From: an uncultured Flavobacteriales bacterium | Lineage (GTDB): Bacteria; Bacteroidota; Bacteroidia; Flavobacteriales_E; Vicingaceae | Direction: 5' to 3' | Assembly (NCBI GenBank): GCA_905479915.1 | Contig: CAJQOH010000003.1 | Span: 1-56,545, forward strand | Length of the DNA: 56,545 nt | Shown here: positions 1 to 56,545 of the stretch, in pieces | Position numbering within the stretch: the stretch's first letter is position 1 | How the letters are laid out: the number at the start of each line of letters is the position of its first letter | Position numbers and translations under genes: made by a program | The notes under the pieces: generated by a model | Database searches by the model: none | Told to the model about the DNA's origin: nothing | Seen by the model: only the letters and a program-made list of their open reading frames with translations

Positions 1-661
1 TAAGGTTGATGTCTCTTCTATAAAATCCAATTTTTGGTATTCTTTTTATATGTCCAAACTCTGCAGTTGCAAATAATAATAAATTATCAGGTCCTATTAT
101 ATTCTCTAATAAGTTTTTATTTAAAATTTTAGTTCTAAAAACTCCATGTATAGCAGTGCAGTAGGATAAATTAGAAACAACTTTATACATTCTATTTCTT
201 GCATGGTTAAAGTTGGTTGTGTCAATAGGACTACCAGCATCATCCTGTAAATTTTCAAGAGTAACAGTATCAGAAAAAAACACAGAGTTATGATAGACCA
301 TTACTATACTTAAATTTTGTTCTAATACCTTAATTGAATTTTCAATGTAATTTTTAGAAATAATATCATGTGCTCCTAACCACATAAAATATTTTCCTTT
401 TGCTACTTTTTTTAAAAAATTAAAATTATCAGTTGCTCCAATGTTATCTGTATGTTTAATTAATTGAATATTACTATTTTGTTGTACTATTCCATCTATA
501 ACTTCTAAGGAGGTGTCTGTAGAGCAGTTATCAGAAATAATTATTTCGATATTTGTATAAGTTTGGTTTACTGCAGACTCAATAGTGTTTAATATGTATT
601 TAGCTTCATTATATAAAGGAATACCGATGGTAACTAAAGGTGTATTAGAGGTATTATTCAC
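1..661 (-). CDS. Glycosyltransferase family 2, partial (3' end off window)
   Basis: I translated the minus strand from a GTG at 661-659. It gives about 220 residues that run off the left edge. The product starts VNNTSNTPLVTIGIPLYNEA, the classic N-terminal beta strand of a GT-A inverting glycosyltransferase. It continues with SDNCSTD at the nucleotide-sugar binding position and a WLGAHD segment where the metal-binding acidic motif normally lies. The GTG overlaps the TGA of the upstream methyltransferase gene as GTGA, which suggests translational coupling at the end of the polysaccharide operon. No ATG is better placed, because the conserved strand begins within ten residues of the GTG. It probably adds one sugar to the lipid-linked glycan at the cytoplasmic membrane. 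Donor and acceptor cannot be told. Confidence 0.85.
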   Translation of the reverse strand, partial: MNNTSNTPLVTIGIPLYNEAKYILNTIESAVNQTYTNIEIIISDNCSTDTSLEVIDGIVQQNSNIQLIKHTDNIGATDNFNFLKKVAKGKYFMWLGAHDIISKNYIENSIKVLEQNLSIVMVYHNSVFFSDTVTLENLQDDAGSPIDTTNFNHARNRMYKVVSNLSYCTAIHGVFRTKILNKNLLENIIGPDNLLLFATAEFGHIKRIPKIGFYRRDINL

Positions 662-1413
662 TTTATTCTCTTTAAAAAAGCACTAGGCCAATAGGTAACA
701 CGCTCTGTAATAACTCCTTCATTAAAAGGGAATGTTGGTTCATCAATGATAAAATTATCATTCTCTTTTACAAATTGTTCTAATGCTTTTTTTGGATTGT
801 TCGTATCCCAATCAGGATTTGTTCTTGGTGCTCCAACTACATTTTCCATGACACCATCGGTAGCAACAATATAAGAGCCTACAGAAACCATATCTCCATA
901 CATGCGTAATTCCTTAAGTACATGGTCATATGTGTGATTAGAATCTAATAAAACGATCACAGTTTTGTCTTCATCCGTAAGCTGAGTTTTTACTTGATTT
1001 ACAATACTCTCATCAACGGAGCTTCCTTCAATCATAGTAATGTAAGGGTATAAGAAATGCTCTTCTATGGCTTTTCTATTGTGTTCTCTAATTTCAATAT
1101 CTATTCCAATAATTCGACCTTTTTCAATAGTTTTACATAATCCCGCATAAAAAATTAACGATCCTCCATGAGCGATTCCAGTTTCTATTATTACATCTGG
1201 CTTTATGTCAAAAATTACTTCCTGGGTTCTAACCATGTCTTCTGGTAATTGAATAATTGGTCGTCCCATCCATGCAAATGAATAAACGTACTTAGCATCC
1301 CAACCGCTTCTTATCCATGCGTTAGATATTATTTTGAAAGCCTCAGGACTTCCAATATTATACTTTTTATCTTGAAATATTACTATTCCTTCTTTTTCAT
1401 CAATTTGTATCAT
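658..1413 (-). CDS. CmcI/cephalosporin-hydroxylase-family methyltransferase
   Basis: 251 residues. The fold signature is that of the CmcI-like (rhamnosyl O-methyltransferase) SAM-dependent family. VIIETGIAHGGSLIFYAG near residue 75 is the glycine-rich SAM loop, IIGIDIEIR is the acidic end of strand 2, and IVLLDSNHTYDHVLKELR near residue 155 carries the metal/active-site Asp-Ser-Asn-His. The family is named for cephamycin biosynthesis, but members in glycan loci are generally taken to be sugar O-methyltransferases, and that is my inference here. It overlaps the reductase gene upstream (ATGA) and the GT2 gene downstream (GTGA), so it sits deep inside one operon. The exact hydroxyl methylated is unknown. 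Confidence 0.8.
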   Translation of the reverse strand: MIQIDEKEGIVIFQDKKYNIGSPEAFKIISNAWIRSGWDAKYVYSFAWMGRPIIQLPEDMVRTQEVIFDIKPDVIIETGIAHGGSLIFYAGLCKTIEKGRIIGIDIEIREHNRKAIEEHFLYPYITMIEGSSVDESIVNQVKTQLTDEDKTVIVLLDSNHTYDHVLKELRMYGDMVSVGSYIVATDGVMENVVGAPRTNPDWDTNNPKKALEQFVKENDNFIIDEPTFPFNEGVITERVTYWPSAFLKRIK

Positions 1414-2222
1414 GATGCTCTATTTTTATAGTTTATAATTAGCTCTTGGAGCTGATTTATGATATGATTTGGTTTAAACGAAAATTCGTTTTCAATATTT
1501 TTTATTGATATTTCTGGAAAAACTAAGCCTTTCGATTTTGGTGTAAGTTCTAGTTTACATCCAGTCACTCTAGCAATTTCTTCAATTATTTTTTTATTAG
1601 ATACGTTTTTCCCAGAAGCTAGGTTGTAAATTCTATCTTTTCCCTTAGTGGAGATGTTATAAAGCATTTCCAATACATCATTTATATTAATATAATCCCT
1701 ATAAATGTTTAGCGGTTGTTGAAGTGTTATTTTGTTTTTATTAATAGCCTCTCTAATTAGGGAGAACAAAAAATTATCAGATCTAAAATCGTTACCAACA
1801 ACATTAGAAAGTCTGACTACTCTAATTTTTTCATTTTGATTAGAAAGACATATAGATTCGCCCATCAATTTTGAGATATTGTACAAATCATCAAGTTGGT
1901 TAGGGTTTACTTTTAACTCAGTATCTTCATTGGATGTCTTACTATGATTATATACTCGGGTAGAGGAGAGGTATAAAAATGAATCAAAGGATGTAGTATT
2001 TAAAACTTCTAATAGTTTACATACATGCGCATCTACAGTATCACGGTGTCTTGTTCTAAAATCCGCTGTTAGACCAATACAATAGATTACGTGTCCCAAA
2101 TTTTCATCTGGATAAAATACTTGGTCTCTTTTTGGTATATAGCATTCTTGATTTCTTTCTTCTAAATAAGAAACCAAGTTTTCACCAATAAATCCAGATG
2201 CTCCCAGTATTGTAAATTTCAC
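1410..2222 (-). CDS. NAD(P)-dependent sugar epimerase/reductase (extended SDR)
   Basis: 270 residues, Rossmann fold. The N-terminal ILGASGFIGENLVSYL holds the dinucleotide-binding glycine motif. LYLSSTRVYN supplies the Ser/Thr region and YNISKLMGE the catalytic YxxxK. It is somewhat shorter than typical GalE/RmlB enzymes and resembles RmlD/4-ketoreductase-like members. In this operon it follows genes making a CDP-4-keto-6-deoxy sugar and a C-methyltransferase, so reduction of the C4 keto group is the most economical role. That is an inference from position. It overlaps its neighbours by 4 nt on both sides. Confidence 0.8.
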   Translation of the reverse strand: MKFTILGASGFIGENLVSYLEERNQECYIPKRDQVFYPDENLGHVIYCIGLTADFRTRHRDTVDAHVCKLLEVLNTTSFDSFLYLSSTRVYNHSKTSNEDTELKVNPNQLDDLYNISKLMGESICLSNQNEKIRVVRLSNVVGNDFRSDNFLFSLIREAINKNKITLQQPLNIYRDYININDVLEMLYNISTKGKDRIYNLASGKNVSNKKIIEEIARVTGCKLELTPKSKGLVFPEISIKNIENEFSFKPNHIINQLQELIINYKNRAS

Positions 2223-2710
2223 TTTCTCGATTTTATTTTTTTTGCTGGGCTACCAGCATAAATACTATATTCTTCTATATCTCCATTAACTAAAGAGTTG
2301 GCTGCAATAATACATCCTTTTCGAATAATACTACCATCTAAAATAGTAACATTAGCTCCGAGCCATACATCGTCTTCTATTATAACCCCATTCTTTGATG
2401 ATTGAAATCCCTGTTTTCTCATCGGAATATCTATTGACTCAGCATTATGATTAGTTGGTACTATGTTACAATTTGGGCCAATTAATACGTTATCTCCGAT
2501 AGTTATTCCATTTCCAGAGTATAACACACATCCTGAATTTAGGTAAACATTTTTACCAATAGTAATATTCCCTGTTCCTCCAACATGTTTTATTTTAACG
2601 AAACTGTCTATAACGCAATTTTCATCAATAGTGGTATCTGTTCCTCTTGAAGAAACCTCAATTGAGACATAGTCAGCTATTTTTACTGAAGGATGAAAAT
2701 GATTAGCCAT
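2219..2710 (-). CDS. Hexapeptide-repeat O-acetyltransferase
   Basis: 163 residues built of left-handed beta-helix hexapeptide turns (for example ITIGKNVYLNSGC, ITIGDNVLIGPNC and VIIEDDVWLGANVTIL). The likely catalytic His is in PTNHNAE near residue 86. The C-terminal YAGSPAKKIK tail is typical of the maltose/galactoside acetyltransferase (NodL/LacA) branch. It probably transfers acetyl from acetyl-CoA to a sugar of the glycan. It begins 2 bp after the C-methyltransferase stop and overlaps the reductase gene by 4 nt. It could instead N-acetylate an amino sugar, but no sugar aminotransferase is visible in the window. Confidence 0.85.
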   Translation of the reverse strand: MANHFHPSVKIADYVSIEVSSRGTDTTIDENCVIDSFVKIKHVGGTGNITIGKNVYLNSGCVLYSGNGITIGDNVLIGPNCNIVPTNHNAESIDIPMRKQGFQSSKNGVIIEDDVWLGANVTILDGSIIRKGCIIAANSLVNGDIEEYSIYAGSPAKKIKSRK

Positions 2711-2712
2711 TG

Positions 2713-3939
2713 TTAATGTTTTTGAAGATTAGGAATGAAAACTACGAATTCGCCACCCCATTCTTTAACGTATTCTAATTGTGTTATTATTTCTTCTTTA
2801 ATGTTCCAAGGGAAAATGAGAATATAGTCGGGTTTAGTAGTTCTAATTATTTCTTCTGAAACTACAGGAATATGACTTCCAGGTAAAAATTTGTTTTGTT
2901 TTATCGGAGCGGCATCCACAACGAAATCGATCATATCAGCTTTTACTCCCGAATAATTTAGTAAGGTATTTCCTTTTGCTGCTGCACCATAAGCTGCAAT
3001 TGTTTTGTTTTCTTTTTTAGCGTTTAGTAAGAAATTTAAGAAGTTATATTTTACACTTTCAACACGTTTTTGAAAACCAGTGTAGTAATCCGCCTCTTTC
3101 AATCCTGCGTCCTGTTCTTTTATGAACATTTGATGAACACTTTCTCTTATTGCTTTAGATGTGTCATCCTGATGTTTTGCAAATATTCTGATTGACCCTC
3201 CGTGAGTTGGTAGTTCTTCGACATGAAATAATTCCAATCCTTGCTTTTTAAAGATTTTAGAAACCGTAGTGAAGGATAAATAGGAGAAATGCTCGTGGTA
3301 AATGGTATCAAATTGATTGTGTGTTACCAATTGTAATAAATGAGGAAATTCCATAGTTACCATTCCTTCTTGTTTTAAGGCTATTTTAAGACCTTTAACA
3401 AAATCATTTATATCTGGAACATGAGCCAATACATTGTTTCCCAATAATAAATCTGCTTTACGGTTTTCTGAAACTAATTGATTAGCTAGTTGCTCTCCAA
3501 AGAACTCAGTGATGTTTTCTATTCCTTTTTCTCGAGAAACTTTTGCAGTAGATTCGGTAGGCTCTATTCCTAAAACATTAACTCCTTTCTCTTTGAAATA
3601 CTGTAATAAGTATCCATCATTAGAGGCAATTTCAATGACTAAGGAATTCTCATTAATTCCAAATTCATTTATCATTTTTTCGGTATAAGTTTTAGAATGT
3701 TGTAACCAACTCCTAGACATGGATGAGAAATAAACATATTCTTCAGAAAAAATGTCAGTTGCTTTTTTAAATTCATCTAACTGAACTAATTTGCATTTAT
3801 CACATGTATAAACCTTTAAAGGGTAATGTGTTTCTCCTTTTTGTAAGTCTTCTTTACTTAAAAAAGAATTAGAAGGAGGAGCATAGCCTAAATCAACAAA
3901 TACATTATTCAAATGACTATTACAAAATCTACAATTCAT
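2713..3939 (-). CDS. Sugar C-methyltransferase (TylCIII/NovU type)
   Basis: 408 residues with the three-part architecture of NDP-hexose C-methyltransferases. An N-terminal zinc-binding module (CRFC at residues 3-6, CDKCKLVQLDEF near residue 47) is followed by a central SAM domain with LVIEIASNDGYLLQYF and GIEPTEST, then a C-terminal Rossmann-like domain with IAAYGAAAKGNTLLNY near residue 315. The HEHFSYLS segment near residue 213 matches the conserved His pair used to deprotonate the carbon beside a keto group in this family. Characterised relatives methylate C3 or C5 of 4-keto-6-deoxy dTDP-sugars. Here the neighbours make a CDP-sugar, so a CDP-linked substrate is inferred. It overlaps the epimerase gene by 4 nt. 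Confidence 0.85.
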   Translation of the reverse strand: MNCRFCNSHLNNVFVDLGYAPPSNSFLSKEDLQKGETHYPLKVYTCDKCKLVQLDEFKKATDIFSEEYVYFSSMSRSWLQHSKTYTEKMINEFGINENSLVIEIASNDGYLLQYFKEKGVNVLGIEPTESTAKVSREKGIENITEFFGEQLANQLVSENRKADLLLGNNVLAHVPDINDFVKGLKIALKQEGMVTMEFPHLLQLVTHNQFDTIYHEHFSYLSFTTVSKIFKKQGLELFHVEELPTHGGSIRIFAKHQDDTSKAIRESVHQMFIKEQDAGLKEADYYTGFQKRVESVKYNFLNFLLNAKKENKTIAAYGAAAKGNTLLNYSGVKADMIDFVVDAAPIKQNKFLPGSHIPVVSEEIIRTTKPDYILIFPWNIKEEIITQLEYVKEWGGEFVVFIPNLQKH

Positions 3940-4487
3940 AAATCTATTCCTTTAAAATTATTACTTAATAACGGATAATTTTGATCTTTTTCTGAAATTA
4001 CTTTAATCTCAAATGGCAATTCAATATCTACTTTTGGGTCGTTAAACCTTATTCCTCTATCAGCTTCTTTATGGTAACTCTCAGTGTGGTGATAGATGAG
4101 TTCTGTATTGTCTTCCAATGTCATAAACCCATGGGCCACTCCTTCAGATAGATAAATCATAATTCTATTTTCAGCACTTAATTCAATCTTATCATACTTT
4201 AAGAAAGTATCAGAACCTTTTCTGATATCCAAGAAAAAGTCAACAACGCTACCTTTTATACATCGTATTAATTTTCCTTCTGAATGTGGAGGTAATTGAT
4301 AGTGCATACCTCTAAACGTTCCCTTTTTGTGATTTATGGAGTGGTTCATTTGTGTAAAGCTCAGCTTCCCAACATGCTCTTTAAATTCGTTCTTACAAAA
4401 TGAACGAAAGAAAACTCCACGATCATCCTCAATTGGTTCTGGTTCTACCACAAAACAGCCTTTAATATTTGTTTCACGAAACTGCAT
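3936..4487 (-). CDS. rfbC: RmlC-like dTDP-4-dehydrorhamnose 3,5-epimerase family protein
   Basis: 183 residues, cupin fold. FRGMHYQLPP near residue 58 has the catalytic His, VAHGFMTLEDNTELIY the second half of the barrel, and RGIRFNDP the conserved Asp near the end. It is a paralogue of the more canonical RmlC encoded at 27025-27567, but it differs in the active-site loop (YHHTESYHKEADRGI). Its place between CDP-glucose 4,6-dehydratase and a C-methyltransferase suggests it works on a CDP-4-keto-6-deoxyhexose, not on dTDP-4-keto-rhamnose. It may epimerise only one of C3 and C5; sequence alone does not settle that. Its start overlaps the rfbG end by 14 nt. Confidence 0.82.
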   Translation of the reverse strand: MQFRETNIKGCFVVEPEPIEDDRGVFFRSFCKNEFKEHVGKLSFTQMNHSINHKKGTFRGMHYQLPPHSEGKLIRCIKGSVVDFFLDIRKGSDTFLKYDKIELSAENRIMIYLSEGVAHGFMTLEDNTELIYHHTESYHKEADRGIRFNDPKVDIELPFEIKVISEKDQNYPLLSNNFKGIDL

Positions 4488-5535
4488 CTAAATAATCTTC
4501 AATTTGTTGTTTAGTGAAATCATTTTTATTCGATTCTTTATACCATTGAATGGTTTTGTCAATAGCTTCTTCTGGACTATATACGGGCTTCCAACCTAAA
4601 AGATCTTTTATTAATGATATATCTAGCTTTAAGATACCAGCTTCATGTACTTTTTTTTCTCCTGTAGTTACGTATTCACCCTTCCCCCAAGTTTTTATTG
4701 CTCTTTGTACGAGTTTCTCTACTGTTAGTACATCATCTACTTTTGGTCCAATGTTAAAGGCTCTTGAATATTTTTTAGGATCCTTATCTATAAGAATTCC
4801 TAATTTTAAATATACAAATAACGGTTCTAGTACATGTTGCCATGGCCTTATTGATTTTGGGCTCCTTAATACAATTTCTTCTTTTCTGGTAAGTGCTCTA
4901 ATTATGTCTGGAATGATTCTGTTTTCTGAGTAATCACCACCACCAATTACATTTCCAGCTCTAACACTTACAATAGCTTTTTGATGTTTTGGAAAATCAT
5001 TCACGTTAAAGAAGGAATTTCTAAAAGAGGAAATAACTAATTCTGTACAAGCCTTACTGGCACTGTATGGATCATATCCTCCTAATCGATCTTCCTCTTT
5101 GTAAGGGCGTTCCCATTCTTTGTTTTCATAAACTTTATCAGTAGTGATTACAACAACAGTACATTTTTGATTAAGCAGAGTTATCGCTTCTAAAATATTT
5201 GCTGTTCCAACCGCATTTACTTCAAAGGTCTCTGATGGAATACTGTAGGACCTTATTACCAGTGCTTGTGCTGCTAAATGGAAAATGTAATCTGGTTGAA
5301 AATCGGTAATTACTTGTTTTAGTTTTTCTTTATCCCTAATGTCTCCTATAATACTTTTGCACTTTGAGTTTCCATCAATTTCGTTGTAAATACAATTTTT
5401 AGTTTCGGGCTCTAAAGCATAACCTAATATATCGGCTCCTAAGGTATCCAAAATGGCAACTAACCAGGCTCCTTTAAATCCTGTATGACCTGTAACCAGG
5501 ACTTTTTTTCCTTTATATTCGTTGTGTATAATCAT
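4474..5535 (-). CDS. rfbG: CDP-glucose 4,6-dehydratase
   Basis: 353 residues, the usual length. VLVTGHTGFKGAWLVAIL near residue 12 is the NAD-binding motif. VITTDKVYENKEW and YDPYSASKACTELV carry the catalytic Thr-Asp-Lys and Tyr-xxx-Lys residues. RSPKSIRPWQHVLEPL is a characteristic stretch of CDP-glucose dehydratases. It converts CDP-glucose to CDP-4-keto-6-deoxyglucose in the cytoplasm. The cytidylyltransferase gene lies 3 bp upstream in the same operon, as in O-antigen clusters that make CDP-linked deoxysugars. No RfbH-type 3-dehydrase for 3,6-dideoxysugars lies in the window. Confidence 0.93.
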   Translation of the reverse strand: MIIHNEYKGKKVLVTGHTGFKGAWLVAILDTLGADILGYALEPETKNCIYNEIDGNSKCKSIIGDIRDKEKLKQVITDFQPDYIFHLAAQALVIRSYSIPSETFEVNAVGTANILEAITLLNQKCTVVVITTDKVYENKEWERPYKEEDRLGGYDPYSASKACTELVISSFRNSFFNVNDFPKHQKAIVSVRAGNVIGGGDYSENRIIPDIIRALTRKEEIVLRSPKSIRPWQHVLEPLFVYLKLGILIDKDPKKYSRAFNIGPKVDDVLTVEKLVQRAIKTWGKGEYVTTGEKKVHEAGILKLDISLIKDLLGWKPVYSPEEAIDKTIQWYKESNKNDFTKQQIEDYLDAVS

Positions 5536-5538
5536 ATA

Positions 5539-6318
5539 TTATTTCCAGATTTTCCATTTAGGATTATCTGAATTCCAAATATTCTCCAATTCAATTTTAT
5601 CCCTCATGGCATCCATACATTTCCAGAAACCTTGATGCTTATAAGCCATTAATTGCTGGTCATTAGTAAGGTTTTCTAGTGGTGATTCTTCCCACATGAT
5701 ATCGTCAATTTTTGGATCATTTAGATAGTTAAATACTTCATTTTTAAGTATAAAGAATCCTCCATTTATCCAGGTGTCGCCTTTAGGTTTCTCACGAAAT
5801 TCATTTACCTCTCCATTAACTTCTATCTCCATACCACCAAACCTGGCTTCTGGCTGAACTGCTGTTAGAGTAGCAATTTTACCATGCTCTTGATGGAATT
5901 TAATTAAACTTTTAATGTCTACATCTGATACACCGTCTCCATAGGTTAACATGAAATCTTCTCCATCAAGATATTTTTCAATTCTTTTTAATCGACCAGC
6001 CGTCATGGTCTTATCACCTGTATCAACTAGAGTGACATTGAAAGATTCTGTTTTTGAATAATGTACATTTAAATTATTATTATTTAATTCAACAGTTACG
6101 TCAGAGTTATGTAAATAATAATTCATAAAATATTCTTTGATCATATACCCCTTATAGCCTAAACAAATAATAAAATCGTTAAAGCCATGAGCTTCATAAA
6201 TTTTCATCAAATGCCATAGAATTGGTTTTCCTCCAATTTCTACCATTGGTTTTGGTCTTGATCCAGTTTCTTCAGAGAGTCTTGTCCCTAATCCACCTGC
6301 AAATACTACTACTTTCAT
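5539..6318 (-). CDS. rfbF: Glucose-1-phosphate cytidylyltransferase
   Basis: 259 residues, matching the RfbF family length. The N-terminal MKVVVFAGGLGTRLSEET is the nucleotidyltransferase loop. RPKPMVEIGGKPILWHLM follows, with LTYGDGVSDVD (metal-binding Asp) near residue 130 and INGGFFILK near residue 185. It joins CTP and glucose-1-phosphate to CDP-glucose and feeds RfbG, whose gene starts 3 bp downstream. It overlaps the end of the ABC ATPase gene by 4 nt, so sugar synthesis and export are co-transcribed. Confidence 0.94.
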   Translation of the reverse strand: MKVVVFAGGLGTRLSEETGSRPKPMVEIGGKPILWHLMKIYEAHGFNDFIICLGYKGYMIKEYFMNYYLHNSDVTVELNNNNLNVHYSKTESFNVTLVDTGDKTMTAGRLKRIEKYLDGEDFMLTYGDGVSDVDIKSLIKFHQEHGKIATLTAVQPEARFGGMEIEVNGEVNEFREKPKGDTWINGGFFILKNEVFNYLNDPKIDDIMWEESPLENLTNDQQLMAYKHQGFWKCMDAMRDKIELENIWNSDNPKWKIWK

Positions 6319-7610
6319 GCTTCAAGTTTTAAAGTGCTATTTTTTATTTGAGGTCTAAATTCACCAGGTATTACATCAGTGTATGGTGTTTTTCTGAATT
6401 CAATATTTGATTCTTCAACTTTAAATGTAATAGCCGGATTAATATGAAATTGGACATCGGTACCAGGGTAGCATGTGATAGCAATAGATGCCTTAAATAT
6501 GCCAGTGTTAAATGTATATTTATTAATAATAAATGTAGTTTTATATACTCCTTCAGAATTTATAACTGTATCATAGGTGGTGGTGGTTATAAATAAAATT
6601 TGATCTTGTTGGTTAAAAAAATGTAAATTAGGGTAAGAGGTAAATCCCTTTTGTTTTACCTTATAAATTAACTCAATTCTAACTTCTTCATAAAGATTGA
6701 ATGTGTTAATTTTTTCGTTGTTTATATTCAATAATGAATATTCAAGTAAATCTATTATATCTCCCCCTGGATAACTTTGATTACTATATTTCTTATGTGC
6801 AATTCTATTCTCATTGTTATTTTCCGATAGATAGTTTTTAACAGCTTCATCACTATTTCCTGTAAAAGAAATAGATCCATTTCTAAGAGTAATTCCCTTG
6901 TTACATAAATTTTTAACAGCCTCCATATTATGACTTACAAAAAGAACTGTCCTACCTTGGTTAGTACTTACATCTTGCATTTTGCCAATGGCCTTTTTTT
7001 GGAACTCCGCATCACCTACTGCTAATACTTCATCTACCACTAAAATTTCTGGTTCTAAATGAGCTGCAATCGAAAACCCTAAACGAACAGTCATTCCTGA
7101 AGAATATCGTTTTACAGGTGTGTCTAAATAGCGTTCAATTCCAGCAAATGCAACTATTTCGTCTAACTTAGACTTTATTTCATGTCTATTCATTCCCATG
7201 ATGGTTCCATTCATGTAAATGTTCTCTCTACCTGTCATTTCTGGATGAAAACCTGTGCCAACTTCAAGTAGCGATGCCAATCTTCCTTTAGTCTTTATAG
7301 TTCCTATGGTTGGACCAGTTACTTTTGATAATATTTTAAGAAGAGTAGATTTTCCAGCACCATTTTTACCAATAATACCTAAGACATCTCCTTTTTTAAC
7401 TTCAAGATTAATATCTTTTAGTGCCCAAGCATATTCAGAAGTTCCTTTTGTTGCTCTATCGTTAGTCTCTCCAATTTTAAGGTAAGGATTTTCTTTGCTG
7501 CGCACTTGGTGCCACCAACGATTTAAATCGTGACTAATTGTACCACTACCAACTTGTCCTAAACGGTATTGTTTAGATAAATTTTCTATTTTTATTACTA
7601 TGTTAGACAT
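6315..7610 (-). CDS. wzt: Polysaccharide ABC transporter ATPase with Wzt C-terminal sugar-binding domain
   Basis: 431 residues. The N-terminal ATPase has GIIGKNGAGKSTLLKILS (Walker A), YSSGMTVRLGFSIA (signature), ILVVDEVLAVGD (Walker B) and the switch His in LFVSHN. Residues from about 290 to 431 form an extra beta-rich domain, as in Wzt proteins that recognise a finished, end-capped O-polysaccharide before export. The protein works with the permease encoded just upstream at 7643-8494. The methyl- and acetyltransferase genes downstream could supply such a terminal cap; that is inference. Confidence 0.92.
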   Translation of the reverse strand: MSNIVIKIENLSKQYRLGQVGSGTISHDLNRWWHQVRSKENPYLKIGETNDRATKGTSEYAWALKDINLEVKKGDVLGIIGKNGAGKSTLLKILSKVTGPTIGTIKTKGRLASLLEVGTGFHPEMTGRENIYMNGTIMGMNRHEIKSKLDEIVAFAGIERYLDTPVKRYSSGMTVRLGFSIAAHLEPEILVVDEVLAVGDAEFQKKAIGKMQDVSTNQGRTVLFVSHNMEAVKNLCNKGITLRNGSISFTGNSDEAVKNYLSENNNENRIAHKKYSNQSYPGGDIIDLLEYSLLNINNEKINTFNLYEEVRIELIYKVKQKGFTSYPNLHFFNQQDQILFITTTTYDTVINSEGVYKTTFIINKYTFNTGIFKASIAITCYPGTDVQFHINPAITFKVEESNIEFRKTPYTDVIPGEFRPQIKNSTLKLEA

Positions 7611-7642
7611 TGTTTTTATCGATTTTTAGTTTTAAAAACAAC

Positions 7643-8494
7643 TTAAATGGTATCCATAAAGTCTTTCTCTGTTTTATTAAAAATTAAGGTGCCAATAGTT
7701 ACTATTACAAGAGTAAAAATAACGGTATATCCTAAATACCACCAACTAAAACTTCCTTGACCTAAAACACCATAACGAAAAGTTTCAATGATGGAAGTCA
7801 TTGGGTTTAGGGCTATAATCCATTTGTATTTTTCAGGCATACTTGATAAAGGGTAGATAACAGGAGTGGCGTACATTAACAGTTGTACTCCAAATTGTAG
7901 TAGGAATACTAAATCTCGGTATTTGGTAGTCATAGATGTAATTATCATTCCAAAACCTAAGCCTAAAGCCCCTAAAAGAATAATTAATAAAGGAAATAAT
8001 AGAATTTCTTGATTAAAGTTTATAGTAACATCTTTAAAGAAAAAGTAAAAAGCTAAAAAGCAAATAAATAGTAAAAGTTGGATACCTAATTTTAAAAGAT
8101 TTGATACAATAATAGACAAAGGAGTTATCAGTCTGGGAAAATAAACTTTCCCAAAAATATTTTGATTGTCCCTAAATACGGTAGCAGTTTTGTTTAAACA
8201 ATCGGCAAAGTAGTTCCAGCAAATAGTTCCAGACATGTAAAATAAAATTTTTGGCAACCCATCGGTCGAAATGTTTGCCACTTTACCGAATATAAAGGTA
8301 TAAATTAATGCTGTAAAAATAGGTTGAATAAAAAACCATAAAGGCCCTAAAATGGTTTGCTTGTAGATGGTAACAAAATCCCTCTTTACAAACATGAAGA
8401 GTAAATCATTATAATTCCAAACTTCTTTTAGGTTTAGAGAAAAAAGATTCTTTTTAGGTGATATAAGAGTGTTCCATTGCTCTTTGTTATTCAT
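7643..8494 (-). CDS. wzm: Polysaccharide ABC transporter permease
   Basis: 283 residues with six predicted membrane spans and the ABC-2 permease pattern of Wzm/KpsM/TagG proteins. The N-terminal amphipathic region includes LFMFVKRDFVTIYKQT and LGPLWFFIQPIFTALIYTFIF. A C-terminal segment, ALNPMTSIIETFRYGVLG, is typical of O-antigen exporters. It forms the membrane channel for the lipid-linked glycan together with the ATPase encoded 32 bp downstream. It is the first gene of the tightly packed operon reaching the left edge. The 262 bp before it, up to the wzc stop, hold no confident promoter. A TATATTTA about 30 nt upstream differs by one base from the usual -7 box. Confidence 0.92.
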   Translation of the reverse strand: MNNKEQWNTLISPKKNLFSLNLKEVWNYNDLLFMFVKRDFVTIYKQTILGPLWFFIQPIFTALIYTFIFGKVANISTDGLPKILFYMSGTICWNYFADCLNKTATVFRDNQNIFGKVYFPRLITPLSIIVSNLLKLGIQLLLFICFLAFYFFFKDVTINFNQEILLFPLLIILLGALGLGFGMIITSMTTKYRDLVFLLQFGVQLLMYATPVIYPLSSMPEKYKWIIALNPMTSIIETFRYGVLGQGSFSWWYLGYTVIFTLVIVTIGTLIFNKTEKDFMDTI

Positions 8495-8756
8495 TTATAT
8501 ATATTTTTCGGTAAATATACCACTTATCTTAAGTGTTGTGTATTAAAATTAGTTGCTTTTTTGATGGTTTATTTATAACGATTTAATCCCCTTAATGGTT
8601 GGTAGTCTTTTTTCTGATTAGATAGCTCATAATTTTTTAAAAAAAGATATAGTATGCTTAGTGTTTACTCGTTTTTTATAGTTGATTATTTGTAAATTTG
8701 TTTTTCAAGAAGAGGTAATTTAATTCATCAAGTTAAATTATGAGTTGTTTAGTGAA

Positions 8757-11093
8757 TTAAGTTGTTTCTTCATCACCATATCCATACCCATATCCATACC
8801 CATAGCCGTATGAAAAGCTGTACTTCCCATACCCTATTTTCTTTTCTTGAATATCATTAATTATGATACCACATTTATCGTGATATTTTTCTAATTCGTT
8901 ACAAATTTTAGAGAGGTTTGGAATTTTTGTATAGCCTTGTCTAGCAATTAATAAAACAATATCAGAGATGTCAATTAACAATCTAGCATCTGTTACAAGG
9001 CCGATGGGGGAAGTGTCTATAATTATTCGATCGTATTTTGTTTTAAGGGTGTCAATTAATGTATTGAATTGAGTTGATGATAAAAGTTCGGAAGGGTTTG
9101 GTGGTATAGGGCCAGAAGTAATTACATCTAAATAATTGTGATTTGATTTTTGTGTAGCTTCTTCAATAGTTACTTTACCGATTAACAAACTACTTAAACC
9201 TTTGTTGTTGTTAATTTCAAAATCATCAAAAATTCTTGGCTTACGTAAATCAGCACCTATTAAAAGCGTTTTTTTATTGAGTAAAGCGTAAGAGGAAGCA
9301 ATGTTCATGGAGCAAAATGTTTTTCCTTCACCTCCAACAGATGAGGTTAATAAAATTATTCTGCATCCATCTTTACGTGACAGGTATTGAACATTCGTTC
9401 TAATAGTTCTGAAAGCTTCAGAAATTAACGATTTTGGTTTGTTAAGAAGTAATAAGTTACTTTTTTCAGAATTGCGATTAATATATCCTAAAATGGGAAT
9501 AGTAGTGTTTTGTTCAACATCAGACTTGTCAATTATTTTATTGTTTAAAAATACTAGTAATGTAATAATAAATAAACCAATTAAAGTCGCTGTAGTAAGA
9601 TTTTTATTATATATGCTAGAACTGCTTGGGCTAGTTTTGTATACTCGGTAACTGTTTGCATAATCTAATACTCCTGCTTTAGCAATGTTAGAGGCTGTTG
9701 CAATTTCTGCTTCTTGTCTTTTTTCTAATAAGTAGGTATATAACTTGTTTTGAATACTATAATCTCTAAAAGCAATAGTGTAGTTTCTTTCTGTGGAAGG
9801 AGTTTCTAATATTTTTTGTTCTAAAAATTCAAGTTGATTTTTAGCAATTAAGAGATCATTTTCACTTTTATTCTTTAGCGAGATTAAATTTTCTACTAAA
9901 ATTGCCTTAGAAATCATAATGTCATTTTTTAGTAATTTCATAGCTGTATTCTCTTCCTTAACAGTAAACTTAAGTTCTTCTCGTTGAGAGTATTTCGCAA
10001 TTAAATTAACCATTAATTGATATAATACACTTCCGCTATTTATAAAGTAAGGAATTACTATTCCTCTAGCATCATCATTTTCTTGAATATATTCGATTGT
10101 TTTTTTTGAGAAGGAAATGGTAAAATCTAATTCTAGTTTTTTCTGCTCCAGTTCGGTTATTTTATTAATTATTTCTTCACCACGATAATCTATTCTTTTA
10201 GAACTAGCATTTTTTTTAAATGCCTCTAATTTTGTTTCTGCAATAATTAATGAATTAGCAACAATATCTATTTGCTCATTTACAAAGTTTAATGTATTAA
10301 CCCCTTGTTCATTTCCTTGGTTAATACCATAATCAATAAAGCTTTGCATGATACTATTGACCATATCTGTTTCTTTTTCAGAGTGTGTGCCAGATAGAGA
10401 AATAATCAAAATAGAAGAGGCTTCATCTAAATCAACATTAACTCTGGTCGAATTACGATAGTAATTTGCTAACTGATCAGGATTATTAATTGAAAAAGCA
10501 TATTTTTTTTCTTCGTAATTGTGGGGTACATCATTTAGATTAATTGAAATATTATTATCGAATAAAGAAAATGGAGTATCAAACGAATGTTTTTTTCCCA
10601 TGTCATTTTCAAAACCATCACTTGAAATTGTAAACTCTTTATCAGATAAATATTTTATGAAAAAAGTTTTTCCATAAATAGATTCATTTGCAATAGAATC
10701 AAAATTTACTTGAAAAGGACTAGCTTTATAAATTTCAGTCTTTCTTACATTTCCTATGTCATAGTAGTTTACTTTTAGGCTGTTTAGATTTTTAACAGCA
10801 CTAAGCATCAAAGGAAAGGATTTGATAATACCAACTTCGTTTGCTAAGCGATTTCTTTCATTTACAATTTCCATACCAGGTAAAAAACCATCAGCACCAT
10901 AACCTTTCCATTCTTCTTTTACTAAAACTCTTCCAGAAGCAGAGTAGGAGGGGACATTGTATCTAACTTTGTAAAAGCCATATCCAAGGCCTAGAATCAA
11001 CGCTATTAGTAAAATATACCAATACCTTACTCCCTTAAAAAAGTAAATTTTTAGTTGCTCAATATTAAGACCTGTAGTTTCGTTGGCATTCAT
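8757..11093 (-). CDS. wzc: Wzc-like chain-length regulator with tyrosine autokinase domain
   Basis: 778 residues. The N-terminal Wzz part has a membrane span near residues 25-45, a long periplasmic coiled-coil region (about 60-480) and a second span near 495-515. A cytoplasmic BY-kinase domain follows: SSVGGEGKTFCSMN has Walker A with Lys at 591, LLIGADLRKPRIF is Walker A', and IIIDTSPIGLVTDA is Walker B. The tail is a run of alternating Tyr and Gly followed by DEETT, the likely autophosphorylation cluster. The kinase cycle is known to govern polymer length and export. No Wza-like gene is adjacent. It is divergent from xrtF. A second copy lies at 24574-27018. Confidence 0.92.
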   Translation of the reverse strand: MNANETTGLNIEQLKIYFFKGVRYWYILLIALILGLGYGFYKVRYNVPSYSASGRVLVKEEWKGYGADGFLPGMEIVNERNRLANEVGIIKSFPLMLSAVKNLNSLKVNYYDIGNVRKTEIYKASPFQVNFDSIANESIYGKTFFIKYLSDKEFTISSDGFENDMGKKHSFDTPFSLFDNNISINLNDVPHNYEEKKYAFSINNPDQLANYYRNSTRVNVDLDEASSILIISLSGTHSEKETDMVNSIMQSFIDYGINQGNEQGVNTLNFVNEQIDIVANSLIIAETKLEAFKKNASSKRIDYRGEEIINKITELEQKKLELDFTISFSKKTIEYIQENDDARGIVIPYFINSGSVLYQLMVNLIAKYSQREELKFTVKEENTAMKLLKNDIMISKAILVENLISLKNKSENDLLIAKNQLEFLEQKILETPSTERNYTIAFRDYSIQNKLYTYLLEKRQEAEIATASNIAKAGVLDYANSYRVYKTSPSSSSIYNKNLTTATLIGLFIITLLVFLNNKIIDKSDVEQNTTIPILGYINRNSEKSNLLLLNKPKSLISEAFRTIRTNVQYLSRKDGCRIILLTSSVGGEGKTFCSMNIASSYALLNKKTLLIGADLRKPRIFDDFEINNNKGLSSLLIGKVTIEEATQKSNHNYLDVITSGPIPPNPSELLSSTQFNTLIDTLKTKYDRIIIDTSPIGLVTDARLLIDISDIVLLIARQGYTKIPNLSKICNELEKYHDKCGIIINDIQEKKIGYGKYSFSYGYGYGYGYGYGDEETT

Positions 11094-11160
11094 ATTTATA
11101 TATTTCTCAACAACAAATATCTATTTTATATTTAGATTTCTGTTATTCAGACTGCAGTTT

Positions 11161-11188
11161 TTGCTTTTAAAATAAAACACTAATTTTG
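11161..11188 (+). promoter_or_regulatory. Bacteroidota-type promoter for xrtF
   Basis: TTG at 11161-11163, a 17-nt spacer, then TAATTTTG at 11181-11188. This matches the Bacteroidota -33/-7 pattern (TTG, TAnnTTTG) at the usual spacing. Transcription would start near 11195, leaving a leader of about 15 nt before the xrtF ATG. It is the best-formed promoter in the window. Confidence 0.72.
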
Positions 11189-11210
11189 ATTTGTATGATT
11201 AGTATCAAAA

Positions 11211-11720
11211 ATGAAAGCTAATAAATTTATAATATTTTTTCTATTAAAAGCCACAGGACTTTATTTGTTATGGTTCCTTATTTACGATTTGTGGTTGAAA
11301 AAGGTTGGTCTATTAGATGACTTAATTGTGGATAATATAGTTTATGTTGTCTATAAGATTTTATCAGGGTTTAATTACGTTGTTCATATTGATCACCATG
11401 ATATAGGATTGTTAAATCCAGCATCTAATGTTACAATAGCAAATTCATGTGGAGGATTAGAAATGCTAACTTTATTCTCGGGGTTTGTAATAATTTTTGA
11501 AGGAAGTTGGAAAAATAAAATATGGTTTATTCCATTGGGAATACTTGTTTTACATTTTATGAATATACTTCGAGTTATAGGACTTATTCTAACGGGAAAT
11601 TATTTAGGATTAGAGGTTTTACAGTTTAACCATCACTATACATTTGCATTTATTCTATATGGATTAACTTTTATAGGTTGGATGATTTGGGTGAAATATT
11701 TTTCTAAATTGAAGTCTTAA
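11211..11720 (+). CDS. xrtF: Exosortase family protein XrtF
   Basis: 169 residues, a compact exosortase with about five membrane spans. The proposed Cys-Arg-His triad is present: Cys80 in ANSCGGLEM, Arg121 in NILRVIGL, and His141/His142 in NHHYTFAF. Exosortases are membrane transpeptidase-like enzymes that recognise a C-terminal sorting signal and attach or release surface proteins. Length, motifs and the following partner gene match the flavobacterial XrtF subgroup. It lies beside a wzc-like gene, consistent with the usual link of exosortases to exopolysaccharide loci. I found no protein in the window with a PEP-CTERM-like tail, so its substrate is not identified. Confidence 0.88.
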   Translation: MKANKFIIFFLLKATGLYLLWFLIYDLWLKKVGLLDDLIVDNIVYVVYKILSGFNYVVHIDHHDIGLLNPASNVTIANSCGGLEMLTLFSGFVIIFEGSWKNKIWFIPLGILVLHFMNILRVIGLILTGNYLGLEVLQFNHHYTFAFILYGLTFIGWMIWVKYFSKLKS

Positions 11721-11726
11721 TAATAA

Positions 11727-12191
11727 ATGATTTCCTCAAATAAAATAGTTTCAATTTTAGGAGTTATGCTACTTTTAGTAGCTGTATATTTTAGAGAAAA
11801 TATTCTACTACAAATAAATGCTTTGTTAGCTAATGATACTTATAATTACTCACTAGCGTTTAGTTTTTCGAACGTCATCAAAGAGTTGCCTGTACAAGAG
11901 TTGCCCAAATGGAAGTGGATAATATCGTTGTCCTTTACTTTTTTTATAGCTATAGTAACGATCTTTTCATTACATACTTGGTTTAGAAATACCACTTATA
12001 CTAAGCTTATGTTGATGATTTATTTAGTTGTTTTTGGAGTTATTTTTTTAATTGGAGTTGGAGGGTATTTGTTCAATCAATTTGATGCAATATACCCTTT
12101 ACTGAGAAGGATAATAGGTATAGTTCATTCTCCTATACCTTTTATCTTTTTATTTATTTTGTTTTATAAACAAAGTACTTTGAAAAAGTAA
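11727..12191 (+). CDS. Exosortase F system-associated membrane protein
   Basis: 154 residues with four likely membrane spans: around residues 8-24, 67-85, 95-115 and 132-148. A short soluble or extracellular loop contains PVQELPKWKW. It starts 6 bp after the xrtF stop, so the two are almost certainly co-transcribed. Position, size and topology match the small membrane protein that accompanies XrtF in flavobacteria. It has no known catalytic motif; a scaffold or accessory role in the exosortase complex is only an inference. Confidence 0.78.
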   Translation: MISSNKIVSILGVMLLLVAVYFRENILLQINALLANDTYNYSLAFSFSNVIKELPVQELPKWKWIISLSFTFFIAIVTIFSLHTWFRNTTYTKLMLMIYLVVFGVIFLIGVGGYLFNQFDAIYPLLRRIIGIVHSPIPFIFLFILFYKQSTLKK

Positions 12192-12212
12192 AGCAACCTC
12201 TTGTTTTTTAGT

Positions 12213-12248
12213 GTGTACAAATTGTTGAAAATTTCTACACCTTTTTTT
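12213..12248 (+). terminator. Rho-independent terminator of the xrtF pair
   Basis: Left arm GTGTACAAATT (12213-12223) pairs with AATTTCTACAC (12230-12240) with one C-C mismatch and a 6-nt loop. A run of seven T follows directly at 12242-12248. It lies 22 nt after the exosortase-associated gene. Confidence 0.6.
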
Positions 12249-12281
12249 AATTTCTTTTCAGTTTTCAGAACAGAATAGTTT

Positions 12282-12289
12282 TATCTTTG
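12282..12289 (+). promoter_or_regulatory. Promoter -7 box for glyA
   Basis: TATCTTTG matches TAnnTTTG and lies 24 nt before the glyA ATG, just after the preceding terminator. No TTG occurs at the usual distance upstream; TTT at 12263 is the nearest, with a 17-nt spacer. The -33 element is therefore weak or divergent. Confidence 0.6.
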
Positions 12290-12313
12290 TGGCTCTCTAA
12301 AAAAAAGTAGATT

Positions 12314-13606
12314 ATGGGTGCTGATAAAGAAATATTCGATTTAATTGCTGAAGAAGCAGTTAGACAAAAAGAAGGTGTAGAACTTATTGCTTCAGAAAAT
12401 TATGTTAGTGATGATGTAATGGAAGCGATGGGAAGTGTGTTAACTAACAAATATGCTGAAGGATTACCTTTTAAAAGGTATTACGGAGGTTGTGAAGTGG
12501 TTGATGAAATTGAAGACCTAACTAGAGAAAGAGCTAAGCAATTGTTTAATGCTGAATGGGTAAATGTTCAGCCACATTCAGGTGCACAAGCAAATGCTGC
12601 TGTAATGTTAGGTGTTTTAAATCCTGGAGATAAAATTTTAGGGTTTGATTTATCACATGGTGGACATTTAACACATGGGTCTCCAGTAAACTTTTCAGGA
12701 AAGTTATATAAAACAAGCTTTTACGGTGTAGGACAGGAATCAGGAACTGTTGATTATGATGCAATGGAAGAAGTTGCATTGGTAGAGAAGCCTCAATTAA
12801 TTATAGCGGGAGCTTCTGCTTATTCTAGAGATTGGGATTATGCAAGAATGCGAGCTTTAGCAGATAAAGTTGGAGCCTTGTTATTAGCAGATATTTCTCA
12901 CCCCTCAGGATTGATAGCAAGAGGATTATTAAATGACCCTATGCCTCATTGTCATATTGTTACAACTACAACTCATAAAACATTGCGTGGGCCAAGAGGC
13001 GGAATGATAATGATGGGGAAAGATTTTGAAAACCCAATGGGTCATAAAACGATGAAAGGAGTTACTAAAATGATGTCTCAAGTTTTAGATGGAGCTGTAT
13101 TTCCAGGAACTCAAGGTGGTCCATTAGAACATGTAATTGCTGCTAAAGGAGTTGCTTTTAAAGAAGCAATGTCTGATGAATATATGGGTTATTGTATTCA
13201 GGTAATGAAAAACGCTAAAGTAATGGCTGAAGAATTAGTGAAAAGAGGTTATGGTGTTATTTCTGGAGGAACAGATAATCATTGTATGTTAATCGATTTA
13301 AGATCTAAAGATATCACAGGGAAAGAAGCAGAAAATTTATTGGTTACTGCAGATATTACAGTAAACAAAAATATGGTTCCTTTTGATGAGAGGTCTCCAT
13401 TTGTAACTTCAGGTATTAGAGTAGGTACAGCTGCTATTACTACAAGAGGGGTTAAGGAAGATGAAATTGTGAAAATTGTAGAGTTTATAGATAGGGTGAT
13501 TACCAATAGAGATGATGAAGAGGTTATTGATGAGGTAAGAGCTGAAATAAATGAAATGATGAATAAATACCCATTATTTCAATCATTAACAAAAACAGTA
13601 GCATAA
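12314..13606 (+). CDS. glyA: Serine hydroxymethyltransferase
   Basis: 430 residues. The PLP lysine is Lys222 in [13 protein letters not shown]. Other family hallmarks are [11 protein letters not shown] near residue 22, [13 protein letters not shown] near residue 48, and [10 protein letters not shown]-type sequence near residue 260 ([11 protein letters not shown]). It interconverts serine and glycine while loading tetrahydrofolate with a one-carbon unit, in the cytoplasm. The length is typical. The stop overlaps the fahA start by one base (TAATG), so the two are probably translated in sequence. It has its own promoter box upstream. Confidence 0.97.
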
Positions 13607-14859
13607 TGATAAAAGCGAACGATAAAAATATAAAAACGTGGTTGGAAGTTTCTGAAAATTCAGACTTTCCAATTCAAAATATTCCTTTCGGAATAGCTAA
13701 AGCAAATAATGAAATTTTTGTAGCAACTAGAATAGGAGATACTGTAATTAATATTTACAAATTGGCTCAAATGGGTTGCTTTAGCAATATTGATGCAGAG
13801 TTTTTCAATGAAGATAAGTTGAATGACTTTATGTTGTTAGGAAAGCAAGCAACTAGAGATGTTAGAAATGAAATTTCTGATGTATTCAATCTAGAGAATA
13901 AAGACAAGAAGGATGAATTACAACATGTTTTAACTGCTGTAAATGAAGTGGAGATGTTAATGCCAGTCCAAGTTGGAGATTATACAGATTTTTACTCAAG
14001 TGAGCAGCATGCCTTTAATGTAGGTTGTTTATTTAGAGATCCAAACAATGCATTGTTACCAAATTGGAAACACATTCCTGTTGGTTATCATGGTAGAGCA
14101 AGTTCTGTTGTTCCTTCTGGTTTAGATTTTCATAGACCTAAAGGCCAAAAGAAACCACCTACAGAGGAAGTTCCTGTATTTGGACAATCCAATTTGTTAG
14201 ATTTTGAATTAGAAACAGCTTTCTTTACGTATGAAGGTAAGCCGTTAGGGGATTCAATTACAACTGCAGAGGCTGATGATTATATTTTTGGAATGGCGTT
14301 GTTTAATGATTGGAGTGCACGTGACATTCAAGGTTGGGAGTATGTTCCATTAGGACCTTTCTTAGGAAAGAATTTCGCATCACATATTTCTTGTTGGATT
14401 GTTACTTTAGATGCTTTAGAACCATTTAGAACAGCAGGTCCAGTTCAAGATCCTAAAGTATTGCCTTATTTAGAATATGAAGGAGATAAGCATATTGACA
14501 TTAATTTAGAAGTTTTAATTCAGCCAGAAGGGAGTGAAGAAGCTTCCGTTTGTAAATCAAATTATAAGTACATGTACTGGAATATGAATCAGCAATTGGC
14601 ACATCACACTATTAATGGTTGTGATATTAATGTAGGTGATTGTTATGGCTCAGGAACTATTTCAGGGCCAGAAGAAGGACAATTTGGATCTATGTTAGAA
14701 ATTAGTTGGAAAGGAACAAAAACAGTTCCTATGAAAGACGGAACTGAACGTAAATTCATTAACGATAATGATACCGTAATTATGAGAGGTTTTGCTCAGA
14801 AAGATGGAGTTAGAATTGGATTTGGTGAAGTTAGTGCGAAAGTTCTTCCTGCTAAATAG
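13606..14859 (+). CDS. fahA: Fumarylacetoacetase
   Basis: 417 residues, close to the two-domain eukaryote-like FAH length. The N-terminal SH3-like part includes LPIQ-type NIPFGIAKANNE. The catalytic domain has VGDYTDFYSSEQHA (metal Asp and catalytic His near residues 125-135), NLLDFELETAFF (two metal Glu) and LFNDWSARDIQGWEY (metal Asp). It hydrolyses fumarylacetoacetate to fumarate and acetoacetate, the last step of tyrosine breakdown. Its coupling to glyA is not functionally obvious; the other tyrosine-catabolism genes are not in the window. Confidence 0.95.
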   Translation: MIKANDKNIKTWLEVSENSDFPIQNIPFGIAKANNEIFVATRIGDTVINIYKLAQMGCFSNIDAEFFNEDKLNDFMLLGKQATRDVRNEISDVFNLENKDKKDELQHVLTAVNEVEMLMPVQVGDYTDFYSSEQHAFNVGCLFRDPNNALLPNWKHIPVGYHGRASSVVPSGLDFHRPKGQKKPPTEEVPVFGQSNLLDFELETAFFTYEGKPLGDSITTAEADDYIFGMALFNDWSARDIQGWEYVPLGPFLGKNFASHISCWIVTLDALEPFRTAGPVQDPKVLPYLEYEGDKHIDINLEVLIQPEGSEEASVCKSNYKYMYWNMNQQLAHHTINGCDINVGDCYGSGTISGPEEGQFGSMLEISWKGTKTVPMKDGTERKFINDNDTVIMRGFAQKDGVRIGFGEVSAKVLPAK

Positions 14860-14877
14860 AAAAAAAGACTAAAAAAC

Positions 14878-14912
14878 AAAAAGCCCTTATATGTTACATA
14901 TAAGGGCTTTTT
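14878..14912. terminator. Bidirectional terminator between fahA and the CCC-motif gene
   Basis: A perfect 16-bp stem: AAAAAGCCCTTATATG (14878-14893), loop TTA, then its exact complement (14897-14912). It is flanked by A and T runs on both sides, so it can stop transcription from the convergent genes on both strands. Confidence 0.9.
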
Positions 14913-14917
14913 GTTTT

Positions 14918-15274
14918 TTAATGGTTGTTAAGTTCTTGAGTTATTTCTTGTATCATATTTAAAAGTTCTCCATTAAGAGAGAAAATGATCATAAAAACAA
15001 CATATATTAAATATAAAACAGATAGAGATAACCCTACTATTGCACATATTTTTCCGGCATTCATATTTTTAAATGATTTCTCAGTATAAAGCTCTGGTGA
15101 ATTTAGATAAATATTACGGCCTTTGTGCGCTAAAATAAGTGCGATAACTCCTAAAATTATACCGATTATTCCATAACAACAACAAAAAACGATTGATAAT
15201 ATTCCGAGTACAAGTACTCCTGTAGCGTTTGGAATTTCTTTTTGAGTAACTGAATCTATAGGTTGACTTTCCAT
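14918..15274 (-). CDS. CCC-motif small membrane protein
   Basis: 118 residues with two membrane spans. The first contains three consecutive cysteines (SIVFCCCYGIIGIILGVIALI, given here as the span near residues 28-48). The second lies around 75-97. The layout resembles the DUF4190-type 'CCC motif' membrane proteins common in Bacteroidota. The first span ends in LILAHKGR and is followed by a short loop with KNMNAGKICAIVGL, a pattern shared by the family. The function is not known. It sits downstream of a DUF5684-type gene, separated from it by a terminator, so it probably has its own transcript. Confidence 0.72.
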   Translation of the reverse strand: MESQPIDSVTQKEIPNATGVLVLGILSIVFCCCYGIIGIILGVIALILAHKGRNIYLNSPELYTEKSFKNMNAGKICAIVGLSLSVLYLIYVVFMIIFSLNGELLNMIQEITQELNNH

Positions 15275-15285
15275 AATTATTATTT

Positions 15286-15317
15286 AATAAAAAAAGCCTC
15301 GAACAATTCGAGGCTTT
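15286..15317 (-). terminator. Terminator of the DUF5684-like gene
   Basis: Stem AAAGCCTCGAA (15293-15303), loop CAA, complement TTCGAGGCTTT (15307-15317). Read on the minus strand it is followed by a T run at 15292-15286. It closes the transcript of the gene at 15336-15689. Confidence 0.85.
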
Positions 15318-15335
15318 AAATGTAATATATTTTTA

Positions 15336-15689
15336 TTACTCAGCTGATTCAGCAGCAGGAGCAGCAGTTTCTCCATTGTTGTATGTCGCACTTCCAAAGC
15401 CTAACATAGGCCAGAAGATTCCTCCTAAGAAAAATAATCCAGCTCCAAATCCACCACCTTTTCCGAATCTCTTAGCTATTTCTTGAGTACATTGCCACAT
15501 AGTGATTAATCCATAAATAGGGATTAATACTGACCACCAGTCTGTTCTTCCTCCAACTCTATAAATAACAATGATGTTATATATGGGAATAAAAATTGCC
15601 CAACCTGGCTGTCCAGCTTTTGCAATAGCTTTATAAAATCCTACAAGGATTGTTATGTAAATGGCAAGCATTAAAATAGTTCCGATCAT
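15336..15689 (-). CDS. DUF5684-like small membrane protein
   Basis: 117 residues with three or four membrane spans. The pattern AKAGQPGWAIFIPIYNII, then RTDWWSVLIPIYGL and IAKRFGKGGGFGAGL, is typical of the DUF5684 family. Relatives are found alone or fused to signal peptidase-like proteins in Bacteroidota. The molecular role is unknown. The tail is Ala/Glu-rich (AAPAAESAE) and probably cytoplasmic or unstructured. The 194 bp upstream contain the M61 gene stop on the far side and no exact TAnnTTTG box on this strand. Confidence 0.7.
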   Translation of the reverse strand: MIGTILMLAIYITILVGFYKAIAKAGQPGWAIFIPIYNIIVIYRVGGRTDWWSVLIPIYGLITMWQCTQEIAKRFGKGGGFGAGLFFLGGIFWPMLGFGSATYNNGETAAPAAESAE

Positions 15690-15883
15690 AATTCTTAAGT
15701 TTTAGTTATATATTTAATTAGTTAATGACCAATATATAAAGATAATTGGGAGTGTACAAATTTTATCGAAGAATAATTATTAACAATCTATAAGATAATG
15801 TCGTTTATCGAATAACTTAGTCCTTTTTAATAGCGTCTTGTAGAAAATATTATACTTTGTTAATATCTTAATTTTAGCCTAAA

Positions 15884-17593
15884 TTAATTGTTCCAAGCAT
15901 TGAAATTAGGAGTGTTTGCTTCATTTTTTGTGATTGAATAGGTTTTGAAGTAGATTTTATTTTCACCTATCAATTTAATTTTTTCAATAACCCCCAGTTC
16001 CTTTTTTACTGAAAGAGCTTGCTCGTTACCTTTAAAGTAGGCGGCCCACTTACTTAAGTCATTATTTATCTTGATTCCATTAATGGCAATGATTTCATCA
16101 TTAATAGATAACCCTTTGCTTTCAGCAAGAGAATTTGGATAGATAGAATCTACTAAACATTTATTGCTTTCATACTTTACTTTAAAACCTAAGTATGATT
16201 CATTATACTTTTCTGAGGGTTCAATTTTTAAGTCACATCCAATATAGTTAAGAGATGATTTTAACTGTTCAGTATAGTTTTCAGTTCCATGTAAAAAGTT
16301 GTTATGAATTTCTGTATAAGAAGCTTCTGATACTTTTTCTACAATATCTTTATAGTTTTGATCGGATACGCCTTTCTTTTCTTTTGCATACTCTTGATAT
16401 AAGATTTTCATTACATCGTTTAAAGATTTTTTGTTCGCTGTGTTTTCAAGAATAAAAATATCTGTCATAAATGCTATTAAAGCACCTTCAGTATAAATAG
16501 AACTTTTTCTGCCTGGAGTTCCTTTTACATAACCGTCTAACCATGTATCAAAGGAAGATTGGGCAACTGAATAATTTCCCACACCAAAATTATTAAAGTG
16601 TCTTTCTAAAAGTTGATTAAATGTTTTGCTGTATTGTTTCCAATTAAACACTCCAGAAGTCAATAAAAATTTATCACCATAATAAGTAGTAATCCCTTCA
16701 TCTAAATATCCTAATTCGGTATAATTTTCTTTAGAGTAATCGTAAGGAAGCATCTCGATAGGCCTTATCTGTTTTACGTTCCAAGTATGATACAATTCGT
16801 GAGAACTAACACCTAAGAGTTCATTGTACCATCCTTCTTTATTCATAATGTCATAAGAAGGACCTAAAGAAATTACGGTAGAATTAGAATGTTCAACCCC
16901 ATGATAAGTTCTATGTGTTAGAATTTGAAATAAGAAATGATATTCATTAACGGGAAAATCTCCAAATTTTTCGATTTGTGCAACAGAGAACTTTCTAAAA
17001 TCTGTTTCTAATAATTTCCAGTCTGGTTTACATTCTCCTTGAAACCATAAATGAAATTTAACACCACTTTCATCATAAGAATGATGTTGTAAACTGTTGC
17101 TTGCAATAAGAGGGCAGTCTGCCAATTCATGAAAACTTTCACAAAGAAAAGTATGTTTAGATACTTCTTTTAACCCTGAAGCAACTTCGTAGTCTTTTGG
17201 GATTTGTAACTCCAATTCGCATTTTTCATTTATTCTGCTAGGAACATATAAAAAACAATTCACTCCATTGATATAGAGTTGTTTATCATCTAGATAAGAT
17301 GATCCAGCATTTATTTCATTGGCATAATAATTATATTTAATATGAATTGTTTGGTTACCCTGAGTTTCAACTTGCCATAAATCTTTGGTTAATTTTTTTG
17401 ATGGAAGAATGTTCCCATTTTTATCAAAAGCGCACCATTTTTGAATGTTTTTGGCAAAATTTCCTAGCTCATATCTTCCTGGTCGCCATGCTGGTAATTG
17501 TATTTCTAAAAGGTCTAAATTTACATTGTCAATAATGAATTCAATGTCAATGTAATGGTTGTTAGGTTTTTGGTAAGAAACAATATATTTCAT
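15884..17593 (-). CDS. M61-family metallopeptidase with PDZ domain
   Basis: 569 residues. The zinc site HELYHTWNVKQIRP starts at His265, with Glu266 and His269 forming HExxH; a downstream Glu in LGYLDEGITTYYGD supplies the third ligand. An N-terminal beta-sandwich (residues 1-170) precedes the thermolysin-like catalytic domain. The C-terminus carries a PDZ domain (about 465-540, with LGFKVKYESNKCLVDSIYP and INDEIIAINGI). M61 enzymes are glycyl/alanyl aminopeptidase-like. I see no signal peptide, so it is probably cytoplasmic. The gene stands alone, divergent from lpdA. Confidence 0.92.
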   Translation of the reverse strand: MKYIVSYQKPNNHYIDIEFIIDNVNLDLLEIQLPAWRPGRYELGNFAKNIQKWCAFDKNGNILPSKKLTKDLWQVETQGNQTIHIKYNYYANEINAGSSYLDDKQLYINGVNCFLYVPSRINEKCELELQIPKDYEVASGLKEVSKHTFLCESFHELADCPLIASNSLQHHSYDESGVKFHLWFQGECKPDWKLLETDFRKFSVAQIEKFGDFPVNEYHFLFQILTHRTYHGVEHSNSTVISLGPSYDIMNKEGWYNELLGVSSHELYHTWNVKQIRPIEMLPYDYSKENYTELGYLDEGITTYYGDKFLLTSGVFNWKQYSKTFNQLLERHFNNFGVGNYSVAQSSFDTWLDGYVKGTPGRKSSIYTEGALIAFMTDIFILENTANKKSLNDVMKILYQEYAKEKKGVSDQNYKDIVEKVSEASYTEIHNNFLHGTENYTEQLKSSLNYIGCDLKIEPSEKYNESYLGFKVKYESNKCLVDSIYPNSLAESKGLSINDEIIAINGIKINNDLSKWAAYFKGNEQALSVKKELGVIEKIKLIGENKIYFKTYSITKNEANTPNFNAWNN

Positions 17594-17735
17594 TTTTAAA
17601 ATTTAAAGATGGAAAGCTAAAAGTATAAAGGACAGATTACTTTATGAACTTTCTACTTTAAAACTTTATAAACTTTCCAACTTATTGACTAAATTCGCAA
17701 TTCGTTAATTTGATAAAAAATAAAAATATATAGAT

Positions 17736-19124
17736 ATGAGTTACGATGTTATTGTTGTAGGAACTGGACCTGGTGGATATGTTGCAGCTATTAGAGCTTC
17801 TCAATTAGGATTGAAAACAGCTGTTGTTGAACGTTCAGAATTAGGTGGTATTTGTTTAAATTGGGGATGTATTCCAACAAAAGCTTTATTAAAAAGTGCT
17901 AATGTTTTTGAATACATTAACCATGCTGCTGATTACGGAATTAATATCAAAGATGCTAATGCAGATTTTCCTGCTATAGTAAAAAGAAGTAGAGATGTTG
18001 CGGCAGGTATGAGTACTGGTATTCAATTCTTAATGAAAAAGAATAAGATTGATGTTATTGCTGGAACAGGAAAAGTTAAAGCAGGTAAGAAAATTGATGT
18101 TACTGATGCTGAAGGGAAAGTGACAGAATATGCTGCTAACAACATTATTATTGCAACAGGAGCAAGATCAAGAGAATTACCATTTTTACCACAAGATGGA
18201 AAGAAAATAATAGGATATAGAGAAGCACTAGTTTTACCTAAATTACCAAAGAAAATGGTGGTTGTAGGTTCTGGAGCTATTGGTGTTGAGTTTGCTTATT
18301 TCTATAAGGCAATGGGAGTAGATGTAACTATTGTTGAGTTTATGGACAATATCGTTCCTGTTGAAGATGTGGATGTATCTAAGCAATTAGGTCGTTCATT
18401 TAAAAAGTCTGGAATTAATGTAATGACTAAATCTTCTGTGAAGAGTGTTGATACTTCTGGTTCAGGATGTAAAGTATTAGTTGAAACTAAAAAAGGGGAA
18501 GAAACAATTGAATGTGATGTTGTTCTTTCTGCAGTTGGTATTAAAAGAAATATTGAGAATATTGGATTAGAAGAAGTTGGTATTGCAACGGATAACGATA
18601 TTATTATTACAAATGATTATTACCAAACAAATATCCCTGGTTACTACGCAATTGGTGATGTAGCTAAAGGACCGGCATTGGCACATGTTGCTTCTGCTGA
18701 AGGAATTATTTGTGTTGAGAAGATAGCAGGAATGGATGTAGATGCCTTAGATTATGGAAATATTCCAGGGTGTACTTACTGTGCTCCAGAAGTTGCTTCA
18801 GTAGGAATGACTGAGGCAGCAGCTAAAGAAGCTGGATATGAATTGAAAGTTGGTAAATTCCCTTTTTCTGCTTCAGGAAAAGCAAGTGCTGCAGGACATA
18901 AAGATGGATTTGTAAAATTAATTTTTGATGCTAAATATGGAGAGCTTTTAGGAGGTCATATGATAGGAGCAAATGTTACTGAAATGATTGCAGAGATTGT
19001 TGCAATTAGAAAGTTAGAAACAACAGGACATGAATTGATTAAAACAGTTCACCCTCACCCAACAATGAGTGAAGCGATTATGGAAGCTGCTGCTGCTGCT
19101 TATGATGAAGTAATTCATATGTAA
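17736..19124 (+). CDS. lpdA: Dihydrolipoyl dehydrogenase
   Basis: 462 residues. The N-terminal FAD site is VIVVGTGPGGYVAAIRA, and the redox disulfide is in GGICLNWGCIPTKALL near residues 38-53. The NAD site is MVVVGSGAIGVEFAYFYKAMG, and the C-terminal catalytic His-Glu pair lies in TVHPHPTMSEAIMEAA. It reoxidises the lipoyl groups of 2-oxoacid dehydrogenase complexes and probably serves the E1 alpha and E2 encoded at 48188-50844, about 29 kb away. It is a single gene closed by a terminator. Confidence 0.97.
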   Translation: MSYDVIVVGTGPGGYVAAIRASQLGLKTAVVERSELGGICLNWGCIPTKALLKSANVFEYINHAADYGINIKDANADFPAIVKRSRDVAAGMSTGIQFLMKKNKIDVIAGTGKVKAGKKIDVTDAEGKVTEYAANNIIIATGARSRELPFLPQDGKKIIGYREALVLPKLPKKMVVVGSGAIGVEFAYFYKAMGVDVTIVEFMDNIVPVEDVDVSKQLGRSFKKSGINVMTKSSVKSVDTSGSGCKVLVETKKGEETIECDVVLSAVGIKRNIENIGLEEVGIATDNDIIITNDYYQTNIPGYYAIGDVAKGPALAHVASAEGIICVEKIAGMDVDALDYGNIPGCTYCAPEVASVGMTEAAAKEAGYELKVGKFPFSASGKASAAGHKDGFVKLIFDAKYGELLGGHMIGANVTEMIAEIVAIRKLETTGHELIKTVHPHPTMSEAIMEAAAAAYDEVIHM

Positions 19125-19151
19125 AGAGAAGAGTAATTACTCACAATAAAT

Positions 19152-19187
19152 AAAAATCCCTCTTCAATTCTGTAGAGGGATTTTTTT
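19152..19187 (+). terminator. Rho-independent terminator of lpdA
   Basis: Stem AAAAATCCCTCT (19152-19163) and AGAGGGATTTTT (19174-19185) with a 10-nt loop, ending in seven T. The next ATG is only 14 nt further on, so little room remains for a promoter of the following gene unless it overlaps the terminator. Confidence 0.88.
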
Positions 19188-19200
19188 ATATATTTAAAAA

Positions 19201-20583
19201 ATGTTGAGCTATTTTAAAAATGTAGAAAAAGATGTATGGGTAATGATATTACTTGTATTTATATCTGCTTATACTATTTTTAATATGAAACATTGGAATA
19301 AACCTGACAGGATAATTGTTTGGGATGTAATAAGTTATTACGGTTATCTTCCAGCAACATTTATTTATGATGATGTTACCTTAAAAAATCCCAATGAAAA
19401 ATTTGAAGAATATGAGCATACTTTCTGGTACAATAAAACAGAAAAAGGGGAGAAGGTGTTCAAAACATCTATGGGGATGGCCATATTGTATTCCCCTTTT
19501 TTCTTTTTAAGCCACATGTATACTCTTATTACTGATGGAGTAGCAAGTGGGTATTCGCCTACTTATAAGTTTGGAATTGCTATGAGTAGTTTATTTTATT
19601 TAGTTCTTGGTTTATTTTTTATGCGAAAAATACTTCGGAAATTTTATAGTGGAAGTGTGGTTTCATTGACATTATTATTTGTAGGGCTAGGAACAAATTT
19701 TTATTACTATACGGTTATTGGTGTAGGTATGCCTCATATCTATTTATTGGCTTTATTTTCTATTATAATTTATTTATTAATTGAATGGTACCAAAGTCCA
19801 ACTATAAAGTTGAGTGCTTTTTTAGGGTTATTGGCTGGGTTGATAATTTTAGTAAGGCCAACTATGTTAATAATAGTTGTGCTGGCTCTTTTTTTTGGAG
19901 TTAATTCTTTCGAGAAATTAAAAGAAAGAATGCTTTTTTTTAAAGCGAATTTATTGAAGATATTGACAATACTTGTTGCTGCTTTTTGTATTTGGGTTCC
20001 TCAATTTTTGTATTGGAAAATATCAGCAGGAACTTACTTGTTTTACTCATATACAGAAGAAGGATTCTTCTTTTCAGATCCACAGCTATTAAACGCTCTT
20101 TTTAGTTATAGAAAAGGATGGTTGTTATATACTCCATTAATGATTTTTTCCTTATTAGGATTCTTTCAAATGTTCAGGAAAAAAGATCAAAATGCGCTTT
20201 CTGTGGTGTTAACAGTTGTCGTTTATTTTTATGTTGCAAGCTGTTGGTGGGATTGGTGGTTCGGAGGCAGTTTTGGTTATCGTACAATGATTGAAATGTT
20301 ACCTTTATTGGCTTTTGGGTTGGCCTATTTTATTCATCATTTATTAAGTGCTGTTAAGTTTTATAAACTGCCAGTTTTAGCTTTAATGTTTTTGTTGTTA
20401 GGCTTTAATTTATTTCAAACCAGACAGGCACATGAAGGGTTGCTTCATCATGATTCTATGACTAAAGCCGCATATTTTAAAATATTATTTAAATTGCAAT
20501 CTCAAATATCCAGAGAAGAGGTTGAGCCATATTTAAAAGAACCTAATTATGAATCAGCAAGAAAAGGAGAAAGAGATCTGTAA
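19201..20583 (+). CDS. Polytopic membrane protein, GT-C-like glycosyltransferase candidate
   Basis: 460 residues with roughly ten to twelve membrane spans. After the first span comes an extracytoplasmic loop with VWDVISYYGYLPATFIYDD, whose acidic residues are placed like those of GT-C enzymes that use lipid-phosphate sugars. Other loops contain SYSYTEEGFFF-type aromatic stretches (YSYTEEGFFFSDP) and SCWWDWWFGGSFGYR, common in bacterial mannosyltransferase-like membrane proteins. I infer a glycan-related role from this and from the AsnB and GT4 genes that follow. The family is not firmly recognised. Confidence 0.6.
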   Translation: MLSYFKNVEKDVWVMILLVFISAYTIFNMKHWNKPDRIIVWDVISYYGYLPATFIYDDVTLKNPNEKFEEYEHTFWYNKTEKGEKVFKTSMGMAILYSPFFFLSHMYTLITDGVASGYSPTYKFGIAMSSLFYLVLGLFFMRKILRKFYSGSVVSLTLLFVGLGTNFYYYTVIGVGMPHIYLLALFSIIIYLLIEWYQSPTIKLSAFLGLLAGLIILVRPTMLIIVVLALFFGVNSFEKLKERMLFFKANLLKILTILVAAFCIWVPQFLYWKISAGTYLFYSYTEEGFFFSDPQLLNALFSYRKGWLLYTPLMIFSLLGFFQMFRKKDQNALSVVLTVVVYFYVASCWWDWWFGGSFGYRTMIEMLPLLAFGLAYFIHHLLSAVKFYKLPVLALMFLLLGFNLFQTRQAHEGLLHHDSMTKAAYFKILFKLQSQISREEVEPYLKEPNYESARKGERDL

Positions 20584-20589
20584 AGTTGT

Positions 20590-22521
20590 ATGTGTGGAAT
20601 TGTAGGAATAATATCTTCTAATGAGAAAGAGCTAAGTAAAATAGCTACAGCTACGCGTACATTATCTAAAAGAGGTCCTGATAATCGTAGTACAACTAAG
20701 TTTACTAATCTATCACTTGGCCATGCCCGTTTATCTATTATTGATACTTCGAAAGGAGCTAATCAGCCATTTACAGATGCATCAGAACGATATACGATTG
20801 TTTTTAATGGAGAGATTTATAATTATGAAGAATTAAAGGAAAATTTAATTCTTGAAGGTGTTGAATTTACGACCAATTCGGATACAGAAGTACTATTGCA
20901 ATTGTATATCAGATATGGGTCAGATTGCTTGGAAAAGTTAAATGGATTTTTTGCTTTTGCTGTTTTTGATAAAAAAGAAAATTCACTTTTTGTTGTACGA
21001 GATAGAATGGGAATTAAACCTTTGCTTTATTATTTTGATGGAGAACAATTTATTTTTGGATCAGAACTTAAAGCAATTTTAACGTTTAATATTAAAAAAG
21101 ATATTGATAAGGTTAGTCTATTCAATTATTTACAATTTAATTATATCCCTACCAATTACTCCATAATTGAAGGGGTTAAGAAGTTGAAACCAGGTCATTA
21201 TATTTTTATTAAAAATATTAATAAGTTAGATAATGAGATAGAAGAGGAAATGTATTATGAAGTTCCTTTTAATACAGAAGATACTATTCAAACTAATGCT
21301 CTAAATTATGATAAAGCACAAGAGATGCTTTGTAGTTTATTGGATGAATCTGTTCAGAAAAGGTTGGTATCAGATGTTCCTGTTGGTACTTTTTTAAGTG
21401 GAGGAGTTGATTCTTCTATAATAAGTTTATTGGCTAAAAAGCACAAACCAGATTTACAAACTTTTTCTATTGGATTTAAAGATGAGCCATTTTTTGATGA
21501 AACAATTTATGCAAATGCAGTAGCTAAAAAAATAGGAACAAAGCATCGTGTTTTTTCATTAACCAATGATGATTTGTATAATGATTTAAATAATATTCTA
21601 GACTATTTAGATGAGCCATTTGCAGATTCATCAGCCATTGCTGTTTATTTATTGAGTAAACGGACAAAAGAGTATGTAACAGTTGCTCTTTCAGGAGATG
21701 GGGCAGATGAAATGTTTTCGGGTTATAACAAGCATATGGCAGAGTATAAATCTCGTCATCCTGGAATTAAAGAGTCTTTAGTGAAAATGGGGTATCCTAT
21801 ATGGAAAAATCTACCAAAATCAAGAGGCTCAAAGTTTACAAACATCAATCGACAACTTTATAAATTTAGTTTGGGTTCAAAACTTACAAATAAAGAGAGG
21901 TATTGGAAGTGGGCATCTATCATTAATGAAGAAAAAGCCAATTATTTATTAAAAGAAGAGTTGATTTTCAATCCTCAAAGAATAAGTGATACTGCTTTTG
22001 AATATAAAAAAAGAAAAGAAGATTTATTAAAGAATATTCGCAAAGAAGGGGATATTAATGATGTATTGTTCTCAGATATGCGAATGGTATTGACAAATGA
22101 TATGCTGCGTAAAGTAGATGCAATGAGTATGGCAAATAGCCTGGAAGTTAGAACACCATTTTTAGATCATCGATTGGTTAATTTCGCTTTTTCATTGCCT
22201 GTACCATTTAAAATTAATCAAGATATGAAAAAGAAAATCCTTCAAGATTCATTTAGGAATGAACTGCCAGAAGAGATTTATAAGCGACCAAAACATGGTT
22301 TTGAAGTGCCTTTGTTAAGTTGGTTTAGAAATGAACTAAAAGATAAGATTGAGAATGATTTATTATCAGATAGTTTTATAGAAGAACAAGGAATATTTAA
22401 TGTAGCAGCTACAATAGCCTTGAAAAAGCAATTATTTTCTAATAATCCTGAAGATGCTCAGGCAACTGTTTGGGCTTTAATAGTGTTTAATACATGGTGG
22501 AAAAAATACATTCAGAATTAG
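20590..22521 (+). CDS. asnB: Glutamine-hydrolysing asparagine synthase
   Basis: 643 residues. Cys2 in MCGIVGIIS is the Ntn glutaminase nucleophile, with RLSIID and FNGEIYN-type residues downstream. The synthetase half has the PP-loop FLSGGVDSSIISLLAKKH near residue 270, SGDGADEMFSGYNKH, and a C-terminal RKVDAMSMANSLEVRTPFLD stretch (given in part). It makes asparagine from aspartate, or amidates a sugar acid or other carboxylate, as AsnB homologues in polysaccharide loci often do. Here it lies between a GT-C-like gene and a GT4 gene and overlaps the latter, which favours the glycan role. That is an inference. Confidence 0.93.
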   Translation: MCGIVGIISSNEKELSKIATATRTLSKRGPDNRSTTKFTNLSLGHARLSIIDTSKGANQPFTDASERYTIVFNGEIYNYEELKENLILEGVEFTTNSDTEVLLQLYIRYGSDCLEKLNGFFAFAVFDKKENSLFVVRDRMGIKPLLYYFDGEQFIFGSELKAILTFNIKKDIDKVSLFNYLQFNYIPTNYSIIEGVKKLKPGHYIFIKNINKLDNEIEEEMYYEVPFNTEDTIQTNALNYDKAQEMLCSLLDESVQKRLVSDVPVGTFLSGGVDSSIISLLAKKHKPDLQTFSIGFKDEPFFDETIYANAVAKKIGTKHRVFSLTNDDLYNDLNNILDYLDEPFADSSAIAVYLLSKRTKEYVTVALSGDGADEMFSGYNKHMAEYKSRHPGIKESLVKMGYPIWKNLPKSRGSKFTNINRQLYKFSLGSKLTNKERYWKWASIINEEKANYLLKEELIFNPQRISDTAFEYKKRKEDLLKNIRKEGDINDVLFSDMRMVLTNDMLRKVDAMSMANSLEVRTPFLDHRLVNFAFSLPVPFKINQDMKKKILQDSFRNELPEEIYKRPKHGFEVPLLSWFRNELKDKIENDLLSDSFIEEQGIFNVAATIALKKQLFSNNPEDAQATVWALIVFNTWWKKYIQN

Positions 22522-23723
22522 TGGAGGGAAAAAAGAAAATAAAAGTACTGAGGATAATTAATCGTTTCAATTTAGGTGGACCAACCTTTAATGCAGCTTA
22601 TTTAACTAAGTATCTAGAAGGTGATTTTGAAACTTTATTAGTTGGGGGAGTTAAGTATGATGAAGAAGAGAGTTCTGAATTTATTTTAGAGAAATTAGGA
22701 ATAACCCCTGTTGTAATACCTGAAATGAAACGGAGTATTAGTTTTAAAGAAGATAGGATTGCATATCAAAAAATAATTAAAATCATAGAAGAATTTAAGC
22801 CTGATATTGTTCATACTCATGCATCAAAAGCAGGCGCTCTTGGTCGATTAGCTGCTTCTAAATGTAAAGTTCCTGTTGTTATCCATACTTTTCATGGACA
22901 TGTTTTCCATTCTTATTTTGGATCATTGAAAACATTGTTTTATAAAACAATTGAAAGGTGGTTGGCTAAGAAGTCAACTAAAATAGTTGCAATAAGTGAT
23001 ATTCAAAAAAAAGAACTTTGGGAAGATCATGGAATTTGTAAAAAAGATAAGATAACAGTTGTTCCTTTGGGGTTTGATTTGGATAAATTTCAAAAAAACA
23101 CAGAAGAGAAAAGAAAATCTTTTCGATTAAAGTATAAAATTTCTGATGATGAAGTGTCTATAGGTATTGTTGGAAGGCTTGTTCTTATTAAAAATCATCA
23201 GCTATTTATTAACTCAATAAACAAAGTAAAAGATAAAACAGCTAAAAAAATCCGAGCATTTATAATAGGTGATGGAGAAGAGAAAGAACAACTAATTCAA
23301 CTATTAAAACGTATTGATCTCGACTATGTAGAGTGGGATAAAAATCAAGAGGTATCTACAGTTACTTTTACCTCTTGGATTAAAGATATAGATTGGGCTA
23401 ATGCAGGATTAGATATTATTGCATTAACCTCTCTTAATGAGGGTACGCCTGTTAGTTTGATTGAGGCTCAAGCTTCAAATAAACCGATAGTTACAACAAG
23501 TGTTGGGGGGGTTAATAATATAGTTTTAGAAAATGAAACAGCGTTTATTACAGATAGTAATGATTTAGAACAATTTTCAAATGGGCTATTAAAACTAATA
23601 GAGAATGAGGATTTAAGAATTAAAATGGGTGAAAAAGGATGGGGTTTTGTAAAAAAGGAGTTTCATTATTTACGACTGGTAAGTGATATGAGAAACCTTT
23701 ATTTTTCGCTCATTAAACAATAA
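22494..23723 (+). CDS. Glycosyltransferase family 4
   Basis: 409 residues with a GT-B fold. The N-terminal half has LRIINRFNLGGPTFNAAYL, DIVHTHASKAGALGRLAA and VIHTFHGHVFH. The C-terminal half has IGIVGRLVLIKNH and the donor-binding ALTSLNEGTPVSLIEAQAS, with the Glu pair typical of retaining GT4 enzymes. The ATG at 22494 lies inside the asnB end, a 28-nt overlap. A GTG at 22521 would avoid the overlap and still keep the first beta strand, so the true start is uncertain. It acts at the cytoplasmic face on a lipid-linked glycan. Confidence 0.88.
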   Translation: MVEKIHSELVEGKKKIKVLRIINRFNLGGPTFNAAYLTKYLEGDFETLLVGGVKYDEEESSEFILEKLGITPVVIPEMKRSISFKEDRIAYQKIIKIIEEFKPDIVHTHASKAGALGRLAASKCKVPVVIHTFHGHVFHSYFGSLKTLFYKTIERWLAKKSTKIVAISDIQKKELWEDHGICKKDKITVVPLGFDLDKFQKNTEEKRKSFRLKYKISDDEVSIGIVGRLVLIKNHQLFINSINKVKDKTAKKIRAFIIGDGEEKEQLIQLLKRIDLDYVEWDKNQEVSTVTFTSWIKDIDWANAGLDIIALTSLNEGTPVSLIEAQASNKPIVTTSVGGVNNIVLENETAFITDSNDLEQFSNGLLKLIENEDLRIKMGEKGWGFVKKEFHYLRLVSDMRNLYFSLIKQ

Positions 23724-23755
23724 ATAAAAAGGAGTGTTTTTTCCACAGATTTCCA

Positions 23756-23763
23756 TAGTTTTG
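23756..23763 (+). promoter_or_regulatory. Promoter -7 box for the second polysaccharide export operon
   Basis: TAGTTTTG fits TAnnTTTG exactly and lies 25 nt before the ATG of the Wza-like gene, within the 65-bp gap after the GT4 gene. No TTG is present at the usual -33 distance. Confidence 0.5.
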
Positions 23764-23788
23764 TTGAGTTCTAAATAATTATAGAAGA

Positions 23789-24565
23789 ATGGTTTTGAGA
23801 AAGTTAAAAAATATAACATGTTTATTACTTGTTGCTTCATTGGTTGCTTGTAATTACAATTCAAGTGTAATGCTAAAAACAGACAAAGATTATTCTTTTG
23901 ATCCTGCACCATTGAATGAATCAGTAGAATATGTTATTTCACCAAGTGATGTTATAGAGTTTAAACTTTATACAAATGATGGTAGTATTTTAGTTGACTT
24001 TACAGCTATAAAAGAACAATCTGTTACTACATCTGGTGTAACGAATTTTAGATATTTGGTTGAGTTTGATGGTTTGGTTAAGTTACCTGTAATTGGAAGG
24101 TTAGCTTTGAAAGGAAAAACGATAAAAGAAGTAGAAGAATTGTTAGAACAGAAATATTCAAAGTTTTATATTAAACCTTTCGTTCAGGTTCAAGTTGTAA
24201 ATAAAAGGGTAACTGTTTTTCCAGGAGGAAGTAGTAAGGCAAGAATTATACCTTTAACAAATAATAATATGAATTTGTTAGAAGCGTTAGGAGCTGTTGG
24301 TGGGTTAACAGAATTGGCAAAAGCTAAAAGAATAAAGTTGATTAGAGGAAGTTTAAAAGATCCTAAGGTTTATTTATTTGATTTGAGCAAAATAGAAGGA
24401 ATTAAAGAAATTGATTTTGTGTTACAGGCAAATGATATCATTTACATTGAACCGCGAACTGAAAATCTTCAAAAAATAATTAGAGACGTAGCACCAATAA
24501 TAAGCTTAATAGCAAGTACATTAACGTTGGTGTTGGTAATTAATAATATTAATTCCACGAATTAA
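23789..24565 (+). CDS. wza: Wza-like polysaccharide export lipoprotein
   Basis: 258 residues. A lipoprotein signal is clear: a basic start, the hydrophobic LLLVASLVAC, and Cys21 as the lipidated residue. YVISPSDVIEFKLY opens the polysaccharide export (Poly_export) domain. LPVIGRLALKGKTIKEVEELL and the following strands complete it, and an SLBB-like domain covers about 140-220. A hydrophobic C-terminal segment (about 232-252) may cross the outer membrane as the amphipathic helix of Wza does, though here it looks uniformly hydrophobic. It probably forms the outer-membrane conduit for the polymer whose export is driven by the Wzc encoded 8 bp downstream. Confidence 0.88.
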   Translation: MVLRKLKNITCLLLVASLVACNYNSSVMLKTDKDYSFDPAPLNESVEYVISPSDVIEFKLYTNDGSILVDFTAIKEQSVTTSGVTNFRYLVEFDGLVKLPVIGRLALKGKTIKEVEELLEQKYSKFYIKPFVQVQVVNKRVTVFPGGSSKARIIPLTNNNMNLLEALGAVGGLTELAKAKRIKLIRGSLKDPKVYLFDLSKIEGIKEIDFVLQANDIIYIEPRTENLQKIIRDVAPIISLIASTLTLVLVINNINSTN

Positions 24566-24573
24566 ATTCTAAG

Positions 24574-27018
24574 ATGGAAGAAAATAGTTCTTCAGATAAT
24601 ATAAACGAAGCAAAAGCAAGAAAAAGATCAAACTTAAATACAGAGTCTGATCCAATATTGTTTTTTCATTTATTGAAACAACATGCTTTATTCTTTCTAG
24701 TAATCATAACTTGTTGTGTCTGTGCTTCTTTTGTATACTTAAGATATACGGCTCCTATATATGAAGCGAAGTTGGTTTATCAAGTAAATTCTTTGAATAC
24801 AGCCAACAAAGTCTTAAATGTTGGGGGGAATTTTCAGGAGTCAAATAGTTTGGCAAAAGATGTGGAAATTTTAAAGTCAAAGCTTTTGTTTAAGAGAGCT
24901 TTGCATAAGATTCCTGTAGATGTTAGTTATTATAATCAGGGAGAAATTCTAGTCAATGAATTGTATAGAAACTCTCCAATAAAAGTAGATTTTGAAATTA
25001 GAGACTCTTCGGTAATTGGTGAGCACTTTTTTGTAAAATTTATTAATAAAAATACATTTCAATTGGTTTTAAATGAAGTGGTGCTAGGGGAGTTTACAAC
25101 TAATTCTAAAATAAAACTTCCTAAAGTAGATTTAACGGTTACATTGCTAAAAAGTGCTGGGTATGAATCCCTTAAAAATGGGAGTTTGTATTTTAGAATT
25201 AACAATTATGTAGGGTTGGCTAATGCTTGGATTCACAAATTATCCGTTTTTCCATTGAATCATTCAGCTAAAACAATTAACATTTCTTTTCAAGATTATA
25301 ATCCTGTAAAAGCAAAGGATATTGTTACAGCAGTTGCGAATGAGTACATTCTCTATGATATAGAAGAAAGGAGTAAGGGGTCTAAAAATGCACTTCAGTT
25401 TATAGATACACAGCTAGATAGGTATTATAATAAGGTGAAATTATCTGAAAACAAGATTAAGGACTTTCATAAAGTAACAAATTATAACTCCATGGATCGT
25501 TCTTCATCTTATTTTGAAAGAAGTAATAGGTTGGAAAATGATTTGATAGATATTGATTTACAGCTATCGGTATTGAAAGAAGTTAAAAAGTCGATTTCAT
25601 CAAATAGTGAGAGTGTAGATGTTTATGATTTGTTACCTATATTAGAGGGTACAGACTATGCAGGTGGAATTATGTCATTGATTACAACCTTAAAAGAGTT
25701 GCTAATTCAAAAAGAAAATTTACAATTTGAAGTGACTAAGGATAGTGAAATTGTAAAGTCTTTAGATCATAAAATAGAGATTCAACAAAAAATTCTTTTC
25801 GAAAGTATTAATTCGTCTAATGAAAAATTAAAAGTAAAAAGGGATCAATTATTACTTAAGATAAATGAGGTTGAAAATAAATTTCAGAGTGTTCCTGCTG
25901 AAGACTTAGAGTATGCAAGATTGCAAAGAGTACTTTCAATAGATGAAAAGTTTTTTACTCTTTTGATGGAGAAACGAACTGAATATTCAATTTCTGATGC
26001 AGGATATGTTTCTGAGCATATAATATTAGATGTTGCAAGAGTGCCGAAAACACCAGTCTTTCCTAATAAAAATATATTTGTCGCTTTTGGGGTTATAATC
26101 GGATTTGTTTTAAGCTTAATTTTACTGTTGTTTAAGTATATAACAAAAAATACAATTTCCTCTATTGATGAAATTGTAAGGCATTCTTACACAGGGATTA
26201 CTGTTTTAGGAATTGTTCCAAAATACAAGCATGACATACCTGTTTCGCAATTAGTAGTTAATAAGAATCCAAAATCCATTATTGCAGAATCCTTTAGAGC
26301 TATTCGATCTAATATGCAATTTATAGATGGAAGAGAAGGTAAAAAGTTATTAGCGGTAACATCAACTGTATCAGGAGAAGGGAAAACATTTTGTGCTATT
26401 AATATTGCTGGAATTATTGCTTATTCTGGAAAGAAAGTGGTTATCTTGGATTTGGATATGAGAAAGCCAAAGATTCATTTGGGATTTGGAGTTGAGAATA
26501 ATGTGGGAATGAGTACACTTTTGATTAGGACTAAAAAAATATCAGAATGTGTTCATCATAGTGAATTGGAGAATTTAGATTTTATTACATCAGGGCCAAT
26601 ACCACCGAATCCATCAGAATTAATAATTAATGGAGAATTAGATAATATTATAAAAGAGCTTCATACTCAATATGATTTTGTGATTATAGATAATCCTCCT
26701 GTTGGTCTAGTTTCTGATGCAATGGAAATATTAAAAAAAGCAGATTACCCTATTTATGTTTTTAAGAATGAATACTCTAAAAAGTATTTTGTAAATAATG
26801 TTGATAGGTTGATATTGGATAATGGAGTTAAAAAACTATCTATTATATTAAATGCCGTAGAACATGGTAAAAGTGCTTATGGAGGAGGTTATGGTTATGG
26901 TTATGGAGGAGGCTATGGTTATGGAGGAGGTTATGGCTATGGTTATGGTGGTTACTATGAGGATGAACCAAAACAAAAAACGAGTCTATTTAATGGTATG
27001 TTTGGTAGAAAAAAGTAG
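24574..27018 (+). CDS. wzc: Wzc-like chain-length regulator/tyrosine autokinase, second copy
   Basis: 814 residues. A cytoplasmic N-terminus precedes a span near 38-55. The Wzz/periplasmic coiled-coil region runs to about 500, followed by a second span near 505-525. The BY-kinase domain has TSTVSGEGKTFCAIN (Walker A, Lys604), VVILDLDMRKPKIH (Walker A') and FVIIDNPPVGLVSDA (Walker B). The tail (about 770-800) is a tandem Gly-Tyr repeat followed by YYEDEPKQK, giving many candidate phosphotyrosines. It is divergent in sequence from the copy at 8757-11093, and unlike that copy it sits right behind a Wza-like gene. Confidence 0.93.
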   Translation: MEENSSSDNINEAKARKRSNLNTESDPILFFHLLKQHALFFLVIITCCVCASFVYLRYTAPIYEAKLVYQVNSLNTANKVLNVGGNFQESNSLAKDVEILKSKLLFKRALHKIPVDVSYYNQGEILVNELYRNSPIKVDFEIRDSSVIGEHFFVKFINKNTFQLVLNEVVLGEFTTNSKIKLPKVDLTVTLLKSAGYESLKNGSLYFRINNYVGLANAWIHKLSVFPLNHSAKTINISFQDYNPVKAKDIVTAVANEYILYDIEERSKGSKNALQFIDTQLDRYYNKVKLSENKIKDFHKVTNYNSMDRSSSYFERSNRLENDLIDIDLQLSVLKEVKKSISSNSESVDVYDLLPILEGTDYAGGIMSLITTLKELLIQKENLQFEVTKDSEIVKSLDHKIEIQQKILFESINSSNEKLKVKRDQLLLKINEVENKFQSVPAEDLEYARLQRVLSIDEKFFTLLMEKRTEYSISDAGYVSEHIILDVARVPKTPVFPNKNIFVAFGVIIGFVLSLILLLFKYITKNTISSIDEIVRHSYTGITVLGIVPKYKHDIPVSQLVVNKNPKSIIAESFRAIRSNMQFIDGREGKKLLAVTSTVSGEGKTFCAINIAGIIAYSGKKVVILDLDMRKPKIHLGFGVENNVGMSTLLIRTKKISECVHHSELENLDFITSGPIPPNPSELIINGELDNIIKELHTQYDFVIIDNPPVGLVSDAMEILKKADYPIYVFKNEYSKKYFVNNVDRLILDNGVKKLSIILNAVEHGKSAYGGGYGYGYGGGYGYGGGYGYGYGGYYEDEPKQKTSLFNGMFGRKK

Positions 27019-27024
27019 ATGTAA

Positions 27025-27567
27025 ATGAATTTTAGTAGGTTAGAAATTGAAGGTTTAGTTGTGATTGATCCAAATGTTTTTGAAGATGATCGAGGCTACT
27101 TTTACGAATCTTACAATAAGGAAAAGTTTGAGCAAAATGGAATAAAAGATGTTTTTGTTCAAGATAATCAGTCATTATCTCAAAAAGATGTGTTGAGGGG
27201 ATTACATTTTCAAAATCCTCCATATTCTCAGGCAAAACTAATTAGAGTGATTCAAGGGAGTGTTTTGGATGTTGCTGTTGATTTAAGGAAAGATTCCAAA
27301 ACTTATGGTGAACATTTTTTAATTGAGTTGTCAGCAGAAAACAATAAAATGTTTTATATCCCTGCAGGTTTCGCGCATGGATTCTTAACCTTAGAAGATG
27401 ATACTATTTTCTCTTATAAATGTAGTAATGTTTATAATAAAGAGTCTGAAGATTCAATATTGTGGAATGATAAAAGTTTAAATATTGATTGGAGAGTAGA
27501 TAACCCTATTTTATCGGAAAAGGATAAAGAATCTAAAAGTTTTAATGATTACGTAAGTTTGTTTTAA
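27025..27567 (+). CDS. rfbC: dTDP-4-dehydrorhamnose 3,5-epimerase
   Basis: 180 residues, the standard RmlC length. VLRGLHFQNPPYSQAKLIR carries the catalytic His, FYIPAGFAHGFLTLEDD the second half of the cupin, and SYKCSNVYNKESEDSILWND the catalytic Tyr and Asp region. It epimerises C3 and C5 of dTDP-4-keto-6-deoxyglucose on the way to dTDP-L-rhamnose. The rmlA, rmlB and rmlD partners are not in the window. It follows wzc by 6 bp and precedes the initiating transferase by 1 bp, so it belongs to the export operon. Confidence 0.92.
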   Translation: MNFSRLEIEGLVVIDPNVFEDDRGYFYESYNKEKFEQNGIKDVFVQDNQSLSQKDVLRGLHFQNPPYSQAKLIRVIQGSVLDVAVDLRKDSKTYGEHFLIELSAENNKMFYIPAGFAHGFLTLEDDTIFSYKCSNVYNKESEDSILWNDKSLNIDWRVDNPILSEKDKESKSFNDYVSLF

Positions 27568-27568
27568 G

Positions 27569-28642
27569 ATGGATTTTTTTTCATTTAAACATATACTGTT
27601 TTTTTTAGGAGCCTTAATGTTTTCTATATTGATTAACAGTATTATGCTGAGGTTTGTTAAAACACTCGGAATAAGAAATGAAGGTGATGCTGTTATTAGA
27701 TGGAGTGATGATGTAAAACCTGCACTTGGTGGATTAACGTTCTATATCATATTTTTATTATCTATTATTTTACATTCTTTTATATTCTCATATTCAGGAG
27801 ATAATATTGATTTTAAATTTACCGGTATAGTTGGTGCTACTTCTTTAGGCTTTTTGATGGGCCTGTCTGATGATGCTTATAATACTCGCCCGGTATTAAA
27901 GTTTTTAACTCAATTGTTGTGTGCCGGTATTTTGATATACTCTGGAACGTATATCAATATTTTTGAAAGTCAATTGTTAAATTATTCATTAACTATTCTC
28001 TGGGTAGTGGGCTTGATGAACTCAATTAATATGTTGGATAACATGGATGGTATTACGACTATAGTTTCTCTTGTAATAAGCTTTACTATTTTAATTTTGA
28101 TGTTAACAAATAATGATTTTAATAGTTTTGGAACAACAATAGTTATTGGCCTATTGGCATCATTGTTGGGCTTTTTATATTTTAATTGGAACCCTTCTAA
28201 AATGTATATGGGTGATACAGGAAGTCAGTATTTAGGTATATTGTTGGCTGCTTTAAGTATCAATTATTTATGGAACCCTGTAACAACTGAAGAGGTTTCT
28301 ATATCCCGACAGCTATTAATACCACTACTATCTTTTATTATTCCTATTGTTGATACAACAACTGTTGTTATTAAAAGGTTAAGAAAAGGAAATTCACCTT
28401 TTGTTGGAGGTAGGGATCATACGACCCATCATTTATCTTACCTTGGGTTATCTGAAAAGCAAGTTGCTGCTGTAATTGCATTGATTGCAATTGTTTCATC
28501 AGCAATAGTTGTTTATGTGATATCTAATATTAAAGTATGGACTCATTGGCATACTGCAGTTTTTGTTGCGTATTTTTTACTTGTTTTTGGAGTCTTATTC
28601 GCAATAGCTAATAAAAACATCAATAAGTCAACGAATGATTGA
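27569..28642 (+). CDS. MraY/WecA-family polyprenyl-phosphate sugar-1-phosphate transferase
   Basis: 357 residues with about ten membrane spans. Family motifs: LGGLTFYIIF in the first part, MGLSDDAYNTRPVLKF (the Asp-Asp pair), NSINMLDNMDGITT, NWNPSKMYMGDTGSQ and, near the end, the histidine loop RDHTTHHLSYLGLS. It starts a glycan by moving a sugar-1-phosphate (GlcNAc in WecA) from UDP to undecaprenyl phosphate at the cytoplasmic face. It may serve the surface polymer of this operon. MraY itself is less likely, given the polysaccharide context and the WecA-like His loop. Its end overlaps uvrA by 8 nt. Confidence 0.88.
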   Translation: MDFFSFKHILFFLGALMFSILINSIMLRFVKTLGIRNEGDAVIRWSDDVKPALGGLTFYIIFLLSIILHSFIFSYSGDNIDFKFTGIVGATSLGFLMGLSDDAYNTRPVLKFLTQLLCAGILIYSGTYINIFESQLLNYSLTILWVVGLMNSINMLDNMDGITTIVSLVISFTILILMLTNNDFNSFGTTIVIGLLASLLGFLYFNWNPSKMYMGDTGSQYLGILLAALSINYLWNPVTTEEVSISRQLLIPLLSFIIPIVDTTTVVIKRLRKGNSPFVGGRDHTTHHLSYLGLSEKQVAAVIALIAIVSSAIVVYVISNIKVWTHWHTAVFVAYFLLVFGVLFAIANKNINKSTND

Positions 28643-31463
28643 AGATGAAGGTGAATTTATTGAAGTAATAGGTTCTAGAGTTCATAATCTTAAAAATATT
28701 TCTGTAAATATTCCTAGAAATAAACTTGTTGTAATGACAGGTGTTAGTGGTAGTGGAAAGTCTTCATTGGCTTTTGATACTATTTATGCTGAAGGCCAGA
28801 GAAGGTATTTGGAAACTTTTTCCGCATATGCTCGAAATTTTCTAGGAACGATGGAGCGTCCAGATGTAGATAAGATTAGCGGGCTTAGTCCTGTTATTGC
28901 TATTGAACAAAAGACTATTAGTAAAAACCCAAGATCAACAGTAGGAACTATTACAGAGGTCTATGATTTTTTTAGGCTTTTATATGCTAGAGCTTCAGAG
29001 GCTTATTCATACAATACGGGGGAGAAAATGGTAAAATATACCGTTTCTCAAATTGTTGACTTAGTTATAGAAAGATTTGATAGTAAAAAGCTAATTATTT
29101 TAGCACCAGTTGTAAGAGGGAGAAAGGGGCATTATCAAGATTTATTTAATCAAATTTCAAAACAAGGATTTGTAAAGGTTAGGGTTGATGGAGAGCTTGT
29201 GAATATAGTGCCTAAAATGAAGTTGGATCGTTATAAATCTCATGATATTGAGATTGTTATTGATCAAATAAAAGTTAAAAAAGAAGATAGAAATCGTATT
29301 TCTGATGCGGTTAATTTAGCTATGAAACATGGTAAAGGTTCTATCATGGTCTTTGATGTTGAAGATGATAAGTATTCTTTACTTAGTAAGAATCTAATGT
29401 GTCCAACAACTGGTATTTCATATGATGAACCTGCTCCTAATTTATTTTCATTTAATTCACCCTATGGAGCGTGTAAAAAGTGCAATGGTTTAGGATTGGT
29501 TTCTGAAATTGATATTCAAAAAATCATACCGAATAGAAAAACAACAATTAAAAAGGGTGCTATAGTTCCTTTAGGGGAGTACAAAAATAACTGGACTTTT
29601 AAACAGGTTGAAGCTATTGGTTTAAAGTATGGATTTACTTTAAATACTCCAGTTGAAGATATTACTGATGAGGCGATAGATTGTTTGTTGAATGGGTCAA
29701 CAGAGACAATTACTGTTAAACAAGATGTAGCAGGTGTAAAATCAGATCATAATGTAGAGTTTGAAGGGATTGTAAATATAATTATTCGCCAATCTGAAGA
29801 AAACAAAAACAAATCGATAGGTCGATGGGCCAATAATTTCATGAATAAGGTTACCTGTGCCACATGTAAAGGTAGTAGGTTGAAGAAAGATGCTATGTAT
29901 TTTAAAGTGGATGACAAATCTATAGCTGAAATTGCATCTTTAGATTTAGAATCTCTTTTTACTTGGTCATCATCTTTAGAACAGAAATTGACTAAAAATC
30001 AAAAAGTAATTGCAAGAGAAGTTTTAAAAGAAATCAATACCAGGTTACAATTTTTACTAGATGTTGGGTTAACATATTTGTCATTAAATAGAAGTTCTAG
30101 AACACTTTCTGGAGGGGAAGCACAAAGAATAAGATTGGCTACTCAAATAGGCTCTCAATTGGTTAATGTACTTTACATTTTAGATGAACCCAGTATAGGT
30201 TTGCATCAAAGAGATAATCAAAAGTTAATAGCCTCTTTAAAAGATTTAAGAGACATAGGGAATTCTATAATTGTTGTAGAGCATGATAAAGACATTATGC
30301 TTTCTTCAGATTACATTATTGATATTGGCCCAAAAGCAGGTGTGCATGGAGGTGATATTGTCTCTGAAGGTGCTCCTCAATTTTTTTTAAAAAACAATAC
30401 AGAAACAGCTAATTTTTTAAGTGGTAAAATTGAAATAGCTATTCCTAAAAAAAGAAGAAAAGGAAACGGTAAGTATATTCGATTAAAAGGCGCTTCAGGG
30501 AATAATTTAAAGAAAGTGAATTTAAATATTCCCTTAGGGAAACTGGTATGTGTAACAGGGGTTTCAGGTAGTGGTAAATCAACATTGATAAATGAAACTT
30601 TGTATCCAATATTAAATCACCATATATACAAATCAGTTAAAAAACCTTTGCCTTATGAGTCAATAAAAGGGCTAGATAATGTAGATAAAGTTATTGATAT
30701 TGATCAATCGCCTATTGGTCGGACACCTCGTTCAAACCCTGCTACGTATACGAATGTTTTTACAGATATACGATCACTTTATAGTAATTTGCCAGAAGCT
30801 AAAATTAGAGGGTATAAGCCAGGCAGGTTTTCTTTTAATGTAAAAGGTGGAAGGTGTGAAACTTGTAAAGGAGCAGGGATTAAAACAATAGAAATGAATT
30901 TTTTACCTGATGTTTATGTAGATTGTAGCGATTGCAATTCAAAAAGGTACAATAGAGAGACTTTAGAGGTAAGGTATAAAGGGAAATCAATAAGTGATGT
31001 ATTGAACTTGACTATAAATCAAGCAGTAGAATTTTTTGAAAATATACCTGAAATAGTTCGGAAAGTTAAAAGCTTGCAGGATGTAGGTTTAGGGTATGTT
31101 CATTTAGGACAGCCTTCAACTACTTTGTCTGGAGGAGAAGCTCAGCGAGTAAAACTGGCTACAGAATTGGCTAAAAAACAAACAGGAAAAACATTTTATA
31201 TCTTAGATGAACCCTCAACAGGGCTTCATTTTAATGACATTAAAATATTTTTAGAAGTTATAGATCGCTTAGTTGATTTAGGAAATTCTATATTAATTAT
31301 CGAACATAATATGGATATAATTAAAGTGGCTGATCATGTTATTGATATTGGTCCCGAGGCAGGTTTAGGGGGAGGAGAAATTGTTTTTGAGGGAACCCCA
31401 GAGGAAATAATCCGTAGTAAAGAGAGTTATACAGCTAAGTATTTACTTGAAGAACTAAAATAG
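28635..31463 (+). CDS. uvrA: Excinuclease ABC subunit A
   Basis: 942 residues, full length. There are two ABC ATPase modules: [20 protein letters not shown] near residue 35, and [19 protein letters not shown] near residue 640. Each has a signature ([15 protein letters not shown] and [15 protein letters not shown]). Zinc-finger cysteine pairs occur at CPTTG/CKKCNG near 256-285, at CATCKG near 413 and at CETCKGAG near 745. It recognises bulky DNA lesions with UvrB in nucleotide excision repair. The 8-nt overlap with the membrane transferase gene suggests it is at least partly transcribed from the polysaccharide operon, an unusual position for this gene. Confidence 0.97.
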
Positions 31464-31469
31464 AAGATT

Positions 31470-32180
31470 ATGACAGAAGAAGAAAAGAGGATAAAAAATA
31501 AGTTTAAGAAAAAAGATTGGAATGAGATAAAGACAAATGATTCTTGGATCATTTTTAAGGTGATGGCAGAATTTGTGGAAGGATTTGATACTATGGCTAA
31601 AATTGGTCCATGTGTTTCTATATTTGGATCAGCAAGAACAAAACAAGATAATAAGTATTTTAAAATGGCGGAAGAGATAGCTGCCAAATTAGCTGAGAAA
31701 GGCTATGGGGTTATTACTGGTGGTGGGCCAGGAATTATGGAAGCTGGTAATAAAGGAGCTTTTGAGGCTGGAGGAAGATCTGCAGGTTTGAATATCGAGT
31801 TGCCTTTTGAGCAGTTTAATAATAAATACATTGATTCAGATAAGCTTATTAATTTCGATTACTTTTTTGTTCGAAAAGTAATGTTCATGAAATATTCTCA
31901 AGGATTCATTGCTTTGCCTGGCGGTTTTGGAACTTTTGATGAACTGTTTGAAGCGTTAACACTTATTCAAACTGGTAAGATTGGAAAATTTCCGATAGTA
32001 CTTGTTGGTAAAAGCTATTGGGAAGGCTTGGTTGATTGGATAAGTAAAGTAGTATTAGAAACAGAGGGGAATATAAGCCCAAAAGATATGGATTTGTTTG
32101 CTCTTGTAGATACAACTGATGAGGCTGTTAAATATATTGATGACTTCTATAGTGATTACTTACTCAAACCTAATTTTTAG
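31470..32180 (+). CDS. LOG-family (TIGR00730) Rossmann-fold protein
   Basis: 236 residues. GVITGGGPGIMEAGNKGA near residue 85 and IALPGGFGTFDELFEALTL near residue 150 are the paired motifs of LOG/lysine-decarboxylase-like proteins. Characterised relatives are cytokinin-type nucleoside 5'-monophosphate phosphoribohydrolases, and a nucleotide phosphoribohydrolase role is the best guess. About 45 extra N-terminal residues (KKKDWNEIKTNDSWIIFKVM) are like those of the longer bacterial subgroup. It begins 6 bp after uvrA. No signal peptide is seen, so it is cytoplasmic. Confidence 0.88.
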   Translation: MTEEEKRIKNKFKKKDWNEIKTNDSWIIFKVMAEFVEGFDTMAKIGPCVSIFGSARTKQDNKYFKMAEEIAAKLAEKGYGVITGGGPGIMEAGNKGAFEAGGRSAGLNIELPFEQFNNKYIDSDKLINFDYFFVRKVMFMKYSQGFIALPGGFGTFDELFEALTLIQTGKIGKFPIVLVGKSYWEGLVDWISKVVLETEGNISPKDMDLFALVDTTDEAVKYIDDFYSDYLLKPNF

Positions 32181-32181
32181 T

Positions 32182-32344
32182 GTTATTAACATTTGCATGT
32201 TTATAAGTGGAGAGCCTGTTTCTCTAATCCCTTTATATATATAATAGATTTGTAGGTGAGTGGGTTATTAACAATTGTTAATAACGGCTCATGAAGTTCG
32301 GTTATACGAATAATTGTTTTATATTTATTGCACTAACGCAATAA
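32182..32344 (+). promoter_or_regulatory. Symmetry-rich control region before the barrel/TSP3 genes
   Basis: The gap before the gene at 32355 holds a perfect 22-bp palindrome at 32264-32285 (arm GTTATTAACAA and its complement), and a lone copy of its first ten bases, GTTATTAACA, at 32182-32191. A 7-bp inverted repeat TTATTGC/GCAATAA lies at 32325-32344, ending 10 nt before the start codon. TAGATTTG at 32245-32252 fits the -7 box and lies just upstream of the palindrome, which would then act as an operator in the leader or at the start site. No T run follows the palindrome, so it is not a standard terminator. Operator function is inferred. Confidence 0.45.
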
Positions 32345-32354
32345 TTTAGCAACT

Positions 32355-33665
32355 ATGAAAAAGTTTATTTTACTATCCACAATTACTCTATTAGCAATAG
32401 GAGTTACTTTTGGTCAAAGTAGTACTTCTAACGGACTAAAATATATCCCTTCAATTGGTGTTCATGGAGGAGTTCTTTCCTATATGGGTGATGTAAAAGG
32501 GGCTCAAGGAACTTCAATTTATTCTTATGCGAAACCAGCATATGGATTTTACTTAGAAAAGAAGATTGGTAGTATTTTTGGAGTTTCGGTTAACGGAACC
32601 TTTGGCAAAATTTCTAAAAGTCAATTGGATGATGATGTGTTCTTAAATTTTGAAACAAGCATCATGAATTTTGATGCAAATTTATTGTTAGATTTTGATA
32701 ATGGAAAAGTGATTAATGAAGGTTCTTTATTTTCTCCTTTTCTATCATTTGGAGTTGGATACCTCGCTTTTGATCCAAAAGGAGATTTGTCTTCTAATGG
32801 AGTAGCGTATAATCATTGGAATGATGGGACAATAAGAGATGTTGCTCAGTATGTAGCTGGTTCAGATACTTCTTCAATAGTGTTATCTAGAGATTACGAA
32901 TATGAATCTTCATTGAAAGATAGTACAGTTAACTATTCAAAAACAACCTTCACTATTCCAATTAGATTTGGATTAAAATTTGAATTGTCAGACCATATTG
33001 ATGCAAGAATTTCTGCAGCTTACATTATAACTATGACCGATTATCTAGATAATGTTGCTGGTGGAGGTAATGATAATATGCTATACACTTCTTTTGGATT
33101 GCAATACAATTTTGCAGCTAGTGTAGATGAGAATGATAAGTATAAAGATTTTGACTTTTCAGATTTAGATAATGATGATAGTGATGGTGATGGAGTACTT
33201 GATCATAAAGATTTATGTCAATCAACTCCAGAAGGAGTGAAGGTTGATAATAAAGGATGTGCATTAGACGGTGATAATGACGGTGTGCCTGATTATAGAG
33301 ATAAAGATTTAAATACTCCAGAAGGAGTTATTGTAGCTATTGATGGAACTACAATAACAGATGAAATGATGGCTGAAAAAGAATTGATGAGAGATTCAGT
33401 AATTACTGAATATAGAACTTTTAAGGCTGAAGATTTATCTGAAAAAGATATAGAAGATATTCAAAAACAGTATGAGGAGGCTAATGGTAGTACTTCAGGT
33501 AATAATACTGGTATTTCCCCAAAATTTAAAGCATTAGATATTAATAAAGATAACTATATATCGGCAAAAGAAGTTACTGGTGCCATTGATGGTTTCTTTG
33601 AAGGAAATAATAATTTATCCGCTAAGGATCTTAATACATTGATAGACTTTTATTTTGATCAATAG
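32355..33665 (+). CDS. Outer-membrane beta-barrel protein with TSP3 repeats and EF-hand-like site
   Basis: 436 residues. Signal peptide MKKFILLSTITLLAIGVTFG is followed by a likely outer-membrane barrel (about 25-260) rich in alternating strands and ending in an aromatic strand (YTSFGLQYNF). A thrombospondin type 3 calcium repeat spans about 270-325 (DSDGDGVLDHKDLC, TPEGVKVDNKGC, GDNDGVPDY). The C-terminus has an EF-hand-like loop LDINKDNYISAKEV near residue 391. The barrel and TSP3 parts are paralogous to the product at 35258-37327: both share NHW/NYW-(N/S)DG(T/S)IR and RDYxYE. It lacks an OmpA peptidoglycan domain. The gene is probably first in an operon with the next, 17 bp away. The function is unknown. 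Confidence 0.78.
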   Translation: MKKFILLSTITLLAIGVTFGQSSTSNGLKYIPSIGVHGGVLSYMGDVKGAQGTSIYSYAKPAYGFYLEKKIGSIFGVSVNGTFGKISKSQLDDDVFLNFETSIMNFDANLLLDFDNGKVINEGSLFSPFLSFGVGYLAFDPKGDLSSNGVAYNHWNDGTIRDVAQYVAGSDTSSIVLSRDYEYESSLKDSTVNYSKTTFTIPIRFGLKFELSDHIDARISAAYIITMTDYLDNVAGGGNDNMLYTSFGLQYNFAASVDENDKYKDFDFSDLDNDDSDGDGVLDHKDLCQSTPEGVKVDNKGCALDGDNDGVPDYRDKDLNTPEGVIVAIDGTTITDEMMAEKELMRDSVITEYRTFKAEDLSEKDIEDIQKQYEEANGSTSGNNTGISPKFKALDINKDNYISAKEVTGAIDGFFEGNNNLSAKDLNTLIDFYFDQ

Positions 33666-33682
33666 CACAATAATAATATGAG

Positions 33683-35206
33683 ATGATAAAACAGTTAATT
33701 CTATTAATCCATGTACTAGGATTATTTTTCTACCAACTAATATTTACAGGAGATATAACTGTTAATCAGAGAGTTCCCGACTCTATCACTCAAGGGAAAG
33801 AAGCGATTATTGAAGTTACAATTAACAAAGGTAATTTACCTGGATTTGCTAAGGTGCAGCAAGTTTTTCCAGCAGGGTTTACTGCGGAACCTATAGAAAC
33901 AAAAGGCGCTACCTTTTCTTTTAAAGATGATAAGGTGAAATTTATATGGATGGCACTCCCATTAGAGGAAGAATTTACTATTTCATATAAAATTACTCCA
34001 AACGAAGAAACTGCCGGAAATTTTACTTTAGGAGGTAAGTTTTCATTTATATCAGAAAGCGAAAGAAAGAATATTGAAATACCTGTAGCTAATTTTGCGG
34101 TAGTAACAGAAGAATTAGTTGCAGAAGTAGTTCCTGAAGAAGAAGATAAAGAGGAGGAAGTTGCTATAGAAGAACCAGTAGAAGAAGAACCAGTAGAAGA
34201 AGAGCTAGTGGTAGAAGAGGTAGAGGAAGAAGAAGTTGTTGAAGAACCTGTAGTTGAAGAGCCTGTTGTAGAAGAAGAAGTAGCTATTGAGGAGCCTGTT
34301 GTTGAAGAGGTTGTAGAAGAAGTCCCAAATGAAGAAGAAAATGTTATAAAAATTGAAACAATTAAGTGTACTAGAGTTGTAGAGAATGTTGAAGAAAGAA
34401 AATATAAAATAACAATTGAAATAAATAAGAATGGGATTGAAGGGTTTGCGAAAATAACAGAAAGTATACCTGAAGGATTTATTGCAAAGGAAGTTGATTC
34501 TAAGGGAGGAGTTTTTTCATTTAAAGAAAATACTGCTAAAATTTTATGGATGGCTATTCCTAAAGAAGAAACATACACTGTTGAATATACTCTAGAAGCG
34601 AATACTTCAACTCTAAATGGAACTTACAATATTAAAGGAGACTATTCTTATTTAGAAAATGATAAAACTAGTAAGTATACTATTGATGGATCTAGTTTTG
34701 ATTTAAATGCTACAGAATTAATTACAGAAGTTACGCCAGAAGAAACTGTAGAAGAGGTAGCTGTCGTTGATGAACCCGTAGTTGAAGAGGTTGTAGAAGA
34801 AGAACCTGTAATAGAAGAAGTAGTTGCTGAATTACCTAAAGAAGAACCAGTAACAGAAGAAATCGTTGAGGAGGATGTGGTTGCAGATAATTCATCTGAT
34901 ATCACAACAACTCCAAACCCTGAAAACGGGGTTACTTATAAAGTGCAAGTAGGTGCAGGACATAAAACCGTTCCAGCAACTTACTTTAAAACTAAGTTTA
35001 ATCTACAAGATAATGTAAGTACTATAAATCATGAAGGTTGGATTAAATATCTCGTAGGTTCATATAATGAATATAAAATGGCAAGAGACAAAAGAAATAA
35101 AGTAAGAAACAATGTTAAAACTGCTTTTGTTACAGCTTATAATGTAGGCACGAGAATTACAGTTCAGGAAGCATTAATGATTTCTAATCAAAAATGGTTT
35201 AAATAA
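33683..35206 (+). CDS. Secreted protein with duplicated beta domain, acidic Glu/Val repeats and SPOR-like end
   Basis: 507 residues. A signal peptide or anchor (about 1-22) precedes two copies of the same domain, at about 25-140 and 230-345. Matching pieces are PGFAKVQQVFPAGFTAE and EGFAKITESIPEGFIAK, then TFSFKDDKVKFIWMALP and VFSFKENTAKILWMAIP. Each copy is followed by a low-complexity stretch of Glu, Val and Pro (about 148-220 and 350-400). The last 90 residues (VTYKVQVGAGHKTVPATYF onward) resemble the SPOR-like units of the next gene. I do not recognise a named family. It is probably a periplasmic linker between an envelope partner and peptidoglycan, by inference from the SPOR-like end. 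Confidence 0.72.
   Translation: MIKQLILLIHVLGLFFYQLIFTGDITVNQRVPDSITQGKEAIIEVTINKGNLPGFAKVQQVFPAGFTAEPIETKGATFSFKDDKVKFIWMALPLEEEFTISYKITPNEETAGNFTLGGKFSFISESERKNIEIPVANFAVVTEELVAEVVPEEEDKEEEVAIEEPVEEEPVEEELVVEEVEEEEVVEEPVVEEPVVEEEVAIEEPVVEEVVEEVPNEEENVIKIETIKCTRVVENVEERKYKITIEINKNGIEGFAKITESIPEGFIAKEVDSKGGVFSFKENTAKILWMAIPKEETYTVEYTLEANTSTLNGTYNIKGDYSYLENDKTSKYTIDGSSFDLNATELITEVTPEETVEEVAVVDEPVVEEVVEEEPVIEEVVAELPKEEPVTEEIVEEDVVADNSSDITTTPNPENGVTYKVQVGAGHKTVPATYFKTKFNLQDNVSTINHEGWIKYLVGSYNEYKMARDKRNKVRNNVKTAFVTAYNVGTRITVQEALMISNQKWFK
34118..34342 (+). repeat. Glu/Val/Pro-coding low-complexity tract, copy 1
   Basis: Imperfect tandem units built from gaa-gaa-cca-gta and gtt-gaa-gag codons encode runs such as EEPVEEEPVEEELVVEE and EEPVVEEPVVEEEVAIEEP. 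A related tract lies at about 34718-34886 in the same gene. Unit length changes in steps of three would keep the frame. Confidence 0.7.
34718..34886 (+). repeat. Glu/Val/Pro-coding low-complexity tract, copy 2
   Basis: Encodes ETVEEVAVVDEPVVEEVVEE and related acidic units just after the second copy of the duplicated beta domain. It has the same composition as the tract at 34118-34342, so domain and tract together form a duplicated block. Confidence 0.65.
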
Positions 35207-35257
35207 CTTTTGTATCTTTAATTTATTATCTTCGTATCAGTTATAGATTAAAACTTT

Positions 35258-37327
35258 ATGCTAAAACGGTTAACATTCTTAATAGTTACACTTTTATGTT
35301 GCACTTCAATATTTGCTGTTGGGGGAAATGATTCTATTGTAGATACTGAAGAAGAGACAGTTAAGGAAATGTTTTATGGACCTACAGTTGGTTTAGGGAT
35401 TGGTATGTTTAAGTTCTATGGTGATATTCTAGATGCAAATTACGGCAACCCTTTAGTGAGTAATATTGGTTATGATCTACATGTAAAACAACAGTTAAAT
35501 CGTTTTTTAACAGCTAAATTCTATGTGCTTTTTGGAACTTTAAGTGCAAATGAAAGATCGGTAAGTAGAAATTTAAATTTCCAATCAAAAATAACTGTTG
35601 GAGGTTTTGCGTTAATGTACAATTTTGATCAGTTTTTAAAAGAAGATAGAATTATAAGTCCTTATGTGTCTTTAGGGATAGAATCTGTAGAATTTCATTC
35701 TAAAACAGATTTATATGATGCCAATGGTGAGGAATACAATTATTGGTCGGATGGATCTATAAGAAATATAGCAGAAAGTGATCCAAATGCATCTAATGCA
35801 ATAATTATTCAACGTGATTATTTGTACGAGACTGATTTAAGAGAATTAAATTATGATGGATATGGTAAATATGCAGAAAGAACATTTGCTATACCATTTG
35901 GTGTAGGAGCAAAAATGCATATGACTAAAAATGTAGATTTTACAATAGGAACGTCAATGCATTTTACGTTTTCTGATGTAATAGATAATATTGATTCAAA
36001 AAGTACTGGTGAAAGGCTAGGAACTCAAACTCAAAATGGAGGTAACGATAACTTTTTAATGACCTCTTTCTCTTTAAGTTATAACTTCTTAAAGCATGAA
36101 AAACATGAAGAAATTGAAGAGTTTGAAGAACTTCCAGACTATAGTGCATATGATACAGAAGATGAAGATGGTGATGGGGTGATTGACTTTGTTGATGAAT
36201 GTCCATGGACTCCTGAAGGGGTAGAGGTAGATGAGAAAGGATGTCCGTTAGATAAAGATGGTGATTTTGTTGCAAATTATAAAGATGATGAGTTAGAAAC
36301 ACGAGATGGAGCTCCAGTTACTCAAAGTGGTGTAGAGATGACAGATGATATGATTTATGAGGCATATCAACGTTATTTAGATTCTACAGGAGCTTTTGCA
36401 GAAGTAGAGACTAGAATTATTGCAGCTGAAAAAAGTAAGAATACTAAAAGATACAAGGTGCAAGTTGGAGAGTTTACTGAAGCTATAGATGCAGAATTAG
36501 TAGATAAGTTTTTAAGTTTACCAGATGTTGAAATTAAAACGTTTGGAGATAGTTTAACAGTTGTTGGTGTAGGCGATTATGATAATTTACCAGCAGCTAT
36601 TCAGCGTAAAGTTCAATTAACAGAAGAAGGCTTTGATGCAGCTATTGTTGTTGAAGAAGAGAAAAATGGAATGTTCAAGTCTGTTGGAGACGAAGCCAAT
36701 AACATGTCTGTAGATGCACCAAGCTCTACTATTGATTCTCAAGGATTAATATTTAGAGTTCAATTGGGAGCATTCTCTAAACGTTTACCAAAAAGCTATT
36801 TGGAAAATGTGAAGAATGTTATGGAAATTAAAGCAGATGATGGTTTATGGAAATATTTGTATACAGGATCATTTAGAACAGTGGAGGAAGCTGCTAAAAC
36901 AAAAATTAGTCTAGCAGTAGATTATGGTGTAGAAGATGCCTTTATTGTATCCTATAAAGATGGTAAAAGAATATCATTATCTGAAGCTGGGGTTATATCT
37001 TCTCAAAAGGAAAATATAAAATCAACTAACGCTAAAAAATATGATAAATCTGAAGTTAAATTTAAAGTACAGATAGGAAGCTATAAAAATCAATTGCCAA
37101 CAGAAGTGTTGAGTAAGTTTATGAGTATGGAAGATGTAGAGCAAACGGAATTGGATGGTGGTTTAAGTAGATATACTGCTGGGGGGGAGTTTTCAACTTA
37201 TGAAGAGGCAGAAGCCTTTAAAAATAAAGTTGCATCTGAAGGACTAGCAGGGGCATTTATAATAGCAACACATAAAGGTGAACTTATCTCTGTGAACAAG
37301 GCTAAGGAGATTTTAGAAGAGGAATAA
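35258..37327 (+). CDS. Beta-barrel protein with TSP3 repeat and three SPOR-like domains
   Basis: 689 residues. The signal peptide (about 1-20) ends near LLCCTSIFA, then comes a barrel (about 35-285) homologous to that of 32355-33665. A TSP3 calcium repeat covers about 300-355 (EDGDGVIDFVDEC, TPEGVEVDEKGC, DKDGDFVANYKDD). Three SPOR-like units begin near 398 (YKVQVGEFTEAID), 497 (LIFRVQLGAFSKRLP) and 600 (VKFKVQIGSYKNQLP), each about 80-90 residues long. SPOR domains bind denuded peptidoglycan glycan strands; if these do too, the protein links the outer membrane to the wall. TSP3 repeats are stabilised by calcium. A terminator follows. Confidence 0.78.
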   Translation: MLKRLTFLIVTLLCCTSIFAVGGNDSIVDTEEETVKEMFYGPTVGLGIGMFKFYGDILDANYGNPLVSNIGYDLHVKQQLNRFLTAKFYVLFGTLSANERSVSRNLNFQSKITVGGFALMYNFDQFLKEDRIISPYVSLGIESVEFHSKTDLYDANGEEYNYWSDGSIRNIAESDPNASNAIIIQRDYLYETDLRELNYDGYGKYAERTFAIPFGVGAKMHMTKNVDFTIGTSMHFTFSDVIDNIDSKSTGERLGTQTQNGGNDNFLMTSFSLSYNFLKHEKHEEIEEFEELPDYSAYDTEDEDGDGVIDFVDECPWTPEGVEVDEKGCPLDKDGDFVANYKDDELETRDGAPVTQSGVEMTDDMIYEAYQRYLDSTGAFAEVETRIIAAEKSKNTKRYKVQVGEFTEAIDAELVDKFLSLPDVEIKTFGDSLTVVGVGDYDNLPAAIQRKVQLTEEGFDAAIVVEEEKNGMFKSVGDEANNMSVDAPSSTIDSQGLIFRVQLGAFSKRLPKSYLENVKNVMEIKADDGLWKYLYTGSFRTVEEAAKTKISLAVDYGVEDAFIVSYKDGKRISLSEAGVISSQKENIKSTNAKKYDKSEVKFKVQIGSYKNQLPTEVLSKFMSMEDVEQTELDGGLSRYTAGGEFSTYEEAEAFKNKVASEGLAGAFIIATHKGELISVNKAKEILEEE

Positions 37328-37350
37328 ATATCAAACAGGTAGATAAACAT

Positions 37351-37386
37351 AAAGAGGGGTTAGAAATTTTCTAACCCCTCTTTTTT
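37351..37386 (+). terminator. Rho-independent terminator after the barrel/TSP3/SPOR locus
   Basis: Stem AAAGAGGGGTTAG (37351-37363) and CTAACCCCTCTTT (37371-37383) with loop AAATTTT and a following T run to 37386. It lies 24 nt after the stop of the 689-residue gene. Confidence 0.92.
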
Positions 37387-37685
37387 GTATGAGAACCTTA
37401 GGGTTACTTAATAGGTTGGTTCTATTTTGAGTCTTAATATTATAGACTAAGGAATATTGTACTATTGTATTCAGGCTAAATTTTGAATGGGTGTTAGGAT
37501 AAGAGATCTAATTTATTTACTCCTATTATCTTAAATAGATTATAGGAGTAAAGTTATTGCTTAAACATTGGATTTAAGGCTTTATTCTTTTATTTAATGA
37601 TAAAAAAGTAGTGAGTGTAGAGAAAGGGTATTTGATTAGGAAATTTAGCCTTGTATTCGTTTTGTGAATGTAATTAAAATTAGAA
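37387..37685. other. Gap between convergent genes with one imperfect inverted repeat
   Basis: About 300 bases without a gene between the terminator and the stop of the T9SS gene. The one structure seen is an inverted repeat at 37518-37550: arms TACTCCTATTATCT and AGATTATAGGAGTA, loop TAAAT, one mismatch. It has no T run on either strand, so it is not a typical terminator. I see no promoter, RNA gene or plausible small gene here. Confidence 0.5.
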
Positions 37686-40600
37686 CTACTTAGTGTAAGG
37701 TAATTTAAATGTTTTCATAATCCCATTTCTATCAGAAACGTTTACAAAATAGATTCCAGAGCTATAGTTATTAAGGTCAAACTTAATCTGATTGGAATTA
37801 ATTTTAGAGGCATAAATATTTTCTCCAAGAGCATTGCTAATGAAGATGAATTGATATTCAGAATCTCCTAAATATAAATTTATAGCATTATTGTCAATCC
37901 ATGATTTAACTTTATTACTATTAATTTCATTGATACTAGTTGTAGTTCCTGTAACTGTTATAAGACGGTTATAATTTTCACTGCAATTATTATTAATGCT
38001 AGCAGTTAAATTAACCAAATAAGTTCCTGCTTGGGTATAAGTATGTGTTGGGGAAGAAAGGGTAGTATTGGAGCCATCATTAAAATCCCATAAATAAGTT
38101 GTAGCCTTTGTAGACTGATTATTAAAAGTAATGTTCCCACCATTATTTAAGTAAACAGTATCACTAGTAGTTGTATAATAGCTTGTAATTAGGTTAGGAG
38201 AATTTACAGTAATGTTATTTGTAGTATTACCACAAACAGCATCCGTAGTTTCTATTGTGTAATTTCCTGCAGCAATGTTTAGTAGAGAGTCGCTGAATAT
38301 ATTTGTGCTACTAGAAATAGTGCTTCCATTGCTATCTTTCCATGTGATATCAAAAGTGTTTGTACTGTTTTTGGTGTAAACAATTTTACCATCTAAACTT
38401 CCATTACAATTAGCATCGGTTACAGCAATATCAACTGGAGCTCCAACGTGCAATAGGAAACGAGCTGTAGTGGTAGTGTCATGTATAAAAGTTGTAAAAG
38501 AGCTGTCTGTATTTAAGTTGTAACTAATTCCTGTAAATAAATCTTCTAATATCAAGCAGTTAGAATTACTAAAATTGGTTACATTTTCAATGCTAATAGT
38601 ATGAAGTCCGCTAATTCCTGTAAGTATTTTGATAGGAATATCAATCTCTTGTTTTGGTAATTGGTTAATAGAGAACTCTTCATTATTTGTGATACTTGAA
38701 ACAACAGGTATGTTAGTATTTACTGACGATATTTTTTGAGCATCATATTTAGGGTCAAAATTGTTAGTAGCATTAGCTTGGAAGTTAATAGCTAATTCAT
38801 CAGCTCCAAAATTGTTTCTAGCTTTAATTCTTAAAGGAAACACTTGAGCAACTTTAAGAAAAGCACCATCATTTGTTGATTTACATGCTTCAGTTAACTG
38901 TATACCAGCGCCACTTCCTGTGGCTTGCACCCAAATAGCTTGAGAAGAAGCAATATATCTTGATCCTCCGTTTGTTCCTACTCCTCCTGAATAACTAGCA
39001 AACTGACTTAAGTCAGGGTTCCAAATGTAAACTGCATCATTAATATTTGTTTTTACGATGTTAGGATTAGGAGAATCCCAATCGATAGTAGAAGCATATG
39101 GATTTCCTAGTAAGTTCCATCCATCATCATTCACTAGACCAGAGTTGGTATAGGTCATAGGTAAATTAATCGTTCCAACATTTGGAGGACCGGTAATATC
39201 AATAGTAAAAGGTTGAGTTCCTATAATTGTATCGCCACACCAAACCCATACACCAACGCCCACAGGAATTGAGTTGGTTGCATTTGTAGCTGCATTAAAC
39301 CCATTGTCTTGGGTTCCGGTTACAGTTTCATCGTAAAAATAAATTGACGGCCAAGGGCTTGCAACACTAGGCCAGTTAGGTGAAGTAGCACCAGTATATC
39401 CACTTGTCTCAAAATCATCATTAAAATCAGCTAGAGTAGCTCCACTTACCGCTGAAGTTAAGAATCTCCATTCCGTAGCACCTGCATCTACATAACGTTC
39501 CATAGTCATATTGTTGGAAATAGGGTTGAAAAAAGTACAGCTGGATGTTGTATTAAACACATTTGTACCAGTAGCGGGAGTTGTTCCATCTGAAAAAATA
39601 ACAGATCCTCCTTGTGATAGGGTGTATGAGTTTTCATTTTCATAAGAACCGGCAGTATAATTTAATTGAACGTTAGAACCAGGTGAAGCAGAAAATTCAC
39701 TTGTAGAATTGGATCCGACAGCAAAATACGAGCCTTGTGTAACACCATCAATTAAAACAGTAATAAAGCCACCATCCCAACTGTCTCCATAAGAGTCAGT
39801 CATGTCTAATACGTATAAACATTTTGGAGTTATTTCATTAATTCTTCCGGTACCAGAGGCGTCAGACATTATTGTTAAAGAATTATTAGTGTTGAAAGAT
39901 CCACTCCCAATATGAATGTCTAATGTTCCATAAAGGTTTATACTACCTGTGGTAATAGAAGCTCCATATGTGTTATCAATAGTTAAGTTATACAGATCTT
40001 GGTTTGTTCCACTATTTATATTATTGGCAGCGTCTCCTTTTAATGTTACTGTTCCAGAATTTGCCGTAAAAGTTCCGTTAATGGTCCAATCTTCATAAAT
40101 GTCAATGTTGTTGGTTCCACTAATAGTTAGACTAGCTCCGCTATTAATATTTAAATTTTTACATTCGGCTCCTGAGGATCCTATAGAAGGCATACGTGGG
40201 GCTGTATTTGGGATAGTAACATCCATATCTGAATCAGGAATTCCAGCATCCCAATTAGCTGCATCAAACCAATCAGTACTGGTAGATCCATTCCAGTCAG
40301 ACTCTGTATCGAAAATAAGTTGAGCTTGTGGTTTATTTGTATTTAATGTTGCAGGAGTTGTTCCACATATACTCCCTGTATTATCATCACGAGAATATTT
40401 ATAACCATCAGTAGTACTATAAATCCTACAACGTCCAGATGCGCTATAATTTGGTTGTACTTGAGACCAGCAAATTTCTACTGCAATATTTCGGTTCCCA
40501 TTCCAACTAAAAGGGGTGTCAAACACAATCATGTCATAGCCCCCGGCAGTAGGAGCATATGTAAATGCATTTTTAACAGTGGTCCATCCACCTGCTCCCA

Positions 40601-40922
40601 AATTATTGCTTACATCAGTAGCATTAGTATGTTTTATCTTAATAGTATATCCAGGTATGTCATAAATTGGCTGACTAGTAATATAAAAACCCAATTGAGT
40701 CAAATCCTTAGCTCCACTGGCTCCAGCGGCATTTATTTCTGCTGCAGTATAAATAAATTGGCTAACTTGTCTACGATAGTAAATATTTACAGGGCTAGCT
40801 GTGTAAAAACCATTTATGCTTGTTCCAGAACCTAGTTGTATGATTTGTGCGTTTGAATCAGAAAAACACAAGATAATAATCAGCGTTAATAAAAAGCTTT
40901 TTACAATACTTGATTTAACCAT
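37686..40922 (-). CDS. Large T9SS-secreted protein with SprB-like repeat and PKD domain
   Basis: About 1078 residues from the ATG at 40922. This start gives a well-formed signal peptide (MVKSSIVKSFLLTLIIILCF, then SNAQ). The same frame can begin at a GTG at 40982, which adds 20 hydrophilic residues before it and seems less likely. A lectin-like N-terminal half with many Asn/Thr/Gly strands is followed by a SprB-repeat-like unit (VTDANCNGSLDGKIVYT, GNYTIETTDAVCG) and a PKD domain (YLWDFNDGSNT, PTHTYTQAGTYLVNLTAS). The C-terminal domain of about 75 residues ends IYFVNVSDRNGIMKTFKLPY, a type A T9SS sorting signal. It is probably a surface adhesin or structural protein. Confidence 0.82.
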   Translation of the reverse strand: MVKSSIVKSFLLTLIIILCFSDSNAQIIQLGSGTSINGFYTASPVNIYYRRQVSQFIYTAAEINAAGASGAKDLTQLGFYITSQPIYDIPGYTIKIKHTNATDVSNNLGAGGWTTVKNAFTYAPTAGGYDMIVFDTPFSWNGNRNIAVEICWSQVQPNYSASGRCRIYSTTDGYKYSRDDNTGSICGTTPATLNTNKPQAQLIFDTESDWNGSTSTDWFDAANWDAGIPDSDMDVTIPNTAPRMPSIGSSGAECKNLNINSGASLTISGTNNIDIYEDWTINGTFTANSGTVTLKGDAANNINSGTNQDLYNLTIDNTYGASITTGSINLYGTLDIHIGSGSFNTNNSLTIMSDASGTGRINEITPKCLYVLDMTDSYGDSWDGGFITVLIDGVTQGSYFAVGSNSTSEFSASPGSNVQLNYTAGSYENENSYTLSQGGSVIFSDGTTPATGTNVFNTTSSCTFFNPISNNMTMERYVDAGATEWRFLTSAVSGATLADFNDDFETSGYTGATSPNWPSVASPWPSIYFYDETVTGTQDNGFNAATNATNSIPVGVGVWVWCGDTIIGTQPFTIDITGPPNVGTINLPMTYTNSGLVNDDGWNLLGNPYASTIDWDSPNPNIVKTNINDAVYIWNPDLSQFASYSGGVGTNGGSRYIASSQAIWVQATGSGAGIQLTEACKSTNDGAFLKVAQVFPLRIKARNNFGADELAINFQANATNNFDPKYDAQKISSVNTNIPVVSSITNNEEFSINQLPKQEIDIPIKILTGISGLHTISIENVTNFSNSNCLILEDLFTGISYNLNTDSSFTTFIHDTTTTARFLLHVGAPVDIAVTDANCNGSLDGKIVYTKNSTNTFDITWKDSNGSTISSSTNIFSDSLLNIAAGNYTIETTDAVCGNTTNNITVNSPNLITSYYTTTSDTVYLNNGGNITFNNQSTKATTYLWDFNDGSNTTLSSPTHTYTQAGTYLVNLTASINNNCSENYNRLITVTGTTTSINEINSNKVKSWIDNNAINLYLGDSEYQFIFISNALGENIYASKINSNQIKFDLNNYSSGIYFVNVSDRNGIMKTFKLPYTK

Positions 40923-40982
40923 GGAACGGTTATTTTTTTCAGGTAGAGTAAAGCTCTTCTTATGTTCACTTTTATTTGTCAC

Positions 40983-41320
40983 TTTTTATAAATATATGTA
41001 TTAGTCCGGCTAACTTACAGAGTGTTAACACTGTACTCTACGTAAAAATAAGTATTTAAACCTGTTAAATCAATAGGTGTTAATACTTATTTTGTTAAAC
41101 TTTTTTTTATAAACGAAGTTTTTGTTAAAAAGTTCCGAAAAATGGAGAGTTTTTATTGCTTTTAATAAAACGTATGAAATGATATTCAGAGCTTATAAAT
41201 AAAGGGGGGATAGCCCTTTATTGAACAGGGAAAAATGAAATATAAAATGTTTAACAGCTAATTATGCTCTTGTAAGAAGATCAATAGAAATAATTGGTGA
41301 ATGTCTGTTTTTTGACAAAA
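40983..41320. other. Gap upstream of the large T9SS gene
   Basis: About 340 bases between two minus-strand genes. It contains a 12-bp palindrome AGTGTTAACACT just upstream of the T9SS gene, near 41019-41032, and a small hairpin at 41198-41222 (AATAAAGGG/CCCTTTATT) that may mark the end of the pseudouridine synthase transcript. No exact TAnnTTTG box was found on the minus strand. A TATATTTA near 40990 differs by one base and lies close to the start. I see no gene. Confidence 0.4.
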
Positions 41321-42358
41321 CTATTTAACATCACCTCTGTTGGCAACATAAATTTCCCACTTGTCTAATGTAGCATTCATATCTTCCGGTAAGTCAGATT
41401 CAAACTGCATCCATTTTCCTGTTTTTGGATGTTCAAAACCTAAGGATTTAGCATGTAATGCTTGTCTTGGTAATATTTTGAAGCAGTTGTTTACAAACTG
41501 TTTGTATTTACTAAAAGAAGTTCCTTTCAGGACTCTGTCACCACCGTATTCTAAATCATTGAATAGCGTATGGCCAATGTGTTTCATGTGAACGCGAATT
41601 TGATGGGTTCTACCGGTCTCTAATTTACACTCTATTAGAGTTACGTATCCGAATCGTTTTAACACTTTATAGTGAGTAACAGCATGCTTACCATAGTCTT
41701 CTTCTGGGAAAACTTCCATTACTTTTCTATTTTTCAAAGACCTACCAACATTTCCAGTAACAGTACCTTCATCTTCTTTAACATCACCCCAAACAAGTGC
41801 GTTATATCTTCTTTCAGTTGTTCTGTCGTAAAATTGTTTTCCTAAATGCGTTAATGCATGATCATTTTTAGCAATAACCATAATCCCGGTAGTGTTCTTA
41901 TCTAGTCGATGAACCAGCCCTGGTCTATTTGCTACATCTGTTTTTGGTAAGTTCTCAAAATGATAAATTAAACCGTTCACTAATGTGCCGGTATAATTAC
42001 CATATCCTGGATGTACAACCATTTCAGATTGTTTGTTAATTACAATAACATCTTCATCTTCATAGATAATATTCAATGGAATATCTTCTGGGATCAACTC
42101 AATTTCTTGTGGAGGGTAGGCTAGTTCTACAGTAATTTTATCTAATGGTTTAACCTTGTAATTTGATTTTACATTCTTCTTATTCACAAAGATGTGACCA
42201 TCTATAGCTGCACTCTGTAATTTACTTCGTGTAGTATTTGGAATGCGATCCATTAAAAATTTATCAATTCTTAAGAGCTCTTGTCTTGGATCAGCAACAA
42301 AACTATAATGCTCGAAAAGGCCATCATTATTTATAAGATCTTCCGATTTTTCTTCCAC
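41321..42358 (-). CDS. rluD: RluA-family 23S rRNA pseudouridine synthase
   Basis: 345 residues from a GTG start, 2 bp after the stop of the T9SS gene upstream. The N-terminal S4 RNA-binding domain covers about 30-95 (RIDKFLMDRIPNTTRSKLQ). The catalytic domain has RPGLVHRLDKNTTGIMVIA with the nucleophile Asp153, and TGRTHQIRVHMKHIGH downstream. The architecture and length fit RluD/RluC, which modify 23S rRNA. RluD is the usual S4-bearing assignment, but RluC cannot be excluded from sequence alone. It appears to be the last gene of an operon with the T9SS and PASTA genes. Confidence 0.9.
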   Translation of the reverse strand: MEEKSEDLINNDGLFEHYSFVADPRQELLRIDKFLMDRIPNTTRSKLQSAAIDGHIFVNKKNVKSNYKVKPLDKITVELAYPPQEIELIPEDIPLNIIYEDEDVIVINKQSEMVVHPGYGNYTGTLVNGLIYHFENLPKTDVANRPGLVHRLDKNTTGIMVIAKNDHALTHLGKQFYDRTTERRYNALVWGDVKEDEGTVTGNVGRSLKNRKVMEVFPEEDYGKHAVTHYKVLKRFGYVTLIECKLETGRTHQIRVHMKHIGHTLFNDLEYGGDRVLKGTSFSKYKQFVNNCFKILPRQALHAKSLGFEHPKTGKWMQFESDLPEDMNATLDKWEIYVANRGDVK

Positions 42359-42360
42359 AA

Positions 42361-44226
42361 CTATTTAGATATAATGATTTTTTTTAGGGTAGATTTGTTC
42401 GATTCATTATTGATAAAGCGAATAATGTAAACCCCATCAGCAACATTAGAGATGTTTAATTTATCACTGAAATTAGATTCGGTTTCAATAATTATTTTAC
42501 CATAAATATCTAATAGCTGAATATGATAAGAGTTGTTAGGGATATCAAAATAAATAGTTTCTGATGTTGGGTTAGGGTAAACTTTAAAATCATCTTTAAG
42601 ATCATTTTCATTTATACTTACTGTAGGATCAGGAGTACTTCCAAAAACTGGTCGAAGCATTAAAGAACCACTAAAAGAGGCATTTTGCCAAGTTCCAACA
42701 GAGTTATAAAAGACCTTGTTGCTATTGTCTGTATTTACGTCCCAACCAACATTTAAGAATTCAGAAGAAATTTTTTCCCATCCAAAATAATAAGTTCCAG
42801 GAGTAAGGTATAATGGTATGTCTAAATTATAATTCAAAAATTTATTAGTACTAGAGTAAGTAGGACTGGTAAACAGTGTTGCTGCCTGAGAATAAACCTC
42901 TGCTTCAGGATTTAAACTGCTCCATACTTTTAAACGAAAAGTTTGAGCACTTAAATCGTTCATTATTGGATTAAAATAGATTTGAAAAGCCTTAAGAGTA
43001 TCGCTCTTTTTGATGTTAAATTCATGTGCTAATTTAGATCCAATACCTTGTACACCATAACCTTGTTCTGCGCTTCCATCATCGTAAGCATAGTAGGAAC
43101 CGAATACCTGATAGGAATTTACAGTATCATTATCTGGCTTTATATCAGCAGGTGTAATAGTAAAGTAATTTTTTATTTGAAAAACCTTTGTTGATGAAGC
43201 TTCCGAGGGGAAAGAAAAATCATTAATAGGAGTATTGTATACGGCCTGAAGTTCAATTAGGCTTGAGTATGCTGCTGCATTTTTAGAGGATGCTATAGTT
43301 GGATATAGTTCAAGCAATGGACCAGCACCATTATTGTCTATTACTTCATATTTATAAAATACCGCATAAGCAGAACTATGATTGTTTCTGTAAGTAACAT
43401 CCATAGCAGTATTCATTGAGCCAATTGTATCAGTTAAATAGTGTGCCCATGGCATTGCGCTGAATTCTTGTAACATGTTGTGATGATTGGTAATAAAAGA
43501 AACATCATTTAAAGCGGTATCAGCATGGTTACGATTGTCATTTAGATAAATATAATCGATATGCCAGTGATCTACATTTCCTGATAATGTTGCCCAGTTT
43601 ACAAATCTAAATCTAAATTCATTGTTATGAAAAGCGGTATCTACAGGAACCATAACCTTTTCGAAAGGTTGGTTCGGCATACCTGGCATTCCCCAAACTC
43701 TAACCCAATTGCTATCAGATTGTCTAAAAAACTCTAATCTTATGCTGTCTTGTGTTTCAGGCTTGTTTCCATTACCTTGGGGTTGATAATAAAAACTCAG
43801 AAAGACACTATCAATTATGGTTGTTAAATCGATTTGTTTAGATGTAAGACTATCAGCTGTGCCATACGCAGTAGGGTTTGTGAAATTATATGGAGTACCT
43901 GAAGCATCTAAACCATCAAGCGTTGCAACACCATAAGTAATCGGGTTGTCTGGGAAATTAGAATTAATGTAAACATCCATATCTTCCCATAGGTTTGCAT
44001 CTGGAAAAATATAGTTTTGAGAAAAGTCATCAATAAAAGGAAGCGATAAAGCTGTTTTCTTAGATTGTTTATTGTTTGATAAAAAAGGTGAGTTAGGGTT
44101 GTTCTTATTGGCGTTGTAAAACTCTCCTAGAGCATTATTTCCGCTAAGTTCTAGTAAAGTATCTTGAGCTGAAAGATTACTACATAAAAATAGAATGCTT
44201 AACGATATGAAGAGTTGTTTAATCAT
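42361..44226 (-). CDS. T9SS type A sorting-domain surface protein
   Basis: 621 residues. Signal peptide MIKQLFISLSILFLCSNLSA is followed by Gln and a beta-rich extracellular body of unrecognised family, with repeated jelly-roll-like segments (LFFRQSDSNWVRVWGMPG and SGNVDHWHIDYIYLNDN). The last 75 residues, from FKVYPNPTSETIYFDIP to STLKKIIISK, are a typical T9SS type A sorting domain. It is therefore secreted across the outer membrane and anchored or released at the surface. It overlaps the PASTA gene by 4 nt (ATGA) and precedes rluD by 2 bp. The substrate or function is unknown. Confidence 0.88.
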   Translation of the reverse strand: MIKQLFISLSILFLCSNLSAQDTLLELSGNNALGEFYNANKNNPNSPFLSNNKQSKKTALSLPFIDDFSQNYIFPDANLWEDMDVYINSNFPDNPITYGVATLDGLDASGTPYNFTNPTAYGTADSLTSKQIDLTTIIDSVFLSFYYQPQGNGNKPETQDSIRLEFFRQSDSNWVRVWGMPGMPNQPFEKVMVPVDTAFHNNEFRFRFVNWATLSGNVDHWHIDYIYLNDNRNHADTALNDVSFITNHHNMLQEFSAMPWAHYLTDTIGSMNTAMDVTYRNNHSSAYAVFYKYEVIDNNGAGPLLELYPTIASSKNAAAYSSLIELQAVYNTPINDFSFPSEASSTKVFQIKNYFTITPADIKPDNDTVNSYQVFGSYYAYDDGSAEQGYGVQGIGSKLAHEFNIKKSDTLKAFQIYFNPIMNDLSAQTFRLKVWSSLNPEAEVYSQAATLFTSPTYSSTNKFLNYNLDIPLYLTPGTYYFGWEKISSEFLNVGWDVNTDNSNKVFYNSVGTWQNASFSGSLMLRPVFGSTPDPTVSINENDLKDDFKVYPNPTSETIYFDIPNNSYHIQLLDIYGKIIIETESNFSDKLNISNVADGVYIIRFINNESNKSTLKKIIISK

Positions 44227-45047
44227 TTTACGGTATCAGTAATTGTTGTATCAATAACTGGAGGGTTAAAATTAATTAAATTAGTATCACAAGTAAAATA
44301 TAAATCTACAGAACTTCCCATGTTAATTGCTACGTTTTCGTTTCGTATTGGATTTTGACGATAAACTTTTGCATTCAAAGTATCTTTTGATGTCTCACAT
44401 TTACAATTTTCATAATCGCTAAATCCTACACTTAACGAAGAAATCATTAATTTATTTTCTGCTTCTTCTTTTGTTGATCCTATTAAGTAAGGAACCATTA
44501 TTTTTTCATCACTTTTGCCTATCCCAATAGTTAAAAGAACAACAGATCCTTTTTTTACTTTATCATCTAATTTTACTTCTTTACCATTAATTTCTTGCCT
44601 TAAAACACAATTAACACACTCTGAAGGCATCGGTTTTGTTTTTACTTTAAGACCATAGCTATTTAATTTTCCTATCGCAAGCCTTAATGACATATCTACA
44701 ACATTAGGCATAGATATTTTTGGCGCAGTAACTTTAGAAACAGTAATGTAAATGGTTCTATTTTCCTTGACTAGATCATTTTCTAATGGGTTTTGTTCAA
44801 GGACTACACCTGCATCGGCATCAGCAATATAAATAGAATCAAGTATAGCGTAACGAAGTTTTTTCTCAGTTAATATTGATTCTGTCTCTGCAATTGTTAA
44901 TCCTTCTAGTGGAGGTACAGAAATGGTTTCTCCATGAAGTGTGTAACTGTCAATAAACTTAAAGATGCCCCAAATAATTAAGACAACAAATAAGCTAGAA
45001 ATGACTAGGTTAATTAAAAAAGCTCTACTGCGTATAAATTTAAACAT
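44223..45047 (-). CDS. Membrane-anchored PASTA-domain protein without kinase
   Basis: 274 residues. A single N-terminal span (about 10-28) has a short cytoplasmic start MFKFIRSR. Three PASTA units follow: ISVPPLEGLTIAETESILT (about 40-105), ISMPNVVDMSLRLAIGKL (about 112-180) and IMVPYLIGSTKEEAENKL (about 182-255). PASTA domains bind uncross-linked peptidoglycan or muropeptides, usually as the sensor of a Ser/Thr kinase or on a penicillin-binding protein; here neither catalytic domain is present. A pair of cysteines (CVNCVL) lies in the second unit, and CKCE in the third. Its coupling to a T9SS gene is noteworthy. Confidence 0.87.
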   Translation of the reverse strand: MFKFIRSRAFLINLVISSLFVVLIIWGIFKFIDSYTLHGETISVPPLEGLTIAETESILTEKKLRYAILDSIYIADADAGVVLEQNPLENDLVKENRTIYITVSKVTAPKISMPNVVDMSLRLAIGKLNSYGLKVKTKPMPSECVNCVLRQEINGKEVKLDDKVKKGSVVLLTIGIGKSDEKIMVPYLIGSTKEEAENKLMISSLSVGFSDYENCKCETSKDTLNAKVYRQNPIRNENVAINMGSSVDLYFTCDTNLINFNPPVIDTTITDTVK

Positions 45048-45080
45048 TCAATTAAATACATTATTGATTTAAACGAATAG

Positions 45081-45088
45081 CAAATATA
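45081..45088 (-). promoter_or_regulatory. Promoter -7 box for the PASTA operon
   Basis: On the minus strand this reads TATATTTG, fitting TAnnTTTG, about 33 nt before the PASTA start codon. No TTG lies at the standard spacing; the nearest CAA on the plus strand is 28 nt further. Confidence 0.4.
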
Positions 45089-45108
45089 GCTATTATAACG
45101 GATAGCTT

Positions 45109-45753
45109 TTAGATTTCAATGTTATAACTTATGCCGTAAATATGATTGTGTTTAAGATTTCTAACATTAAACCTATTTTCAAACATGTAAAATAATTTAA
45201 CGGCATTACGTTTATTGATTTTATAGGATGTTCCTAAAGAAATTCGAGTACGGTTTATGACTTTTTCATCATTAAATTGATAATAGAATTCATAAGCAAT
45301 AAAAGGAGATAGATTCTTTTTCAACTTATACTTAACAGATACTTTGTTTCTACTAAATGTAGGATTGTTTTCGTTTGGTAAAGCGTTTTTTGTTTGAATT
45401 TTTGTCCTAAAAGCAAAACGAAAATCATTCAACTTATATTTATAGGTAAGGCCAATATCAATTCTGTGTCTGATATCATAGTTGGCAGATTCATAATCAT
45501 TGTCTCTATTAAAACGATAATTTGCGGCCACATACAGTCCTTTTCTTATCTTGTATTGGACACCAACCTCAGAAAAAACTTTATCTACATGGCTTGAGTT
45601 TTCATCAGTACGTAACTCTTCACTAAATGAAAATTTAAAATCATTGATCTTTTTACTTATACTAAGTCCTCCCCAAATTTTAGCATCGCTAACAACTTGG
45701 GCTTTAGTAAAGAATGGGAATAAAAGTAATATGAAGATTAAATTTTTATTCAT
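45109..45753 (-). CDS. DUF2490-type outer-membrane barrel protein
   Basis: 214 residues. A signal peptide ends near LFPFFTKAQ, then come amphipathic strands with dense Tyr/Arg/Lys alternation (LYVAANYRFNRDNDYES, DIGLTYKYKLNDFRFAFR, SPFIAYEFYYQF). It ends in a strand IYGISYNIEI that fits a barrel terminus. This is the pattern of DUF2490 proteins, small predicted outer-membrane barrels in Bacteroidota. It overlaps the DUF4956 gene by 8 nt and is the last of the four-gene operon. The function is unknown; its place suggests the outer-membrane partner of the VTC/DUF4956 module. Confidence 0.78.
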   Translation of the reverse strand: MNKNLIFILLLFPFFTKAQVVSDAKIWGGLSISKKINDFKFSFSEELRTDENSSHVDKVFSEVGVQYKIRKGLYVAANYRFNRDNDYESANYDIRHRIDIGLTYKYKLNDFRFAFRTKIQTKNALPNENNPTFSRNKVSVKYKLKKNLSPFIAYEFYYQFNDEKVINRTRISLGTSYKINKRNAVKLFYMFENRFNVRNLKHNHIYGISYNIEI

Positions 45754-46426
45754 TTTTACTACTTACAGATGTTGATTCATCATTAAAGCTATTGTTGGGG
45801 TTATCTTCATTATAATAAATAATGACTTTTGCAGTATCTCTTAGAAAATCAATTCTACCTATTTGAACTCTGTTAATGTCTAACCCTGTTCTTTCTCTTA
45901 AATCAGCAATTAATTTGTCATGGTTTTCAGGCTTCACATTTTCTATTTTTTCATAAGTAATCGATTTTCTTGATTCATGTTTTAATAAGAAGACTTTTTC
46001 CAAGAAATATGCAGCTATAACAATACTAATGTTTACTAACATTAATTCTGCAAAACTGACTTTTTTCCCTGCTAATGAATTAAGTACTGCAACAGCAATA
46101 ACCATAAATAGGTAAGTCATTTCTTTAATAGGAAGTTGTTCTGTACGGTATCTCAATATTCCAAAAATGGCAAATAATCCAAACGCAAAAGCCATATTCA
46201 TTTTAACATCATTCATTACAATACATACAAAGAAGATGAGGATATTAATTAAGAAGAATGTTGTTAGATAATCTTTTCTTCTATGCATTGGAAAGTAAAT
46301 AACTCTTACCAAGGTGAAGACAACTGAAAAGTTAATTAAAAAGCGAATGATCATTTCAAAAAAGTCATCGTAGTCAATTAATTTAGTACCTAGGATAGGT
46401 ATTTTTAGTAATAATTCGTCAATCAT
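45746..46426 (-). CDS. DUF4956 membrane protein
   Basis: 226 residues. Four or five membrane spans lie between about 28 and 150 (IRFLINFSVVFTLVRVIYF, FFLINILIFFVCIVM, FAFGLFAIFGILRYRTE, YLFMVIAVAVLNSLAG, ELMLVNISIVIAAYFLEKVF). A soluble tail with LIADLRERTGLDINRVQIGR follows. RYRTEQLPIKEMTYLF is a conserved feature of DUF4956. Such proteins are often encoded next to VTC-domain polyphosphate polymerases in bacteria, as here. It overlaps that gene by 4 nt. It could be the membrane channel or anchor for the polymerase, in analogy to the membrane part of the yeast VTC complex; that is inference. Confidence 0.82.
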   Translation of the reverse strand: MIDELLLKIPILGTKLIDYDDFFEMIIRFLINFSVVFTLVRVIYFPMHRRKDYLTTFFLINILIFFVCIVMNDVKMNMAFAFGLFAIFGILRYRTEQLPIKEMTYLFMVIAVAVLNSLAGKKVSFAELMLVNISIVIAAYFLEKVFLLKHESRKSITYEKIENVKPENHDKLIADLRERTGLDINRVQIGRIDFLRDTAKVIIYYNEDNPNNSFNDESTSVSSKNE

Positions 46427-47184
46427 TTTTTTAGTTTATTAATTTTTAATATTCGTTCTTTAAAATTATTTTGTTTTAAATTTTCATGTAATAATGCCGT
46501 GCCAATACAATATTTACTCATACCACTTTGCCTAACATGTTGTTTTCGTATCGCTTTAATAAAATCTGAATTGCTAGATGCTTTTTCTTGTTTTACTTCA
46601 GCAATAATAATATGTGGTATATTCTCTTCCTTATCATTAGAAAAAGATTTGAATCCTAAATTGAGATCTATGGTTAATCTTTCGTTAGCTGTTTTGTGTA
46701 CAAGTGTTAATCGAGTAAAACTATTCCATAAAACAGGAATTATTTCTTTATTATCGAAAAAAGAATAGGAATTGTCAATAACAAATTGTTTGGATGAATC
46801 TGAAAGATTCGTTTCAATATCTTTTGTTTTAGTTCTTGCTTTTATTGTTCTGCTTTTATTGTTCTTAAATTTTACTTCAAGATAATTCAAATCAGATTCT
46901 ATGTATTTTCTAAATCTTACTTTAATTCTATTTGCCTTTCCATTATGGTGTCGGATATAGCTTTGTAAATCTTTAGTATCGTAATAAAGTGTTTTGTAGC
47001 TGTTGGTTCTTTTTTCTTTGATTTCTAGAATTGAATAAAATTCTTTGATCTCATTTAAAACAATAGGAAGAATGTCAGCATTAAAAACAAACTTTGTATC
47101 AGTTCTGTTCTGAAGTTTCACTCTATCCATTTCTTTTAAAGAGATTGGATCTAACTTTTGTAATATGTTATTGAGTTGATCCAA
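46423..47184 (-). CDS. VTC-domain polyphosphate polymerase-like protein
   Basis: 253 residues starting at a TTG that directly follows the lipoprotein stop. The next ATG, at residue 19, would cut into the first conserved helix. The triphosphate-tunnel fold shows its basic and acidic pairs in order: RTDTKFVF near 27, NRIKVRFRKY near 84, LEVKFK near 98, TRLTLV and ERLTIDLNL near 155-172, IIAEVKQE near 195, and SKYCIG near 220. In yeast Vtc4 the equivalent tunnel polymerises ATP gamma-phosphate into polyphosphate. All ligand positions I can recognise are kept, so activity is plausible. It has no SPX domain or membrane span of its own. Confidence 0.85.
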   Translation of the reverse strand: MDQLNNILQKLDPISLKEMDRVKLQNRTDTKFVFNADILPIVLNEIKEFYSILEIKEKRTNSYKTLYYDTKDLQSYIRHHNGKANRIKVRFRKYIESDLNYLEVKFKNNKSRTIKARTKTKDIETNLSDSSKQFVIDNSYSFFDNKEIIPVLWNSFTRLTLVHKTANERLTIDLNLGFKSFSNDKEENIPHIIIAEVKQEKASSNSDFIKAIRKQHVRQSGMSKYCIGTALLHENLKQNNFKERILKINKLKK

Positions 47185-47565
47185 TTATTTCACAACTTCA
47201 ATTGTTCCAACAGAAGCATCTTCATTTTTGCCAATATCAATGGATTTTATAACTGTAGTAACTCCAGATTGTTCTGTTGTACTTTTTGTGTAGGCATAAA
47301 CTTGATAAGATCCTTCTCTTAAATTTGAAAACTTAAAGGTTCCATCATAATTTGTTTTCATATCATCATCATAAATATTATCCTTATCTCCATATATAAT
47401 GTATACATCGTATTCAGGAGCATTATAGTCGCCTTGTACACCACCAGTATCGTCAGTTAAATGAACTGTTCCAGAAATTGAAGACCTACCACCTTCACCT
47501 TCCTCTTTAGTACAAGAGAATAGCGTTAAGGCAATTGTGCTGAATATAAAAAAGTACTTTTTCAT
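47185..47565 (-). CDS. Small lipoprotein with carboxypeptidase-regulatory-like beta domain
   Basis: 126 residues. The lipoprotein signal IFSTIALTLFSC places the lipidated Cys at residue 18, followed by TKEEGEGG. The rest is one Ig-like fold: SISGTVHLTD, an insertion YDVYIIYGDKDNIYDDDM, FKFSNLREGSYQVYAYT and the last strand GTIEVVK. This is the CarboxypepD_reg/SdrD B-like pattern often used in Bacteroidota envelope proteins. It is the first gene of the operon with VTC, DUF4956 and DUF2490 proteins. The acidic insertion may bind a divalent metal. The function is unknown. Confidence 0.78.
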   Translation of the reverse strand: MKKYFFIFSTIALTLFSCTKEEGEGGRSSISGTVHLTDDTGGVQGDYNAPEYDVYIIYGDKDNIYDDDMKTNYDGTFKFSNLREGSYQVYAYTKSTTEQSGVTTVIKSIDIGKNEDASVGTIEVVK

Positions 47566-47568
47566 AGT

Positions 47569-47576
47569 TAATTTTG
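47569..47576 (+). promoter_or_regulatory. Possible promoter -7 box for cdd
   Basis: TAATTTTG fits the -7 pattern on the plus strand, about 68 nt before the cdd ATG and just outside the divergent lipoprotein start. It has no -33 TTG, so the call is tentative. Confidence 0.35.
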
Positions 47577-47591
47577 TTATGTTTGACTCTT

Positions 47592-47599
47592 CAAATTTA
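47592..47599 (-). promoter_or_regulatory. Promoter -7 box for the lipoprotein-VTC-DUF4956-DUF2490 operon
   Basis: On the minus strand this reads TAAATTTG, an exact TAnnTTTG match, 26 nt before the lipoprotein ATG. It is the only good box upstream of the four overlapping genes, so it probably drives them all. No TTG is found at -33. Confidence 0.5.
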
Positions 47600-47644
47600 A
47601 AGAGGTTTAAAAGTAATATTAATAAATTATTAAAAAGAGGTTAA

Positions 47645-48130
47645 ATGATTAAAAAGTCATTGAATATCGATTACCTAGAGTATACGTCTATTAACGATTT
47701 AGAAGGCGATTGGTTGGATTTAATTCATGAAGCTGATAATAATTTAGAAAATGCTTATGCTCCGTATTCAAATTTTAAAGTTAGCGCTGTTTGTAAAATG
47801 GCTAATGGCCATATTGTAAAAGGGGTAAATCAAGAAAATGGAGCTTACCCATCAGGCTTATGTGCGGAAAGGGTAGCTGTTTTTGCTGCAAAGTCGCAAT
47901 TTCCTGATCAAAAAGTTGATAAAATTGTAATCACAACAGCGGATACTACAACAGTCCCTGTATCTCCCTGTGGAGCATGTAGACAGGTGTTAATTGAATA
48001 TGAAATGACTCAAAACCAACCAATTGAATTGGTTATGAAATCAGGAGATTCAAAGGTTTGGCAATTTAAAAGTGTTAAAGATATTTTACCTTTTGCATTT
48101 AATGGAGAATTTTTAAAGGAAAAAGGTTAG
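47645..48130 (+). CDS. cdd: Cytidine deaminase
   Basis: 161 residues. The zinc site is complete: LCAERVAVFAA (Cys and catalytic Glu near residues 77-79) and PVSPCGACRQVLIEY (Cys pair near 116-119). AYAPYSNFKVSAV near residue 38 and NQENGAYPSG supply the nucleoside-binding residues. It deaminates cytidine and deoxycytidine to uridines in pyrimidine salvage. It is slightly longer than the 130-residue tetrameric enzymes because of about 28 extra N-terminal residues. It is divergent from the lipoprotein operon. Confidence 0.95.
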   Translation: MIKKSLNIDYLEYTSINDLEGDWLDLIHEADNNLENAYAPYSNFKVSAVCKMANGHIVKGVNQENGAYPSGLCAERVAVFAAKSQFPDQKVDKIVITTADTTTVPVSPCGACRQVLIEYEMTQNQPIELVMKSGDSKVWQFKSVKDILPFAFNGEFLKEKG

Positions 48131-48161
48131 TAAAACAATGAATTTAAATGTTTTATTATTT

Positions 48162-48169
48162 TAAATTTG
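48162..48169 (+). promoter_or_regulatory. Promoter -7 box for pdhA, deciding its start codon
   Basis: TAAATTTG matches TAnnTTTG. Transcription would begin near 48175, which leaves the ATG at 48188 about 12 nt inside the transcript. The upstream TTG at 48167 is part of the box itself and cannot be the start codon of a transcript from it. Confidence 0.6.
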
Positions 48170-48187
48170 TGCGTTAATATTAAAATT

Positions 48188-49186
48188 ATGGCAAAAGAAA
48201 CGAAGTTTACAAAAGAGCAATACTTAAGCTGGTATAAGTCTATGTACTTAATGCGTAAGTTCGAAGAGAAGTTGAGTCAACTTTACATTCAACGTAAGTT
48301 TGGAGGTTTTTTACATTTATATATTGGTCAAGAAGCTGTTGTTGCAGGTGCAGTATCAGCAACAAAACCAGAGGATAATATGATTACGGCTTACCGTTGT
48401 CATGCTCATCCAATAGGAAAAGGTACTCCTATTAAGTATATGATGGCAGAGTTGTATGGAAAAACAACAGGTTTATCAAAAGGTAAAGGTGGATCTATGC
48501 ATATGTTTGATGTAAGTAGGAAAGTGTTTGGAGGACATGGAATTGTTGGAGGTCAAATTCCTTTAGGAGCTGGTTTAGCTTTTGCCGATAAATATAAAGG
48601 CAATGATTTGGTTACGATGTGTTCTATGGGAGATGGAGCGATTCGTCAGGGAGCTTTGCATGAAGCTTTTAATATGGCCATGACTTGGAAATTGCCTGTA
48701 ATTTATATTATTGAGAATAATAAGTATGCAATGGGTACTTCTGTAGAAAGAACATCTAATGTTACTGAGTTATATAAGATTGGATTAAGTTACGATATGC
48801 CTGGTGAAGCCGTTGATGGTATGGATGTTGAAGCGGTTCATAATGCAATTGCTAAAGCAGCAAAACATTGTAGAGATGGTAAAGGACCTTATTTATTAGA
48901 GATGGAAACGTATCGTTTTAAAGGACATTCAATGTCTGATCCACGTAAATACAGAACAAAGGAAGAAGAAGCTGATTATATAGATAGTGATCCTATTACT
49001 AAAGTCTTGAAGGTTATTAAGGATAAAAAGTACGCTTCAGAAAAGCAATTGGAGAAAATTCATGAGGATGTAAAACAAGAGATTTTAGATGCAATTCAAT
49101 TTGCAGAAGAATCTCCATTCCCAGAACCAGAAGCAATGTATGAAGATATTTATGCAGAACCAGATTATCCTTTTATTAAAGATTAA
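48188..49186 (+). CDS. pdhA: Pyruvate dehydrogenase E1 component, alpha subunit
   Basis: 332 residues from the ATG at 48188. The frame is open to a TTG at 48167, but that lies in the promoter box. The thiamine-diphosphate motif runs from CSMGDGAIRQGALHEAFN to IIENNKYAMGTS. RKFGGFLHLYIGQEAV near residue 40, MHMFDVSRKVFGGHGIVGGQ and the regulatory-loop-like YRFKGHSMSDPRKYRTKEE are E1 alpha features. It decarboxylates pyruvate and passes the acetyl group to the E2 encoded 65 bp downstream. The beta subunit is not in the window; it must be elsewhere. Confidence 0.95.
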   Translation: MAKETKFTKEQYLSWYKSMYLMRKFEEKLSQLYIQRKFGGFLHLYIGQEAVVAGAVSATKPEDNMITAYRCHAHPIGKGTPIKYMMAELYGKTTGLSKGKGGSMHMFDVSRKVFGGHGIVGGQIPLGAGLAFADKYKGNDLVTMCSMGDGAIRQGALHEAFNMAMTWKLPVIYIIENNKYAMGTSVERTSNVTELYKIGLSYDMPGEAVDGMDVEAVHNAIAKAAKHCRDGKGPYLLEMETYRFKGHSMSDPRKYRTKEEEADYIDSDPITKVLKVIKDKKYASEKQLEKIHEDVKQEILDAIQFAEESPFPEPEAMYEDIYAEPDYPFIKD

Positions 49187-49251
49187 ATAAATAAGTGAAA
49201 AGTAAAAAGGGTTAAATTCCTTTAACTTTAAAACTTTAAATTGAATAAAAA

Positions 49252-50844
49252 ATGGCTGAAATAGTTAGAATGCCCAAATTAAGTGATACCATGACTGAAG
49301 GTGTGGTAGCAAAGTGGCATAAAAAAGTTGGAGATAAGGTAAGCGAAGGTGATTTGTTGGCTGATATTGAAACGGATAAAGCAACCATGGAGTTTGAATC
49401 TTTTGTAGATGGAACTTTATTGCATATAGGAGTACCTGAAGGAGGAACTTCTCCTGTTGATACTGTCTTAGCCATATTTGGAGAAAAAGGTGAAGATTTT
49501 TCTACTTTATTAAATGATGATGCACCAGCTGCAGCAGAATCTAAAGAGGAGACTCCTGTTGCTAAAGTTCAAGAAGAAGCTACAGCAGCAACTATTGATG
49601 TTTCTGGAATTAATGCGAATGTGATTAAGATGCCTAAGTTAAGTGATACTATGACTGAGGGTGTTGTAGCAAAATGGCATAAAAAAGTTGGTGACAAAGT
49701 TGCTTCAGGAGATTTGTTAGCAGACATCGAAACGGATAAAGCAACAATGGAATTTGAATCTTTTGAAGATGGAATTTTATTACATATAGGAATTGAAGCA
49801 GGAGGTAGTGCTCCAGTTGATGAAGTTTTAGCAATTATTGGTGAAAAAGGTGCCGATGTTGATACGTTACTTAAAGCAAGTAAACAAAATCAATCTTCTA
49901 AAATAGAAGAAGCTCCAGTTGTTAAAGAGGCAGCTGCAAAAGTAGAAACGGCTAAACCTCAAACTACTGCTCCTCAAACTCAAAAATCTACTGGAGCAAG
50001 AGTGATGGCATCACCATTAGCTAAGAAATTAGCTGCAGAAAAGAACGTTAACTTATCTATGGTTACTGGAACTGGTGATGGGGGTAGAATTGTAAAAAGA
50101 GATATTGAAAATTATAATGGAGGTGGTGCAACTTCAAATTTTGTTGGAGTAGAAAGCTATACAGAGGAACCTGTTTCTCAAATGCGTAAAGCAATTGCTC
50201 GTTCTTTAGGAGGAAGCAAATTTTCTGCACCTCACTTTTATTTAACGATGGACATTGATATGGATAATGCTATTGCAGCACGAAAATCTATCAATGAAGT
50301 AGCACCGCTTAAAATCTCATTTAATGATATGGTAATTAAGGCTGTTGCGGCAGCACTTAAAAAACATCCTGTTATTAACTCTGCATGGCAAGAAGATACG
50401 ATTAGAAGAAACGAACATGTAAATGTTGGTGTTGCGGTTTCTGTTGATGAAGGACTTTTAGTACCGGTTGTGCGATTTGCAGATGGTAAAACGTTGAGTC
50501 AAATTTCTACTGAGGTAAAAGATTATGCTGTAAGAGCAAAAGCAAAACAATTACAACCTGAAGATTGGGAAGGAAGTACGTTTACTATTTCTAACTTAGG
50601 TATGTTTGGAATTGAACAGTTTACTGCAATTATTAATACACCGAATGCATGTATTTTAGCTGTTGGAGGAACCAAACAAATACCTGTTGTTAAAAACGGA
50701 ATAGTTGTTCCTGGTAACGTGATGAAAGTGACTTTGTCTTGTGATCATAGAGTTGTTGATGGTGTAGCAGGATCTATGTTCTTAAATGATTTTAAAAAGT
50801 ATATGGAAAACCCAGTAGTTTTATTGGGAGCTCAGAATATATAA
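49252..50844 (+). CDS. pdhC: Dihydrolipoamide acetyltransferase (PDH E2) with two lipoyl domains
   Basis: 530 residues. Two lipoyl domains lie at about 1-78 and 124-200. Each has MPKLSDTMTEGVVAKWHKK and the lipoylated Lys in ETDKATMEFES. Ala/Pro-rich linkers join them. A peripheral-subunit-binding domain spans about 245-285 (ASPLAKKLAAEKNVNLSMV, GTGDGGRIVKRDIE). The catalytic domain ends with the active-site motif CDHRVVDGVAGSMFL. It forms the core of the PDH complex and receives acetyl groups from E1, while LpdA reoxidises its lipoyl arms. The two lipoyl domains are close copies, clearly visible as a DNA duplication between about 49260-49440 and 49630-49800. Confidence 0.96.
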   Translation: MAEIVRMPKLSDTMTEGVVAKWHKKVGDKVSEGDLLADIETDKATMEFESFVDGTLLHIGVPEGGTSPVDTVLAIFGEKGEDFSTLLNDDAPAAAESKEETPVAKVQEEATAATIDVSGINANVIKMPKLSDTMTEGVVAKWHKKVGDKVASGDLLADIETDKATMEFESFEDGILLHIGIEAGGSAPVDEVLAIIGEKGADVDTLLKASKQNQSSKIEEAPVVKEAAAKVETAKPQTTAPQTQKSTGARVMASPLAKKLAAEKNVNLSMVTGTGDGGRIVKRDIENYNGGGATSNFVGVESYTEEPVSQMRKAIARSLGGSKFSAPHFYLTMDIDMDNAIAARKSINEVAPLKISFNDMVIKAVAAALKKHPVINSAWQEDTIRRNEHVNVGVAVSVDEGLLVPVVRFADGKTLSQISTEVKDYAVRAKAKQLQPEDWEGSTFTISNLGMFGIEQFTAIINTPNACILAVGGTKQIPVVKNGIVVPGNVMKVTLSCDHRVVDGVAGSMFLNDFKKYMENPVVLLGAQNI

Positions 50845-50863
50845 AAGAAAATATCAATAATAG

Positions 50864-50897
50864 AAAGCCTCTTCATTATTTAATGAAGAGGCTTTTT
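50864..50897 (+). terminator. Rho-independent terminator of pdhC
   Basis: Stem AAAGCCTCTTCATT (50864-50877), loop ATTT, complement AATGAAGAGGCTTT (50882-50895), then two further T. It lies 19 nt after the pdhC stop and overlaps the region just before the next gene. Confidence 0.92.
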
Positions 50898-50910
50898 GTA
50901 TCTTAGTAAT

Positions 50911-51429
50911 ATGAAACCTATAATTAAAGTTAAGATGGATGGCTTTCGAGAAGCTATCCAATGGATAATTCGATTAGGAATACTATTTATAATAGGTATC
51001 CTTATTTATAAAATATATCCTATTAATTCATTCTTTGTAACAATATTTGGGAGCATTATTTTCGTTTTCGCGATAATTATTCCCGAGGAAAAAATAATGA
51101 CAGACGAAGATGTTTTAGTGGTTTCAAAATTCTTTATTTTTAATTTATATAGAGTTAAAAAAGTTATTCGATTAGATAATGTGAAAAATGTGATTGTTGC
51201 AGGGAATCACCATAGAACGACTAATATAAATGAAATTATAATGCCTTATATTACAAATGGATACTCTTTCAATGAGATAAGAATTATTTTTGAGAATGGT
51301 GATATTCAAAAATATAGGTCTGCTATTTATTTTGAAGAACTTATTAAGTTAGAATCTAAATTGAATGAGCTTATTGAAGAAAAAAATAAGCGAAATAGCT
51401 TTTCTCAACCTATTTATAGAGAAGAGTAA
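50911..51429 (+). CDS. Small membrane protein of unknown function
   Basis: 172 residues from the ATG at 50911. A TTG at 50896 in the same frame lies in the terminator and is unlikely. Two membrane spans follow a short start (about 15-34 and 36-56: IIRLGILFIIGILIYKIYP and FFVTIFGSIIFVFAIIIP). The rest is a cytoplasmic PH-like beta region (VLVVSKFFIFNLYRVKKVIR, NEIRIIFENGDIQKYRSA) and a charged helix. The layout resembles bacterial PH-domain membrane proteins, but I cannot name a family. It ends exactly where recG begins, so the two are probably coupled. Confidence 0.65.
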   Translation: MKPIIKVKMDGFREAIQWIIRLGILFIIGILIYKIYPINSFFVTIFGSIIFVFAIIIPEEKIMTDEDVLVVSKFFIFNLYRVKKVIRLDNVKNVIVAGNHHRTTNINEIIMPYITNGYSFNEIRIIFENGDIQKYRSAIYFEELIKLESKLNELIEEKNKRNSFSQPIYREE

Positions 51430-53556
51430 ATGTCTAACCACTTTTTAGATACAAAAATTGAATTTTTAAAAGGAGTTGGTCCTAAAAGGGCTGAAATCCT
51501 AAGGAAAGAATTGGGTATATCTAATTATAGACAGTTGATGTTGTATTATCCTTTTCGCTACATTGATAAATCAAAGTTATTTAGGATAGCAGATATTAGT
51601 TCTGATGAGGTTCACATTCAGTTAAGAGGAAAAGTAGTAGAACTTAAAAATTTGGGTGAGCGAAGGGGAAAAAGATTGGTAGCTACTTTGAAAGATGATT
51701 CTGGAGAAATAGAATTAGTATGGTTTAAAGGAATTAAATGGTTGGCATCATCCATTGTTATTGGTAAGGAATATGTGGTATATGGTAAGCCATCTAAATA
51801 TAGCAACCGTTACAATATAGCGCATCCTGATTTAGATGAAGTAGACAGTTCATTAATCGCAAATAAAGTAACCTTAGAAGCTGTTTATCCGAGTACAGAT
51901 TTGTTAACTAGATTAAACTTGAATTCAAAAGGAATTCATAAGATTCAAAAGAACTTAGTTGTTCAATTAGGAGGTAAAATTCAAGAGACTTTACCATTTC
52001 GGATTTTAGAGCAATTGAAACTAATTAGTAAGGAGAAAGCTATTGTTAATGTTCACGCTCCTGAAAATGAGCACCTGTTGCAAAAGGCACGTTATCGCTT
52101 AAAATTTGAAGAACTTTTTTATTTGCAGTTGAACTTGCTTCGTCAAAAAGTAATTAAAACAGATAAGATAAAAGGACAAATTTTTAATAGGATAGGAGAT
52201 TATTTTAATACATTCTACAATGACAATTTACCTTTTGAATTAACTGGTGCTCAAAAAAGAGTGCTTAAAGAAATAAGAGATGATGTTGGCTATGGTAATC
52301 ATATGAATCGTTTATTGCAAGGAGATGTGGGGAGTGGAAAGACAATTGTAGCATTGATGAGTATTTTAATTGCTATTGATAATGGATTTCAGGCTTGTTT
52401 GATGGCTCCTACAGAGATTTTGGCTAATCAACATTTTGAAGGAATTGTTGAGCTTTTAAAAGGAATTGACTTGAATGTCCAATTGCTTACAGGATCAGTA
52501 AAAACAGCTAAAAGAAAAGAGATTCATGAGCAATTAGAAAATGGTGAGCTTGATATTTTAATTGGCACACATGCATTGATTGAAGATAAAGTGAAATTCC
52601 AGAAGTTAGGTTTTGTTGTGATTGATGAGCAGCACCGTTTTGGTGTTCAGCAACGTTCTAAATTATGGCGAAAAGGAACTCCTGCAGGAAACGGTAAGGT
52701 TGTTCCTCCCCATGTTTTGGTAATGACCGCAACTCCAATTCCAAGAACACTTGCTATGACTTTTTATGGAGATTTAGATGTTTCTGTAATTGATGAATTA
52801 CCTCCTGGTAGAAAAGAAATTAAAACGATCCATCGTTTTGACTCTTCTCGATTAAAGATTTTTGGATTTATTGAAGAGGAGATAAAAAAAGGAAGACAGG
52901 TATATATTGTTTATCCATTGATTCAAGAGTCTGAAAAAATGGATTATAAAGATTTGATGGATGGTTATGAAAGTATACAAAGAAGGTTTCCTAGACCTGA
53001 TTATCAAATAAGTATTGTTCACGGACAAATGAAAGCTGCTGATAAAGAGTTTGAAATGCAGCGTTTTGTAAAAGGTGAAACTCAAATTATGGTGGCTACT
53101 ACAGTAATTGAAGTTGGCGTAAACGTTCCCAATGCTAGTGTAATGGTTATAGAAAGTGCAGAACGATTTGGATTGTCTCAATTGCATCAATTAAGAGGAA
53201 GAGTGGGAAGAGGGGCAGAACAGTCTTTTTGTATTTTAATGACAGGTAATAAATTAAGTGCAGATAGTAGATTGAGAATGGAAACAATGGTAAAAACCAA
53301 TGATGGTTTTGAATTGAGTGAGGTAGATTTAAAATTACGAGGACCAGGAGATATTCAGGGTACACAACAAAGCGGACTGTTAAATTTAAATATAGCGGAT
53401 TTGGTACGTGATGGTCAAATATTGCAATATGCTAGAGACATTGCAGTAGCTACTCTAAAAGAAGACCCTAATTTAGAGAAAGAACAAAACCATCGCCTGG
53501 TATCAACATTAAATTATCTTTTTGGCAATAAAATTAACTGGGGAAGAATTTCTTGA
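51430..53556 (+). CDS. recG: ATP-dependent DNA helicase RecG
   Basis: 708 residues, full length. The N-terminal wedge (OB) domain includes KFLKG-type VGPKRAEILRKELGI and MLYYPFRYIDKSK, then HIQLRGKVVELKNLGERRG. The helicase core has LLQGDVGSGKTIVALMS (Walker A, Lys304), VIDEQHRFGVQQR (DEQH box), VMTATPIPRTLAMT, and VATTVIEVGVNVPNA with QLRGRVGRG in the second RecA lobe. It remodels stalled forks and branches Holliday junctions. It starts at the base after the stop of the preceding gene and ends 5 bp from the convergent YeiH-like gene, with no terminator between them. Confidence 0.97.
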   Translation: MSNHFLDTKIEFLKGVGPKRAEILRKELGISNYRQLMLYYPFRYIDKSKLFRIADISSDEVHIQLRGKVVELKNLGERRGKRLVATLKDDSGEIELVWFKGIKWLASSIVIGKEYVVYGKPSKYSNRYNIAHPDLDEVDSSLIANKVTLEAVYPSTDLLTRLNLNSKGIHKIQKNLVVQLGGKIQETLPFRILEQLKLISKEKAIVNVHAPENEHLLQKARYRLKFEELFYLQLNLLRQKVIKTDKIKGQIFNRIGDYFNTFYNDNLPFELTGAQKRVLKEIRDDVGYGNHMNRLLQGDVGSGKTIVALMSILIAIDNGFQACLMAPTEILANQHFEGIVELLKGIDLNVQLLTGSVKTAKRKEIHEQLENGELDILIGTHALIEDKVKFQKLGFVVIDEQHRFGVQQRSKLWRKGTPAGNGKVVPPHVLVMTATPIPRTLAMTFYGDLDVSVIDELPPGRKEIKTIHRFDSSRLKIFGFIEEEIKKGRQVYIVYPLIQESEKMDYKDLMDGYESIQRRFPRPDYQISIVHGQMKAADKEFEMQRFVKGETQIMVATTVIEVGVNVPNASVMVIESAERFGLSQLHQLRGRVGRGAEQSFCILMTGNKLSADSRLRMETMVKTNDGFELSEVDLKLRGPGDIQGTQQSGLLNLNIADLVRDGQILQYARDIAVATLKEDPNLEKEQNHRLVSTLNYLFGNKINWGRIS

Positions 53557-53561
53557 AAAAT

Positions 53562-54509
53562 TCAATAAAGAGTAATCATTACCAGTGAAATAACTGATAT
53601 GATAACCCAAAGAGAAATACCAAGTATCATAGGTTTCCAGCCTGCCGATTTTATCTTATCGATAGATAATCCTGCACCTATTAAAAATAAGGTTAAAACC
53701 AGAATCAATTTAGAAGCACTAGTAATTGAGTTGGTAATCAAATTAGGTAAAGAAAAATAACTGTTGAATAAAATAGCAGCAATAAATAGCAGTATAAACC
53801 ATGGAATTTTAAGTGTATCATTTTTTCCTTTAAATAGAAAAACGGAAACGATGGATAAAGGAATTATCCATAAAGCACGAGCCAATTTAACTGCGGTAGC
53901 TACTTTAAGTGCTTCATCTCCATAAGCATTTGCAGCTCCAACAACAGAACTGGTATCGTGTATTGCAATGGCGCACCATAACCCAAATTGATGTTCTGTT
54001 AAACTGAAAAAAAGACCAATGGGAGGGAAAATAAGTAGAGCTATAGAGTTGAGTAAAAAAATTGTACCCAATGCTATAGAAATATCTTTTTCAGAAGCTT
54101 TTATAATTGGAGCAATTGCCGCAATGGCACTTCCTCCACAAATAGCTGTTCCTGAAGATATTAAATGAGTTGTTTCTTTTTGCAGCTTTAAAAACTTTCC
54201 GATTAAAAATCCTATCACCAAAACTAAAACGATAGAGATAATGGTTAATGCTAAACCATCCTTTCCTGCGGTTAAGGTTTCTTCTATATTCATTCCAAAA
54301 CCTAAACCTACAACAGCAATTTTGAGTAGCCAGTTCGTTGCTTTTTGATTAAACTTAAGATATGGGTGACCAAATAAGTAATAGAATACGAATCCACCAA
54401 TCAATGCCATTGGGCCGCTTACAAAAGAAGTTAAGCATGCAATTAAAGCTATGATAAAAGCAATTTTTATCAACAGAGATTTTTCTATCTTTCCTTTGGA
54501 TACGTTCAT
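53562..54509 (-). CDS. YeiH/UPF0324-family transporter
   Basis: 315 residues with about ten membrane spans. Family motifs: KIAVVGLGFGMNIEETLTAG, HLISSGTAICGGSAIAAIAP near residue 115, and CAIAIHDTSSVVGAANAYGDEA near residue 175. The same UPF0324 family includes proteins annotated as putative sulfate exporters; the transported solute is not established. It stands alone. The upstream 151 bp up to the gtrA-like stop show no clear promoter box on this strand. Confidence 0.88.
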   Translation of the reverse strand: MNVSKGKIEKSLLIKIAFIIALIACLTSFVSGPMALIGGFVFYYLFGHPYLKFNQKATNWLLKIAVVGLGFGMNIEETLTAGKDGLALTIISIVLVLVIGFLIGKFLKLQKETTHLISSGTAICGGSAIAAIAPIIKASEKDISIALGTIFLLNSIALLIFPPIGLFFSLTEHQFGLWCAIAIHDTSSVVGAANAYGDEALKVATAVKLARALWIIPLSIVSVFLFKGKNDTLKIPWFILLFIAAILFNSYFSLPNLITNSITSASKLILVLTLFLIGAGLSIDKIKSAGWKPMILGISLWVIISVISLVMITLY

Positions 54510-54660
54510 TCTTATAATTTAAAGAATGTTGATGTCGAGATAATCTTCATTTTGTTTAAGACGAGTAAAAAGTGTTAATAGAGGCCAACATAATGAATGC
54601 GCTTAATTTGCTTTATAGTTGATACGAAAATAACAGTTTTTATATAGAAATTCAAGAGAG

Positions 54661-55059
54661 TTACTTTCTAAAAACGAAATATCTCATCAATAGAAAATTA
54701 TATGTCCAAGCAATGCTACAAGCAATAACTACTTTGGATATCACCAAATCAAATTGGAATAATTTTTCTGTAAAAAGCACTACAAAAATGGTGTTTAAAA
54801 TAGCACTACCTAAAGATACAATTACATACTTCCATATTTGGTTGGCTAATTTATTTTTAGAACCTGCAAAAGCCCAATAAGTAGAGATTAGAAAGTTAAC
54901 AATTGCACCTGCTACTGCTCCAGTAAAGTTGGCATAACCCACCCAAATTAATAAGATATTGGTTAATAAAAGAGTTATTCCAAAATCAACAGCCGTTCCA
55001 GCTAAACCTGCTGCTTGGTGACGAAATAGATTGTATAGCCAAAAATCTTTTTTACTCAT
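54661..55059 (-). CDS. GtrA-family membrane protein
   Basis: 132 residues with four spans. AAGLAGTAVDFGITLLLTNIL near residue 15 (shown in part), FTGAVAGAIVNFLISTYWAF near residue 45, and the basic end WTYNFLLMRYFVFRK are GtrA features. GtrA proteins are thought to flip or help present lipid-linked sugars, for example in O-antigen glucosylation or wall-polymer modification. The target here is unknown. The start overlaps the pgpA stop by 4 nt, linking it to phospholipid synthesis. Confidence 0.85.
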   Translation of the reverse strand: MSKKDFWLYNLFRHQAAGLAGTAVDFGITLLLTNILLIWVGYANFTGAVAGAIVNFLISTYWAFAGSKNKLANQIWKYVIVSLGSAILNTIFVVLFTEKLFQFDLVISKVVIACSIAWTYNFLLMRYFVFRK

Positions 55060-55538
55060 CCAAAGTAAAAGTTATTCAAAAGAGCTATTAAAATTTGTAG
55101 TGTAATGTTAGCATAGATTCCTGCAAGCATATCATCGGCCATAACACCAACTCCTCCTTTTAGACTTTCAAGTTTTCTAATTCCTAATGGTTTAGCAATA
55201 TCAAAAAAGCGGAACAGGATAAAACCGATAAGAACATTTAAAAAAGAAAGGGGAACAAACATCATCGTAATCCACATACCTATTACTTCATCAAGGACTA
55301 CTTTAGAAGGGTCTTTCCCCCATTCCTCTTCTAGTTTGTCAGTAGCTATTATTCCCATAACTGTTGTAATGAGTATTAATCCTATAAATATTAGTGGAGT
55401 ATTTGTGGTAGAAATAATATTGTATTTTTCTAACAACCATAATGCAATACAGCCAACAATTGCACCAGCTGTTCCGGGAGCAAAAGGGGAATACCCTGCA
55501 CCTAAAGCTGTAGCTGTTATTTTATAAATAAATTTCAC
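55056..55538 (-). CDS. pgpA: Phosphatidylglycerophosphatase A
   Basis: 160 residues from a GTG start. Family motifs: GAGYSPFAPGTAGAIVG near residue 14, DPSKVVLDEVIGMWITMMFVP near residue 75 (shown in part) with the acidic active site, RFFDIAKPLGIRKLE near residue 110, and GVGVMADDMLAGIYANI near residue 130. It removes the phosphate from phosphatidylglycerophosphate at the inner membrane to give phosphatidylglycerol. A -7-like box ends only a few bases before the GTG, so its mRNA may have almost no leader. Confidence 0.93.
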   Translation of the reverse strand: MKFIYKITATALGAGYSPFAPGTAGAIVGCIALWLLEKYNIISTTNTPLIFIGLILITTVMGIIATDKLEEEWGKDPSKVVLDEVIGMWITMMFVPLSFLNVLIGFILFRFFDIAKPLGIRKLESLKGGVGVMADDMLAGIYANITLQILIALLNNFYFG

Positions 55539-55543
55539 TGTGA

Positions 55544-55551
55544 CAAAAGTA
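55544..55551 (-). promoter_or_regulatory. Promoter -7 box for pgpA-gtrA
   Basis: On the minus strand this reads TACTTTTG, fitting TAnnTTTG. Its 3' end is 5 nt from the GTG start at 55538-55536. A start site 5-7 nt downstream would give a leaderless or nearly leaderless transcript. No -33 TTG is found at normal spacing. Confidence 0.45.
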
Positions 55552-55627
55552 GAAAAAAGGTTTTACTTGAGCGTCTTGATTAATTATTGATCTAATGTGT
55601 TAAATTCCTTATTTAATCTAAGAAATG

Positions 55628-55658
55628 TTGTTATTTGAAGAAATAGAATCTATTTTTG
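55628..55658 (+). promoter_or_regulatory. Promoter of the right-edge envelope gene
   Basis: TTG at 55628-55630, a 20-nt spacer, then TATTTTTG at 55651-55658. Both elements fit the Bacteroidota pattern. The ATG follows at 55678. Confidence 0.62.
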
Positions 55659-55677
55659 TTAAATATTAAACACTATC

Positions 55678-56545
55678 ATGGCTAAACAATTGTTTTTCAA
55701 AACTTTACTTATTACTTCGCTATTTATTAGCGGTGCTCTATTTGCACAAGATAAAATGACATCGAAATTGGCAAATGAACTTTTTAACGATGGTAATTTT
55801 ACTGCAGCTTTAGATGAGTATATAGAATTATTAGAAGAGAGTCCAGAAAACCTTAAATTTAATTATAGAGCAGGAGTTTGTTATTTGAATACTAATATTG
55901 ATAAATCCAATGCAATACCTTTTTTAGAAAAATCTTTAACACTAGAAGATGTAGATCCTAATACCTATTATTTACTTGGAAGGGCTTACCATTTTGCCTA
56001 TCGTTTTCCAAAGGCGATAGAAATGTTTGAAAAATTTAAAGAAATTAATAAAGGAAATAATGATAATTTAAGGGATGTAGAAAAACAAATAGAGTATTGT
56101 TATAATGCAATTGAAATAATGAAATTCCCTTTAGATGTTTCTTTTCAGAATATGGGGCCAGAAATCAATTCAACTTCACCAGATTATTATCCTTTTGTTC
56201 CTTTAGATGAATCTTATTTAATTTACAATACCAAAAGAGATGATGGTAGTAACCAGCTACCAGATGGTAGTTTTAACTCAGAAATATACATTTCTAGAGT
56301 TAAGAATGGGAAATATACAAATGCTAGAAAAATAGATCAAAATGTAAATACTTTAAATGGATCTGAAGAAGTGATAGGGCTTTCTGGGGATGGTAAACAT
56401 ATTATGTTTTATTATGAAAATGAAGAACATTATGGAGATCTTTTTATTGCTGATTATAAAAATGATAATATAAAGAACATTGTAAAATTACCTAAGGTAA
56501 TAAATTCTAAAAGTCATGAGATTTCGGCTTCTATATCAAAATTTG
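55678..56545 (+). CDS. TPR/PD40-repeat envelope protein, partial (3' end off window)
   Basis: 289 residues are visible from the ATG at 55678. The signal peptide (LFFKTLLITSLFISGALFA) is followed by Gln. TPR-like helices cover about 27-135 (ELFNDGNFTAALDEYIELLE, NTYYLLGRAYHFAYRFPKA). Then PD40/WD40-like beta strands begin (SPDYYPFVPLDESYLIYNTK and EEVIGLSGDGKHIMFYY). This order is found in Bacteroidota proteins that end in an OmpA peptidoglycan-binding domain, such as PorE of the T9SS. The C-terminus is cut off, so that assignment stays a possibility. Confidence 0.75.
   Translation, partial: MAKQLFFKTLLITSLFISGALFAQDKMTSKLANELFNDGNFTAALDEYIELLEESPENLKFNYRAGVCYLNTNIDKSNAIPFLEKSLTLEDVDPNTYYLLGRAYHFAYRFPKAIEMFEKFKEINKGNNDNLRDVEKQIEYCYNAIEIMKFPLDVSFQNMGPEINSTSPDYYPFVPLDESYLIYNTKRDDGSNQLPDGSFNSEIYISRVKNGKYTNARKIDQNVNTLNGSEEVIGLSGDGKHIMFYYENEEHYGDLFIADYKNDNIKNIVKLPKVINSKSHEISASISKF

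Follow-up and report, generated by a model that had tools for sequence, protein, structure and literature searches.

A candidate outer membrane-to-cell wall tether built from beta-barrels, TSP3-type stalks and SPOR units in a relative of Flavobacteriales

In this study, we describe three adjoining genes, here called A, B and C, from an uncultured relative of Flavobacteriales, and we consider it fairly probable that their products form an envelope tether running from the outer membrane to the cell wall. The window analysed is a stretch of 56,545 nucleotides (contig CAJQOH010000003.1), in which the three same-strand open reading frames lie exactly where a first-pass annotation, made from the letters alone, had delimited a three-gene locus (32355-37327; Table 1). 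What was computed directly comprises domains, gene order and conservation, the modelled folds of B and C, the use of alternative tails, and the finding that the EF-hand tail is confined to B-positive genomes. In the model that we favour, C would be seated in the outer membrane through an OmpA-type barrel, and its TSP3 stalk, probably stiffened by calcium, would lead to three SPOR units that hold peptidoglycan glycan strands; the second and third of these are likely to do the binding. B carries two beta-sandwiches on long acidic linkers and ends with the SPOR unit whose ligand site is the most complete, for which reason we propose that it binds the same wall as C. A would be a second barrel, in which no wall-binding domain was found; most probably, its EF-hand tail contacts the wall through B and not directly. 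Attachment of the outer membrane is commonly ascribed to links of the OmpA_C, Pal or Lpp type. A barrel followed by tandem SPOR units would be another hold between membrane and wall, one that reads denuded glycan as opposed to stem peptides.

Table 1. Features of the A-B-C locus (positions in the window)
Feature	Position	Strand	Description
Gene A	32355..33665	+	436 aa; signal peptide, PorG-like beta-barrel, TSP3 stalk, C-terminal EF-hand tail
TSP3-like acidic stalk of A	33171..33341	+	residues ~273-329; Pfam TSP_3 and invariant Asp/Cys
EF-hand tail of A	33507..33662	+	predicted single canonical loop D-x-N-x-D...E, then hydrophobic segment with FDQ end
Gene B	33683..35206	+	507 aa; hydrophobic N-terminus, two beta-sandwich domains, two acidic linkers, SPOR unit
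Beta-sandwich domain 1 of B	33746..34111	+	AlphaFold2 model; pilin/cohesin-type fold
Acidic linker 1 of B	34115..34340	+	tandem E/V/P codons; pLDDT mostly <50
Beta-sandwich domain 2 of B	34352..34711	+	AlphaFold2 model, fold search, profile-profile comparison
Acidic linker 2 of B	34715..34925	+	AlphaFold2 model
SPOR unit of B	34928..35191	+	invariant NHEGWIKY; SPOR topology in model
Gene C	35258..37327	+	689 aa; signal peptide, PorG/OmpA-like barrel, TSP3 stalk, three SPOR units
Barrel of C	35375..36091	+	residues ~40-278; fold search
TSP3 stalk of C	36158..36322	+	residues ~301-355; invariant Asp/Cys
SPOR unit 1 of C	36446..36691	+	ligand positions diverged; Pfam SPOR 23.2 bits
SPOR unit 2 of C	36743..36991	+	model and profile comparison
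SPOR unit 3 of C	37052..37312	+	model and profile comparison
Terminator-like hairpin	37351..37383	+	15 bp stem, 3 nt loop, T run; 23 bp past C

First, a fold search with the model of C identified its barrel as OmpA-type. The best match, 9a2m (Z 17.2, rmsd 3.8, 176 aligned), is itself a model of E. coli OmpA and not a crystal structure; among crystal structures, the barrel of C matched 1p4t (NspA, Z 16.3) and 1bxw (Z 15.7). The N-terminal part of A is predicted by homology to be an OmpA/PorG-like barrel. Both proteins match the PorG model NF052316, with 48.6 bits for A and 76.3 bits for C. Neither reaches the cut-off of 130 bits, and their membership of PorG was rejected on these scores. As PorG-paralogue barrels, A and C could nonetheless give secretion or gliding complexes a support on the wall, which would make A-B-C an accessory of type IX secretion. 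We regard this as unlikely. SPOR and EF tails are common to PorE-like proteins, which would fit such a role as the barrel scores do, and SprA is found in 146 of the 148 genomes that carry B; however, this last figure tells little, since SprA is present in 286 of 295 genomes overall. Conversely, SprA occurs without B in 140 genomes, and a PorG above the cut-off (174.8 bits) is encoded elsewhere in the same genome. Given the SprA-only genomes and PorG scores far below the cut-off, a core role of A-B-C in type IX secretion was rejected.

The stalks are assigned to the TSP3 type from their conservation and from sub-threshold profile matches. Pfam TSP_3 (PF02412, cut-off 25 bits) scores 16.5 bits on residues 273-293 of A and 14.2 bits on C, both under the cut-off, and it matches 12 of 19 relatives of A and 5 of 22 relatives of C at E<=0.01. 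The Asp and Cys positions of the A stalk are invariant across 19 aligned rows, as are D302, D304, D306, D310, D313, C315 and C329 of C across 22 rows. A bridge to peptidoglycan, as first proposed, remains the best reading of the locus; its supposed calcium dependence comes only from conserved acidic residues, those of the TSP3 stalks and of one EF loop. A Pfam search with E-values up to 1 finds OmpA_C (PF00691) in neither A nor C. Elsewhere in this genome, one protein (L133) combines TSP3 with OmpA_C. The genome holds 20 OmpA_C matches, and the A-B-C tether would thus not be the sole tether of this bacterium.

The three SPOR-like units that had been claimed at the end of C are confirmed. Pfam SPOR (PF05036, curated cut-off 21 bits) matches C with 46.7 bits in two stretches, all 22 relatives of C match at E<=0.01, and the AlphaFold2 model contains three units with the element order strand-helix-strand-strand-helix-strand (residues 399-467, 497-567 and 600-672), in which 10-residue blocks average a pLDDT of 69-88. 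The case of B is more mixed: its model holds one unit of SPOR topology (residues 417-487, blocks with a pLDDT of 87-90) and the ligand positions are kept, but its Pfam score of 15 bits lies under the cut-off. The fold is assigned here from the order of elements in the models, the fold lists of the whole proteins being filled by beta-sandwiches or by the barrel. Family-wide searches add support beyond that of single sequences. When the units were searched in isolation, 29 of 51 matched SPOR at E<=0.01; among full-length relatives of B, 9 of 25 did so at E<=0.1. A profile of the pooled units found the SPOR domain of CwlC among solved structures (E=3e-5) and, weakly, FtsN (0.043), whereas a profile of the B units alone retrieved no SPOR chain from the PDB up to E=10. 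Unit 1 of C is diverged: in profile comparison it reaches a probability of 6.4 with three SPOR domains from elsewhere in the genome, but of 98.3 with the remaining units pooled. C residues 588-625 match the NCBIfam model of FtsN with 19.3 bits (cut-off 107.65). Further SPOR proteins are encoded in this genome, one of them with HU-CCDC81 domains.

The SPOR ligand positions, which include a Gln and a basic residue, are known from RlpA and FtsN (PMC6895207, in excerpt). Every one of them is retained in the unit of B, where Q422, A425, W453 and K455 are invariant in 25 rows. Ligand positions were counted in 16 of the 25 units of B and, for C, in 12 of the 22 proteins (11 for unit 1, L040 being left out): units 2 and 3 of C both have the Gln in 12/12 and K/R in 11/12, and unit 1 has lost these positions (Gln in 4/11, basic residue in 0/11). 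From what is established for SPOR domains, we infer that the units bind the wall. If they bound proteins and not glycan, B and C might be surface or adhesion proteins, in line with the loss of ligand residues in unit 1 and the likeness of the B sandwiches to pilins and adhesins. This appears very unlikely to us: three of the four unit types keep the Gln without exception and the basic residue almost so, the barrel of C, if oriented as in OmpA, would place the tail in the periplasm, and profile searches matched no type IX sorting tail in A, B or C.

SPOR units could also bring the barrels to denuded glycan at the septum, the outer membrane thereby following constriction and B acting as an FtsN-like protein. 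Such a division-site complex, which is compatible with the tether model, is a real possibility, if one short of an even chance. Known SPOR proteins act in division or morphogenesis, and most of them have the plan of B, with a hydrophobic N-terminal segment, disordered linkers and a C-terminal SPOR domain (both according to excerpts of PMC6895207). On the other hand, a Pfam scan of the seven window neighbours found no division gene, B has no match up to E=1 among NCBIfam models, that of FtsN included, and the existence of the other SPOR proteins in the genome also speaks against this role.

Turning back to the tether and to its middle component, the beta domain of B is duplicated, as had been noticed earlier: the two copies align with a profile-profile probability of 99.9 and are modelled as two beta-sandwiches with a pLDDT mostly of 93-96. 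Fold searches give domain 1 a pilin/cohesin-type fold (Z 11-13 across ~110-120 residues), and the sandwiches also resemble adhesin domains; cohesin 6kgc is matched with Z 11.5 (rmsd 2.7, 120 aligned) and is outscored by pilins. B is exported and probably held by an uncleaved hydrophobic N-terminus, a call that follows a heuristic cleavage rule, passed in its strict form by 3 of 25 sequences and in its loose form by 21 of 25.

A and C were seen from the start to end differently, with an EF loop and with SPOR units respectively. This stands, but the first-pass annotation missed both the use of these ends as alternative tails and the restriction of the EF tail to genomes with B. In A, the Pfam EF-hand is below its cut-off; in an alignment of 23 tails, loop positions 1 (D) and 12 (E) are invariant in 23/23, and EF-hand_6 matches 20/23 at E<=0.1. 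Dockerin_1 (PF00404) matches 2/23 weakly (best E 0.009), and the tail encoded in the window has no match. Among 90 barrel ORFs, 45 are EF-tailed, 44 SPOR-tailed, one has neither tail and none has both; seven of the 90 come from L091-L094, with ORF lengths equal to those of L042, L048, L043 and L050, and without them (n=83) the counts are 42, 40, 1 and 0. The lone barrel with neither tail (L112) runs off the fetched stretch, and the EF assignment of L053 is a 23-residue partial match. L161, which lies outside this count, is an exception: its barrel and TSP3 are accompanied by two EF tails and by a weak match to SPOR. In some families, more than one barrel is EF-tailed, and there may be several.

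These tails are not confined to barrels. The EF tail also terminates OmpA_C proteins, among them PorE-like ones in other B-positive genomes; the Pfam scan behind this covered 10 of the 16 EF-tailed ORFs without a barrel, from loci chosen for long or unusual frames and not at random. In the genome studied here, three PD40-propeller proteins related to PorE/CHU_0125 (under the family cut-offs) terminate in SPOR units, and none of the three matches OmpA up to E=0.01; this exchange is parallel to that in C, in another family. SPOR units and the EF tail are thus alternative tails on more than one protein family.

The EF tail occurs in 86 of 295 genomes, all of them B-positive, and in 0 of 147 B-negative genomes. 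This confinement suggests that B may be a hub for EF-tailed envelope proteins. Tentatively, and without rating it as likely, we propose that B is a wall-bound docking hub, the periplasmic counterpart of a scaffoldin, whose sandwiches would capture the portable EF-hand tail in a calcium-dependent manner. Its clients would be barrel-TSP3 proteins, PorE-like OmpA_C proteins and other exported proteins; envelope proteins would then reach the wall either directly, with a SPOR tail, or through B, with an EF tail. Calcium binding, the anchoring of B, the docking of A on B and any enrichment at the division site are all things that we infer. The EF tail is thus paired with B in one direction only, which would offer a testable periplasmic docking code in many genomes of the class. 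As the EF tail is absent from 62 of the 148 B-positive genomes, A is not obligatory.

That the three genes are kept together, as had been supposed, holds for B and C and less so for A. In 23 of 25 loci, C is the next gene downstream of B (27 loci minus L058 and L059, dropped as apparently matching in the acidic linkers only; L052, which ends at a contig end, and L053 are both counted as lacking C), and it directly follows B in 60 of 63 genomes among the matches listed. C is missing from 20 of 148 B-positive genomes at the threshold used, in a genome-wide count that may take in barrel-TSP3 paralogues devoid of SPOR units. Of 22 loci whose flanks are long enough to tell, 6 do not have A next to B, and in a wider set of 31 loci there are 6 where B has no adjoining barrel. 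B and C are thus the core of the set, and A is variable. In the window, C is followed by a terminator-like hairpin (Table 1); such sites number 4 in the region on both strands, against 1.7 expected from shuffles. Altogether, the outcomes that would have spoken against the first reading of the locus are largely absent, since the SPOR units, the homology of the barrels, the duplication in B and the joint conservation are all borne out; the exceptions are the SPOR unit of B, under the Pfam cut-off, and A, which is not always kept.

B is present in 148 of the 295 genomes sampled from the class, and the named genomes that carry it are mostly metagenome assemblies. In a draw across the phylum, 2 of 296 genomes had B and 294 did not, 292 being at least 90% complete. 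The 20 listed among these B-negative genomes all belong to the same class, and the draw therefore tells little about the range outside it. We found no published description of the A-B-C locus in titles and abstract openings, a search with most subscription papers and all bioRxiv preprints outside its reach; the near-absence of B from largely (at least 90%) complete genomes may explain this.

Several known systems can be compared with A-B-C. With PorG of type IX secretion, A and C share a homologous barrel, but they fall under the equivalog cut-off and have a stalk and tails in addition. With cohesin-dockerin pairs, the locus shares the cohesin/pilin-type fold of the B domain and candidate clients that bear a small EF-type C-terminal tail and occur only with B; however, the tail is a canonical EF loop and not a dockerin, and pilins outscore cohesin for the fold. 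Membership was rejected on the few weak dockerin matches and on this ranking, and we keep the comparison as one of how the parts might work.

PorE (PG1058) and CHU_0125 are, like C, envelope proteins with a terminal peptidoglycan-binding domain, and their relatives carry the same SPOR units (in this genome) or the EF tail (in other B-positive genomes), but they have TPR and a PD40 propeller instead of a barrel (excerpts of PMC5053529 and PMC5891637). CHU_0125, which bears OmpA_C, maintains outer-membrane integrity in Cytophaga (PMC5891637, in excerpt), whereas PorE was reported as non-essential for it in Porphyromonas (PMC5053529, in excerpt). The latter counts against the tether, PorE being the other model of the parallel exchange.

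FtsN, DamX and RlpA resemble B and C in their C-terminal SPOR domain with its Gln and basic ligand positions, and B in its plan of anchor, linker and SPOR; they differ in that B has two extra beta-sandwiches and that C sets SPOR on an integral barrel, in triplicate. With OmpA and OprF, C shares an OmpA-type barrel, an acidic TSP3-type stalk and a periplasmic end predicted to bind the wall. With three SPOR units standing in the place of OmpA_C, C would work as an OmpA/OprF protein that holds the wall by its glycan strands.

The first-pass annotation had described a three-gene locus here, and our analysis confirms its ORFs, A, B and C, which share a strand, with products of 436, 507 and 689 aa and intergenic gaps of 17 bp (A-B) and 51 bp (B-C). 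A terminator-like hairpin (15 bp stem, followed by a run of T) is located 23 bp 3′ of C, and a hairpin search of the region found none in the A-B or B-C gaps; A-B-C is thus plausibly one transcription unit. Upstream of it, a Pfam scan identified a gene of the lysine-decarboxylase/LOG type, and another gene reads as what we take to be uvrA. The window, which opens contig 3 of a 3.57 Mb genome, also holds probable type IX secretion cargos and polysaccharide-type genes (see the table).

Coordinates of A, B, C and other loci discussed (L-numbers are DNA stretches from this or related genomes; G000 is the window's genome)
Feature	Location	Strand	Remarks
A	window 32355-33665	+
B	window 33683-35206	+
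C	window 35258-37327	+
Polysaccharide-type genes	window 24574-28642	+	Wzz/tyrosine-kinase type protein, dTDP-4-dehydrorhamnose 3,5-epimerase, glycosyltransferase family 4
Probable type IX secretion cargo	window 37686-40982	-	PKD domains; Por_Secre_tail matched weakly, at 23.6 bits against a cut-off of 27
Probable type IX secretion cargo	window 42361-44226	-	Sorting tail 47.1 bits, above cut-off
Variant block	L041:1653-7448		Two adjacent B-like genes; C broken into separate ORFs of 503 and 187 aa
SPOR-ended PD40 protein	L121:3-6602 (G000:C21)		2200 aa in fetched stretch, start missing; long acidic repeats
SPOR-ended PD40 protein	L124:2752-5835 (G000:C22)
SPOR-ended PD40 protein	L129:2527-4782 (G000:C21)
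SPOR-like protein	L123:7470-8627	-	386 aa; 19.6 bits, below cut-off
PorG-like barrel	L123:8742-9830	+	363 aa; 39.7 bits; divergent neighbour of the preceding gene

The A-B-C envelope gene block is genuine and widely conserved. Among 25 related loci, mostly from Flavobacteriales metagenome assemblies (three are titled Vicingus or Vicingaceae), C stands directly after B in 23; of the 22 with sufficient flank, 16 have A ahead of B. Within the order of the window's organism, B was matched below E=1e-40 in 44 of 46 genomes and only weakly in the remaining two. A same-strand barrel gene of the A/C type adjoins B in 25 of 31 wider loci (28 family labels), at least four of which repeat genomes of the 25-locus set. 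In a class sample of 295 genomes, B was found in 148 (E<=1e-15), C in 131 (E<=1e-60) and both in 128; because these genomes are related, a Fisher test of the association gives no clean probability. Where the matches listed include a position for each of the two genes (63 genomes), C lies immediately downstream of B in 60. As LOG and uvrA adjoin the block in some wider loci and not in all, it is the gene block itself that is kept, rather than its surroundings.

The barrel of C adopts an OmpA-type fold (best OmpA row in a fold search with the predicted structure: Z 17.2, rmsd 3.8, 176 aligned). It is of the PorG family (76.3 bits, cut-off 130), PorG identity itself being rejected on score. An acidic, TSP3-like stalk follows, below the Pfam cut-off and with invariant Asp and Cys, and then three SPOR units; all 22 relatives of C carry SPOR. 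A shares the barrel and stalk and ends in an EF-hand module, the EF tail, whose loop positions 1 and 12 are D and E, respectively, in 23/23 aligned tails. B combines two copies of one beta-sandwich domain (profile-profile probability 99.9; pLDDT mostly 93-96), with fold matches at Z 11-13 to domains such as pilin and cohesin, two acidic, disordered linkers and a C-terminal SPOR unit recognised at fold level, its Pfam score being below cut-off. By a simple rule, signal-peptide cleavage sites are clear in 19/19 relatives of A and 21/22 of C. Since only 3/25 relatives of B satisfy the strict form of the rule (21/25 the loose form), the N-terminus of B is likely to be an uncleaved anchor.

In profile comparisons, the SPOR unit of B matched units 2 and 3 of C (98.9 and 98.7), unit 1 at only 9.4, and three other SPOR domains of the window's genome at 81.9. 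According to PMC6895207, the RlpA glycan complex and FtsN mutagenesis implicate a Gln with an adjacent backbone position, a strand-3 Trp or Leu, and basic residues close by. The B unit has Gln, Ala, Trp and Lys in every one of 25 rows, and C units 2 and 3 each keep Gln in 12/12 and Lys/Arg in 11/12. Because these positions are kept there, unlike in C unit 1 (Gln 4/11, basic residue 0/11), the B unit and two of the three C units are, on sequence grounds, probable wall binders.

The two kinds of tail are alternatives. Among 90 barrel ORFs of the A/C type in the loci analysed, 45 end in an EF tail, 44 in SPOR units (three units in 37, two in six, one in one), one in neither and none in both; outside these 90, the L161 protein is an exception, with a weak SPOR match alongside two EF tails. 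Three loci (L110, L112 and L113, from families f46, f4 and f10) have five barrel-type genes clustered about a B that is shorter and has a single beta-sandwich; two EF tails occur on some of these barrels. The same choice of tail occurs in a second family, PD40 proteins related to the envelope proteins PorE and CHU_0125 (below those cut-offs). Three of them in the window's genome end in SPOR units, and a domain search found no OmpA in these; in other B-positive genomes they retain OmpA_C, with the EF tail added at the end or 1-2 residues from it. Ten of 16 non-barrel EF-tailed proteins were scanned: nine have PD40 and OmpA_C, one MORN repeats. The EF tail, being found on barrel, PD40/OmpA_C and MORN proteins alike, is a portable C-terminal module. 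The window's genome also has divergent SPOR-like and barrel genes on L123, possibly a second, simpler pair.

The EF tail is restricted to genomes that have B. Its profile (E<=1e-6) matched 86 of the 295 genomes, every one of them with B, while the 147 B-negative genomes gave no match; by family label, it occurs in 27 of the 33 families with B and in none of the other 39. In a second draw, it was found in 1 of 296 genomes (the window's own) and B in two. As 62 B-positive genomes have no EF tail, the dependence is one-sided, which would fit a docking tag and its receptor; shared ancestry of EF tail and B in one clade would give the same pattern. Our hypothesis that EF-tailed proteins dock on B draws on this co-occurrence, the receptor-like sandwich fold and the separation of the sandwiches by long linkers. 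In the best reading, C would link the outer membrane to the wall via its SPOR units, B would be bound to the wall by its own unit, and A and other EF-tailed envelope proteins would reach the wall through B. The role proposed for C rests on established SPOR and OmpA-type biology. Since denuded glycan is enriched at the septum (PMC6895207), a septal role is possible.

With respect to known systems, a core T9SS component was rejected for the block, and so was a dockerin system, as the EF tail fails by profile. We found no description of its SPOR-domain arrangement in the titles, openings of abstracts and text passages covered, most subscription papers lying outside the literature searched. The block would work like the OmpA/OprF tethers but differs from them in that no match to the defining OmpA_C domain was found; it is best read as a new form of outer-membrane tether, and one that carries an unexpected and testable docking hypothesis.
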